Below, piece after piece: positions 1 to 64,000 of a DNA stretch of 64,000 nt. Source of the stretch: Symbiodinium natans (lineage: Eukaryota; Sar; Dinophyceae; Suessiales; Symbiodiniaceae). Positions within the stretch are counted from its first letter, which is position 1, and each line of letters opens with the position of its first letter. The DNA lies in contig CAJNDS010002078.1 of NCBI GenBank assembly GCA_905221605.1, positions 1-64,000 on the forward strand, written 5' to 3'. The notes under the pieces were generated by a model. That model was not told the DNA's origin, did not search any database, and saw only the letters and a program-made list of their open reading frames with translations. A program made the translations under genes and the position numbers.

Positions 1-1776
1 CTGTCCTGGCAGAGCTGCTCGACATTGCTGCATGGCATGGCAAGCTGTAGTCGACTGTCAAGCCGTTCAACCTTAAATGTGAGTTGCACCAAGAACTCAG
101 GTATGTTATAATTTGCACTTACACGGGTACCAGGTTAAGATTTCAGCCTTGCATGTCACATTGGCCAGTTCACACGCAGAATCGCGGCACACCCCAGAGT
201 TTCGGGTCCTCGGTCGTATTGTACGTCAATTTGGTTCAGGGCGAGGGTGGCGTACAGCTGCTGAGGATGTCGCTCTCACACTCCATCACTGCGACCATCC
301 ATTGCTGTACTCGCCGGTATGCAGAGAGCTTGCCATGCACCTTCATGCATCTTCAAGCACCTCCACATCGCAGATTTCGCGACACTTGGAGCTGACAGAC
401 ACGGCGAGTTCGCGCCGCTGTCATGGCCGTCTCAGGTAGCGCCGGTTCACCGGCAAGGGCTACCCGCGAACCCCCGCCAGCTCAACAGAGACGTGTGCTT
501 CGTTATCCAAGGGCCTGCCTCGCGTCTCAAGCACAAGGAAACCTTGGGACACCAGGTTGCCGAGCACTTCGCAGTATTTGCATGCTCGTGCTATGCTACA
601 ATACCTCAACGTGCCACACACACACACAGCAGGAGAAGCCGCATACTGCAATACGAGAACTTAAGGAGGCACAGCGAAAAACTAGCAAACCAAATTCGTC
701 GTCAGCATCCGCCCATTCTGCAGTTGAAAACGGCAGAAATGTGCAGGCTCCCACAACTCTCGACAAGGCGAGAAACTCGAGGCCACGGCACCTGCACTCA
801 TCAGGGCGGACATGAACTTAAAGAGCTAAGGAATTATCCTCACAAGGCCTCTCACAAGACTAAAGGAACAGCAATGCAGTGCAAGCTACACTCGCTACGC
901 TCGCGGGTTTTTTTGACTGCTCCCACCTAGCAGTGACAGCAGCACCAAGCCTGGCAGCTGGCAGGATAAGGGCATGCTAAAACGTTGAGGGAGCATGCCT
1001 CTACGTCCGACCGTATCTGCCCTGACTCCAGGAGAAACGCCCTGTACCTTAACGAGCATTGGCTGAACAAACTTGCCGGCAGTTCTCAGCAGGAAGGGCA
1101 GAGCACTCCGGTGCAACTGGTAGCCAATGCCATACACAGCCGGGGCCTCACAAGGATAAACAGCGAATTCCCCCCAATACACACGACAGAAGCGACCAAA
1201 ACAGCAAAAAATGAACAAAAATTAGGAGTGCTACTGATGCTGTCCAGGTGCTGCAATGGAACCAAGTCTCCCAATGCCCATGCAAAGGCCCACCCCAGAG
1301 GCTCGCACGGAAACCTGGGATCACGCTGTCTGTGCTGGATGCGTCGTGTCTCGGATTCTGGCACCTTATGAAATGCAACTACAACCTGATGCGACATAAC
1401 CCCTCCCCCTAGACACGAGGTCAGGTCTAGCCACCGGCAGAGCCTCGGAAATGTACAGCAAGAGAAACGTGAACATGATGCTGACAACAGCCTGCCACAA
1501 GGAGAAGCGCTGATGATTTTTAAGGACTTTTCGGGGCGGTAGAGCTTGGGGTTGAGGGTTTGTAGGGTTTGGGGCTTGGAATGTAGGGTCTAGGGATGAG
1601 CTAAGCGGACGGGGCACGCTTGAAATGGAAACAGCGTTGACAATCTGGCCTCGAATGTCCTCTCTCTAGCAACTGACCGTTCTCGCAATTCGCCACATGA
1701 CTCGCCATGACAATCCTGCCTTCAACGCATAAGCAGCAGGATCCGCCACATAGAAAGCACCCCACACGGTACCTGA
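1..1776. other. no recognisable gene
   Basis: The open frames here are short, overlap on both strands and have no family motif. A minus-strand frame near 1366-1617 contains one hydrophobic stretch that could be a membrane segment, but nothing else supports it. At 1546-1595 there is a degenerate run of GGGTTT/TAGGGTTT units that resembles decayed telomeric repeat. Confidence 0.5.
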
Positions 1777-1873
1777 TCAGGTGCTCATCTCATTACTGTC
1801 TTAAGTGCGCAGCACAGACCTTTTCTGCACTGCGTCTGCGAGTATCCCAGTGCATGAACGTCCACCGGTTTTC
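1777..1873 (-). repeat. split direct repeat B2, 3' terminus of the element
   Basis: 97 bp, identical to 1948-2044. Its outer boundary is the TCAG at 1777-1780. The 26 bp at 1874-1899 separate it from A2. Confidence 0.92.
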
Positions 1874-1899
1874 GGCGGCGAAAGGGTGGGAGAGGCGGG

Positions 1900-1951
1900 A
1901 GAGCTTGAAACCAAACACGACATACACATCAACTCGCACCTATGCTGTCAG
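1900..1951 (-). repeat. split direct repeat A2 (internal copy)
   Basis: 52 bp, identical to 9407-9458. It overlaps B1 by the four bases TCAG (1948-1951), so the B1-A2 junction looks like the joined ends of a circularised element. Confidence 0.92.
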
Positions 1952-2044
1952 GTGCTCATCTCATTACTGTCTTAAGTGCGCAGCACAGACCTTTTCTGCA
2001 CTGCGTCTGCGAGTATCCCAGTGCATGAACGTCCACCGGTTTTC
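1948..2044 (-). repeat. split direct repeat B1 (internal copy)
   Basis: 97 bp, identical to 1777-1873 and offset by exactly 171 bp. It lies just 3' of the recombinase reading frame. Confidence 0.92.
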
Positions 2045-2081
2045 TCCAACCCCACATCTTTCCACCTCATATCATTCAAGC

Positions 2082-3270
2082 TCAGCCAGCCGAAAACTGA
2101 CCAAACCAAGCAGAGGTCGGATATTGCATTGACTGCAAAACAAAAGCCTTCTCGAGGATGATGGCGAAGGAGCGAACTAAAGAGAGAACTCGAGCCTGTG
2201 CCGCAGGTCGAAGCAGATGCACGAACTGAACTGCCGTGATCTCCTGGACGTATATCTCCATCGTTCTGCTACTTAGCCACCGTCCACGCCTTCTTAATAA
2301 CTCTGCGTCCTCCGCGACATGGAACAACCATGTCGCGCCTCCCGCGCGCAACGAGCCCAAATCCAGACAACGTTTTCCTTGGAACTGCCAGACATTGGCA
2401 CCCAGCCTCTGCACTAAGACATTAAAGCGGCTCCGCAAAGTAGAAGCTGACATTGGCCAGAGCTTCTGGTCGAACTTCAGGTGTGCGAATGCAAGCTCAA
2501 CGACTTGCAGCAGTTCGGGCTGGTCCAACTTAGCACTTTGGTGCCTAGCAGCACGATAACGGGTCTTGGGTTCTTGAATGCTCAGTAGTGCAAAGGTTGT
2601 AGTGTGCGCAACGTCACTCGGCAGGACAATGTCGCGGCGGTAAGCTGACAGCGCCTCCCCAATCCTCAATATGCCACCCCAGCAGAGAGCTAGGACGCCT
2701 GCGACTCGGGGCCAGCCCCACATGAGGGCAAGCCCAGTCATGGCCAAAAGCAACTGCCAGGGAAGGGCAACGTGATGGGAATGGGGCTCTTCTCTGAGCC
2801 AGGCAAACGCCAAATCCCAAGCAGGCTGCAGGGCGCGTCGAAGAAGAGGCTCCTTGTTGGCGACAGCGTTTATGACTTCACTGTAATGGGAATAAGGCCA
2901 ACCGGCCTCAAAAAGCTGTCGCCCATACTGCACCAGGAGCCTATTCAGCAGCCTAGTTGAAGGGGCCTCAAGTGAGAGAAGCTCGTCCAAACACTTGCCC
3001 TGCTGAAGAAGCCAGCCGGAAAAATTTTCCAGTAGGTGGTCTCTGCGCTTCTGAGTGACGGGCTCCACCGGCCGTCCTACAGGCAATGTCAGGGAAGATC
3101 TAGCCTGTGCACGCTGAGCGTCAGCAAGGTTTCGCGGCCGCAGGGCGCCATGGCTATAACCTACCTGCCCGAAAAGCCAAAGACCCTGAAAGAGAAGAAC
3201 ACACCCAAACCAAAAAGGCCCCTCACCAGGGAAACCCCGAGTGGAGTCGAAGAGCGTGAGGTCCTGTGGA
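2082..3270 (-). pseudogene. tyrosine recombinase (integrase) domain of the DIRS-like element
   Basis: This domain catalyses integration of the element's cDNA circle. The frame is open from about 3270 to the stop at 2082. The first possible alternative start is a TTG at 3084-3086, but recognisable sequence continues upstream (an FDSTRGFPGEGPFW-like stretch near 3225-3265), so this is probably the C-terminal part of the pol polyprotein. Counting from 3086, the family residues are visible. Arg141 sits in GGILRIGEAL (box I). Arg247 sits in SLRAGGATW (box II), where the usual His is replaced. Trp270 in RRGRW stands at the His/Trp position, and Tyr279 in MEIYVQE is the nucleophile. The domain itself looks intact. 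It is joined to the RNase H frame by a frameshift near 3265-3275, which is why the pol gene is called broken. Confidence 0.85.
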
Positions 3271-4455
3271 AGGAACGCCAGGCAAGGTGTGGACGGAAGG
3301 AAGGGGCGGTGCGACTAACAAGCAAGAAGAGCCTGACCCAGTTGGCTGCCCAACGCCTCAACCTGGGCATAGCAAGGGCTTCAAACAGCTCATCCCGAGG
3401 AAGGTCCTGCCAAAATGAGCTGGCACTTGGCAACGGCATGGCGTAGTCCCTAGTCGGGCAGTCAGCAGGGTTGAGGCGAGTCGGCACGAAATGGAAAGCT
3501 GGAAACAAGCCGGCTGTGATGCAAGTGGCTGCAATTCGGCGGAGGATTGGGCGGAGGCCCCGTGACGGGCTGCGCCCCTTGGAGGATGCATGGAATGCAA
3601 CGGCGGAGTCAACCAGAATCACGAGCCTGCGAGGCCCTTTTGCAGCAAGATGTTTGAGAAGGCGTAAAATGGCAGCGGTCTCCAGGATGTTGATGTGAGC
3701 AGGGCTTCTCCAAACCCACGCTTTGCCTTGCTGCCATTCCAGAGAGAGGACAACATCATTGACCAAAGGATTTTCAAGACCTTCGGCCTGCATGCAAGCA
3801 ATAGAGGCGCAATGCCTTTCGCGACGCAGCGCTTGGTCGATCTCGTGGGCGAGAGCTTTCGCAAGCAACGGTGTGTACCTTGCCGAGCCTTTTGCCTTGC
3901 CACCTTGTACCTGAACATGGGGATGATCTCGGGCGCACGGCTTGCAGAACCCAGTGAGGTCAATGCCAACGGCTAAGAAACGAAGTTCCCTTCGAGAAGG
4001 ACTGCCATAGGCACAAGAGGAGGTGATGAACTCCCGAGCACCAAGGTAAAGAAGGCGCCTCCACTCCGCAAGCCAAGCCAGTTTCGAAAGCCTGGGTTGC
4101 TCAAGGAGACCTATGACTCCACATGTCAAGGCAACGAACATGAGGCACAGAGCACGGAGAGCGAGAGTTGTACCAGCAAGCGTTCGCTTCTCAGTGGGGA
4201 CATACCCTCTTGGCTCTTCATAGCTGCGGAAAGCAGGGTACGCCGCACAGCTGAAGGTGGCGCAGGGCGGCGTGATGAGGAAGCTCTTCAGTCGGCCTTT
4301 CTGAATGAGATGTATGAGCCACTCAAGGACCCGGAGCCAAGTCAGGTCAAAAGCGGGGCTATGGGAAAGGTCAAGAACCGGACCCGTACGCCTACCTAAC
4401 AAACCCATAAAGTGAGTGACCCTGCCGGAGCCTCCGCAAATTTCAATGAACTCAA
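3161..4455 (-). pseudogene. methyltransferase-like domain plus C-terminal RNase H lobe of pol
   Basis: The frame is open from about 4455 to 3161, although its first ATG is at 4406-4408. The 5' part resembles a DNA methyltransferase fold: a glycine-rich motif FIEICGGSGRV near 4420-4452, PPCATFS at about 4250-4270 (compare the PPC catalytic loop of cytosine-5 enzymes), LLEQP near 4094-4108, and a conserved C..DHPHVQ stretch. The 3' part is RNase H: HINILE with Glu at 3680-3682, LVDSAV with Asp at 3608-3610, and RLNPADCPTRD with Asp at 3461-3463. The first RNase H aspartate lies upstream in the RT frame at 4600-4602, so the methyltransferase-like segment sits inside RNase H. Entry from the RT frame needs a frameshift near 4445-4460, and exit to the recombinase frame needs one near 3270. 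Methylation activity and target are not known. Confidence 0.75.
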
Positions 4456-6810
4456 ACGGTCGGTGAAGCGGGAAAGAACAGCCTCTTCCTTCGAGAGCAA
4501 CCTGCTGTAGCCCCCTTTCTTAGAAGCCATGCGCCAGAGGGGCCTAGTCACGGTTTCTCCTGCATTGGAAGTGACAAAGGCGCCTTTTTTCTCGGAGGCA
4601 TCCGAGGCATACAGGGTTGAGTCCATCACTGCAGCGAGGTCGGTGGATGCAAGGGGACAAAGGACACTGAGCACGGTCAACTCTTCAGCAACGGTCCTGG
4701 GCAGCTGCACCAAGACAGGTCTCCTCACGTCAGTCTCAGAAGCGTTGACGAGGCTGAAAGCTGAAGCCAGAACAGCCATAAGGGGGCGACGGAACAACAG
4801 AACCGAAGTCCAACTCCCAAGCAAAGACAAGTGAAGGCAGTCAGTGGTGTGGCTTAGGCGGGCGACCTCGGCGGAAACAATGGCCAGCGCAATTCGCTTT
4901 GGGCTGGGTGCACCCCATGGGACAAGACCCCTTGCGCGAGCATACGGAGTAGAGTTAAGCTCGGCTCCGGCAATTTTCGCAAAGTCGGTGCCCTTTATGT
5001 CCTTTTCATCGGACCCCAACAATCCTTTCTGCAGATAAGTGTCTTTGGCCGTGCGAAGGTGATCCAGGCAAGCAGGCTGGGACGCGGACTTGAGGTCATG
5101 AACACAAACAGAGAAGAAATCGTCTATTACAAGACCCTGCGCCTCGGTGACGCCTTTAAAAGGCCTGTTTGAGCATAAGCGACTGGATTCGCCCAAAAGG
5201 CCGGCGTCTTCGAGCAGACCCGTATGAGCGCAACATGCTATTTCAACACCGAGTTGATCTCCCTGGGCGATGCTCTTGAAGCAAACCAGGAGACGGTCGC
5301 GTTCGAAGAGCAGGGGAGCACGGTCGTCGGTGAAGGGCACATCTGAAAGGCAATCACCTCTGGCCTCCCTCGAAAACTTTCCTCCCTTGGAGGCAGCTTG
5401 GTACTGACGAAAGGCCCTCGTGGAGGTGAGCCAGGAAGAAGGAAGAGCCGGGCCAACGGCGTTGCAGACCGCTTTGGGGGGTCCGACAGCAATCTGGTGC
5501 TAGAAGTCTTTTCTGTCAGTGGCAGCGCAGAGGACTGACTGCGTCTTTGGGTTCACCTCAAGCATGCCCAGCATGGGCCCTACCGGGATGTACAAGCTAG
5601 GTCCCGAAAGCCTGCACTCAGCAAGGTTTTGTCCTCGGCGGTCCATGATTTGACGGTCCCTTCCGGCATCCTTATAACAGTTAAACACGCGGGATAGCCT
5701 ATAGCTATGTGAGGCCGGGGTCATGGCCGGAGCGAGATGCAGCAAGCCCTGCTCATCCCACATGTGGGCTAGAGCACGCGTCTCGGCGGGGCTCTCACGG
5801 GTCCAGACAGGGACAAAGTCATCCGGGGGAGGCATGCTGTGCAGAAGGGACTTTGGTTCGGCCCAAGCCATGAAGAGCTCATCATCAAGATGGGGGGACG
5901 GATCCCAAAGACCCCGTCCTGAGAGTTTGAGCCGTGCGACATCGAGCGTCCTGTAAGGCTCAAGGGAAGGCAGCACATCATTGCGGGGTGGAACAACAGT
6001 ACCCGAAGCATCGGCATAAGTGTCTCCACCGACCACCTGAGAGGCGGTCAAGAAAGCAGAAAGCTCGGAGAGGCGTGCAATTAATTGGGGATTGCGGCGG
6101 CCGGAGTCAGCAAGCACAAAGTCTTCGACAGAGGCACCGAAAGCCTTCAAATGCCTACCCACATGCGCGACCAGGCATCGCTGTGCAGCAGTAGGGTGGC
6201 GCTGGAGAGCAGGGGCAGGGATTGGCACAAAGTTGGCATGAAGATAGTTGAGGGCCATGCAAACAATGTGCAGGAGACGCCTGTGCATGATGCGTCTTCT
6301 AAAGCGAGACCCCTTTTCAAACGAGAAGCGTTCAAAAGCTCCTGGGTATGGCACAGGGAGTGGGAAGACGGAATCACTCCCACTCCGTGAAGGCTGTGTA
6401 GGCTTGTCAAGCCTAGGCAAGTGCAGAGTAGACTTAAGAAAAGAAGAAAACTGGGTCCTGGTGCGCAGGACGGCTCTTGTGAGGCCACCGACCCAAGTGG
6501 CGAATGAGACCTGGGTCTCGAAGCCCAAGCTCCGGGGCTCTTTATTTTTCACGGCGTCAGTCTTTGACAGGCCGGGAGGCGGACCAAAACAAGCCGGCGC
6601 CTTCCCTACTGAGTGGTATGCTGGCTTGGAAACAGCCCTCAGGGCGGCAGACACCTGCTCAGAACAGGAGACGACAGGACTATCCCTGGCAACCCCTAAA
6701 CCTGATGAAACCACATGTGCATTGACAGGCGGTGAACTCACGCCGGGAGCCTCAAGCAAGGACCTACAAGAACTATCAACCCGGACAGCCCCTAAACCTG
6801 AGGAGGCCAT
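4396..6810 (-). pseudogene. reverse transcriptase of the DIRS-like element, interrupted by a TAG
   Basis: The first ATG in this frame after the gag stop is at 6808-6810. Fingers/palm motifs follow: a DRQIMDRRGQN-like stretch near 5640, a GPSLYIPVG stretch near 5590, and motif A DRKDF at 5503-5517. The next codon, 5500-5502, is TAG where relatives have Tyr, and the same frame then continues with HQ and the rest of the domain. Motif C is VIDDFF at about 5113-5130, with the two catalytic aspartates present. The frame then enters the first RNase H strand (ASDAS, Asp at 4600-4602) and stops at 4396 after slipping out of frame near 4450. Apart from the TAG the domain looks complete. Either this copy is dead or the stop is recoded or a sequence error. 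The frame is also open far upstream across the gag gene, but that stretch does not look protein-like. Confidence 0.85.
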
Positions 6811-6842
6811 GGAGGCTGCATCCGGAAGCAGGCTTGCAAGTC

Positions 6843-8501
6843 TCACTTGGACAGGTCGGCCTTGGGTTTCCGAGGATATCTGGGAGGCCGTTTGGGCTTG
6901 TTCTGGTCCGCTGGGGCAATCTCGGACGAAGCAGGCTGATGGAGCTGAGGCGGGTGTTGGGATCCTCTTGGCGCATTCCCCAGTGTCTCCAGGCGTCTGG
7001 CGGTGATCAAATCGACCTCTTTCAGATACTGGAGTGCACAAGTCGTCCATGCCACAGGGGACAGCGGTGAGAATGCCCTTGTGCGAGGATTGGCCACGGT
7101 GCCTCTCCCATGGAAGAGTTGGGGCGGCGGCTCTTCTAGTAAGGTGAGCAGCCACGCGAAGTCCCATCGCCCGCCGTCTATGGATGACTGATCCATAGCG
7201 ACAAAAGTGAGTGCAAGGAACTCTTGGGCTCCCTGGTAGTCTTGCTGGATCATCGCGTCCATGACGTGCGCAAGGCACCACATTGCGTAGCCTTGTTCCC
7301 TCTGCCCGGCGAATCCCCCATATCTTTCTAGGTACTGACACATAAGCGCCGATTCGGTGAAGGCATCTAGTGAGGCAGGACATGGCGTCGCAGGGTGCAA
7401 TCTTTTGTGCGCAGCTTGCACTACCTGTAGGAAGAACTCCCCTGAACGGGTCGAGAGGGCATTCTGAAGCTTCTCTCTTTTTGCAGCCCCCTTTGCCCCG
7501 ATAGCGCTTGACGCTGAAGTCGCAAGGTCGCCCAGGCCCCCCTCCTGCTGAGCCACGAGGTGCCCTACTAGAGCAGACAAAGCCTGAGACTGTTGCAGAA
7601 CCGCGGCCTGGAAAACGTCGGAAGGCTCCGGTGCTGGCGGGAGATCTTGGCCCAAAGATGCGGAGGCAGCCTGTTGACCTGAGCAGGCCTGGGCCTCGGG
7701 TCTCACGCGAGGAGGGGGGCCAATCAGCTGAGCCTGCTTTGCCAGAGGTAGACCCGGCCCTTTTGGCAATGCTCCCAAAAAGGACTGCTGGTGGGCTGGA
7801 GTGAGCCCTGGCGGGGACGCCTGAGGAGCTGCCTCCAGCGCATCTTGTCTCTTGCGGAGTTCTGCCAGTTGTCCAGCAAGTTGAGGCAGGACTTTGGAAA
7901 GATCCGACAACTGGGCAGCTAGCTCGGCGTTTGTGACCTTGCGCTTGGCTGCAGCCGCCTTCTTCGCCTTCGCCTTGGGAAGAACCTCCTCCGCCACCAC
8001 AGCCGGCTCCTCCAAAGCAGAGTAGAAGGCCGCCCTGTTTGCGGTCGTCTCTGTCAGCCACTGGTGGGCTGCGGCAAGGAGCTCGTCCGACAGGGGCATG
8101 GCCTCGGGCTGACCTATCACGAAAGGGAACAGCTCCTCGCTGCCGAGATCTTCCGCGGCCTCCCTGAGCAGAGGCAACACACCCAGCGACAGGTCCAACA
8201 AGACCACCGGACCCTCCGTGTCTAAGGGAACCTCTAAACCTTGCTCGTCCAACACCCCGAAAGGAACGCGCAGCTGCTGGTAGGGACCAACCAACGCATG
8301 AGGGTCCGACTCCTCGCCGCCTTCGAGGGCAGACAGAGCCAGGAAGCCAGAAGGAATTGCAAGGAGGAGGCCTCCCTGCCGCTTCATGACAGGGATGGCC
8401 GGTGCTTCTGCAAGAGGAGCTGTCCTCTCCTCCTGCTCCCAAGTGAGTGCCAACGAGGAAGGAGCCCCATCGGCCAGGAACTCGATGTTGGCAAACTCCA
8501 T
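6843..8501 (-). CDS. gag-like structural protein (ORF2) of the DIRS-like element
   Basis: A 552-codon intact frame from ATG 8499-8501 to TGA 6843-6845. It sits at the gag position, immediately upstream of the reverse transcriptase. The N-terminal third is acidic. Residues about 165-215 form an Ala/Lys/Leu-rich segment likely to be a coiled coil, followed by a Pro/Gln-rich linker. Then comes a well-structured region with many aromatic residues (WCLAHVMDAM, WDFAWLLTLL), and the end is strongly basic and proline-rich (KPKRPPRYPRKPK), suited to nucleic-acid binding. No CCHC zinc knuckle is visible. The start codon overlaps the stop of ORF1 as TAATG. The reverse transcriptase lies in another frame, its first ATG 33 nt past this stop. 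The gag assignment rests on position and composition, not on a recognised domain. Confidence 0.65.
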   Translation of the reverse strand: MEFANIEFLADGAPSSLALTWEQEERTAPLAEAPAIPVMKRQGGLLLAIPSGFLALSALEGGEESDPHALVGPYQQLRVPFGVLDEQGLEVPLDTEGPVVLLDLSLGVLPLLREAAEDLGSEELFPFVIGQPEAMPLSDELLAAAHQWLTETTANRAAFYSALEEPAVVAEEVLPKAKAKKAAAAKRKVTNAELAAQLSDLSKVLPQLAGQLAELRKRQDALEAAPQASPPGLTPAHQQSFLGALPKGPGLPLAKQAQLIGPPPRVRPEAQACSGQQAASASLGQDLPPAPEPSDVFQAAVLQQSQALSALVGHLVAQQEGGLGDLATSASSAIGAKGAAKREKLQNALSTRSGEFFLQVVQAAHKRLHPATPCPASLDAFTESALMCQYLERYGGFAGQREQGYAMWCLAHVMDAMIQQDYQGAQEFLALTFVAMDQSSIDGGRWDFAWLLTLLEEPPPQLFHGRGTVANPRTRAFSPLSPVAWTTCALQYLKEVDLITARRLETLGNAPRGSQHPPQLHQPASSEIAPADQNKPKRPPRYPRKPKADLSK

Positions 8502-8503
8502 TA
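8499..8503 (-). promoter_or_regulatory. TAATG stop-start overlap between ORF1 and ORF2
   Basis: On the minus strand the ORF1 stop TAA and the gag-like ATG overlap as TAATG. Such UAAUG overlaps are known to support translational coupling in some retroelements. A functional role here is inferred. Confidence 0.5.
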
Positions 8504-9127
8504 TTGCTCCGAGTCGGGCAAGTCAAAGCCTGCAGCTTCACAGTAAATGGCAGCTTCTGCGATGGATGCAAAGGCGTGGCACAGTGCGTCACTGCCTGAA
8601 AGGGGTCCGACAAGCTTATGGAAGTCTTTGGCTGTGGAGCAACGAAGAGGCTTGACAAGGCCGTTTGCCCGAATGACCACGTAGATGCGAGACCGGATGG
8701 TTGAAGGAAGGCGTGAAGAGGGGCGGGGCTTCGGAACCCTGTCCTCAAGCACCGCACGGACCCACTGTCCTGCTTTCCAGGCACGGGTGGCTCTTTCTGT
8801 AGAGCTGGACCCTGAACCAGAAAGGGACCTGCAGGCTTGCACACAGCGATGAGGCACAGTAGGGAAAGCAGCCTCAAGTTCGTCGTAGCGAGCGCTGAGG
8901 GCCGATGCAGACAAAGAGGAGTGATGCAGTGACGCGGGTTCGGAGGCCACACGGGAACCAGGCTCTCCGGGGCTAGGGCCTACTACCTCCACCCAACTAG
9001 CAACCGAACCTCTAGGGCTGGAGGTGTCGGGGTGGGTTTGTGCTGCAGGTGCAGTCGATACGGACAGCTGCTCAAGTGCCTCGGCCAAATGGTGAATCGA
9101 TGCGGCCAGATCAGCAGGATCACTCAT
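8501..9127 (-). CDS. ORF1 of the DIRS-like element, function unknown
   Basis: A 208-residue intact frame starting at ATG 9125-9127. The frame is open further upstream to about 9385, but that part has Ser/Pro/Phe-rich shadow-like composition, so this ATG (MSDPADL...) is preferred. The N-terminus is acidic and helical, the middle Ser/Pro-rich, and the C-terminal half has a regular composition around TIRSRIYVVIRANGLVKPL and KDFHKLVGPL. I recognise no domain. It is the first gene in the element, about 280 bp inside repeat A1. Its TAA stop (8501-8503) shares two bases with the ATG of the gag-like frame, an arrangement that favours coupled termination and reinitiation. Confidence 0.6.
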   Translation of the reverse strand: MSDPADLAASIHHLAEALEQLSVSTAPAAQTHPDTSSPRGSVASWVEVVGPSPGEPGSRVASEPASLHHSSLSASALSARYDELEAAFPTVPHRCVQACRSLSGSGSSSTERATRAWKAGQWVRAVLEDRVPKPRPSSRLPSTIRSRIYVVIRANGLVKPLRCSTAKDFHKLVGPLSGSDALCHAFASIAEAAIYCEAAGFDLPDSEQ

Positions 9128-9406
9128 GCAAGTACCCTCTAAGCCTAAGGGATGGGGGCCTAGGAACCCTAGGGGTACTAAGGGTTTCAGGCGCAGGCTG
9201 GAAGGGCACAGGCTCGCACGGAAGTCGGACGAAAAGGGCCTCTCGGAAGAGAAGGAGGGTGGCGAGCACGCCAAATGTGAAGCCGACGCAAAGGCACAAG
9301 ACAAGGAGAAGGAGAGATCCCTGGCAATGGGAAGGACAACCCAAACCCCACCAGTTGGTGGCAACTCCAGAATGAACCAGATCAACCAACTGGGGCAACC
9401 ACATCA

Positions 9407-9458
9407 AGAGCTTGAAACCAAACACGACATACACATCAACTCGCACCTATGCTGTCAG
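9407..9458 (-). repeat. split direct repeat A1, 5' terminus of the element
   Basis: 52 bp, identical to 1900-1951. It ends outward with TCAG on the plus strand, and identity with the other copy stops exactly there. It is the 5' end of the retroelement in its coding direction. Confidence 0.92.
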
Positions 9459-11103
9459 TTGTCTGTGGATGCTGAGGGCTGCTGGCAATGGCATGCGGCA
9501 AAGCGCTACCTGGCAGCTCCCTCACATCTTACTTGACAGCACAAATTGCTGGCGACTCAGCAAGGAAACAAGGCCCCTCTTCCCCCAGAGCAGGCGCACT
9601 TGTGAGCGCGGCGCTGAAAAAGGCTGATCCAAGACAGAGCCACTGCAAGGTCGGGATTCGGCCTGAGCTGTTCCGGCAGGATCTAGGCACAGGTCTGGGT
9701 AGCCGGGCCTTGGGCCCTTGGGTTTCTCAGCCGAGGCCTCACGGCTGTTTAGGGGTCGGGCTCCTGAAGTCTCCTTTACGGCTGAGGGCTTCGCGCCAGC
9801 GTTTCGTCTTGAAAGCTTTGAGGGAGTTCGCGGCTCAAGCGTTTGCATGTGACCTGCGACCCTACAAGTAGGATGTCAAGTCTCAGACTGCAGGTCAGCT
9901 CCCGAAAGTTATGTCCTTTTGGGTCCCAATAAAGAGACCCATGTGATACTTAGGGCACCCAACCTAGTCAAGAGGGTGGTACCTTTGGCCCCCCTTTCAC
10001 TCACAACAAGCATGCTGAGGGCGAGGCCCAGAGTCGGATGCAACCTTTTGCCAGGGTTGCTTTTTGGAGCGACAATCCACTGACGCAACTGACGCAACCA
10101 TCTTGCAACATGTCAGAATGGTCTAGTTCAGGCCACGCTGCAGCAGCAGCCACGCGAGCAGGATGCCGACACATTCCGCGCATGAGACGATCAGCATCTC
10201 CATTGCCGGGCTGGTCCAGTCACCCTCCATCTCAGTGAAAATCCTCTGGTTTATGATGCTGCATGCTGTCGCGAAATTGGGTACAGATGCTTCTACCAGT
10301 AGAACTGTTGACCCAAGGGCTGTTTATGGCTCCAGGGCTGTAAGGGTTAGGGCCGAGAGGGTGGCGAGGGGATCTGTGCAACCAGGCAGCTGCGTAAACG
10401 CCTTGGGACTGCAGAGGAGAGTTGCCATCGAAAGCATGGTCACTACGTCTTGCCGCGTCAGCCTGCTCAATACAAGCCATGAAGCGAAGGTAGTGCCGTA
10501 AAACAGGTAGTTCATCAGAAAGGCCAGGTATGATGCCAGCACCAGTGTCCTGCAATCCCCGAATGCACTACACACTTGGGTCGATGGATCTCTGCTATGA
10601 AGGTCCAGAGAACTTTTGGCGCATTTCCTGCAGTGGCCACCATGGACAATGGTGTGCCAAGTGGATGTCAACGTCTTGGATGAGGCAGAGCATGTCTGCT
10701 GGACCTCTTCAATTTGCGCGTTTGTCTCGCAAGCTCTGAGACTGAAGCTGGGAGATTTCACGTCTCAAGGATTTGTTTGTGCTAGATTTGCTAGGTGCAA
10801 CCTGTGCAATTCCAAAGTGCTGTGCAGCCTGAACCGAGCTGAGCGATCCATTGCTCAGCTTTTTTGATCACAATTCTGCAGCGCAGCTGCCTCAATGTCG
10901 ACGTCATCTTTTCCATGAAGGCGCTGCATCCTGGCCTCAGTGTGACGGGAAACTGAAGTGACCTCACGAGACCGGTTGATCGACCACGTGTCGCATGGCT
11001 CCACGATTCTAAACTCAACGGAAACAGGTGCACATGGCCTACACTGTCTCGTACACGATCTGCACGACCGGAACCGAACCCTTCCATTCTTGACGTGCAT
11101 CAT
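9459..11103. other. intergenic; one weak membrane-type exon candidate
   Basis: No family is recognised. On the minus strand, about 10324-10545, a frame reads as a hydrophobic segment (SYLAFLMNYLFYGTTFASWL) after an AG-G junction, but another minus frame over the same bases is equally open. I therefore do not call a gene. Confidence 0.35.
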
Positions 11104-11955
11104 CGACATACATACATACATACATACACATACATACACATACATACACATACATACACATACATACACATACATACACATACATACACATACATACACA
11201 TACATACACATACATACACATACATACACATACATACACATACATACACGTACATACACATAAATACACATACATACACACACATTACATGATACATACA
11301 ACATACACATACATACACATTTACACACACTACAACATACATACATATACATACACATACACATATACCTACATATATACAATTACATACTATACATATA
11401 CATATACATACCATATATACATATACATACATATACAGATACATACATATTACATATACATTACATATTCATATACATATACATTATACATACATATACA
11501 TACATAATAGATACATGTACATACATATACATAATACATATGACATACATATACATACATATTACATACATATACATTATAGATACATATAGATACATAT
11601 ACATTACATATACATATACATACATATACATACATATACATACATATAGATACATATAGATACATATACATACATATATACATACATATACATACATATA
11701 CATACATATACATAATATACATACATTATACATACAATATACATACATATACATACATATACATACATATACATACATATACATACATATACATACATAT
11801 AGATACATATAGATACATATACATACATATACATACATATACATACATATACATACATATACATACATATACATACATATACATACATATACATACATAT
11901 ACATACATATACATACATATACATACATATACATACATAAACATACATACACACA
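11104..11955. repeat. CATA-type microsatellite complex
   Basis: About 850 bp of ACATACACAT units (to about 11300) grading into ACATACATAT and irregular CATA/TATA units. All open frames here (Tyr/Thr/His/Ile-only or Met/Tyr/Val/Cys-only proteins) are repeat artefacts. Confidence 0.95.
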
Positions 11956-14190
11956 TGCACACATACATCCCTCCCTCACTCCCTGCCTCCATCCACGCAT
12001 GCACGCACGCATTTATACACACGCACACATACGCATCATTTCATGTGGCACCCTACCGGTCGTAGGAACCATCTACAGCACGCTTGGGAGAGTCTTTTTG
12101 GAGAGACCGGGAAAGTCATTCAACGTTGTTGGGCAGGTCTGGGCAAGCAAGACCCTTCCTGCTCCAAGCGCAAGCTACAAGTCTTCCGGCCAAAGCCCCC
12201 AACAGGCCGAACGAACGGCCGCTGACACTTCCTTGTGCCTCTGCTACACGAATGCCCCACGTGTGCCCTCAAGCATTCCAGAAATTGCGCCGCTGCGGGG
12301 GACTAGGCTACCAGGCCAGCAACTCTTTGAGCTCCTGGTGCTTCCCACTGAGCTGTAGCCAGCTGGGCGACTCCTGCACTAGGAGTCCTCGGCCGGCTTC
12401 TTTGCTTCTGTGCTTCTTTGCTTAAGCAGGTTCGGCTGTGCACCCAACGAAACGTGAAGCAACCACATCACCGCGACAACTTGACACGCGCTGCTTTGGC
12501 GACGAGGCGCCCAGCGGGCTCATGATGAAGGCAGGCAGCACGCCCCAAACGCACAAGAGTCGCCACGGCCCCTGAGGTAGTACAGCCAAGCAGCACGCTC
12601 GTGAAGTGGGCACAGTAGACTTGTGACAGTACAGTACATGGGAGATGTTGCACTATTTATGTCACTTCTCCTAGGAAGGCGCCCCACCCTGCTATCTTGG
12701 GATCCTTTCTGCTGTTCTCCCTTCCCCCGGATTTGCAAGTGGAAAGGCCCACAGATAAGATATCACTGCGAGCAAGGGATTCAGCGAAATGCAGGTGAGG
12801 AGCTTGGAGGTTTGGCATGAAGAGCAGCAGCCCAAGAGCTGTCCAAGCCTCTCCAAGCCTCGAAAAGAATCAACGACTTTGCAGGCTACAATTGCAGGAC
12901 CCGCAGGTTTATGCCTTTGAGCTGCCGCCTAGCAACACGTAGGCGAAGCCTGTGGCGTTGCTAAGGGGCCCTCTCTGCTGGGTCGGCGTGGCCTGCCAGA
13001 TTGGGCAAGAAGCAAGGACCCAGTAAAGAGCATAACAGGCAGGCTCGGGCAACAGCGAAAAGTAAAACAGCAATCTGTACCATGAGCACGCTGCAAGCTT
13101 TGCAGGATGGCCGCAATGTGTTGTGGGACATGATCGCCACTGGTAGGGCTGGACATATTGATTGGCCAATGACTTCTAACCTGGCTACAATTCGGTTCAA
13201 TGGGCTGGTGCCCTCCACATTTGAACTTTCTTGAAATAGTGGCACGGAAGATGCAAACAAAAAAGAGTAGCCGGAGTTCCCCTACTTTTCGGGCCTCCGT
13301 CAGCAGCGTGACTGCGGACGGTCCGCCGATGCCGATGGCACAGCCCAAGCTGATCCTCAAAAGGAACTCCCGCTATCAGGGGAATCTGATGTTCCGAAAG
13401 GGCAAGTGCAAACGAAGCTGATGCTGTGAACTGCTTTAGCGAGATACAGAATCAAACATCTTCAGCGGGGCTCACTGTTTCATTCTATATACAACTTTTC
13501 ATGTCGTGGCAGATGACTGCAACGTGCCAAGTTATCATCTTCCGGCCATCGATCACTATGCCTTCGCGCAAAACGCAAGCCAGAAGGGCACACCAATTTC
13601 TGGGTGCCCTCCGCCTTACGTCATGTCTCTGGGCAGGAACCGTGTGTAGGAAGGCTTGTCCTGGACTCCCGGACTGCGGATAAGCGTCTGAATGAAAAAG
13701 AGCTCGCCGATTGTCTGCACGATCCTACAGTTGGTGCAAAATTCAAGTTTCAAGTCCGAATATGCGAAACTGCTTTGAGGCATACCGAATCGGTCATTGA
13801 GCAGGTCATCTTTATGGGCCAGCATCAGTCCAGGTTTGGATGTAACAGTGCACATCGCATGTCCCATGGCAAGGGAGAAAGCTGTACATAAGCTGCACTT
13901 AGAATGCATCCAGGGTACGAGCAAGCCAGTCCGAAAACGCTGACGAGGCAGAGGGAGACCATGCAAATGCGGCGGCGCCCAAACCTGGTGCGAATGTCTG
14001 TGAATATCTGTGGATCACGTGGTCTATTCTCAAAAGGCAAGGGATGGTCTCCCAACATGTCCGCATGCTTGTCTCCATGTTAGCAGGGTGCGCCTGCTAC
14101 TCAAGGGCCCACTCAGCAGGTTCCCCATCTGCATGCCGGCAAAGGAGCTCGACCTGACTCTGTGACTCTGTGCCGACTCCTGGCTGAAAG
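11956..14190. other. intergenic; no gene assigned
   Basis: It begins with CCCTCCCT and CGCACGCA short repeats to about 12030. Beyond that, open frames are short and compete on both strands. A minus-strand frame at 13616-13830 is protein-like in composition but has no recognisable motif. Confidence 0.4.
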
Positions 14191-14196
14191 CTTCGG

Positions 14197-14412
14197 TTAC
14201 ATGATAAAACACACCTGCAATGGCTGGGATCGGGACACGAGGAGGCCCCGGGCCATGCGCTCCATCCGGAGCTCGGGGCCCAGGGCAGCTACGATAGCAG
14301 AGACCAGCCTGGGAGGTTGCGAAGACACTGCTGCGCTGTGCGGCAAAGGGGACGCTTTGAGGACCGGCTTGGTTTCTGGATCTGGCCCATCATACTTCCA
14401 AAGTTCCAGCAA
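14197..14412 (-). CDS. possible exon, unrecognised protein
   Basis: A minus-strand frame reads as a regular, protein-like sequence (LELWKYDGPDPETKPVLK near its 5' end, then LVSAIVAALGPELRMERMARG). The opposite strand is poor. No family is recognised and splice partners are not identified. It is reported because its composition differs from the noise around it and it lies on the strand used by the other genes. Confidence 0.3.
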   Translation of the reverse strand: MLELWKYDGPDPETKPVLKASPLPHSAAVSSQPPRLVSAIVAALGPELRMERMARGLLVSRSQPLQVCFIM

Positions 14413-17400
14413 GGTGGAATAAAGCAGCCAGACTCAACGGTGTACGAGACACATGGACTGCACGTGGCCAAGCGACAGCATCTCAGCGCCGTCTGCCAAC
14501 ATCACTCCAGAACAGAAGAGTGCGACCAGCACATGGTAAAGACCTACCTCGGAATCTATCACATCGCGTTTCCTTCGTCCGAAAACGTTTCTTTCGTGTG
14601 AAAGCGCACAAAATACCGCACAGCTCAGGTCTCAGAGCTGTTGCAAGTGCACCAGGAGAATTGGGCTGGGAATCCCACACCCAAGTCGTCCAGAACCTGT
14701 GGTGTCCGCGACATATGCCACAGCTATGCTCTTGCGCCCTCGTCATGCGGCCGCTTCCCATTCCCCCTTGCTCAGGCCGAGAGGCTACGCTCAGGTCTCG
14801 GCCAGATCTGGTCATGGCTCAACTGGGGGGGGGGGGGGGGGCTCAGAAAATGTCGTGGCTGAAGGATCTGAAGCGATCTTCATAGTGGTCTTACCGCGTC
14901 AGTTCGATTGCAGCTAGCATTGCCCCGATGTGTGCCGATGGCCCTCAACCCTTCTCGAGCTCCGAGTTCCCTGAGCATGCATGAAGGTTCTCGGTTCTGT
15001 TGTCAGCTTCTGTTGCCTCGTGCTCTAGCCAACCTCTACCTCACCACAAGAGCCGCGCATTACATCACAAACAATGCCAAAGCAAGAGCGCACGAGGCAC
15101 AACGCGCGAGTCGGCAGGCCGATTCATGTAGGACGATGTGAAGACGATGTGAAGCAACGATTCCGAGGGCGCCACGACCCTGATCCCACGTGGATCTTGC
15201 ACTTGCCACCGGAACTGATGCGAACAAGCCGCAACCAAAACCTCACTGGTTCATCCCAAGACCGGCCGGACCACAATGGAACTGAAGCCAGCATTGCCAA
15301 GTCTGGCCATGGGATCCCTTCAATGAGGCCAAGGCCATTCTTCATCTCCAGGCAGCTTCTCCGTCCTACGCTGACAGCAGGAGATCATGTCAGAAGAGGT
15401 TGGGCGCGTCTCCTATACGGCCACGGGCACTTGAAGGGGACGCAGAAAAAGGAGTCCTCACAGGCTCTCGCCCTGAAGATGACAGCAGCCACCTCCACTC
15501 CGGATAGCATCAACTCAGAATGTGCCGCCGGCTGTCTGCACAAGCTCTTCAGCAAGAAACAGAACTTTTCCGAAGCACAAGCATGCTTTTGTTTTCGGTG
15601 TGAAAAAAACTTGACAACTTGGAGCCACATCTCATGTCAACAAACAGAAAAGGAATAAGTTGTTACGCGGGCACTGCCACCTAAGAACTGTCGTTGCTCT
15701 CAATTGCTCTCTGAAGCCATCCCAACTCAAGCTGGTCTGCTCAAGGATGAAATGATCTCGAGAACCCTGCGGGGTCAGCTCCCGGAAGCACAACTTGCGA
15801 CCGTAGGGAGAGAGCACGAGGCGCGGCAGGGGAACATGCTCACTGAGGGTCCGGCCTGTCTTCGACGATGCTTGCGACGGCTTCGGGCGCCTCGCCTGAG
15901 GCTCGGAGGATGAATGGGATGAGATGGCTTGGATAGGCAGGGCCCAAAAACCGTGGAAGCCATAATATCATGATCATAATGAGACAACTGCAGCTTGGAT
16001 CCAGAGAGAGAGAGAGAGGTAGCTTCCCGACTCGACCCTCACTCTGCTCAGCTCTTGGGCGCCAGCTGCTTCCTTCCCGGCAGTGAAAGGCTAAGGAGAG
16101 GTTGCGTTTCCTCTGTGCACCTGCGTTCTCTCATTGCAGGCTGTAAAGTTCAAAATTGAGCTGTGGCCTGAGCCATCTTAGCAATCTTAGCCGCTCAAAA
16201 AATGTTCATCACTTTGTCATGAAAAGAGAGATCAATCCACAGAAACGAGGCTTGGCCTGGCTTCACGCGCAGCCAGATGCGCAATGCCTTCTTGAGAGCC
16301 AGCTCCTCTGGCAAATCGCAAAAAAAACTGGAAGAACAATGGAACGTGGCATCTCCCCAGCTTTTCAAGTTCTCTCTGCTGGACATCAATCTACGGGGCG
16401 GTCTAGTCTGCTGAGGTTTCGACCCAGCCCACATCCTGCCTCAGCAAAAATCCCAACAAGGCCGAACCCGGACTTTCGCCAGGATGTATTTTCACCAGGA
16501 TGCGCCAGGAGATGCAAAACTCATCCAAAACTGATGCAAACTTGTGTGATGCCACGGCCATTCTCGGCCATTCTGTCTGGGCCCTCTGCCACTCGGAGGT
16601 GGCAATGAGGGTCTTGCACCTTAGATCCGAATCATTCAGCTTCGCAGTCGTCTATCAGTGCAACAGTTTGCTGTGCTTAAAGGCGGAGAAGCCGTTATCT
16701 GAGGTAGTAAGGCACCGGCTGTAGCATCGTTGACATCAGAAAAGCCTCGTCTCCACTCACAAGTCACTTAAGGCTTTCTCGGACAAGCGACGCTTTGCCG
16801 TGCCTCTGCGGTGTGAGGCAGCCGCCGGACAGACTGCTCCTGAATGCCAAGTTTGCCCTGGCTTCATGGGATGCTGGAAAGCCAAGGCTGAAGGATACAT
16901 GCCTCGTCATTGCGCAACAAACGATCCAAAAGTGATACGAGCAACCATGATCACTGTCCGCTTGCAGGCTTAGTGGCCTCGCGCAATGCCCCGCCCTTAC
17001 ACCCCTCCCCAACCAAAGGCCCTGTCCTGCTCCTGATGTCCGGCTCTCCTGGACAAAGGTGATTCTAATGGACTGTAAGTTGTTGTGTCGAAACTGAGGA
17101 GTTCCAGCGTTTAGGCTAGATGGAGTGGCCCGTGCGGCGAGCGCCGCCGACCTTCTCTCGAAGCCTAAACTCGCGTTCTCGCCCAAACGTGGCCGTGAAA
17201 GCTCGCCGTCCATCACTTCATGGTCCATGCGTTCGCGAGATGTGAAACACTCGTCGCTTTTGGACTTCTGGGCTCGCGAGATGCGAAACAGTCGTCGGCG
17301 AAACTGTCATCACTTTTGGATGTCGGGGTCTTGGAGTGTTCTCTTCGTGCCACCATGGTCTCTCACTGCTTGGGGCCCACGCTGGAATAAGAGGAGAGAA

Positions 17401-17776
17401 CAGGGCCGTTGGTCATGTCGCTATACACCCTGCAAGCCCCCACACGCCCTCCTGACCCGAAAGGACTTTAAACCTAAAATGCCCCGAAGCCAACAAGCTC
17501 TAAACTTGCAAACTGACAAACCCCATGTGCAACCGCCCAAGGTGGACACGCCGCGGAAAACGACACATGAAAACAAAAAACATCAAAGCATGTAAAAAGG
17601 AAGGCAGAACAGAAGAACAGCCCCCGAAGTCAAAGGGCGGGACTTGAGGGTGGCCAAGTTCAGGAGTCTACGATGGCTCTGAGGCGAAAGGGAGGCCTAG
17701 TGCCCAGTGCCTGTGGCTCACAGGCCTAGTGGGGCTTGCCATAAGGTGATTGTGCGCACAAAACGAAGTCCTCTGT

Positions 17777-17824
<48 letters not shown>

Positions 17825-18638
17825 AGGGAGAGAAAGAGAGAGTGTGTGTGTGTGTGCAGGTTGGGCCTGCAAAGTCTTTTGGGGACACTGATGGCTCCTG
17901 CCGCGTCGCTCCGTTTGTTCCAAAAGCCGCTGGCGGATCTGGCCATTGGGGGAACGTTTGGGCTTTAAGGTCCTGAGAGGACCCTTCGAGCTGGAAACTT
18001 CTGTTCCAAAGTACACCACTACCGTGGGCAGCCAAGTCTTGATCAGGAATCTTACACGAGCACTGTGCTCAAACTCCGAAACGCAATTGCAATCCATCTT
18101 GGTGGCCAGGCCCGGTAGGGCAACACAACCGGTTACACCCACAACCTACAAGGTCCTATACGAGCTGCGCAAGGACCCAATTCAGCTGTTCACACTTCTG
18201 GCCTCTGCCCAGTCTTGTGCCTCAACGTCAAGGCTCTCCGCCAGTAGATTCGTCTGCTCCGTCTCCTGCTCCCCGCTGTGTCAAGAGGTGTGGTCAACCG
18301 GCGCAGCAAATTAAAAAAACAAGAAACACTTGCTCTACAGTCACTACAGCCTACAGCGGGTATTCTCACGCTCATGACATTGTCCGACAGGACTGGAGCA
18401 GCGCGGTTCGACCGTTTTTTATCGCTGCGTCTGCTCGTGACTGGGCGCGAGGCATTCCGAAAAGCACGGTGCTGGTCGAGCTCCGAGAATAAGGAAACCG
18501 CCACTATCAGCCACTCTTGAACTTCAGGGCAGCCACCGGTATTGTAGCTACTCCCTGCCTTCCCTGCCTTGCACGGCTACACCGTGGCGAGCACGATGAG
18601 CACGCACATGTCACATGTCACGGTTTGAAAAACTGAGT
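14413..18638. other. largely non-coding stretch with simple repeats
   Basis: It contains an 18-base G run at about 14826-14843, a short GA run near 16004-16018 and a GA/GT microsatellite at 17781-17857. A minus frame at about 16195-16330 (LPEELALKKALRIWLRVK) looks protein-like but stands alone. No gene is called. Confidence 0.4.
17781..17857. repeat. GA/GT microsatellite
   Basis: GA dinucleotides (17781-17820), then interrupted GA and a GT run to about 17857. Confidence 0.95.
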
Positions 18639-18840
18639 TCAATCACGAATTGTCTGAGCGGCCACTTGAGCTAGCTGGCACTCGATCTCAAAGGCTTGGA
18701 CGTGCAGCTCCGTGCCCAGCATGAAGGCTTCAACGGCACGAAGCGCAGGGTCTGGAAGGTCCATGCCTTTGGGCCCAGTCAGACTGTACAGGAACCGCAC
18801 CGCCAAGGCATCCATCGCAAGCACCTCGCAGGGCTTAAAA
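18639..18840 (-). CDS. possible 3' exon, unrecognised protein
   Basis: After a minus-strand AG-G junction near 18833, a frame encodes about 64 residues (AMDALAVRFLYSLTGPKGM; later FEIECQLAQVAAQTIRD) to a stop at 18639. It lies just downstream of the 257-codon frame at 19013-19786 on the same strand and could be its last exon. I could not find a splice pair that keeps frame with certainty. Confidence 0.3.
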
Positions 18841-19012
18841 AGGTCCCTTAGCTACCCGGCACGGAAACACAAGAACCTTACTTCTAGAAGGGAGATCTCA
18901 ACTCCACCTGTGGAAGCGTACACCACTGCCGCACCTCAGGCCGTGTGATGCTTCGCAGCTCTTGGCTGTGACATGAAGATGTGGACAGGCCCCGCACAGG
19001 TCTTAGTAAGGT

Positions 19013-19786
19013 TTAGAAAGTTGAACGATACGACGATACGTACTGTTTAACTGTAGGGTTTCGCATGGCAGCTGAGGCGGCCGCCAAGTCCATCTGGGAT
19101 GCCCAGATGCTCGGCGCCAACAACGCCAATGCATCCCACATGCTTTGCTGAAACGGGGCAGTCGCCGCATAGTCTGCCAACAACCCGGGCAGGTTCTTCA
19201 TTCGTAGGTAAATGCATCTGATCTCCCGGCGCACTGTGCTTATAGCAGAGCGGGCGTTTGTCTTCAGGAGCAGCTTCGTGACCTCAAGGCACTGTAGCTT
19301 CACCGATAGCAGGTGCACCCGTGGTAATTCACGGATCAGGCGTCGAAGAAGGCACGTGTCCAGCGAGGCTGGGCAGGGTGTGCCCTGCTCCACATGAAAA
19401 TGCAGGAAAGCCTCCACCTTGAGCTTGTCCCTGAGCCCTGCGTGCAAGGCGATCTGGAGTTTGTCGATGCTCAGCCTATCCGAGAGCTCATCCTCAAGGA
19501 GCATGTCCATTCGAATCCGACATTTGGCCCCTTGGGCGGACAGAGTCCGCACAGTCCCCAAGTAACTTGGCCAGTCTTCTGTCAACGAGGCCCTGCAAGG
19601 TCGACATATCATTCCATCGAGCAGTGAGTTGCCCCATCTGTCTCGTAGTTGCGACAAGTCTTGGCCATCATCGAGCGCTTGCCTCACTACGTCTAGCTCC
19701 ATGCTGAAGCGCCAGCCATTTCCAGGCGAACGGTCTGCTTGGCAGGTGTCTCGCCGGGTAGCCATGGCTCCGCGACAGAGGCACAC
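19013..19786 (-). CDS. hypothetical protein, long single-exon frame
   Basis: A 257-codon frame with regular, soluble-protein composition on the gene-bearing strand. The most likely start is ATG 19763-19765 (MATRRDTCQ...), because upstream residues are cysteine-rich and noise-like. Near the N-terminus the stretch VVRQALDDGQDLSQLRDRWG is loosely like one ankyrin repeat (helix, Asp-Gly turn, then WGNSLL), but no further repeats are clear. The rest is helical and Leu/Arg-rich. The last residues before the stop (19013) may be read-through into an intron, since a GTACGT donor-like hexamer lies near 19039-19044. I do not recognise the family. Confidence 0.45.
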   Translation of the reverse strand: MCLCRGAMATRRDTCQADRSPGNGWRFSMELDVVRQALDDGQDLSQLRDRWGNSLLDGMICRPCRASLTEDWPSYLGTVRTLSAQGAKCRIRMDMLLEDELSDRLSIDKLQIALHAGLRDKLKVEAFLHFHVEQGTPCPASLDTCLLRRLIRELPRVHLLSVKLQCLEVTKLLLKTNARSAISTVRREIRCIYLRMKNLPGLLADYAATAPFQQSMWDALALLAPSIWASQMDLAAASAAMRNPTVKQYVSSYRSTF

Positions 19787-19789
19787 TCA

Positions 19790-20698
19790 ATCACATTCAA
19801 GCCAAGCACATCCAGACACGTCGATTCTGATCTCTCTTGGACTCTGTTGGACTCTCCGTTGTTCACAGCAGAAGACTAAACTCTGGCTCCAAGGCCACTT
19901 CAAGGCACCGCAGCGAGCTCCTCTTCTGGAGCCTCCCAGGCTGCGCCCGAGCCTTCCAAGTCCGGTCTACTGCTGAAGGAGAAGTTTCGGTTCTTTGCTA
20001 ACCTGATGTCTTTGCCTGAACCTGAGATTCTGAGATGTCATTCTTTTTCTAGAATCTGACAGCACACGATCTCAGCCAGAAGGGGCCCCGGCGGACCACG
20101 CTCTGGGCATGTGCAGCCACTCGGATGTCCTGCAGAGCTCTGTTTAACGCAAAGCTGCTTTTTAGCAGGGTCTAGTTAGTTCTTCAAACTTGTAAATATG
20201 CGTGGTGTTTGGTTTCTGACGTTTTGGGGTATTCATTCCAGAGAAATTACTGCACGAAGCGATGGCACACAGCGAAACTGACCCAGGAATGGCTGCCAAT
20301 CCTGTTGGTGCAAACTGCCTTCCTCACCGACCGCGAAGCAGCTATAGCAACAGACGCTTCCTGTGCCCCAAGTTCAGGCCCAAGTCCTGGCAGGAGGGCA
20401 ATGTACATCTTGGGGCAGTGCAAGCATGTGCTGGTCATCGTAAGCTCAGCACGCGTCCTTCAACACGAAGTTCTATGTCAGATGCTTCCGAAGGGATCGA
20501 GCTGCTGCCTGACGCAATATAATGAAAAATGAGAATAAATAAACCCGTGCATCTCTTGACACACTGAGGCTGGAACCCAAAGGAGGCGTTTGATGAAGCG
20601 GAATGCAGAAGGACAGCTCTTGTGGCCACCTCATTATGGCAGGGTTGCTTGTGGAGCGTCTATGAAGGATGGGTGCTTTGAACACAGTGAAGGTCAGC

Positions 20699-20769
<71 letters not shown>

Positions 20770-21637
20770 CTTCTTGTTCGGAAGCCTGCATTTTGATTTT
20801 CGAGGTCTACTGCTCGACTTTGCGCCAGCTGAGCTCCGCTGGCGGCACTACAAGTTTGTCTACAGCATCCCATCGCCAGAACCTTGAAGTGCATGCAACT
20901 AACGTACGCCAACCAACGCCAGCCATCGTTCCAGTACTTTTCAGAAGCTGCAAAGTCGCGGGATGGAGAGCTACAGCCAGCGGCTACGCAGCTACAAATA
21001 CAACCCTGCCATGGGTGCCAGCATGTGCCAGCTTTGGCTAACAGTAGTGGGACCTGCAGACGGGAGCTGCCTTGCCAGCAGAACATGTCCCGGCTTGGCG
21101 ACCGACTCCCCAGGTGGCGCCGCACCGCGGAGGACGGCGGCGACTTCCTGATGGGGTTTGCTTTGAAAAAGTGTTCTGCAACGCTCTGCGAATGCTCTGC
21201 AAGGAAGGAGCATGCAGCAGTGCAGGTTCCAGCCAACGAAGAAACATGTACAATCTCCCATCGGTTCCGATCCTGGGGACCCTTTGCAAAGGATGCGGGC
21301 TCTCGCCGTGTGGTTCCCCAATGCCTCAAAGCACGTTTAGGACGAGCGGCTTTCTTGTGCCTTCAGCTTCCTATCTAAGTGAGTGAGTGGGGTGTTGACA
21401 AGCGCTGCATTGTCTTTGACTCATCTTGGACAGCAGGCGCCATGTCCTGTCAGTTTTGATGCTGAGTGCAAAACCTCCATATGCTGGAAGGAAGGGACCT
21501 TGGCAAGCACCGCTGTCTGCGATACTTGAAATGGCTTAGTGCTCTTTGGAGTTTACAAACGACAACTCCCGGCAGGCTCCAAGGAGCTAGTTTTCGTGAT
21601 AAGGTACCCAAGCACTGCACGTTCCTTTTCCCAACTT
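19790..21637. other. intergenic; CA microsatellite, no gene assigned
   Basis: A CA repeat interrupted once lies at 20700-20768. Remaining frames are short and compete between strands. Confidence 0.45.
20700..20768. repeat. CA microsatellite
   Basis: An uninterrupted CA run on either side of a single CCCG interruption. Confidence 0.95.
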
Positions 21638-23771
21638 TCACAGCTGGTAGTGCTTGGCGAACTCCTGCTCCAGCTCGTGCAGGTCGTCTGCGCAGATGAC
21701 CTGGACTTGCTGAAACACAGGTGTTTCCAGGTTCTGAACAGCCTTGCAACCTTGCAAGGACTGTTAACACAGCTTGTGCTGTTGGCGCGACTACTTGACT
21801 GCATGGTTTCATGGTCTGCCGAGGCGCCAAGGAATGGAGTGGGCCTCCAAACTCGGCCTCCGCAAGCTGCTCCACTGGCCCCGCACGAATGACCTCTCGT
21901 GCAATCTGCGTGCAAACAATGCAGGATGTCAGAAGTCGAGCCTGGCGGAAAAAAGCCTTGTGTAACAGTTGAACAGTTATAGCCCAAGCAGAAGGGGGAT
22001 TTTCTGGATCCAGCGCCTGGTCCTCACGGCCCAGGCGTGCTAAACCAAACGCCAGGCCAGTGGAGACGCCCATTTCTTTGGCCTTTGGCAGGCTTGCGCA
22101 TGGTGCTGCCATTGGCACTGCCGCTGGCAGCATGTCGCCACAACAGTCACAGTACATACTGTTGGTTGGAGTGCAGTAGCCACCGGCCTACTTCGGGATC
22201 GCTTGGCTACCTTTGTCGTCCTTGATAGGATTCCTCATAAGGTCCCCTGAAGCGGAGCCCTGTATAGTTCAGATGTGTAGAACCTCCACTTGGCAGTCTG
22301 GCGGCCTTCTCAACTTCCATAAGTTGATCCAAGGCCTGGCGCACCTGCACAGTCTCCGCGTCTTGCAGGGTGCTGGGAACAGGTGTGAGTTGTGCGTCGT
22401 AACTTGCGGCGAGCCGCCGTCATGAATCTAGGCGGCTCGTAGATCTTCCGCCCACGCATCAGGTTTTCGACCTTGGCTGCCGTCAAAGGCCATGCGAAGA
22501 GACTTGACAGTTGTTGCAGCACTTGCTTTGTCTTTGTTTCGGGCGAAGCGCCGATTGCTCCTTGACTTTGATGTCGAGAAGGCACAGCGTGTGAAGCCCA
22601 GCCCTCTTGTTCTTCAGGATCTTGTCCTTGGTGACAACTCTCGTGTCTTGCCCTACTCTTAGAACTAGTCTTCCACAAACTCTGTAATGACCTTGAGGAC
22701 TGAGATGCAGCCGAGCGTCGTACCAGCTGTCAGGCCGCCAGCCATCCTGCCAAAAGGGGATGGACACCGTCTCACCGAAACGATAAAGCTGCAGCCCGCA
22801 GGAAGCCACAGCATTCATGACCTAAGTCAGACAGGCAGGTCCTGAAGCTGCTGAGACTTTGTGGCAAGATAGCCGCTAGTCGGCTAGTCACTTGGGTCCT
22901 GACAGAGGCGTTGTGGATCACTCGTACAGGGATCTCACGTTGCCTGCCAGCTCTTCCGATGACAACCCCGTATACACAGCCCTCAGCGACCACTCATCCG
23001 AGACAAGTGGGCGCCTTGCTCTGAGCCACAGGTCTGTGTGAGTGGTGGCGCACAACGGGTCTCCTACCACGAGGAAACACCTCAAGCAGGGCATGGCGTT
23101 GTCTAGAGAGGCCACAAACGCCTCCAAAATGTAAGCTCATCCAGGCATCACGCACGCAAACTCCGCTGCATGTGTTTAGGCTTAGATACTGCAGTTCAAG
23201 TCACACTTCTTGATCCTGCAAAAGGCAGTGCAGGCAGATCTTGGACAGTGCCGATCCTTCACAAAGCCCATCCCCCCTTCAAGTCCTTTGCTCGCTCCAG
23301 CATCTCTTCGCAGCCACTTTCCACCAGCTCGCGATCGGCCTCCAAGATCTCTTGCACGCCATACCTCACTTGGCCGAGTGGTGGAGTGGGGCAATCGCCG
23401 GGCGAGATTGCAGCCGATGTAGTTCTGAGCCTGGTGGCGCAGCTGCCAGTGTCTCCTTGTCCAGGCCTGGCAGGATGGACGTGTACCTTAGGGGCACCGG
23501 ATTTGCCCATGCCGATACATGGCAAAAAGCCCCCTTCCCTTCAAAGGACCCAAAGGAATGTCAGAAGAATTTCGGACCAGGCGGCGCTTCCAAGTAGATG
23601 TAAGCGCTCCTGAGCAGTCCACAAAGCAGTTGCAAATTCCAACCCCTCGTGTTGTAAGCAGAAAGGAGAGCAGATGCCACTTCCGCCAGGCGTCTGCTGC
23701 ACTGCCTTCAGCCCCTTCACGGAGATGTCGCCCTCATCACCGAGCCCCAGGCCGATCATCCACAACACCAT
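21638..23771 (-). CDS. DPH5: diphthine (methyl ester) synthase, 13 exons, complete
   Basis: A SAM-dependent methyltransferase that methylates the elongation factor 2 histidine side chain during diphthamide synthesis; cytosolic. Exons (minus, 5' to 3'): 23771-23692, 23609-23586, 23486-23439, 23364-23281, 23080-23015, 22943-22904, 22821-22720, 22626-22552, 22471-22418, 22344-22306, 22082-22017, 21905-21828, 21700-21638. They sum to 819 nt (272 residues plus stop), the usual family length. Family signatures run in order: [17 protein letters not shown] at the N-terminus, [32 protein letters not shown] (SAM site region), [58 protein letters not shown] and GGPLHSL. Every join keeps frame. Donor dinucleotides are GC in nine introns, GA in two (introns 4 and 7) and GT in one (intron 6); all acceptors are AG. 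No spliced-leader relict is seen upstream of the ATG. Confidence 0.93.
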
Positions 23772-26700
23772 GGCACCACAGGCGGAGGAGATTCTGACTC
23801 AACTCAGTGTAGCAGCTTAGCGCCTTAGGGGGGACAAGGGCTGAGCTGGTGTACACTTCGCTGGAGACAGCGATGTTCGATGGGCAATGAGTTGGGGTAG
23901 CGTTCGAGGGTTTCACGGTGTTCGTTCAGCCGTTTCAGCTGCAGCGCCGTGTGCATGCGACACAACTTGGCACAAGGGAAGCTGCTGCTTGATGCCCATA
24001 CCGTGCATGCTCTCTCTTCGCTGTGTAATGCTTTGCACGCGGCTGGCTCCTTGCCCGCTGAGGTCATGGCTCACCGCTGCTAACATGTTGGCCTGAGATT
24101 ACACAAAGCACGCAATCTGATACCGGGATCTGGTGCTGGTTGATTGGAGGTCACGGCCGTGTCTTGGTTTGATGATGAAAGTCATTGATCCGCACTCTCC
24201 GGCACTGATCCACCAAACGGCACATATTCAGAACCCTAAACCACGCCAGACAACCCCGAACCCTTTGCCGGAACACGCGCCAAGAGCAGCAAAGGAAGGT
24301 CCTAGAAGTCTATCAGCTGAGCAGCGGACAAAACTCACTCCAAGCACAGTAGTGATAGGCGAGCCTGTGCACCCGTCTCGGCAAACTGTAAGCAATACTA
24401 TCCAGCAAGAGGCTAAATCCATGCAAATGCGCGTGTGCGGCAACACCTGCGCTGAGCACCACCTCTCGCGTGGTTGTAGCCCAACAAATTCTGCTGAGGG
24501 GCTCGGCGTCGAACTCGATATCATCAGAGTCGACCCTCGTGGCCATGGAATGATCAGAGTCGACCCTCGTGGCCATGGAATGACCCGCTGTCCCACTCTA
24601 GCTGAGTAACATTCTGACGAAGCAGCACGAAGCACGGCTCCACGCGTTTTACGCATCTTTGCCCGTCATTACACTTCACTTGCTGAGGGCCCGGCAGGAG
24701 GGCTTGTCCGTGAATGACAACCCCAGCTGCATGGCGCAGCACCACTCTGCCAAGGGCCCGATCCTGACAAGACACCCCATACCACATCACGAAGAGCCTG
24801 CAACAGCACTTTGCAACAGCATGGACTGAGGAAACCGCAAACTCGAAGCCATAACCATTGGGCAGCGAGGCACTGCGCAGCATCAGCAGGCTGATTTGCG
24901 AAGTGAGACCTGCCAACCCACTTGCACAGCTCCCATCTTCCCGGTCGTACATGCAAACTTACGCATGCCCGTTCACAAGAGAACTCCTGCGTGCGACCTG
25001 CTTGCTGAAGAGAGTTTCAGACAGCTGCATCCTATAGTGGCAGCACCTACTGCCTGCCTGCATGCGGAGAACACTCGCCAGCATCTATCCACTCCTTAAG
25101 CTAGACCGACCGAATGCAGGAGGCTGAGCTTGCTCTCGTGCTTCCAGACAAAACACCGAGACATGCTGTGACTGGGAACATGGCAGACAGCGTGGCGCAC
25201 TTGTACGCCCTCCTGCAAGGAGTACGTGACATGCTTCTACAGAGTGGCAGCACAGCCCAGCCATCACGGACAACACTGGCAGAGCCGGTGTCAAGGTGTC
25301 AAAGATCCTGGAGCTGTGGGGAATGAGGCCGGCCGTCTCCTGCAAGAAGGGTCTGGGTGGCATCGTGAGGTGCGGAATCCACTAGAGGTCTCCTGCGACA
25401 AAGCGCGGTCGCCCCGCGGCAGTGGCAAGGCTCCTGGGCCTCGCCTGCTTTTGTTGATTTTGTTGGCTTGTGGCTGCTTGTGGCTAATTTGGAGACATTG
25501 CCTACATTATGGGACATTGGCTACATTGGCAAGAGAAGGTTGAGGACATAAGGCATTCGGGATTCAGGAAGCCGGCAGAGTTAAGCGACACTCGGAGCGG
25601 CAACGGAGGCCCTGCATCCCGCGACATTGGGCCTTGGCCCTTCGTCTGAGGCACCACGAGGACTGGGCATGCCTGGCTTGGCTCTGGGTTTAGGTTGGCA
25701 TGTATTTAGGGCATTACGCATCCGTGCTATGAGATGCTGTATCTGATACACGTCCTACGAGGTGAGCACTGCCGTACGGAAAGTTGGCGTCGGTTAACTA
25801 CGGGGTGTTTGCGTCCCTGAGCTGTTCCACAACTCTTTAGCAGGATTGAGCCTGAAAACGAGACCACAAGATGCTTTGATTCATTGACGAGCTGATCACA
25901 GCTTGAGATATCAAGTCCCAGCCTGCGAGCGACCATGGGCCCTACGCTCTTCCTGGCAAAAGGAGTCCTTGTGCAGCTCTGCACGGTGGCAGCTCTGCAA
26001 AGGGGAAAGGGAGCGATGCTAGCGTTGCTGTCTTTAGCCGGCTGTGCGACCGTGTGACTCACAGCGATAAAGCCGTACTGCGTCACGAATTGATTCGGAG
26101 ACATCGACTTGGGTTCTGATGATTCGTGGCTGCTGGGGCAACCGCAGATGTGCAATCTTGAAAGGATCCAAAAACTCCACATGTGTATGAAGCAGATACC
26201 CTGGTGGCGGCTCTCTTTACCCAGCGCAACACTGGATCAACTACTGCGGTGGGCAGGACAACAATGCCCGAACGAACAGCAACCCATATCAACTTCTTGC
26301 GCGCTTCCTATTCAAATTCAGCTTCTAGAAGACTTAACAAAGATGGCCGAAAATCATGTAATTCACAACGAGGCTTCTGGGGTCTTGGCCTTACCACTAG
26401 GGCTACTTGGCAGAAGCGCTCACTGCTCTCGGCCGATCAGCCTGAGAACTGGGCTTTGTAGCTTGCAAGGCTTGCAAGCACACTTCGGTTCCGCAGCCGC
26501 CTTGCCGCCGCCCTCGTTCGTGCTCACCACGACTGGAGGTCTCCTCGCAAAAGAGGAGGGCTGCGAGGGTTGAGCCTCATTCTGAACTTGTCAGCCCAGG
26601 CCTCGAGAGGGAATCTCAGAATCCAGTGACACCTGCGCAAACAGCGCGGCAAGAATGAAACCCGATTTGACGCGGTCCCCTTTGCTCAAAACCTAAGGTG

Positions 26701-26878
26701 CAGGCGATCTTCCCTCGGGCAACTTCACCTCCAAAGAGGGAAGAGAGTGCTCAATTGGGGCTTCGCTGCTGACACAGGAGCTCTCCGCCTTTCCGTTCCA
26801 ATGTGCGAAATTGCTGCCTTGGCGACAGGAGACAGCTGCAAAGCTTGTAATGTCTGTCCGAATATGTGTGTGAATACA
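23772..26878. other. intergenic; no gene assigned, 30-bp tandem duplication
   Basis: A perfect 30-bp tandem duplication lies at 24523-24552 / 24553-24582. Protein-like minus-strand frames near 24700-24900 and 25730-26090 have no recognisable motif and compete with other frames, so no gene is called. Confidence 0.35.
24523..24582. repeat. 30-bp tandem duplication
   Basis: Two identical adjacent copies, each beginning ATCAGAGTCGACC and containing CCATGG. The unit is a multiple of three. Confidence 0.9.
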
Positions 26879-26928
26879 CATATATATATATATATATATA
26901 TTTATTTATTTATTTATTTGTTTATCTT

Positions 26929-26974
<46 letters not shown>

Positions 26975-27014
26975 TATATATATATTTATTTATTTATATT
27001 TATATATATATACA
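26878..27014. repeat. TA-rich microsatellite (TATA, TTTA, CATATA units)
   Basis: Runs of TA, TTTA, then ACATAT and again TA/TTTA. Confidence 0.95.
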
Positions 27015-27220
27015 CCGTGAACTACATAACCAATAACATATATCATATAACATGGAACGCATAACATAGAACGTAGAACATAGGACGCCTCGAACGCGTA
27101 ATGCAGAACATACGAGTGCACTAGTCCTGCGCCAGCTAGGCAGGCTGTGCACCGTCTCACGAAACTGCCTGCAACAATGCTCCGCCTCGACCACCTCCCT
27201 GAACCATAACATCCCGTAGA

Positions 27221-27271
27221 TATTTAGGGTTTGGGATTTAGGGTCTAGGGTCTAGGGTTTAGGGTTTAGGG
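27221..27271 (+). repeat. interstitial telomere-like TTTAGGG repeats
   Basis: About seven contiguous TTTAGGG or one-base variants (TCTAGGG, TTTGGGA). The TTTAGGG unit is the telomere repeat reported for dinoflagellates. Confidence 0.8.
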
Positions 27272-30200
27272 CTATTTTTGCAGCAGGACTCTACACCACT
27301 GCCGTAAACATCCCTTGGTCTCAAAATGCAAGGCCCCCAAGATCCACATGAAGGGCTCCCCCATGTCTATGATTCCATGGCTCTCTCAATTCCGACCCCT
27401 GTTCGTTAACTGGGGGGGTTCCGATGATAACCCGAGCCGCAGCCTTACCTTGAACAAAAAGAAGCATCAAAGCACAATCGGGGAGAACTTCCCCCCCTCT
27501 CCCGTTCTGTTGGGCTTCCCCGCGGCACTGCTGCAGCGCGCGGAGCAGGGCGGCCCCGGGCTCGCGCTCTGGTCGGCACTTTGAGGGTCGCTCTCTGGGG
27601 GAGGGCTGAAAGGATTTTATTGTGCGCGTCGGGCTTGTGGGGAGGGTACCGGGCTCGTGGAGAACCCTCCGAGGCCTCGGGCTGTAAGAGTCCCACCCCC
27701 ACCCCCCGACCCCCTCCCCCGCCCTTTCCCGCCTTCAGCCCTCAAGGCGCGGAGTTGCGCTTCAAGTTCCAACCCATGCAGCACTGCAACTTATGGCCTT
27801 GCCTCGCCGCTGCCGTGGCCGCGGGCACCGGCCGAGGCGGGTCGCGTGGCATTAGAAACTACTGTTGGTGTTGTTGCTTATAGGGTCTTAGAACTTTTAG
27901 GGTCTTTGAAGTCCTGAAGTGGGGGTTTCCTGGCGCCTCTCGAGCTCGCTGAAGCAGCACCACGGAAGCGGGGAGCCATTCCCTGCAAGAGATCGGAGCA
28001 GCGGTTCAAAGCTTAGGGCGGCTCCGCGCGCGGCTTTAGGCTGGGGCTTACGGTTTCACTTTTTGGGCCCAGGCCTTCGGAGACCGAGAGCGGCGAGGCC
28101 ATCTCCGCCGGGCCCCCGCTTCCTTGAACCGGCTTCACGGGTCTAGGAGGCTTTTCACTGGTCTGAAGTACCACGGATTGCCAAGGGGTCCTCTTCAACT
28201 CGGCAACTCTCGGGGTTCCTGCCGGTAGGCAGCGCAGCACAAAAAAACGCTTTGAGGCAATTCTTGTAGCATCTTACAACTAGCCGTAACTAGTGACTGA
28301 GTAGGTAGATATCTTCACCAGACTCCTCCCAACTCAAGAAAGACGGCGCAAGCGAGCGTTCAGTCTGCCTGTGTCTCGACGGCGAATATTGACTGCGACC
28401 TTCGGCAAGGCCACTCCGCATTCCAGGAACTGCACTTCTGCTTCAAGACTGGGCTTACTCTTGAGAAATATTAAGGCGCGGGCTCCGCGCCACTGGACTC
28501 ACGTCTGGGCGCCTCAGCGAGTGCACAAGTGACTTTCAGGACCGGGGAAGGACGCCTCGGCAAGCGCAGCGCGCCCAAACGAGCCCTGCCTTGGCGGAGG
28601 CGCGTCCGTCTCTTCGTCGCAAGACTCGCCTTGTCGCACCAGGACCATAGGACCATGACACAGCACAAAGGGTTCTCCCGGAGCATCTCGCAGTCAATGC
28701 TGCGAACTCAGCAGCGAACTGTACTCGCGGGAATTGCTTCCTGAGTCCGCCGTCTGAAGAACTGGCGCAAGAATCGAATCGTAACAGCTTCGAACCAACA
28801 ACACTACATACCCAATTCAAATGCCAAGGCGGGCTTTCAATCATCAAATCCCTGTGCCATGTTGTAGCATGCGCCTTCATGACTGAGAGCTGCAGCGCCT
28901 TATACTGGGACCGAGTTCCACGCTGTCGCGACGAGGTGCCCGTGGGGTGGACCTTTTATCGCGGTGCGGCTGCTTCTCGTTGCTTCGCGTGATCGGGTCA
29001 TCGCAGCATATCGCAGCACTGGGGCTCAGGCTTCGCAGAGGCGCCACGCCAAGAACCTCTGGACTTCAGAGCGAACTGGGAATCAGGAGGTTGCAATTGT
29101 GGACTTGGTCTGAGTCTTGCCAGCAGTTCAGGGGCTGCCCCTTCGGCCTGATGACAGGGTCACGGCGCTCGCGACGGCGCTCGCGGCGCCGCTGGCGCCC
29201 GCTGCACCTGCCAGGCCTTGCGCAAAGCCCGGGCCTGGCGCGCCTGACGCCAATCCTGGTGTGGGGCCTGGCACGGGGCCTGGTGTGGCTGGTGCGGGGG
29301 CTGGTGTGGGAACTATTGGTGCGGGGGATGGTGTGGGGCCGGGCGGCGGTCGGAGGTGCCCATTCGGAGCAGCAGACCCCACAGCGCGGAGTTCAAGGTC
29401 CTCGCACGGTCACAAAAGATCTCTTGCACGTCTCTGCTCCCAAGGGCTTCCCTCCATATAAGAGCATTCAAGAGCTACCAAAACTAGCCAAGCTAGACTC
29501 CAAATGGCCCGGCCTTGGGAGGATGTAGGTGCGTGCCATTTGGCTCCAAGGGCGGCCGCAGAAGCTGCCTTGTAGGCTGCCGGATGCAACTCTGACTGCA
29601 AAGGTTCACCCAGGTGTGCCGCTACCTCGGCTTATGTGTTGAAAAGCCAAACCCTGCATCTGCAATGTGTTTGGAGGTTGTGTTTGTTTCTTCTTGATGC
29701 AAGAGCCCTGAGTCTGTTGAGAGTGCACGTTTAAAATGTTGGATGTACTGGTGTGGTTTCGCACGGTTGGCAGCTCGTTCTTTATGTCCAAGCATGTCCA
29801 AGCCACATCTATGGTGTTGGTTCATCTTATGTTTTAAGGCGAGTGCAAAACTCCACCGCTCTGCGTGCGCAGTGCTAGTAAAGCTGCAGCGTTGCTGCCT
29901 CAACGACCAACAATTCCAGGTGCCCTGCACGGGTGGGGCCGCAGGCCGGTGTTGGGGCGATGGGGCAGGCTCCCTGCCGGAACATTTTTTTTCATGACCT
30001 TGTAAGACTTGACGTAAGGAGTCTGTTAGCCCGGATGAGCCCGGGGTGTCATCCTCAGCCTCGTCGGCTCCTCCACAAGGTCTGCAGGCCAGCTTTCGCT
30101 TTTGGTGCCTTGATCGTTCATTCAGCCAAGCAGGGCCAAGCAGAGAACTCCCTCAAAGACGCTCTGCACTGCAGGACAGGAACACTGAGGTGCCAGCGGC

Positions 30201-31970
30201 TCAACGTCACCTCCGGGCATAGCTGACCTGTCGCATGGTCAGAAAGTTACATTCTGAGACTGGCGTGTCTCACAGGCACAGCGAACCCAAAAGCGGAAGA
30301 AGATTCATTAGCATAAGTTCGTGTGCAAACGGTACCAGGAACGAATCATAGAGCGTCAAGTCGGGGTCGTACATCAGGAAACCGATGGAAAACGACACAA
30401 CATGCCAAACTGAAAAGAAAGCGCACGGAAGACCCGAGCGGCCCCAAGGTATCAAACGTCACCAAAAGGCAGACTAGACGGTCACCTAGCGTGAGGTTTA
30501 TGCCAGAAATTGAGAAAGCGGGAACTCATGTCGAAGGGTGACCCCATCCAAAAGCTGAGGCATCGGCCTTCAGGCCTGCGGAGGGGATGTTGAATTGCGG
30601 TATTGAACATCCATGGGTTGAATCAACAGTGCCTATGACTTTATGGGGTTGATGACAACGACCCTCAGGCTGCTGAGCTTTTGCATTCAGATTCTCCGGC
30701 CATCTCGGAGCATATCTGCCGGCACTCAAAAGGGAGGGTCTAGGCGGTCTGGGTGGTCTGGGTGGTCTAGGCTGGGGCTTGGCTCGGGCTTAGGAGGCTC
30801 AGGGCCTTTCGGAGGGACCAGGCGCTTTGGAAAAATCACCCTCGCAGCCTAGCTCCACTGATATGGGGCCCATGTGGCCCAAATCATCGTTCAGGAACTC
30901 TTGTGCTGCGGGAGACTTTCAGAGCACTGTCCTGACTCGCAATGCTGCAAGTCTGACGCATTGTCAGCATTCTTTGCAAACAAAGGCCAGGCTTTGCCAG
31001 CGGAGCAGTGAGCAGTGGACTGTCCAAGCCCTGCAGGAGTTAACTCAAAGAAGCTGCGATTTTTGTTGGACATTCCTCCGTCGCGTTTTTCCGGTCGTCT
31101 GTGCCATGTGCTAAAGCAAACGACTGGAGGGCCCGGAGGCATAGCTTCAGAAGAAGTGCAGTCGATGCTGCATTCCATGGGGGGATGTGGTCTGTGAAAC
31201 CTCCATCGCCGCGTCTGCAGTAGCAGCTGACCTAGGCTTGGCACATCTAGCACAGAAAGAGCAAAGTCGGGATGATCCTAACCCGCACAAGCCGCCAGCG
31301 ACTGAGCTGATTGCGCTTGTCGCTACCGTCATCATTGCAGCAAGCTGGAGATCAAGGCTTTCACCTTCCGAGCTGCATGCAGTCTTCGAACATGACTGCT
31401 GGAGACATGAGCCATCTGCGTTCATCTGCGTTGGACCCAAGCTGTTTGAGACAAAGGATGACGATGAATGTTGATCCGAGATACACTGTAACACTAGGAG
31501 TTCGATATGTGCTTGTCGGCCGGAGCTCTGAATGTGCGGAATATCAGCTTTGCGCGGGCCTCCTCGACGTCCACATTCATCGACAGGACAGCCTTGTCCT
31601 CCGTCATCGGGTCCTTTACTGCTCCCTTCTTGTTTTGGCACCCTCTCTTTCTACAGGGCATGGGAAGGGGAGCCCTCTTCTTCTTCTGCGCGCTTGAGAG
31701 GTCCCCCAAAAGGGGAAGCCCGCTCTCATGTGCTCTCTCTTCTTCTTTCCGAAAGCTATTAATAATTATTAAGATCTATCAAGAAGTCATTGCGCCCTTG
31801 TCGCACACTCAACTGAGAGTTCCATTCTCGGCTACAGCTACTACTCCCTGCTTGCAAGGGCAGTCCGCGGCGAGCTGGTGGTCATACTCATTCGGCATGA
31901 CCTGGCACATCGCCGCAACTATCACCATGTGATCATCGCAAACTCCACCGCAGAAACTCCGCATGCCGCG
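27272..31970. other. GC-rich intergenic stretch, no gene recognised
   Basis: 27.5-29.5 kb is noticeably GC-rich, with pyrimidine-rich runs near 27690-27735. At about 29190-29345 there is a GGTGTGGGGCCTGGC-type minisatellite that reads as Pro/Ala/Gly-rich on the minus strand. Remaining frames are short and none has a family motif. Confidence 0.4.
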
Positions 31971-31971
31971 C

Positions 31972-32699
31972 CTTGTCCCCAATGGGAAGGTACGTGAAGT
32001 TCAAAGCTGCAGCCAAGTCCCAAAAGTGGTAGTCCTGCATCTTGAAGGGCACCTCCAAAGGCAAGGGAGAGAACTCTACGATAGCCTCTGATGAACCTAA
32101 TAACCGACACAACATTGGAATTTGGCATGCTCAGCAGTGCCTGAGGAACGATCTCCACAACCTTCATGCCATCCGGTGCGAAGATCATGTTGGCCATGTT
32201 GGCTCCATGTGCGCCCAGCAAGATCTGAGAGGCAGGTAAGACAAGGAAGCATTGCACTTGAAAGCACTGAAACACTGCCCCCCCCCCCCCCTCCTTCCCC
32301 GCCCGCCCGCCGTTCCCCCTAAAGGATCGCGCTCTGCGCTTCTTTTGCGAGCATTTCTCTCAGGGCCATCTAGGGCCAGGCCTCCGCTCTGGACAGCGCC
32401 TGCAGGGTGTGGAGGAAGTTCTTCGGGTCGGGCGTCACGACCTGCTGAGCTCAGCTCTTGGAATTCTGGCTCGCAACAAGACGAGCTGTGGCGCGTATGG
32501 CGCAACACCACACCTCGACAGGTCTTCCCAAGGTCTTCAAAGCCTGCGAAGATGTGGGTGTGGGAATTGCAATCCATCTATCTGGCAAAGAAGAAACTCT
32601 CGAAGAGCAGGGTTCCGGAAGGCACCTGGACCATCTCGTCCTCGTTACCAAGAGATCTAGAGCCGTGACCTCGTGACAGGACCTCAGAATGCCGACCAA
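31972..32699 (-). CDS. GT61-type glycosyltransferase, C-terminal exons
   Basis: Members of this family transfer sugars, usually in the secretory pathway. Exons that join in frame on the minus strand are: 32543-32514 (ALKTLGRPVE), 32441-32400 (VVTPDPKNFLHTLQ), 32224-32141 (ILLGAHGANMANMIFAPD... to VVEIVPQ) and 32040-31972 (MQDYHFWDLAAALNFTYLPI). The GAHGAN..NMIFAP and VVEIVP motifs followed by an aromatic FWDLA..LNFTYLP segment are the family's C-terminal signature. Upstream of 32543 the frame stays open to 32699 (LDLLVTRTRWSR), consistent with the preceding strand, but its exon limits are unclear. Donors after the exons are GT, GC, GC, GC. The N-terminal half and the final exon were not found. 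A coding-looking minus segment at 33160-33290 (EVPYLAEFRRNLLAMDDYM) may be a further 5' exon. Confidence 0.72.
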
Positions 32700-33159
32700 C
32701 AGCCGCCCCTCGCATCAACATGGCAGCGTAAGCTGCTGATGCATCGCTAGCATTGGTGGACACCCAGGTCTCATCGTTCAGGTCTCATCGTGCAAAGTGA
32801 GGCTCAGGCCACGATATGCCCCCGATTCTTCAGTCTGCAGGGCCTGCCCGGCGCAGGACTTCGGATTCGAGCCTCCCTCATTATGGCGAAAACAAACTTT
32901 ACGGAGACAGACTGCAAACTTCTACGGAGACAGACTGAGAACGCTTCGATGCAGGGAGGCATTGTCGCTGGGGCGGGGTCGCAGGTCGTTCAGAAAGAGG
33001 AGGGGGGGACCCCAATGCAGGCGTGTGGTGAAGAAAAGAAGAAGGGAGGCGGCGTGTTGCCTGGCTATGACTTCTCTCTTCAAATGGGAAAGTGGGGAGG
33101 AGTCTCCTACCCTCTGAAAAAGAGCCGTGCTCCTCTATCGAACGGGTATGAAGAGATCG

Positions 33160-33290
33160 TGAAAAAAACCGAAGGCCCACACTGCTCGATTGCAGTACGT
33201 ATTGTGCTCGAGCCTGGCGGACTCATCCATGTAATCGTCCATGGCTAGTAGATTTCTTCGGAACTCGGCCAAGTAAGGCACCTCTGTCGC
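33160..33290 (-). CDS. possible exon, maybe upstream part of the GT61 gene
   Basis: A minus-strand frame encodes EVPYLAEFRRNLLAMDDYM then ARLEHNTYCNRAVWAF. The composition is clearly protein-like, while the opposite strand is not. It lies 500 bp upstream of recognised GT61 exons on the same strand. I do not recognise this segment itself, and the links to neighbours are not established. Confidence 0.4.
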
Positions 33291-35370
33291 AACAAGTCTA
33301 GCCGCTGCTGCATGATTTGCGTGCGGCCGAGATGAGCCGTGATCGATACATCACTGCAAACGCAGCATGCTCTTGCGGCTCGGACCGAGAACTCGAAGCG
33401 AGGGTACTGTGGCCTTGGCTAGGGCCAGGCTGCAACGCCAAGCTCGCGAAACTCAGTCTCCAAAACATTGCACCCATAAAGCCCGGACCCTAAAGCACAC
33501 CATGCAAGATCATAAATCTTCGACGGCCTGGTGGAGAGATCGAAATGGATCACAGGCGCGCAGAAGTGGAATGCCTGCCGCCACAGTGAAGGGTGACGAT
33601 GAGGTGCTTCGGTCATGGGCAAGGGACCAAGCTCCTCCATGCAACTCCCCAACATGGACAGAACTCGGATGCAAGACCCTGCCGAGGAATTCTGGCCTCT
33701 GTGTTTGAAGTTGGCCGCAAGATATTGCCTTCCACACCAAGCACGGACCTCAATGAGCTCAGTGGAGCCATGCAAGAACGATGCGATGCAAGACACACAC
33801 AGCCCCGAAATAAATATGGTTTATGTCCTCAGTCAGGAGAGCACTGAGTTCCCTGCAAGATTTGGCCGACGAAGTTGTGGCCGGCGTGGACCATCAACTG
33901 GCTGCAGCTCTTATTTCGAGGGGTCTTGGCGAGGGAGTTGGGTGAGGTGCACCGTGCTTGCTCGCTACACGTCACTACACAGAGCGACACACAAGCCTGA
34001 GACTGGAAAGGGACTAGTTCTTGTGCGTAGTTCTACTCCGCCACGCGCCGAGCTCTCCGTGCATTGCTGTGTCCCGCATGCTTGGACTTGCAAGCACCAG
34101 AAGAAAACAGATCAGGGACGCTGCATCCGCTGAGTTCAGCTCACCCATCAAACGAGCTCTCGGACGCCTCCATGGTGCCGTTCCGAAGCATGTCCAGTCG
34201 CGGTGCAATGGAAGGCAGCGCGCTGACCAACATGTGGTACACACCGTACCTGAAGCAGGATGTAGCCGATACAGCGTTGAGGGTTTAGCATGACTGGTAA
34301 GATCAACCTGGGCCCTTTCACTCCAGAACTCTCCGGAACAGATCCAGGTCCCTCACCACACATCAAAAGTCAGATGCAGCACAGGCAGCTCCTGCAGCAA
34401 CAGGCATCTGACCATCTCTCGCGACGCATCAACCAAAGCTCTTCAGCAGACTCAGAAGCAGTTTGGGTGAAAACCCAGTCCCGCTTGGGCACGTCCACTT
34501 GCTGGGAATGTTCGCGCAGCCTAGTCAAATTCACCTCAATTGCAAGTTAAAGACTTAACAGTCTCATTCATTCATGACCGCGCTGTGCACTGCAACTCAC
34601 TGCAAGACAACTGCAAAGCAGCTCACTCAACAAGATGATGGAATGGATCGACTTGGAGGTGGACTTGATCATTGATAACGCGCGGGCAGAACTCCGGGGC
34701 ATCCGGGCAAAGCCTGAGATATGGCCAAACTCTCAGAACAAAGCCATCGACTAACTGTGCTGCTACGTCCTCGCAACATCCCCCACATAAGCGCCGCACA
34801 CGTACGTCCGGTTGTCTTTCCGCCGGGCATACAAGGCACCATCCTGGAACAGAGGCTTGACGAGACTTGCCTGCTTGACACGTAAATGCATTCTTCCCCC
34901 GCCTTCTCTCCTGGACCCAAGAAGAAACAGCCGTCCTGCACCGTGCTCGAGATGGCTCAAGGGTAATTGAGCATCAATGCGCCCCTCACCCCTCCCCTCC
35001 TCACCCTCACCCCTCGCCTCCCCTCATGCCCCCTCGTCCCCCTCCCCACACCCCCGCCCCCAGTGAGTAGCAATCACAACAGCAAATCTTGTTTAGAACG
35101 GCACTGACAGGGAATAGGACGATCAGTCAATGAAGTAGGGAGGGGAGGGGGTCCAAACAAGCACAAAGATAGATGATGCTTCATCACATATTGTGGATGG
35201 TGGCGTTGCTTGGCGCATGCTGTGTTATCACTAGTATGTACATGTAGTCCCAACTGAAAATGCCGCGGTAAAGGGTTCATATCAGAAATGACAAGACAAA
35301 ACGGATGCATGAACTTGAAAGAGCACAGAACAACCACCACAATCAGACCCAGGTCTCCTTGAGGGAGCCG
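33291..35370. other. intergenic or intronic; no gene assigned
   Basis: Several short minus-strand frames look protein-like (near 33440-33590 and 34770-34900) without a family motif. A polypyrimidine tract occupies 34977-35061. Confidence 0.3.
34977..35061 (+). repeat. polypyrimidine (C/T) tract
   Basis: About 85 bases almost wholly C and T on the plus strand, rich in CCCCTC units. The minus strand is G-rich, with many GGG runs. Confidence 0.85.
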
Positions 35371-35589
35371 CTAATGACATGCGGAACTGGCATTCCCAGG
35401 GGTGGTCCCCACTTGTCCAAGTGAGGCCTCAAGAGGCAAATCGACTCGAAGAATCATTTCACGGCGAGCCCAGGCAATCAAGGTGACCGCTGTCATGTGC
35501 AGGCTCTTTTCAAGTGAGTCGTTGACGGAAGCTGGGGGAACGTATGCCATACCCAGGATGGATTCCCATTCCTGCACAGACAGCGGAAG
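35371..35589 (-). CDS. possible 3' terminal exon, unrecognised protein
   Basis: After a minus-strand CTGTGCAG-G acceptor near 35582, a frame encodes about 70 residues (EWESILGMAYVPPASVND; later TLIAWARREMILRVDLPL) to a stop at 35371. Regular composition and a good pyrimidine-rich acceptor suggest a real last exon. The gene's other exons and its family are unknown. Confidence 0.35.
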   Translation of the reverse strand, partial: LPLSVQEWESILGMAYVPPASVNDSLEKSLHMTAVTLIAWARREMILRVDLPLEASLGQVGTTPGNASSACH

Positions 35590-35601
35590 TCGGCGCGGCA
35601 A

Positions 35602-37800
35602 TTGACGGCGGAAAGCCCTTCAATGTCCTACACACGCTGGGGATCACGGGCTGAGGCGCTTGCAAAGTCACTGTTCCAGGTCTCCATGAGCGTGGAAGCC
35701 GCTTCTGAGCCTGGAGTCGCTCCCAGGTCTTGGGAGACAGTGATCAAAGCTGCTCAAAAAAGTTGCCTCCTCGCATGCCGGAGTAACAGAATACAGCACA
35801 ACAGGTCCTCACACCAAAACCATCCCCGGGTCAAGTGGGCCTGGATCTGAATCTTGGGAGGATCAGGCATCACCTCGCACGTCCGTGACGTGGTGACTTA
35901 CTTTATAGGTGGACCCCTCCAGGGTGTTTGCAGACAACTGCAACAAGCAGAGGCCACGAACCAGTGCCCGAAGCAACCACAGCAGTTTAAGTCCAACCCA
36001 GCCTTCCACATTGTGAAGGGGAGCACTGCGGGATCGCTCTTTGTCTCCTCAACAACTCTGTCACCTGCCGAGACTCCACGCAAAGACGCAGCCCCTGCCG
36101 TGCTCAAATCTGCAGATGCGGATGGAGCTACGAGTATCATCTCCCACTCGCTAGCTCGGGGCCTTCTTTTTTGCGAATCTTTAGAACGGACAGGTACTCG
36201 GTGATGTACTCCTTTGGTACCTAAGCACAAGCATGTGAAAACCATGTTCAGCACCAAAGCGCCTCAGAAGCTTTCTCCGTCGATCGAGCTGAGGTTGAGG
36301 CGTACAGCTTCGGATCGGAGGTGAGATGCAGTCTCGAAATGTTGCCGGGCACGAGCACACCGCAGTCCTCGTCAGGTCAAGCGATCATGCTTGACTGTGA
36401 AAGGCGCACGTTGTACGGTCCTGCCAAGGACTCAACAAGCACCGTTGTATCCTAAGCATGACGCCTTCAAAGGGTTCATGTCCAGGATGTTGCACACGAG
36501 AGATGGGGTCCTGAGCACGTGCATTCTGAGTTTCGAGAATGCAATGGCAATATTGCTTCGATGAAGCACTGTCAAAACCCCGGAACTGGCTGGCGCCGGC
36601 GGACACTGGCCACCGGTTTCAACCACGAAAATGCAGGTAGGCAGGTGGCTGCGGGTAAAGAGGATAAACCGCGACGGTGACAATGGCAGGCTTGGTCGTA
36701 CATACCGTTTGCGCTGAGGCCGTCACCCATAGGGACCAAGCCCAGCCGTGGCATTGTCCCACAGAACTCGCTGCGATGGGATTTTGCTGGGTTGCCCAGC
36801 GTTGCTCACGGCCTTGGGTCTGTGCACTGCTCCGTTGCTGGGCCATCCCTACGAGCGCAAAGTACCACAAGACAAGTCACCATAGTGAGGCTTGCCCTGC
36901 TTTTGCGGGCCGAGACTCAACTAAGTGATCACGGGTTGGGCGTTGGGGAGTAACTGCTCTGGCCACGACGCAACCGCTGCTTGTCCAGTTCTACACAGCT
37001 GCAAAGCAGCTTGTAAAGTTGTAAAGCTGCAGATGCCGAGCTGTGCACAAAGATGGCCGGACCGCGAGCCCAAACGAGAACCTTCGCAGAAAGCTTGCTA
37101 TGGCATCACTCCAAAAGCGCGGTTTCTCGGGGCCTGGTGGTCCATGTAAACGGGAATGGATTTGAAGGCATGGAGGCCGTTGGTGCGCTGCCGGACCCAC
37201 AGCACCTCTGCATGAGGAATGAAAAAAAGCCGATATCGGAACACGCAGACAGTTCAGGATATTTGTGCTATTGATGCGATGAACTCCCCGGATCTGCAAC
37301 AGTCAACTTCAGCTGCCTTCTTGATGAGCTGGTAGGTTGAGGTGGATGTGTTGTAGCCTCGCATGGACGCTTGTACTACGCTTGTGCTGTGTCCGTTGGC
37401 CTAACAACAGCTTTGTGCAAAGTCATGGGAAGTGGGAGGCCCCGGCCGTGATGCCACAAAGGCTGCCTCCAGTTGTCCACCTTCCACAACTGGCTTGCAG
37501 AGCGGGAATACTCGCCAACCATCGCACAAAGAAACTAAGGGCATTTTTTGCTTGCCCAGACATTAGCGTGCTACTGTGCATGATGATGGCGGCCTTCAGC
37601 GGATCGGAATAATTCAGACCTCGGACACGCAAGCAGCTGAAGAGCCTCTTGCCTCTTGCGGACCAACCTGTGTCTGTCCACATATGGGTCTGCCTGAATC
37701 CTGCATGCAAGGCTTCATGCACACAGAAACTTGAATCCTGGAAGGATGCCTGACATGGACTTCCTTGGGATCATCCCATGAAGAAGTAATTCTAAGATGC
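35602..37800. other. intergenic; downstream flank of the amylase gene
   Basis: Minus-strand frames such as the one near 36440-36570 (IAIAFSKLRMHVLRTPSL) look protein-like. They could be last exons of the amylase gene or of another gene, but no motif settles it. Confidence 0.3.
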
Positions 37801-37811
37801 AGGCGCCCACG

Positions 37812-40800
37812 AGCATTCTGCTCCGAGCCGAAGAGAAGGGCCGGCAATCCCTCCATGCCCATCATCTCAGCTCAGCTGCTGATGACAGCCACTCGTTGAT
37901 AGCCCACCAAGCTTGAAGAAATGACATCCTATTGAATCCTCTGCCGAGGTCACAGAACCCGGAAAGGGCTGTAGGATGCGGTAGGAAGTGCAGCACAGCA
38001 CTGAGCAAAGAACCGACAGCAGTGCATTGTGGTAAAGCCTCGGCTTCAACTTTCCTGAAATAATGCATATGGATTATATGCTTACCAAGTCTACCGTCAG
38101 CCGCTGCTGGGCCCTTGTCCGGGCTCCTTGCGCCAGCATTGTTGCCTCGGGCACGCCGCCACCCTCGCCGATCCGATACAGAAAGCGTGGCCTTAGGGCT
38201 ATCAGACCAGGATTGGCTGCAGGACCGGCTGATTGATGGCGCGTAGAGGAAGAGGTCTTGCACAACAGCGCCCTTTTTGAAGGCACTCTCTGCCTAGCTT
38301 GCAAGCTGTCGAGTCGGGGACAGGTCGTTGTTGTCCAAGAAGTTCAACATCAGGCGGCCCTGGCGGCAACGACACAAACCCAAGCCTCTGGTCCATCTGA
38401 GCACGTGTATGTCCTTTTGGAGGGACTTAGGAGGAACTTCAGTTGGGTGCTCTGCTTGCACAGCAGATTTACGCATGCTTTACTCAACCATGGCAAGCTG
38501 ATGTCTCCTGCCGTAAGCGGGAGATTTTGTCCTACCCAACTCGTCCCTCAAACTGATCGCATCCCGCCTGAGCCTTGGGCGACTGCTTGACGATCCAATC
38601 GCCGAGGGCAGACATAGGCTTCTGCTTCGGGCCAGGAACGAAGATGTCCTGCTAGTGCATAGGTGAGAGGTGGACTTGGTGGTTCGCCCTTTGCAGTGCA
38701 TGTTGTATGGCTCGTGTGCAGCATCTACTCGGCTGGGTAGGTCCTTCAGCACAAAGTAGAGAGGATAATTGTAGACTGCCCCGTAATCTCCGGTGGCGTA
38801 GCCCGAGACGTAGGCCATGTCTGTGTTCACGACCTTCACAGACGGGAAGGTATGCTTTGCCGCATGGCCCCGCATTGCTGTCGATTTACAAGCCGCCACT
38901 TCTGCGAAACTCATGGCAACTCAATGGGAAGGAAGGGCAGCGATTGAAGCAGTGTTCAGCCAAATCGTCCTAGGCCAAATCGTCTTAGACTCCTAAGCCA
39001 TTAAACACCCCCTTAGACTCGTGCCTCATAATAGGCAGGAATCGGCGGGCCAGTCTCCGGGATGTGGTTCAAAAAGTTCCTGTTCATGGTCTTAGGGCCC
39101 CCAAAATGTGTTCTGGGTGGTAGGATGCCCATCTGTCAGACGGGCTCACTGTCAACAACATCTACCTAGGGCAACTGGGAAACATAAAGGTAAAGTTGAA
39201 GGCCAAGCCTCTTCGCACAAGATCTTCCAAGGTCCGCACAGCACAAAATGCAAACAACCCCAAACCACAACTATCAGCATCGTCTTCGGGCAGGAGGCTG
39301 ATCATCTTGCCAGAGAATTGCTTCTTTGGAGAGGATTCCTTGAACTAATTTTTCTGTCGGTCCGGTCCTGTTGATGTGTCTTGCGGCATCCACGCGAATA
39401 CCGTCGAACCCGTACTTGTCCACATGGTCTCGCCTCTGCTTCGGGCTAGCTGTATCGGTGCGGGGTTCCCAGTGTTAGGTGGCGTCAGATGACCACTTCA
39501 CACTCCAACGTGGTGAGGCGTGGTGCATCAATAAACGTGCTGCTAAGCTGCACCCACTGCATCAGGCCCTGCCACACCACCGGATTCTCGTGGTTGAAAT
39601 CCGGCAGCCCGTACAGCTTGCAGTCTCAGCGCACGGCTGTTTCTGAGGAGAACAGTCAGGTGAAGATAGCACGAAGAAGACCCGGCATGTCATTCGTCAC
39701 TAAAATATGGAAACCCTGAAATACGTTCTGCGATCAGGCATGTCGGAGCAGGTTTCACTCGATCCCCCTTCGTTTTCGCAATGCAAGGCATCATACACTT
39801 TTCATGACATGTCTCTGGTCCTGCAGACCTTCTAGCTCAGCCTTTGGCGCTCGAGGAAGTAGGAGCCTCGTTCATAGTCGGAGTCGTGGATGAGGCCTGC
39901 AGCCGACGAGACAGTGGCAAAAAATCGTTCGCAGCAATGGTTTGAGCTCAGCCTTCAGCTTGTGTTGACTTGCGATCATGTTACGCAGATGCATCACGAA
40001 TTTGTTGAAACAGCAGCCAGTAAAAACAGCAAGCTCTGAGATCACAGCTGCAGTTGTCTGAATGATAGTGCTCAGGCTTGTCAAAAGGCTTGAGGAGTGA
40101 CCTGAAATGGACAACAGTGGCAGATGAGCGATTCCTCATGCAAGCTTAAGCAGGGACATCTTGGCCAGCTGCACATCATGAGGGTTGCTTGCGTTGACCT
40201 TCTGGGACCCTGCATGGTTCCTTGGCCGGTCTGACTCAAGAGCGATCGTTGCTGAAGCATGTCATGATGTCCCAGAACTCTGATGCTGCCAACGGGCATG
40301 TTCACATCAACGATGACCTTCATCTTCCGCTCATGGAGCAAGATCACCATCTCCCGCACATCTTCCTTTTCAACAAACGACGGGCTCATCAAGCTGCTCT
40401 TACATAGAGCCATTCGTAGTGCCTGCGCAGCTATTTCATCAGCAGTCTATTTGCGCTGTCCTCCGTGCCATAGGCAGGATTGACCTTGTTGAGGTCCTTT
40501 GTCCAGTAGCCATGGTAGCCGTGGGGCATCTGGCCACCAAGCAACAGCCGTCATACGGGTCGCTCAAACGCCTTCTACGAAGCTGCACCTGCGAACACAG
40601 AAAGAAAACTGACCACAGCCTGGTCCACGATCGGGGACAAAACGATGCCATCCACACCCAGCTCCTGCCATTTCTTTGCCACAAGATGCAATCTTGATCC
40701 TGGCAATTGCCAGAAGCCGGCAGCTGCTGTATTCCCGGCAGAGTTGAACTGCAGCCACCTCCAGGTAGCTGACTTTGTCCATGATACCAGGGATGCTTCC

Positions 40801-40957
40801 ACCGCAGTACTCGTTCCTGAACACAGGCATACTTTAGACTCGTGCCCATCCAGATGCTCGTCCAGCAAAGCCGAATCCAAGGCAAGCAGCAACTTCTCGC
40901 AGTGTTTGGGCTTGGTCGTGGCAAAGCGATCGATCAGGATCTGATACATTGCCACCT
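37812..40957 (-). CDS. GH13 alpha-amylase, at least 14 exons (both ends incomplete)
   Basis: Hydrolyses alpha-1,4-glucan (starch). Exons in minus order: ~40957-40911 (AMYQILIDRFA), 40816-40759 (EYCGGSIPGIMDKVSYLE), 40664-40620 (ELGVDGIVLSPIVDQ), 40529-40461 (MPHGYHGYWTKDLNKVNPAY), 40365-40306, 40198-40158, 40101-~40050 (LLKPFDKPEHYH), 39624-39552 (LYGLPDFNHENPVV), 39433-39368, 39079-39025, 38833-~38745 (DYGAVYNYPLYFVLKD), 38359-~38307 and ~37865-37812 (GLPALLFGSEQ); one or more are missing near 38.7 and 38.2 kb. Catalytic residues: nucleophile Asp in GIRVDAARH, acid/base Glu at the splice joining YYE to VVNTDM, and stabiliser Asp in FLDNND (usual NHD His replaced by Asn). Donors are mostly GC, with GA and GT cases. 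The conserved DVxxNH region reads DVNASN. No signal peptide exon was found, so location in the cell is unknown. Confidence 0.85.
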
Positions 40958-42790
40958 GGCAACTCCACGCTGCATGTTACACTCCACGCTGTATGTCTCT
41001 TTTGCTCAGATGGCATTTGGCTAAACAAGGGCCCAAGAGATCACCAAAAAATGCGCCTGGGGCCAGGCCCAAGACCCGGTAGGGAGGTTGTTCCACTCCT
41101 TGAAACGAAGGGGGTGGCTCTCACAAACTGGGTGGGTTGAGAGCTCTAGTAAAAAATGTAAACAGAGTTTCAGGATTTTTTTTTTTTGGGGGGGGGGGGG
41201 GGTGGGGAGGTTTTCAGCCTTTGCAACTTGGGGCTTCGGGCAGGTTCAAAGCTCTCGTGGCATTTGGGGTTTCTGGGTTGTGCCGTGGCAGATGTGGCGG
41301 CAGCGGATGTCCTGCTGAGAGGTGTTGTCCGGCATGTCCCACCTCAACTTCGCAGATGTCTCCATGTCTGTGATCAAGTCTGTTTTTGCTGGCTGCTGCA
41401 TGGATGTGACAAACACGCACAGTGGATGGGCGAAATGCAGAACACAGTTGCAGGTAGCAAGCAACCGGATGATGCGATTCCGAATTCCTTCAGACACTCG
41501 GGCTTGGGTGCCTTCGGATCTCTGGTCAACAGATGAACAGATGGGCTCCCTAGATGGGTAACTTGGATGGGCAACTTGGATTGGCATTTACGGCATTAGA
41601 CCCCCACAGTTCCCCAAGACCGCGGCACGCTCCGAGTGAGAGCTCCGAGTCGGGAGGCTTCCTGCAAACGCTCGGAACAAGTGGAGCTTCAAGGTCTGCC
41701 TCCGTGTTAGCCACTGATTCCCCGTTTTGAAAGAAGATCAAACCGGACTTCCAACAGCCCGTGATGGCTGCTGGTCAGTGCCTGGATGTCGGGCTCATCT
41801 TTGTCCTGGTGGCAGGAATTCACAGGATTCTGAAAGCAGTCGTAGCGATTTTGAGCCTCAGAGAATGATATTTTAGCTGCCAGGCCAGGTACCCGCCCAC
41901 CTTGATGTAGGTTTGGTTGAAGAGCTTCTTGTTACACGCGATCTCCCTGGTGCCGCAATACTTGCCGCACCTCAGATGCTGAGCCCTCGGAACATGGCTG
42001 CACTCGGAGCTGCGCGCCCTTGCATTGTGACCATTTTCTCCGTCTGAATCTTTGAGAGCGCAGCCACTGGCACTGGCTTCGATGTCCATTGCAAGTATCT
42101 TGGCCAGGGGGGGTCGAGGAGGGAGGTTACCGAGAGGCATGGGGTCCATGAGGGGAGCAGGTACTCTTGTGTAGCAAATTCTAGCATCATAGGCTAAAGG
42201 CCAGGCTTGCACTTTGGCTCAATGCAAGTCCCAGCGTGGGAAGATGCGATCACAGGAAACATCGGAAACATCCGGCTACCTGAGATTCGAGATCACGGCT
42301 GACATCTTCATGCCGGATGCAGCTGTCCACCTCGAGTGGCCACTCGCTGCAAGAGCTGTTCTGCCTGGCAGCTACCCCAGACATGGCCTGCATGTGGAAG
42401 AACTGCCAAACGAGGACCGTGTGCCATTCCTGCATCGCGAAGACGCAAAATCAAGCAAGGACCCTGCAGGTGACCCTTTAAGACGTTCTCAGATGTTTGG
42501 TCTTTAGTTGGCTCCTCGTTGCTGCTGCACTTCCCTGGAAAGCACATCTTCATGTTCCTAAGAGATGCACGGTGACACGAGTGAGCACCTTACGCAGCTT
42601 TGTGTATAAGGCGGCATATAGCTGACCAGTGGTGGCCTGCATGCAACGTTCGACTTTTGGGGATCTGGCGGAGGCTTCCCTGTCCACGAGCAGGAGTGCA
42701 GCACATTGTAGCCTCATCGCAGGTTCGACGATTGAATGCAAGCCCAAGACCTGGGGGGTACAAAGAAAAGATACCAGTACCAAGCGCACC
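40958..42790. other. upstream flank of the amylase gene; no gene assigned
   Basis: It probably contains undetected 5' amylase exons and 3' parts of the GT8 gene. A T10-G14 homopolymer block lies at 41168-41201. A minus frame near 41590-41730 looks protein-like but lacks motifs. Confidence 0.35.
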
Positions 42791-43639
42791 TGTCGATTCC
42801 CAGCCGGTGTTGTGCAGCATGCCGCCGCCCACCTCTGAACAAAAAGAATTGTCAAATTGAGCTTCGGCAAAAGTGCCTCAAGTCTTGGAGCCCCACGCAC
42901 GAGTTCCACTTCTTGTCCAAGAACCTCAGAAGAAGAAGGATGAAAAAGGATACCGCTCTCTGCCTTCTTGTGAGGGAGCTTTTTCCGGCGAGTCAGCTCC
43001 AAAACGACAACCCAAGAGCGCCCCTATTGATTACCAGGAGGCTGCAGCTTCATCTTGAACTTCTTGTTCTTGCAGTACTGGGTCAGGAAAGACCTGTGTC
43101 AAAATCGGCGCGCGCCACAGGCGTGTCACGCAACTGTGTAGCATCACAACATCGGACTGTAGATGTGGGGTCCGTGCTGCTCTGGCATCGCAAAGTGGTG
43201 CTGCTCATCTGCCAGCACCTTCCCAAGGATCTGAGCCGAACTGCGGGCTCGAAATATGCAGCTCGGACCGTAGGGGAACACTTCGGAGAGTGGTTCGGGA
43301 CATAACATCGAAGTTCAGCCTGCAGGATGTGCGCCAATCGCTGCCCCGAAGGTGTGACCACCATGACACCTTACAAGAAGTCTGAACACTCTGAGCAGTC
43401 TGAGCAAAGAGAGCAGATGTCATCGTGCCCCTCCTGCGTTCATGAACCGTGAGTCTCCATCACCTGCAGGTGCCAAGAACGAGTCACCAGGGGAGGGGGA
43501 AGACTGAACACACAGCTCGTACAGCCTACGTGTGGACCACCACACGACATCCAAAGAACCGAGAGCCGCGCGCACCGCGCACAGCGGAGCGCTGCATTCC
43601 GCGAAGATCTTCCCGGGACCTTAGACGCTACTAAAAGAC

Positions 43640-43680
<41 letters not shown>

Positions 43681-43893
43681 GAGAGAGAGAGAGGAGCGAG
43701 AGAGGCAGAGGCTTCTGGGGCCTTGGGGGGCATGGGGCCACTCGATTCTTGCGCTTGTGAGGTCATTGAGTCATTCGTTCATTGTGAGCTGCACTGCTCC
43801 TGACTCTTCAAGGCTGCGGCTCTCTGCATCGACATCGAACACCATGTCCGTGTCCATCAATGCAACTTGGGAGTACTCGGTCATCCGCCAGAC
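42791..43893 (-). CDS. GT8-type glycosyltransferase (glycogenin-like fold), partial
   Basis: Exons found on the minus strand: 43893-~43821 (VWRMTEYSQVALMDTDMVF), 43369-43320 (GVMVVTPSGQRLAHILQ), 43093-43043 (SFLTQYCKNKKFKMKLQ), 42924-~42880 (FLDKKWNSCVGLQDL) and 42832-~42791 (GGGMLHNTGWE). The order matches GT8 enzymes. A Trp-x-x-x-x-x-Tyr helix leads into the DTD metal-binding motif, then the GVMV.PS strand, the (D/E)QSFLTQY-type helix, and a His-containing C-terminal strand that normally contacts the nucleotide-sugar. Joins 43043/42924 (GC...AG) and others keep frame. The N-terminal nucleotide-binding region was not identified; coding-looking segments at 44115-44505 on the same strand may belong to it or to a neighbour. 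Donor sugar and acceptor cannot be told. Confidence 0.65.
43633..43692. repeat. GA microsatellite
   Basis: A GA dinucleotide run with one GTGAGA interruption, inside an intron of the GT8-like gene. Confidence 0.95.
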
Positions 43894-44048
43894 CTGGGCC
43901 AGTCAACGTGGGAGTGAGCGTTAGGTCCGCGAGGTGACAGCAGGCAGATTGAGACAAGGGAGTCACCCATGTGGAGCAGATCAGGAGCGTGCCGCGAACT
44001 TGTTCATGACGCCGCTCCACCGTTGATGGATGACCTGGGTCAGAAGTT

Positions 44049-44088
44049 CAGAAGCATTTAGAAGCATTTAGAAGCATTTAGAAGCGCT
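44049..44088. repeat. 10-bp minisatellite (AGAAGCATTT)
   Basis: Three perfect AGAAGCATTT units flanked by one partial unit on each side. Confidence 0.85.
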
Positions 44089-44114
44089 GGACATTTCTAG
44101 CTTCGGCACGTCAC

Positions 44115-44505
44115 CTGCAGGGGGCGTTTCCGTAGACCCCGGTGCAGCCGAAGCACGGGGTCCGCATCCATGACCACAGGCATGGGGATAGGATCCGTGT
44201 AGTAAATCTTAACCTCAGGTCGACGACCCAAGACGACCCAAGATCGGAGGCAGAAGATGTCAGAGGCTTAAGAATCTTAAGAGCGTCTCTCTGGAGGTCT
44301 GAGGTGGCTTTGGCCCGGACCCCATCGCGCATCAGGATCTCCAGGTGCAGCTTGGGGGTCTTGTCCTTTTCCATTGAGAGCTGCTCAGTCTCAAGTGCCA
44401 ATGCCCTATAGGTGCTCGATAGGTTTGCCCGGGCATGGCACGACCATGTTCTTGGGCACAATCGCCAGGATGTCCTGATCAATATTTGGCCCTTCGGGCT
44501 TGACA
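44115..44505 (-). CDS. three coding-looking exons, unassigned
   Basis: Three minus-strand segments have strong protein-like composition. About 44505-44425 reads EGPNIDQDILAIVPKNMVV, 44400-44255 reads MEKDKTPKLHLEILMRDGV, and 44212-44115 (after a CCTGAG-G acceptor) reads KIYYTDPIPMPVVMDADPVL. They lie 5' of the GT8-like exons on the same strand and may be that gene's N-terminal part, but none shows a motif I recognise. The exon limits are approximate. Confidence 0.4.
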
Positions 44506-44509
44506 GCAA

Positions 44510-47315
44510 CTTTGGTAAATGTTGTCCGACTCAAGCTTCTGACGGGATAACCATGTTAACAAAGTAGCACGGCGCATAGTGAGCACACGGATGCCTGAAT
44601 TGCTCCGGCGGCCCTCATCGACTTCACAAGCACTCGCACCTGGGACATGCAGCACTGCTTGTGACAGAGCTGCGCAGACTGCCGTGCCGATGGTCTCTTT
44701 TGCTGGCAACAAGCCCAAAAATCAAAACAGGCTCTGTGAAAGCTGAGTCCCGCTGCCGAGATCAAATTTTCAGAGCTGTCCCCATAGAAGAGAAAGGCAA
44801 ACGCCTGGTGCTGCAGCCAGCTTCAAACTGGCTTCGATAGCAACCCTCACCACAGCGAAACATCGGCATGCAAAGCCAAATACCTGGAACCCTGTCGGCA
44901 CATGGGGACCCAGCGGGGATTTCTACAAACTCACGATTCATGCCATCTATGCCATCATGTACCTCGGTGGACTTGTCGCAGTGGTCTCCGCCTCAGCGGT
45001 TGACGAGAGGTTTCGGCTACTCACTGCTGTCGTGGGCCTGCGGGAATTCACCCAACTGAAACGATGGGTTCTTGTCACGGGCGAAGAAGAAAACAGATCA
45101 GCGGAGCACAAGGAGGTGAGAGCATCTGTGGAGCGAAAGTGACGAATAAAAAAACACATGGACAAGAAGAGCCCATCAAGCAGCAATCTTAAGAGTAGAA
45201 GTACTGCTAGGCTGCTAGGACCCCCCTACTGTCAGACTATCAGGCTGAGAGCACCGAGAGCTGGGCCAACACCGAAGTCACAGGTGCATTTCCCCCAGCG
45301 GCAAGTACCTCGTCCACACCTGCCCAAGAAAGCTAAGACTCGAGCTGGAGAATGTTGCGCGCAATCAGATTACAAGAGAATATGCGCTGGATGTTCCGAG
45401 CAAGACAGCTTGAAAGCGCGTATTCTGTGCTTTGAGGCCGCAGCGACATGGACTCACAGAGGGTGTCATTCCTTAGAACAAGACATGAACAATCAAGCAC
45501 CGTTCTGCCCCAAGAACACGTCTGCGAATCGACTTCGAAGCCCTGCTGGTGCTTCTACTGTGCTTGCCAAAAGGCCTGCAAGTGCCATCCAGAGATCCAG
45601 CAGAGCGGAAGCAGATGGAGTTCCCAATCTGGAGCCAGGGGGCAACTCACAGTGCCATCTGAAGCCTGGACATATATGATCATATACATAGTCTGCCTAG
45701 TCTAGCCGGCTTGGGGCCCCGACGTACGAGGGTTCTCCGCTTTCCCCCTTAGCGTGGCTGATGGTCTTGCACTGCTCGTCCTGCAGTGCCGAGTTCGAGG
45801 ACAGTGGGCTAAGTTTGCAAGGTCACAGACTATGTGAAAGTGGCAGGGCAGGGCTGGCATTGTCCAACTGACAGCTGTTCATTTTCGTTTGTACTCATCC
45901 GTCTCCGCCTGCCTCCCGGCAGTAGCCAGGCCATTTCTTCATACACTGGCCTTTGACCTTCACACATCAGAAGTCTATTGAAGGCCCTGAATTCAACGGA
46001 CATGCTTCAGGCATCAAGAAGCACGGCAGGGGCGGTCTCTGTCCGCTCAGGGATCAAGGCAACGCTCGCAGCTTGGTGCCTCCCATCCCTTCGCATTGTG
46101 CGTGTCGATCTCGGTGCCAGCTTTGCCTCGGAGCTGCCAGGCCGACTCCCCCCTGCGATACCCTGCGATGCTCGGCCAAACCCCCAGAACCCAACCTCAT
46201 CCGAAAAATGAGCTCTTGGGAGCGCGCAGAACAAAGGGCAGTATGCCTCATCTGCGTCCTGCACCGAAGCTACCGGACACCTACAGCGTCCCGGTGCCAT
46301 TTTTGTTACTAGCATCCCCAAGACTGACACCCAAGAACAACACCTACCAATCCATAGTAGGATCCCTACTACATACCCTCAGCCTTGCACGAACAATGAA
46401 CAAGTTCGCTTCGGCTTCCAACCGAGAGGTGTCTAGAACAAGCAGGCCAGGATGTGGTCTCCGTCCCCCTTTCCCAAGCCAACCCCCAGCCCTCCCCGGA
46501 TGCCCTCCTAGGTTTTTTCCTGGGACCGTTCCTGCAGCGCGCGCGAGCGCTTCCAATTGAACGTCTCCTGCTCTGCTCTGCTCTTCTGTTTAAGGGCCAG
46601 GCCTCAGAGCAGCAATCCTCCTCGGACCAGCACACGCCGCCTTCGCCAGACACGACCCGCTTCGGAATGGCGGAGGCAGCATACGCCTGGGGACATGCGG
46701 ACACACTGTCTCAACTCTGCAACATGACCTACCTTTCAAACATGTTGCTTGGGTCTCAGCGCTCACCAAACCCCACCAACCCGACTCAGCATGCGCACGC
46801 TCATGGCCTCGACATGGATCACCTCATGCTGTACCTGACAGGATTTTACACAAACTTCGTGCCGCACTGAGAGACACTGCGGAAAAGCAAACTCTCGCCT
46901 TGGTTTGCAGGAGCTGGAAGTCTATCGCTGCCAGCTCATCCGCTTCCGCGAGCTCCACATCGGCCTGACCATGCTCGAGACCCTTCAAAAAAGATTCCCA
47001 AACCCAAGATCCCCACAACGTACCCCAGAACCACCAGTCCGCCTCCGATGTCGCCCGACATTCGCCGGAGGGGCAAATGGCCGCGCCTTGCAGAGGGCGA
47101 TACAAAGTGGCTCTGGACGCATGATCTCTGTTTGAGCCTTGGCAACCCAAAATCAATGCAACCTACGCAGGTCGCAAACAAAAACTGGCGCAGTCATCAC
47201 ACTAACCACACGCAGGCGCAAACTATTCTCGGTCCAAGCTCGGCCCGACGGAAAATGGGCATGGGCATGGACAGAAAATGGCAAACAAAGTGCGAGTGCC
47301 GAGGAGGCCCGGCGG
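44510..47315. other. intergenic; both strands carry weak exon candidates
   Basis: On the plus strand 44957-45142 encodes a protein-like stretch ending at a stop (FRLLTAVVGLREFTQLKRW), the best plus-strand candidate in this part. Frames at 46830-47130 are open on both strands, so neither is called. Confidence 0.3.
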
Positions 47316-48419
47316 TACGGGTCGAGGCAATCGAGGCAATCGAGGCGTTGAGCACTCAGGAACTTGCCATATCTGTGAGCAGGATCGTGCTCGTAGCCGC
47401 GTTGCTGCAAGAAATACGGGCTGTTTTCGGCCTGAAAGGAAACCTCAATCCCAGCATGGACAGGGAAGAGGTGACGGAGTCCGACTGCCGCTGGAGGCCC
47501 GGCTAAAGAACCTGCGCAGTATGTGCCTCTGCGAGGTCTTTGGGTACGGGTCGAGGCAATCGAGGCAATCGAGGCGTTGAGCACTCAGGAACTTGCCATC
47601 ATCTATGAGCAGGATCGTGCTCGTAGCCGCGTTGCTGCAAGAAATACGGGCTGTTTTCGGCCTGAAAGGAAACCTCAATCCCAGCATGGACAGGGAAGAG
47701 GTGACGGAGTCCGACTGCCGCTGGAGGCCCGGCTAAAGAACCTGCGCAGTATGTGCCTCTGCGAGGTCTTTGGGTACGGGTCGAGGCAATCGAGGCAATC
47801 GAGGCGTTGAGCACTCAGGAACTTGCCATCATCTATGAGCAGGATCGTGCTCGTAGCCGCGTTGCTGCAAGAAATACGGGCTGTTTTCGGCCTGAAAGGA
47901 AACCTCAATCCCAGCATGGACAGGGAAGAGGTGACGGAGTCCGACTGCCGCTGGAGGCCCGGCTAAAGAACCTGCGCAGTATGTGCCTCTGCGAGGTCTT
48001 TGGGTACGGGTCGAGGCAATCGAGGCAATCGAGGCGTTGAGCACTCAGGAACTTGCCATCATCTATGAGCAGGATCGTGCTCGTAGCCGCGTTGCTGCAA
48101 GAAATACGGGCTGTTTTCGGCCTGAAAGGAAACCTCAATCCCAGCATGGACAGGGAAGAGGTGACGGAGTCCGACTGCCGCTGGAGGCCCGGCTAAAGAA
48201 CCTGCGCAGTATGTGCCTCTGCGAGGTCTTTGGGTACGGGTCGAGGCAATCGAGGCAATCGAGGCGTTGAGCACTCAGGAACTTGCCATCATCTATGAGC
48301 AGGATCGTGCTCGTAGCCGCGTTGCTGCAAGAAATACGGGCTGTTTTCGGCCTGAAAGGAAACCTCAATCCCAGCATGGACAGGAAAGAGGTGACGGAGT
48401 CCGACTGCCGCTGGAGGCC
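47316..48419 (+). repeat. five-copy 230-bp tandem array
   Basis: Units start at TACGGG at 47316, 47545, 47775, 48005 and 48235. The first is 229 bp, the next three are 230 bp, and the fifth stops at about 48419 after roughly 185 bp. Units 2-4 look identical; the first and last show a few changes. Each unit holds three copies of CGAGGCAAT-type 9-mers. Because 230 is not a multiple of three, open frames shift from unit to unit, so a single long repeat protein is not encoded. Confidence 0.95.
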
Positions 48420-50380
48420 GAAGGCCGAAGAAAGAATGTGAGCCACCGTAAGATCTGTAGGCATGGGCCGCACGCGCAAAGGATGCTAGCGGCGACATGG
48501 CAGCCTGTTTAGAGGTTCTCAAGCAACAGAAGTGCTAGGGTCCCAGCTCGCCACACTGGCCTCGGAGTTACACAGAGGCTTGCTTTTCAAAGAACTGTCC
48601 GAGGAGACTGACCGAGGCCTACCCCGGTTCTCCCATGCTTCAAAACAGCAAAGAAGTGTCCTGCCATGCTCTTACACATGCTTTTTCCCGTGAGTGCCGG
48701 ACAGTCAAAAGTTGGAGAAGAAGTTGCATATGTAATTTGCCTGGGGTCAACGGACTTGGCAGAGTGCCGGAAATCACCCACTTGTCGGTGGCCTTGCATC
48801 GTGGGCAAGTGCACCTTAGCACTTCAAAGATCCAAAGGAGAACTTTGAGAAGAGGAGGAAGAAGAAGAAGCGGTCACAAGGACTATCAAAGACTGCACTG
48901 CAGAATCACCGTGGAGCTTCGCCGAGGCACTGAGGGATGAGATTTCCCCTCAGGACCCCCGCTGCAAAAGAAGAGCCGTCGCAGCAGCGAAGGACACATC
49001 ATGTGCGCACATTAACATCACTTTCAACTTCTCCAAGCCAGACTTTGTCTAAAGCGACCTGCAGCAAACCTACATCCCAGGGGGGCAAAGCTACACGTGG
49101 TTCAAACTGCAGCTCGAGACAGGGCAGCGCCGACCTCTTCACCGTGGGCGCTGGGCCTGCGGCGGAACAAACTTCGACTTACTTGGCCTGGCATCTCCGC
49201 GAACTTCGGATGTGCTCAGTGCACTCCCCCTTTCATGTTCGATCTGCGCGAGTTCACAACCGCACGGAGAATCCCGCCAACCATGGGCCATTGAGTTAAC
49301 GCTGTCAACATTCATGAAGGCGCCTGTGTGCATACGCATGGCGCTGGGCAACTTCTGCGGCTGCAGGAGCTGGGCCTGAACATCTCAAAGGCCGACGGAG
49401 ACCAAAGCATGAAAGACCAAGCGACCGAGCATGCGAAAGCATTCTCAGGAACCACTTCGGCACACCACTTCCATCCCACAAAGGCACCCAGGGGCCTCGA
49501 TGGACTTCACCACATCACTGGGTGTCGGCCTTGAGGCGGCCTTGAGTCACTCTTCACGGCTTGGGATATGAGCTAGCAGCTAGCTCACACCAACTCCGAG
49601 AAGCAGGAAGCCAGGACAAGATTTAGGCACGGTGCTTTAGGTGTTTTACGTGTTTTGTAGGGCACAGGCTGGACCCAGCATTCGGCAGTGCAGGTGGGGA
49701 TCCAGTCCTCGGAAGCTGGATCAAAAGATAACAGCTGCTTCTTTCAACCAAGGCTGTTCCAAGTACGATTTACCATCTACCTCAGGTGATCGGATGCGGA
49801 TTCAGGGGAAGTACAATGCCGAGGTTGGCGCCAAGCATGCTGGTGTCAATGATCATGGCCTGCAGACTTGCATGCATTCTTGGCATGCGCTGTGTTTCAG
49901 TCGCATGAAGCTGCTGCAGGGCCATGAGCAGCCCAGTCAAATTCATAGCCTTACCGGGTGGTGGCAGACACGATTTTCAACACAAAAAGACGTTTGTATG
50001 AGGTTGTATAGATGGTGTGTTGCAACTATCTTCATGATCGTTATAACTCATAATGTGTTTTTGAGTTTTAGTCGTGCGTGTGGAATCTGTATGAACTGTA
50101 AAAAGATGTCATCTGTCCCGAGCATCCCCATCTGTGCCCCCCAAAGAAACACACGACATAACACAACAGCCGCACCTCCACTGCTTTGAGGTCCTTCCCG
50201 GCACCCGCATGCTCCATCTCGCTGAGGCGCTGGCGCGCCTGCCGGTGTGCGGAGTGCAGAGTGTCGAATACACGAGCAGCTGGGTCCCACGAAGCTGTGG
50301 CGGAGCCACAGTTTGCGTGGTCACGTGAAGTCGGAAGAAAGCCACAGGCATCCACAGGCACTCAGCATGTCACCTTCACC
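48420..50380. other. intergenic; no gene assigned
   Basis: Open frames are short on both strands with no motif. A polypurine run (GAAGAGGAGGAAGAAGAAG) lies near 48850. Confidence 0.4.
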
Positions 50381-50383
50381 GAT

Positions 50384-50466
50384 TCAAGACCGTCACGCGC
50401 CTCTGTTCGTCCGATGGTCAAGTGCAGCGCAAGAACCCCCAAGGAGAACATGTCGAACGAATGAAC
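50384..50466 (-). CDS. possible protein-kinase exon
   Basis: After a pyrimidine-rich minus-strand acceptor (CACCTTCAG-G) the frame reads SFDMFSLGVLALHLTIGR. This resembles kinase subdomain IX (DxxSLGV followed by a Leu-rich helix and GR). A further coding-looking minus segment at about 50175-50265 (VFDTLHSAHRQARQRLSEM) could be a later exon. Catalytic-loop and ATP-site exons were not found, so this is a suggestion only. Confidence 0.33.
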
Positions 50467-51170
50467 CTGAAGGTGCCATAATGTACAAATAACGCGCAAT
50501 ATCGAGATGATGCCCGGGATGGGGTGCATGTGGGCAGTCTCCGAATTGCTACCAGCTTGTATGTGATGTATGTGTAATGATGTGTGATCATGCGGTGGAG
50601 GTCGAGGCTCCAGCTGGCTTCTCAAAGTTCAACGGCGGGCCAAAGCCTCAAAGAGGCTCCAAGGCTCCAAGCGGTCACGGTGATTCCGGGATTTTTGTCC
50701 CCGGACTGAGGACCGACATGGCTCTGTTGGCTTTGTGCTCTGCTCTGGAACCCCTCCAGCCCCCCGAGGTTGCGTCCATCAGCCGCATTCCGCACCTCCC
50801 ATGGAAGCCTGTCAGTGAGCACGTGAACCGGGGGCAGCTTACGCCGTGTTTGCGTCGTGTTACGTCGTGTTGCCAGCTGCTGAGCTTCCAAAACGCTTGC
50901 ACGCAGCCGTCTCGCAGAGCCTATCAGGAAGAGTCCTACTATGTTCCCATTCAGATGCCTCTGACCTCTGACATTGCCTGACCGTGATGAAGGGTCTAAT
51001 CCGATTAATCCGCTAAGCTGAACGTTTCATCGATCCCCCAAGGCGTTGCGGCTCCAAGACTTGTCCTTCTCCTTCAACCAATAGCAGGTTTGGACTGAGG
51101 ATTACTGAGGCTCATCTGGAATCCTACAACGGCATTTTATCTGGATGGCACGAGTTCAAGCCTCTAGCTT

Positions 51171-51410
51171 ATGTATACCGTTTTGGGGTTCAAACGGGCC
51201 CACATGGGTGGTCGAGGAATGCTAGCACAAGGCCTTAAGTACATGATGGGCGCACCAATCGTAGCGCCGTCGCTTCTCTTCGGTCTCACCACGCTTGCGG
51301 AAGGCCTTCGCACCATGGTTGGTTCCATTGTGTGGCAATGCCGCCCCTTGAGCTTTGCTTTCAAGGCGGCCTGGACGGCATCGTTCGTGTTTGACCTTGG
51401 ACGAAAATGA
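51171..51410 (+). CDS. possible plus-strand exon with hydrophobic segment
   Basis: A plus-strand frame ending at a stop reads MLAQGLKYMMGAPIVAPSLL then VWQCRPLSFAFKAAW. The composition suggests a membrane-associated helix pair. The minus strand over the same bases is also open (DAVQAALKAKLKGRHC), so strand is uncertain. No family is recognised. Confidence 0.25.
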   Translation: MYTVLGFKRAHMGGRGMLAQGLKYMMGAPIVAPSLLFGLTTLAEGLRTMVGSIVWQCRPLSFAFKAAWTASFVFDLGRK

Positions 51411-51764
51411 AAATTCGACGGGCCAGTCTGAAACCAATCGGTCTGCGATTCGAGATGGACGACTTGATGTGCAACGTGTCTGAGCATGCAGCTGCTGCCA
51501 ATCCTCATCCGTGATCATGACGCCAAGGTCCAGAACCTACGGCCAAACGAACACAAAAACAAACGGCGGCTGATAAGACGAAAGCGACACAGGCAACGGA
51601 AGCTGACACGACCACGTTTTCCTGCCGCCGTGCACAATGAATGACAGCGTCCTCAACAAGAACCACCGGTCACTGCAAGAAGCAGCTCCCTTCCTCGCTC
51701 CAACTGGTGCCGCAGGTGCTAATTCTGATTCTTAAAAAAAGAAGAATGATCGAGGCGTCGCGCC

Positions 51765-53177
51765 TCAAAAGAAGGGCCAGGGCTTGCCGGTAGCGACCGC
51801 TTGGGTCACGATGCCGCTAAAGGCGAACATGGCAAGGCGTCCATTCTCCAACTCCTTCAGGCGCATGTCCTTCTCCTTCGCAGGATCCTTGGGCAGGAAC
51901 TGCTTGCCGAGCCAGTAGTCCCCTGCGTCACGGTTGATGCCCTCTCCGAGCGGCCAGGACTGGAAGAACAGCCACAGCGAGAACAATTCGAAGACACCAA
52001 CCGCACCCAAGAAGGGCAGCATGTAGCCGGCTTCGACCATCTTGTCATGGGCCTCGACGCTGTTTGCCACGGCCTGGAACTTCTCACCGGGGAATCGGAA
52101 GCCCAAGTCTGTCGCAATCCATCCAACCGTCGCGAGCATGCAAATGCGTCCATGCTTCAGTTCAGCCTCGCGCACCCAGTAGACGGGCAGCGCGTCGGTC
52201 ACACCGAGCGGATCGAAGCCCTTCTCCTCACCGACCCAGCCTTTGAGGACCTGAGGATACCTCAAAAAGGGCACGGAGGGAGACATCTCCATCTCCTTGG
52301 GGTAGGTCTCCAGCTCAACGTAGTCGCCCTCAGCCAGCTTCTGGATGGCATGCATCGTGGTGCGACCAGTGCGACCGCTAGGAAGAGCGCAGAGGTTTGG
52401 CTGCCTGCAGAGGCCAATGTTTTGAACAATGAACTGCACAGGCTCACCCCAAAAGCCGTTCTTGTTCATGTAGCTCAGAGGAGCTTCGCCGAAGGTCCCA
52501 TCCTGCCACATGAGGCCCATGATGGCGACCATGGCCAGGCGGCCGTTGTTGCGCTCGGAGGTCAACCTGCGCTCCAGCTCCTCGTCGTCAATGCCGTCAA
52601 GGAGCTCCGTGCCGTTGCCAAAGTCGAAGCTGCCCAAACCACCCTCGCGAGGCTTCACAAGCACCTCGTGGGCACCGACCAAGGCAAAGAGCTGGATCCA
52701 GCCTTCTAAAGGGATGCTTTCAAATGCTCCAAGCCCGTGCTTGAAGTCCTCGCAGCCGGGAAAGCGGAAGATTTCTGGCATAATGTAGCCAACAACTGCG
52801 ATCATGGAGACTCTGCCGTGCTTGATCTCCACAGCCGTGTATCGCTCCATCTTCGCGTCGGTGTCGCCCAAGTTCAGGGGGTCAAACTTTTCCGTGAGCG
52901 GCATGCACACACCGACCACGTTGCGCTCCACACGGCGCGGCGCTGGGCGGGCGCGGAAGGCTGTGGCGCCAGCGACAACCGCAGCGGTTGCCAAGCCGGC
53001 GGTGGCCCAGGAGCCGGACGACGCTGATGCCGAGGCCGAAGGAGCCACCGACGAGGCCGAGGCAGAGGCCGAGGCCGGCGCGTTGCCCCTGAGGCTTTGG
53101 CCGGCTGGCACGAAAGCCATGGCAGGGGCCGCGCACGCAGCCAAGGCGGCCGCAGATGCCCAAGTGCTCGGAGCCAT
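51765..53177 (-). CDS. two-domain light-harvesting chlorophyll-binding polyprotein (acpPC/LHC family)
   Basis: A thylakoid antenna protein binding chlorophyll and carotenoid. The 470-residue intronless frame starts at ATG 53175-53177. The leader suits dinoflagellate plastids: a hydrophobic signal peptide (residues 5-20), an AFVP motif near 22-25, a Ser/Ala-rich transit region, then a second hydrophobic stretch (about 57-74). Two LHC units follow. Unit 1 has helix-1 motif EIKHGR (117-122) and helix-3 motif ERNNGRLAM (208-216). Unit 2 starts with SPSVPFLRYPQVLKGW near 299, then FDPLG, helix-1 ELKHGR (339-344), and helix-3 ELENGRLAM (442-450). Glu/Arg pairs for chlorophyll ligation are present in all four helices. 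A linker of about 55 residues (240-295) lies between the units and may be a processing site. LHC polyproteins are known in dinoflagellates and euglenids. The stop is TGA at 51765-51767. Confidence 0.93.
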   Translation of the reverse strand: MAPSTWASAAALAACAAPAMAFVPAGQSLRGNAPASASASASSVAPSASASASSGSWATAGLATAAVVAGATAFRARPAPRRVERNVVGVCMPLTEKFDPLNLGDTDAKMERYTAVEIKHGRVSMIAVVGYIMPEIFRFPGCEDFKHGLGAFESIPLEGWIQLFALVGAHEVLVKPREGGLGSFDFGNGTELLDGIDDEELERRLTSERNNGRLAMVAIMGLMWQDGTFGEAPLSYMNKNGFWGEPVQFIVQNIGLCRQPNLCALPSGRTGRTTMHAIQKLAEGDYVELETYPKEMEMSPSVPFLRYPQVLKGWVGEEKGFDPLGVTDALPVYWVREAELKHGRICMLATVGWIATDLGFRFPGEKFQAVANSVEAHDKMVEAGYMLPFLGAVGVFELFSLWLFFQSWPLGEGINRDAGDYWLGKQFLPKDPAKEKDMRLKELENGRLAMFAFSGIVTQAVATGKPWPFF

Positions 53178-53229
53178 GGTCACGACTAGAGGCTAGATCA
53201 CAACCTTTGCCTAGCCCTTTTAAGCCCTA

Positions 53230-53252
53230 ATCCTGAGCCAAGGGGCAGCCAA
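53230..53252 (-). promoter_or_regulatory. possible spliced-leader relict upstream of the LHC gene
   Basis: About 57 bp upstream of the LHC ATG the minus strand reads CCCCTTGGCTCAGG. This shares TTGGCTCA and a trailing G with the 3' half of the dinoflagellate spliced leader (which ends TTTTGGCTCAAG). Such relicts mark genes re-inserted from spliced mRNA, which would fit the lack of introns. The match is partial. Confidence 0.35.
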
Positions 53253-53259
53253 GGTAGCT

Positions 53260-55265
53260 TCGCGCAGCCACAAGGCAGGACATGCACACAAAGCGACACA
53301 GTGTAACACAGCTGAGCAAAGTTCGTCGGGCAGCAAGGCATGGCAAGGCATCCAGTCTGCCTTCAGCTTGCAGGGGCTGGTGTCCGTGGCGCGCTCGGCC
53401 AGGTGCATGTTGCCTTAACGAAGAACGAGAACAAGACCCTTATTCAAAACGGGATGTTTGTTGTTTGCTTGATTGTGTTTGGCGGGTCGACTCCTACGCC
53501 GCTGATCATCTCCGTCTGAGCTCGGGTCAGCCCCGGAAGTCTCGGTGTATCAAGCCAAAGGTCGCGAGATACCTGGAAGGCTTGTGTGTCTCCTGACGAG
53601 CTCGTTGGCCTCCAACCACATCTTTGACATGCGCGACATGCATGACACGTACGATGTAGGATTCAGGAATCGTGGGGCAAACGCCGAAGCGGGTTCGAGG
53701 CATCTAGAGCTAACAAAAAAAACGCTTTTCCGCCTTCTCGAACGGAGTCCGGCGAATCAAGTCTTACAACGGCAACTCAACTTGCACTAGTGAACCTGCT
53801 TCGGCTCACGAATCGTCTGTTTCCAACTTTCATCTCTGACTCGAACGTTCAGGGGCACTCGAGCGCTCTCGCCGCCTGCAAAAGGACCTGCGTTGCTTCG
53901 CAGCCGGCTCACCAGCACTGTCCAAGCAAAGATATCATGAGCTCAGATACAGAAAATGCGGAGGCCAGGACCAAAAAAACTCCTATGAAAGTTCACTTCT
54001 ACTCTATGCCCATAGTCGTCTGAATGGCGAAAACCTGGAAAGGACGATTTCAGAGTGACTTTGCCCATGGAAAATAAGGGGGAAAACTACAGACTGCCAA
54101 ATGCAAACTGCCCCCCCATCCTGCCTGGCGTTTCTCTTGAACATTCATGGGTGGTGGATCCCCCTGACATGATAGGACTGGTCATTTTTACTTGTCACAT
54201 GTGGGACAGTACTAATTCTTACAGCATGCAATGTCTCAAGCGCTCGGTCTGTGAACACGCTCGCATGCAAAGCTGCCGTTGCAAACCGTTACAGCCCAGC
54301 GATCCTTTGCGGCATGATTGGATGGAATCCGCCTCAGCCAACTGTGAATTTCGCACTACTGGTTTTCCACCTCTCTCCTTCGCTTCTCGCGTTCACTTGG
54401 CAGGTCTAGGTGCTCACACGCCACTCTGTACACTACCAGTATTGGGCAGCCGTAACAAGAATTGGCAAATGCTGCAGGGCCCATGCCACTCCCGATCCAT
54501 CGCTACATGCAGCGGTTCTCCTTCCACCTTGGGCCAGGGTCAAGCTGGCAGAACTGTTTCCCCGCAAAGTCTCCATCACAGGTGATTGCAGACATGTCTG
54601 AACAACCACTTCATCCCAACGTGGTCGGACTTACCTTCAACGCTCCGCTCACCACTGCCGGCCCTCCACCCCCCCAGAAAAAGAAGTCACAAGAAGTGTA
54701 TGTGTCAGGCCAGTTCCATGACCACGTAGGGCGAAGCCACAGACACCGTCGGCCTTAGCTGTGGAAACTCTGGAGAGGATGGTAGCACATGATAGCTGAA
54801 TGCGCAGAAGCAACGGCTGGCAGGTCCAAACCCCGGCCTCAGCCTACATTGGCTTCCGGCTACATGCGCCGCGCACCTTCCCCACGAAACCAAACTACGT
54901 GCAAAGGACCGGGGGTTCCGGCCCCTCCTTCTCCCAATCCATTCCTGGGCAGGGCTGGCCAGAGCGTCGCATCAGGATATTGCCGGCATTGGTGGTGTTG
55001 GTGGCGGCGCTGTTACTTTCAGCGATTTGGTGGTTACTTGCAGGACATGAACTACATGAACCCTGGCCTGGCGTCTCGAACTTCTTTCGGCGGGCATCAA
55101 AGTCTCCTGGCAGAAGGAAGAAATTCGAAGTCACAGTTCTCAGTTGCAGATGCCCATCTGGGATGCAAGCCTGAGCTGATCTCGCAACATTGCATAGTAG
55201 CCAAGCTTGAGTATTTGCAGCACACGACCCCAACGCAATTGCTTGATGGGGAGACGGATCTTCTT
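53260..55265. other. intergenic; no gene assigned
   Basis: Frames on both strands are short. A plus-strand frame at 54055-54585 is open but has no protein-like regularity. Confidence 0.4.
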
Positions 55266-55267
55266 AA

Positions 55268-55813
55268 CTAAGGGAAAGCAAGGCCACCTGGGAAGACCTG
55301 CAGCAGGCCAGTGTAGTCCTCGCACAGAATAGTTATACATCGTCCCTGTGCCACGCGAATATGATGAGAGATGTTGACAACATGCAGAGAACCGTGTTGG
55401 TATTGCGCCTCCAAGTAGCGAGCAAACAACTTGGCAGCAGATTCACCTGTCGCCACTAGGCATGGAGCACGCAATACAAATCTAGCCCGTGTGCTGCAAT
55501 CAGAAAAGCTCGGTACCAAGCAGTATCTGCCATCCTTTGTGTTGTGCAACTTCTGCAAAGACCTCGGTGGTGCAGCAGTGAAGCATCCAGCAATCTGACG
55601 GGTCGCACAACATGCCACGGAAGATGAGGAGACAGAATGTTTGAGCAGTGAGGGGCGATGGCCAGGTCTCAGCAATTCACCATTGGCTTTCGCGGTGCAT
55701 AGAGAAGCAATGTTGCTTGCCCCAGTATGCCTCGGCAAAGCATCAGAAAAAATCATGTTATCTCCATGGGAACTGTGCACTTCGCATGGAGACGCGAATC
55801 TCGATCTTCCCAT
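55268..55813 (-). CDS. hypothetical protein, unrecognised
   Basis: A 181-codon frame from ATG 55811-55813. The second half is the more convincing, with regular composition (ARFVLRAPCLVATGESAAKL, LHVVNISHHIRVAQGRC, ILCEDYTGLLQVFPGG). The first half is Ser/Cys-rich and may be intron. It lies on the strand that carries all assigned genes. No domain is recognised. Confidence 0.35.
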   Translation of the reverse strand: MGRSRFASPCEVHSSHGDNMIFSDALPRHTGASNIASLCTAKANGELLRPGHRPSLLKHSVSSSSVACCATRQIAGCFTAAPPRSLQKLHNTKDGRYCLVPSFSDCSTRARFVLRAPCLVATGESAAKLFARYLEAQYQHGSLHVVNISHHIRVAQGRCITILCEDYTGLLQVFPGGLAFP

Positions 55814-55819
55814 TCAGCT

Positions 55820-56330
55820 CACCAGAGCGCCGTGCGCGCTGCGGATGTTTCAGCACCTGCAAAACGGTGTATATACTTTTCGGAGAACTGTGGGCTCAGC
55901 TTTGCAATTTGCTACAAGAATTTATGGACTGTTTCAAGCAGCGTGGCACGCCTAATGCAACCTAGTCCGCGGTGAGGCTCGAAGATGCTACTGTGTGCGC
56001 ATATCGGTGCCGTGCATCTGCATAGGGCATAAACTCAGCGATGACAAACCAATCGCCTTGACTGCCACGTGACCAAGCGACCCGCAGCAGTCATATGCCC
56101 GGTAGACGACACCTAAGCACTGCACGAACGAGCGCGGTTTGTTAATCCACCGTGTGCTGCATGCTCGCCCAATGGGTGACTGTCTCGGGCAGGCAAAGGG
56201 CCACAAGGCTAGGTAAGCCTCGCACCCAAGCCGCCTTCCCCCAGTCTCGCCTGTCAGCAACAAACAATGAGTTTCTTGGTCACGTCAGATTGGCGACTAG
56301 CAACTTGTGAAGGCAATGAAGCTGCAAAAA
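55820..56330. other. intergenic; no gene seen
   Basis: No frame here has convincing composition or a motif. Confidence 0.45.
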
Positions 56331-56339
56331 ACATACATG

Positions 56340-56780
56340 CACACATGCCAACAGCCATACAGACATACATACATTCATATAGACAGAACCTACACATGTA
56401 CACACAAACACCCATACACACACACACACACACACACCCACACGCACACGCACACGCACACGCACACACGCACACGCACACGCACACACGCACACATGCA
56501 CACACACGCACATACACACAGCACATCCATGCATAAACACATGCTTGTAACACATGCACACATGCACACATACAGACAGACATACATACATACATACCTT
56601 ATGTATGTAAATACATCTGTATATACATTCATATAAACATTCTGAAAATATATATATATATATGTATGTATATGTACAATTCTATACATGCAACTACAAA
56701 CACATGCAAACACGCAAACACATACGCGCGCGCGCGCACTCATAAACACTTGTGTGTACATATATACGCATTTCTGTCTA
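56340..56780. repeat. CA/CATA/TA/CG microsatellite complex
   Basis: CATACA units, then a long CACA/CGCA run (about 56404-56520), CATA again, a TA run near 56648-56663 and a CG run near 56726-56738. Confidence 0.93.
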
Positions 56781-56880
56781 GAGTTTCAAACATCATGCAA
56801 GTTTGAGCTGCTTCTGAATTGTTCGAAATCGTTCCTCTACTGCAAGATTTCCACCGGGCGGAGAATTATTTTAGTACTCT

Positions 56881-57010
56881 TTTTTTTGTACTTTTTTTTT
56901 TTGGGGGGGGGGGGGTGGGAGGGGGGGGGGGGGTGGGGGGGGGGGGGGGGGGTGGGGGGGGTGGGGGGGGTGGGGGGGTGGTGGGGGGTGGGGGGGGGGT
57001 GGGGGGGAGG
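56881..57010 (+). repeat. long poly-G tract after a poly-T stretch
   Basis: TTTTTTTTG-type sequence at 56880-56901, followed by about 110 bases that are almost all G with scattered single T. The length may be affected by assembly. Confidence 0.93.
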
Positions 57011-57049
57011 GGCTCCGCTTCTCTTGATGAAATTGGAGTTTTTCTCTGC

Positions 57050-57480
57050 AATTTCATAAGATTTTGGAAGGAAAACCAAGATTTCTTATGGTTGTGATCA
57101 GAATTTCATAAGAAAACGTACGTTTCTCGTGAATTTCACTGGAGTTTCATTGGGAAACGAGGATTTGTCAGGAATTGAATTAGATTCTAATAAGAAAACG
57201 TACGGCTTTCGTGAATGTACGTCTCTCGTGAATTTCAATAATTACCAAGAAAACGTACGTCTCTCGTGTATTTCAAGGGGGTTTCATAGGAAAACCCGGA
57301 TTTCTAATCAAAGAATTCAATGAAAAAGCTACGCCTCTTGTGACTTTTTAGTGGGGTTTCATAGGAAAAATAGCTGAGTTTGAGAGGCAATCATCGTTCC
57401 TCGTCAAAGGAAAACCAGGATTTCTCATGAATTTCATTAGAATTTACGAAGAACACGGAGTTTCAGATAAAAATCGAGCT
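57050..57480 (+). repeat. diverged ~50-bp repeats (GAAAACGTACGTCTCTCGTG type)
   Basis: At least six imperfect units share AAAACGTACG, CTCGTGAATTTCA and GTTTCATAGGAAAA blocks. No coding is seen. Confidence 0.75.
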
Positions 57481-57536
57481 TGCTGTAGTATATAGGGTCT
57501 ATTTGGAAAAAAAAAAAGCTGTTGTACTGTCCATAC

Positions 57537-57727
57537 CATATTTACTATATATACTATATATACTATGTATACTATGTATACTATGTATACTATGTATACT
57601 ATGTATACTATGTATACTATGTATACTATGTATACTATGTATACTATGTATACTATGTATACTATACATACTATACATACTATATGTCCTCTATATACTA
57701 CATATACTATATATACTATGTATAATA

Positions 57728-57763
<36 letters not shown>

Positions 57764-57900
57764 TGTATTGTATATACTGTATCTACCATATATACTATAC
57801 ATACTATAATATTATATATATATATATACATATACATTATACTATACATGCTATATATACTATGCATACTATATATCTATATTATACATATATATATACT
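57537..57900 (+). repeat. TATGTATAC and TATGTATG microsatellite block
   Basis: About twelve TATGTATAC nonamer units (57560-57665), then TATATA and GTAT runs. Confidence 0.93.
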
Positions 57901-57928
57901 TTTTCCTATATACACTATACAATATACA

Positions 57929-58485
57929 AGTTTCTTGGGCTTTGAAGCGCGCTCTGCACGGCTTAAAACAAAAAAAAGCGGGGGGGTTGGGGGGGGCGCA
58001 GCCCCCCCCATTTGCAAACACAATGCTCACACGATGCTTTTCAACTAGTTTCTTGGGCTTTGAAGCACGCTTGGTACGGCTGAAAAGAAGCGGGGGGGGC
58101 GGGGGGTTGGGGCACAGCCCCCATCTGCAAACACCCTGCTCACATGATGGGTTTCAACTAGTTTCTTGGGCTTCGGCTGAAAAAAAGCGGGGGGGTTGGG
58201 GGGGGCGCAGCCCCCCCCATTTGCAAACACAATGCTCACACGATGTTTTTCAACTAGTTTCTTGGGCTTTGAACGGCTTAAAAGAAGCGGGGGGGGGTTG
58301 GGGGGTCTGCGCCCCCCATTTGCAAACACCCTGCTCACATGATGGGTGTCAACAAGTTTCTTGGGCTTTGAAGCGCGCTCTGCACGGCTTAAAAAAAGCG
58401 GGGGGGGGTTGGGGGGGGGCAACCCCCCCCATTTGCAAACACAATGCTCATACGATGTTTTTCAACTAGTTCTGGGCTTTGAAGC
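57929..58485 (+). repeat. ~110-bp satellite with two alternating unit types
   Basis: Units begin at AGTTTCTTGGGCTT at 57929, 58047, 58160, 58256 and 58355, with a truncated sixth at 58468. Units 1, 3 and 5 end with ACAATGCTCA.ACGATG; units 2 and 4 end with CCCTGCTCACATGATGGG. Each contains a G-rich run, GGGTTGGGG, and a C-rich partner that can pair as a hairpin. Confidence 0.93.
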
Positions 58486-58486
58486 A

Positions 58487-58975
58487 CTATTCATATATTC
58501 ATATATTCATATATTCATATATTCATATATTCATATATTCATATATTCATATATTCATCTTTCATATTCATCATATATCAATATGCAATCTTCATATATT
58601 CATTTATTTCATATATTCAAGATTTCATGTCTATGCATATATTTCATATATCATATATTCATATAGGCAATTATTCATATATTATATATTCATATATTAT
58701 ATTCCTATATTCAATAGTCATTATATCATATATTCATATATTCTATATTAATATATTCATATATTCATATTTCATATATTCATATTCATCGGATATTCAT
58801 ATATTCATATATTCATATATTCATATATTCATATATTCATATATTCATATATTCATATATTCATATATTCATATATTCATATATTCATATATTCATATAT
58901 TCATATATTCATATATTCATATATTCATATATTCATATATTCATATATTCATATATTCATATATTAATGTATATT
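58487..58975 (+). repeat. ATTCATAT microsatellite
   Basis: Long runs of ATTCAT/ATATTCAT units, most regular at 58790-58965. The Ile/Phe/Tyr/Ser-only open frame is an artefact. Confidence 0.95.
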
Positions 58976-59099
58976 AATATACTAATATTAATATGTTAAT
59001 ATCATATTATACTGTATACATGTGTTTATCTTTGCAAAATTTACTTTACGTACTATAGGGTCAGGAGGCTCAGAGGCCCAGGAGGACCCGTGAAAGGGC

Positions 59100-59311
59100 G
59101 CCAGAGGACCGAGAGACCGCGGGCCGAAAAAGCACAGGACCAGCAGACCACGAGACCAGCAGACCGGGAAACCAGCCGACCAGGGGACCAGCAGACCAGG
59201 AGACCAGGGGACCAGGAGACCAGGAGACCAGCAGACCAGGGGACCACGGGACCAGGAGACCACCAAAAAAAAAAATACAAAAAAAAAAAAAAAAAAAAAA
59301 AAAACAAAAAA
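59100..59311 (+). repeat. GACCAGCAGACCAGG minisatellite and poly-A tract
   Basis: About fifteen short (9-11 bp) GACCAG-type units at 59105-59262, followed by a nearly pure A run at 59263-59311. Confidence 0.93.
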
Positions 59312-59611
59312 ATAGGCCCTCCATTTCCACCGAACCTTTTCTGCGGGATGTTCAGCCTTCAATCCTGACTGCAAAAGAACTTCAACTTTCAATCAACCCA
59401 AAACCATAAGCTCCGTGGGAGAATACTCTCTATGTATATGTGTATGTACCTACAACTACATACACACATACATACACATACCCATACCCATAGACGTGAA
59501 CATAAACAGAGGCATAAACCTACATACTTATACATACTAGACAGACAACTTGTACATACTACAGAGACAGATATGATGTTGAGCTGCACCCGCCGCACGT
59601 CTTAGAAAGCA

Positions 59612-59887
59612 CTAAGAGCAAGGTATGAATGTCGAGGCATCACAAACCGGATCAAGTTGGCTGACCTCACCAAAATGCTGACCGATGCTGACCGGAAGCG
59701 CGGCAATGACAGACTCTGCACCTGGTAATTCCACCTCCCGGCACCAGACGCTGAATCCTGCGCAACTCTCGGACGACTCAGGAAATTGCACGGCACCTGC
59801 AGCATGCCATGGCAAGCGACAGTCAAGTATTAGGCCGCCGGCGTAGCAATCGGGCAAGATGTCATCATCCCCCCTGGCAACATACAC
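59612..59887 (-). CDS. possible exon, unrecognised protein
   Basis: A minus-strand frame reads VARGDDDILPDCYAGGLILD then CREVELPGAESVIAALPVSI. Acidic, regular composition contrasts with the surrounding repeats. No motif or splice partner is recognised. Confidence 0.35.
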   Translation of the reverse strand: MYVARGDDDILPDCYAGGLILDCRLPWHAAGAVQFPESSESCAGFSVWCREVELPGAESVIAALPVSIGQHFGEVSQLDPVCDASTFIPCS

Positions 59888-59889
59888 TT

Positions 59890-61076
59890 TTGACAGAGTG
59901 TTGAACGGCTTGCAAGTTCAGCTGGAGTCCAGGCAGGCTGCGCTATAGGCTACAGCACCCAACATCCTCGCTGAAAGTCAAGCGAAACAGCGCCGGGCAC
60001 ACAGCTTGTCCGGAACGCGTGCTGGCAGCACGACCTTCCCAAGGCAGGCTCCCCCGCACGCCGCCCCGCACAAAGAGTTGCTGCAGTCTTGCCCGGTTGA
60101 TGCATGCTTAAGGCCGAAACCCCTTCGGCTCCACCTCCTGCGAAGAAGCTTCGTACCACGTGAATGAAAGTATTTGTGGATTCATTTCTGGCAAGCGCCT
60201 ATGAACATGCAAACGGAACGGCAGACAGAGACTTAGAGCTTCAATCGCGTCTGACTGCCGAAGATCATGCTAAACATTGCCAAACCAAAAAAAGGGCCTT
60301 GGGCCCGCAAGCGAATCGTGGCCGGAGGCCACACAACGCCTGCGCCACAACATGCAAACAACAAGGGTCAATTGCCTCAGACTCAAAATTTGAGCTGCGC
60401 AAAACTGGGATGCCGGCCAACTTGGTACGAATAGAAATGGAAAAGGCTGGTCTCCAAAACCTGTGGGGGGAATGTAAACCCTAACTCTCACAAGGCGTTC
60501 ACCTCGTGCTACGTTTTGTTGCCCGCGTCACACCGTCACACACCTCGTTTTGGCGAACAAACCGGCACTTGCTGCGAAGCGGAACCACCTGCGCGCAACG
60601 AGATGTTTTAGCAAGCCGGCTACTGTCGAAAGCACAAGGATTGAGACAGCTCCCCGTCGCACCAACACGTGGCCATCTTCCAGCACTTCCGGAGGCCCTC
60701 CTCATGGGATGTGTTCTCCAAGAAACTTCAATACACAAAACGAAAGAAAACTGCACGACACGACTTGGCACTTGCCCACTCGGATCTCTCTGATTTCCCT
60801 GTACATCGATAGGCCCCACAAGGCCCACAAGGCCCACGCCCAGTCGTAGGATGTTAGCCAAGTCAGGAAAACCATCAGGACCCAACCTTGAGCCACAGCC
60901 ACTCCGCTGGCATGTCGTTGAAACGGTTGTCTAGTGGCATCTACCGAGTCGTCATGCGCGAAAACATGTTCTAAGGAAACTGTCGGCAAAAACCACATTC
61001 CAAGGGGACGGCTTGCACAGACCTGTGCCGTTCTGAGACCTCCCAAGCGGTGCACTGCATGAATTTTATGGCCGCC

Positions 61077-61123
<47 letters not shown>

Positions 61124-61170
61124 CGTGCTCTGTTTCGTCTTGACTCTTGCTTGTGCACGAAACTATGCGA
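59890..61170. other. intergenic; poly-C tract near the 3' flank of the kinase-like gene
   Basis: No gene is recognised. A minus frame near 60790-60880 has a hydrophobic run (MVFLTWLTSYDWAWALWALW) with no other support. Poly-C lies at 61079-61120. Confidence 0.4.
61079..61120 (+). repeat. poly-C homopolymer (about 42 C)
   Basis: An uninterrupted C run. Its true length is uncertain in most assemblies. Confidence 0.95.
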
Positions 61171-61174
61171 TTGC

Positions 61175-62570
61175 CTAGTCCCTACTCCAATCCAAACACA
61201 CTATAGTTAACGCACCAACTCCAAGAAAGAAAACCACCAGCGGCCTATCCCGTGCAAGGACACAAACTTGTCCAGCTTTCCCCTGGCACCTCAGTGCGTC
61301 GGTTGCGGGCCCTAGACTTGCTGAAGTTGTTTGCGCGTGCCGGCTGTCTTGATTTCGGTGCCTTTTCCCTTCCTTCTGCGCATATGCATGTACCCCACGG
61401 GTAGTTCTGCATCCTCCCTCAAGGATTTGAGATGCACGAAACCTTCGTCCTTCAAGTGCTGTTGGGAGCAGGCCCACGGGCCTAGGCTCGGCGCTCCTAA
61501 GCGCCGGCGTGTCCAGGCTGAAACCGTCGCTGTTCGAGCAACGACGCAACGCAAGCTCGAGTGCAGAATGTGCGTTCTCTTCGGGCTTGCGCAACAACTC
61601 GGCACGAGCAGCTCCTATCACGCGTTGCGCGGCCCGCCTCTCCCCAATGATGTTTGCGTCGTTCATTATCAGCTCGAAACGATGCGGTGTCCGGATGTAG
61701 TCAAGAGACTGCGAGCGGCCCTCCATCAGGACGGACATGCCAGCTGCTTGCATTATCTGGGCTGCGTTCGCAGCAAAGTTCACTACCTCACCCTGGGTCT
61801 TCGCGGCCACAGTGGGGACGAAGCGTCCAATCTCTGGCTCTTTGAGCAGCGTGTTGGCTATTTCTGAGACCAGCACATCATCGTTACCCAATCCGCTAAC
61901 TTTGATGTCAAAGTCCTCCCGGAATTTCCCAAACTCCAGCCGTGACATCAGCATCTGGAGCAGCTCATGGGTCAGCTGTGCCCCAAGTTCTTTGTGGCTT
62001 TTCTGGCAGTGGTGCAGAGCCAGCAGTGTCAGGGCACGAAAGACGTTGCCATTGGACCAACGCGCAGACCTGGGTAGGACAGCCTGAAGATACTTGGCAA
62101 GGGTGCTCTTTCCGGTGCCGCTTCTGCCTTGCAGAACAAGTACACACCCACTCTCAGGAGCATCTCCAAGTTTGCGCCTGATTTCACCAGCAATGGCGCC
62201 TATTGACTTGCCTTCGGTCTGGATTCGGCAAACAGGTTCTACTTGCGGGCGTTCCTCCAGCACGCCCCTTGCCACCGCCTCAGCCACACCTGTGGCCAAT
62301 TTCTCTTGGTCCTCCTTGTCCCGGAGTAGGGCCGCCTCCGCCTCTGCGCGCGCGAGGAGCTGGAAGCCCGGCAAAGCCTTGCAAGGCGCCGTGCTGCGCG
62401 CGCAAAAGTGCCCTTTGCAAGTTGCTGTAGGTGCAAAGACTCAGAAAATTTGGTCAGTGTTCTCTTGCAATGCCAAGTTCCTGCAAAGAATCAATCACCA
62501 GGTTCGAAGTCTCATCGGAGCCTTCGACCAACAGTTCGGCGGTCAGGGCCTCAAACAATGCTGCTTTGAT
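61175..62570 (-). CDS. cytidylate-kinase-like P-loop protein (partial, at least two exons)
   Basis: CMP kinases phosphorylate CMP/dCMP with ATP. Exon 62570-62469 (IKAALFEALTAELLVEG...) joins in frame, by a GC...AG intron, to an exon that starts at 62377 and stays open to 61175. The long exon has a charged helical lead (ARAEAEAALLRDKEDQEKL), a Walker A loop GRSGTGKSTLAKYL, the substrate-side stretch SNGNVFRALT (compare the GxxYR of CMP kinases), and MEGRSQSLDYIRTP followed by ERRAAQRVI, matching the family's GRD and RAxRR segments. Typical bacterial enzymes are about 225 residues. Here an N-terminal extension of more than 100 residues is present. Sequence after about 61500 (past CSNSDGFSLDTPAL) loses regularity and is probably intron or 3' UTR, so the true end is unclear. 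The 5' exons are not found. Confidence 0.6.
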
Positions 62571-62579
62571 CTGGCAGTT

Positions 62580-64000
62580 TGATTCGGAATGAGGATCGGA
62601 AGCTCAATACGGCAGGAAAGGCGCCACAAGCCTTTCTATCACAATGATGGCAAAACCCCAGCAACAGCACCCAGGCCACCTTAGTCTGAGAGTTTGCTCG
62701 CAGCGTAGTCGAGGCATTTGCAACGCGCCGGCTGTGCCGAGGCCAACCTCAGAGAGTCTTGGAAGCAGGGACGCAACTGCCGCAAGAAGTATCACGAGGT
62801 CTTTGCGAACCCACATCAAGAGACATGGCTCAACATTTGGCTCAGCGGCTCGAAGCGTTCCAGTTCGACACGGGCACTGGGCGCCATCGTTCCGGGGGCG
62901 CCTCAGCGCAATCTCCGCATTCCGAATCCCGCCCCGCGCCCCCCACCCCCCCCCCCCCCCCCCCCCGCCACAAGAAAGAGGTATGCAGCGATATGCAAGC
63001 CCAATCTGTTGAAGAAATGGCACCTCGGAAAGACAGCAGCGGCCCCAGGAGCTGCAGCTGCCATGGATCTTCACCTGACACAACGCCACGAGACGCCAGG
63101 AGTCCCAAGGCCAAAGGCTATCTGCTGCTGACCGTATGCCTGCGTCATGCCTCAGAACCCTTGAAAAAACTACTCGGTTCCCTGATGCTGCAGACTGGCT
63201 GTATGCAGTGGTACGACAAGGTTGACTCGAAAGCTTTGCTGCCATGCAGCACGACCTACGGCAACCCGTCTCGGCAGCATTGCTGCGGCTCGCCAGATAT
63301 CCGAAATCAGCTATGATCCAAGCGATCGGCTCATAAGTCTACGATGTGTAGCATTCATCGGAACATGCTGGCTACGCGAAGTGTAGGCTACGAGCTGGTT
63401 TGAGATCTGGTCTGAAGCAAAACCGCGCTGGTCTGGGCCGGGGGTGGCGACGGGCATCTCAGCAGACTCTCCTTGTGCTCCCTTGTACTCCCTCTTGGCT
63501 CAGGACTTGCCGTTGCTTGGGATTCGTCCGACCGAGAACTCCACGTGAATGGAGGAGACGCCTCAGCTTGCAGCCAAGCCCTTCAACTGGAGCCCACGTG
63601 CTATAGAACCAGGAAGATATCCGAGACCTGTGGAAGTGCAGCTTCGCACTGGCGGAGGTGCGTAACATGCTCCCTTCGGTATGGCAGTTTTGCAACCCCT
63701 GTTATCTCGGGACGCGCGGGGTTCACCTGCAGGCGCTGGGTACCTTGATCCTTTTGATCATGCGAATTCGGCCTGAGCCTGCGCTTGAGACGAACTTCGA
63801 GCATTCTAGCGTGATCTACGAATCCTGCGTGCGAGAAGTGCTTCCCATCTTCCCGGGCTCACTTGGTAAAGCACAAACCCCCTCAGAGAAATCTTCCAAA
63901 TTTACCATGCGCAAGCCAGCTTCAGAGTACTTTTCAGCTGAGACTCACTTCAGCTGCAGGCTGCAGGCAGACACTTGGGGTGAGAACAGGTTCAATGGGA
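62580..64000. other. upstream flank of the kinase-like gene; no gene assigned
   Basis: It probably holds undetected 5' exons. A C-rich homopolymer (about 27 bases, mostly C) lies at 62939-62967. No motif is recognised in the remaining frames. Confidence 0.35.

Follow-up and report, generated by a model that had tools for sequence, protein, structure and literature searches.

The window analysed here, a 64,000-nucleotide stretch of Symbiodinium natans DNA, carries a PAT-type DIRS retrotransposon at 1777-9461 that is complete, although damaged, and all features of this element lie on the minus strand. It starts with the left split direct repeat, A1 (9407-9461), whose 55 nt are 98% identical to A2 (1900-1954). 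The coding region is followed by B1 (1948-2044), by A2, which overlaps B1 by a 7-nt core, and by B2 (1777-1873), which forms the right end of the element and is 100% identical to B1 (97/97). We therefore observed the order A1-coding-B1-A2-B2, and such a split-direct-repeat layout is typical of PAT-type DIRS elements. The 7-nt core common to B1 and A2, CACCTGA, is also present at the right end (1777-1783), while the left end (9455-9461) has CAACTGA instead. Such a difference between the ends would be expected had one of the cores come from the target by recombination.

Within the coding region, two gag-like open frames from the ORF list (8504-9403 and, in another frame, 6846-8522) were assigned from their position alone. 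They are followed by the N-terminal part of a reverse transcriptase (5503-6000, start approximate), which we based on DRKDF at 5503-5517, presumably a reverse transcriptase motif, and which ends at an in-frame stop (5500-5502). The C-terminal part of this enzyme (4618-5499) has VIDD at 5119-5130. By motif, the reverse transcriptase is thus placed before the RNase H, as in PAT-type DIRS elements, and a VIDD-like motif was found about 175 aa before TDAS in seven of the ten relatives inspected; in Pfam searches, the RVT_1 match reached only E 0.19, in L037. Next come a first part of RNase H (4474-4617), a compact C5-type methyltransferase (MT; 3824-4456, borders approximate) and a second part of RNase H carrying the catalytic Glu and two Asp residues (3449-3760). 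The last open frame (2085-3314) contains a motif, seen by eye, which we take to be tyrosine-recombinase-like. A Pfam search of this frame gave no significant match, and one relative, L003, gave a weak match to PF00589 (E 0.26). We regard the window copy as damaged because of the stop in the reverse transcriptase and because ASDAS is encoded in an ORF (4399-5499) that overlaps the MT-RNase H ORF (3164-4519) in a different frame.

Outside the element, we noted a long tandem array (11106-11968) having about 87 copies of the 10-base unit ACATACATAC. A GC-poor stretch on the plus strand (57810-58466) contains a translated repeat with units like HLQTPCSHDGFQLVSWAL. A 475-aa ORF on the minus strand (51768-53192) appeared by eye to be a chlorophyll-binding (light-harvesting) polyprotein, which fits a photosynthetic dinoflagellate.

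RNase H sequence on both sides of a methyltransferase

The original prediction had put a methyltransferase-like domain inside the RNase H of this element, and each motif it named was found on the minus strand where it had been placed. ASDAS has the first Asp at 4600-4602. Downstream of it lie FIEICGGSGRV (4418-4450), PPCATFS (4250-4270) and LLEQP (4094-4108) of the MT, and then the Glu of HINILE (3680-3682) and the Asp residues of LVDSAV (3608-3610) and NPAD (3461-3463). The prediction had also taken about 40 codons as the usual distance between the first Asp and the Glu. This value agrees with E. coli RNase HI (38 aa), but not with the element's own uninterrupted relatives, seven of which have 75-89 aa between the first and the second motif. 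As these relatives are already so widely spaced, the net insert amounts to about 220-250 aa. In the window family, the distance from DAS to HIN was 308-329 aa within one open frame in all 10 non-redundant relatives that were aligned, so the spacing seen in the window is not due to chance.

These relatives came from a search of the genome (759 Mb, 2543 contigs), in which the 452-aa MT-RNase H ORF of the window had at least 104 matches. Among the 104 matches listed, 27, the window's own included, ran from the MT into the second part of RNase H within one alignment. We chose 10 non-redundant relatives from 30 loci. A TDAS-like motif, the methylase and HINxLE followed each other in a single open frame in 10/10. 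This frame extended upstream by at least 330 aa in eight of them, reaching the reverse transcriptase, and began 82 and 177 aa before the TDAS-like motif in L002 and L011, respectively. The open frames of the relatives reached up to 2725 aa with the same domain order.

We also examined 20 further loci, a non-random sample picked by hand mostly from rows that matched one part alone. Four had the nested arrangement in an open frame (L047-L050) and one had it with a frame break (L034). An uninterrupted RNase H with no methylase in the frame examined was found in six (L031, L036, L037, L039, L044 and L046), of which L044 was left out of later analyses. In two, a methylase of the same family came after an uninterrupted RNase H (L043:3643-4929 and L045:3385-4977); here the intact RNase H and the MT stand in series, the order of classical DIRS elements, and the enzyme is C5-type. 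Larger inserts were present in five (L033, L038, L040, L041 and L042), and two had the second part of RNase H only and were given no class (L032 and L035).

A profile was built solely from seven uninterrupted RNase H domains (L031, L036, L037, L039, L043, L045 and L046). In 14/14 nested ORFs with the compact methylase, this profile matched in two successive pieces, one on each side of the MT. The two pieces in the window fell in its two ORFs, at profile positions 5-52 (iE 1.8e-6) and 64-170 (iE 1.1e-26). The first piece had an iE of 2.1e-4 or better in 13 of the 14 ORFs (0.024 in L005), and the second of 1.1e-16 or better in all of them. The first piece stopped at profile position 39-54 in 12/14 (68 in L049, 83 in L024) and the second began at 53-79 in 12/14 (44 in L016, 21 in L047), these four exceptional matches extending into the insert. 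With reversed ORFs as a control, the best of 19 gave an iE of 0.63. This splitting of an uninterrupted profile on either side of the MT supports the predicted nesting inside RNase H. A check for a second complete RNase H beside the MT was also negative in the frames examined, within the extracted loci, where all remaining profile matches had an iE of 2 or worse.

We identified the host domain as RNase H from its position after the reverse transcriptase, its invariant residues and its comparison with RNase HI. Four acidic residues, D-E-D-D, were invariant and in order in 13/13 aligned rows, as in type 1 RNase H, and by eye they follow the order of the RNase HI set. Comparison by hhalign with E. 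coli RNase HI and four phage RNases H gave modest P values of 0.0013 (local) and 0.0028 (global), compared with 0.46 and 0.27 for reversed controls; the local probability against RNase HI was only 18.7%. The nearest Pfam family was PF00336, which stayed below its cut-off (E 0.0011 for L037). Single-sequence AlphaFold models were poor for the window MT together with the second RNase H part (mean pLDDT 43.6) and middling for the second part by itself (pLDDT 61.2). The latter model has strands, helix, strand, helix and strand, and its best Foldseek match, at a marginal E of 0.024, was an RNase H domain.

Could a complete RNase H simply follow the MT, which would then separate it from the reverse transcriptase, with ASDAS belonging to a connection domain? 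The sequence searches against Pfam and PDB, which recognised no RNase H family above their cut-offs, would be in keeping with such an arrangement. However, seven relatives have TDAS/TDAA/TDAT, HIN/HSG, DS/DA and NPAD-like motifs in one uninterrupted stretch, the profile of that uninterrupted domain splits in every nested ORF, and the global comparison aligns TDAS on TDGS of E. coli RNase HI. We therefore consider a connection domain improbable. Far less credible still is that the window copy, being broken and rearranged, shows this order by accident. The stop in its reverse transcriptase and the frame changes between its parts might suggest so, but the relatives keep the same order in long open frames, and the 27 matches spanning the MT and the second RNase H part also speak against it. 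With the identities of both domains included, it is thus very probable, judging from the sequences, that a compact C5-type MT of about 210 aa interrupts RNase H in its middle, with the segment carrying the first Asp on one side and that carrying Glu-Asp-Asp on the other.

Identity of the methyltransferase and loss of its catalytic Cys

By sequence, the insert is assigned as a compact C5-type cytosine methylase of about 210 aa resembling small phage enzymes. Motifs I, IV (Cys), VI (Glu), VIII and X, in the usual numbering for C5 methylases, were seen by eye in this order in the window and in the Cys-bearing relatives. The MT of L048 matched, over a third of its length, an Inoviridae DNA methyltransferase (E 5e-5); this 218-aa protein in turn matches PF00145 at 4.3e-9, and a 222-aa Bacillus phage enzyme likewise matches PF00145. 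When 18 MT domains were compared with the two compact phage enzymes, a one-template comparison, we obtained a probability of 98 and an E of 2.7e-13 over 199 columns. A comparison without the compact phage enzymes was not significant (P 0.11). PHROG 757 (DNA methyltransferase) was matched by L045 (0.0014), L048 (0.0061) and L012 (0.33), and by none of the other three of the six MTs compared. Pfam searches gave no match to PF00145 in the window ORF, the 13 aligned family members, L047, L048 or L045, and the window MT had no match to DNMT3. The compact phage C5 methylases (Inoviridae MW202486 and Bacillus phage BM15; phrog_757) are about 220 aa long, give a full-length profile match and by eye have the same motif order as the window family. 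They are separate genes, whereas the MT of the window family is fused within RNase H. From its length and motif spacing, the MT would have little room for a target-recognition domain.

Among the 14 aligned rows, we found the motif IV Cys in seven (the window, L007, L010, L011, L012, L016 and L048) and missing in the other seven (L002, L003, L005, L019, L024, L026 and L047). On the tree of these rows, the pattern takes four changes, at least three of which are forced by well-supported branches. Two loci outside that tree, L049 and L050, retain the Cys. By eye, erosion also affects motif I in L003, L024 and L026; of these three, only L026 still has the motif VI Glu. As the Cys is missing in half of the rows while the RNase H residues are invariant, several lineages could dispense with MT activity, which argues that the marking of the element's own cDNA, tentatively proposed in the original prediction, is not needed in all of them.

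Constraint was measured on near-identical pairs. Twelve pairs were compared and 10 pooled, L002 being used twice; their best aligned pieces are 97.0-99.95% identical, and the pairs may be haplotype duplicates. The pooled dN/dS was 0.36 for the MT (22.5 nonsynonymous and 20.5 synonymous changes), compared with 0.23 both for the reverse transcriptase with the first RNase H part and for the second part, and 0.24 downstream of the latter. Two partner copies had a stop in the reverse transcriptase stretch, and none had one in the MT. On these sequence data, the MT is constrained overall, slightly less than the neighbouring domains, and its catalytic Cys has been lost more than once.

The insert might then be no more than a passive passenger in decay, inactive and trapped in the nuclease because its removal must be exact. 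The absence of the Cys in seven rows, with its repeated changes on the tree, and the erosion of motif I and loss of the motif VI Glu in some of the same relatives are what such a passenger should display. On the other hand, seven rows, the window among them, retain the Cys, the pooled dN/dS of the MT over the 10 pairs is 0.36, and the MT has no stop. We consider a mere passenger rather unlikely.

Larger inserts and known methylase-bearing elements

The five ORFs with larger inserts all matched the second part of the uninterrupted RNase H profile strongly (5/5). Their first part was matched weakly (iE 0.33 to 6.3), and in L038 it was not matched. In four of the five, the second piece begins between profile positions 22 and 31 (at 71 in L033), which suggests that the larger insert lies nearer to the first Asp than the compact MT does. 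Because L047, a row with the compact methylase, likewise starts at 21, we relied also on inspection of L033 by eye, in which a segment like LWRRADKKG comes after the insert and not before it. The insert of L033 is Dnmt3-type (PF00145, 3.6e-6; DNMT3A, 6.6e-9), and at L033:1157-2965 this methylase has an SDAS motif before it and the second RNase H part after it. The insert of L041 had no Pfam match. In a tree of the reverse transcriptase and RNase H with 24 rows, from which L002 and L038 were left out, a branch with support 100/99 separated the window family (9 rows) from all other rows, and another with support 100/100 did so for the larger-insert group (4 rows). Two likely insertion points and two types of methylase therefore suggest, at the sequence level, at least two nestings of methylases in RNase H.

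The closest known system is SymbioDIRS-Dnmt3, a dinoflagellate DIRS-like retrotransposon having a cytosine methylase in its Pol frame, an A-coding-B-A-B repeat layout and a tyrosine recombinase, according to the passages covered of its description (de Mendoza et al. 2018, PMC5890265). The window element shares with it the DIRS-like character, a cytosine methylase with Pol and the A-B-A-B repeats, as well as, putatively, a recombinase. However, the methylase of SymbioDIRS-Dnmt3 is Dnmt3-type, while that of the window family is compact and has no PF00145 match; moreover, the compact MT seems to be at a different point of RNase H from the Dnmt3-type insert of L033. The recombinase of SymbioDIRS is described there as a separate ORF, whereas in L003, with its weak PF00589 match, it is apparently in the same frame. 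The passages covered do not mention nesting in RNase H; the arrangement of L033 suggests that the methylase may also be nested in published SymbioDIRS-Dnmt3 elements. For retrotransposon methylases, the same passages report CG methylation as shown and cDNA methylation as proposed (PMC5890265).

DIRS1-like elements also have an MT in Pol with reverse transcriptase and RNase H, and a tyrosine recombinase, but in the part of the source consulted their order is RT-RNase H-MT, the MT following RNase H in series (PMC3266345). Their MT is Dam-like adenine type and comes after RNase H, whereas that of the window is C5-type and inside it, and DIRS1 has inverted terminal repeats in place of split direct repeats. 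The original prediction referred to the methyltransferase that DIRS elements carry near RNase H. Its placement of the domain within RNase H is supported, but with a C5-type enzyme this is not simply the Dam-like MT moved inward. Among titles and abstract openings in the open-licence literature, we found no description of a methylase nested in RNase H. Within the literature searched, the compact methylase family and its nesting inside RNase H are new, and so is the coexistence of uninterrupted, downstream, nested and Cys-lacking forms.

A possible two-enzyme machine

It is likely that both RNase H parts would fold together as one nuclease. The MT would then protrude from an already enlarged RNase H loop, probably the one joining the second strand to the third, a placement that we infer from the middling model of the second part and from the alignments. 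As the MT could not be released without cutting the nuclease, the two enzymes would sit on the same reverse-transcription complex. With so little space for target recognition of its own, the MT may borrow nucleic-acid binding from the reverse transcriptase and RNase H; that it does so and methylates cytosines in the new cDNA is a tentative proposal. In the Cys-lacking lineages, the MT has probably been kept in a structural role within the nuclease, since nesting would make even a Cys-less domain hard to remove cleanly. It is conceivable, though we hold it with reserve, that the enlarged RNase H loop is a recurrent docking site in dinoflagellate DIRS elements. Compact phage-like and Dnmt3-type methylases would have nested there independently, giving a machine with two active sites, for RNA degradation and cDNA methylation, in which the methylase of several lineages would be a dead but obligatory structural piece.

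One enzyme nested in another is uncommon. In a mobile element, a second enzyme interrupting a catalytic domain would physically link reverse transcription and DNA methylation. As PF00145 misses this methylase family here, counts of methylase-bearing retrotransposons based on PF00145 may be low. With Cys-bearing, Cys-lacking, downstream and absent methylases in one genome, the role of the MT in DIRS elements becomes testable by comparison.
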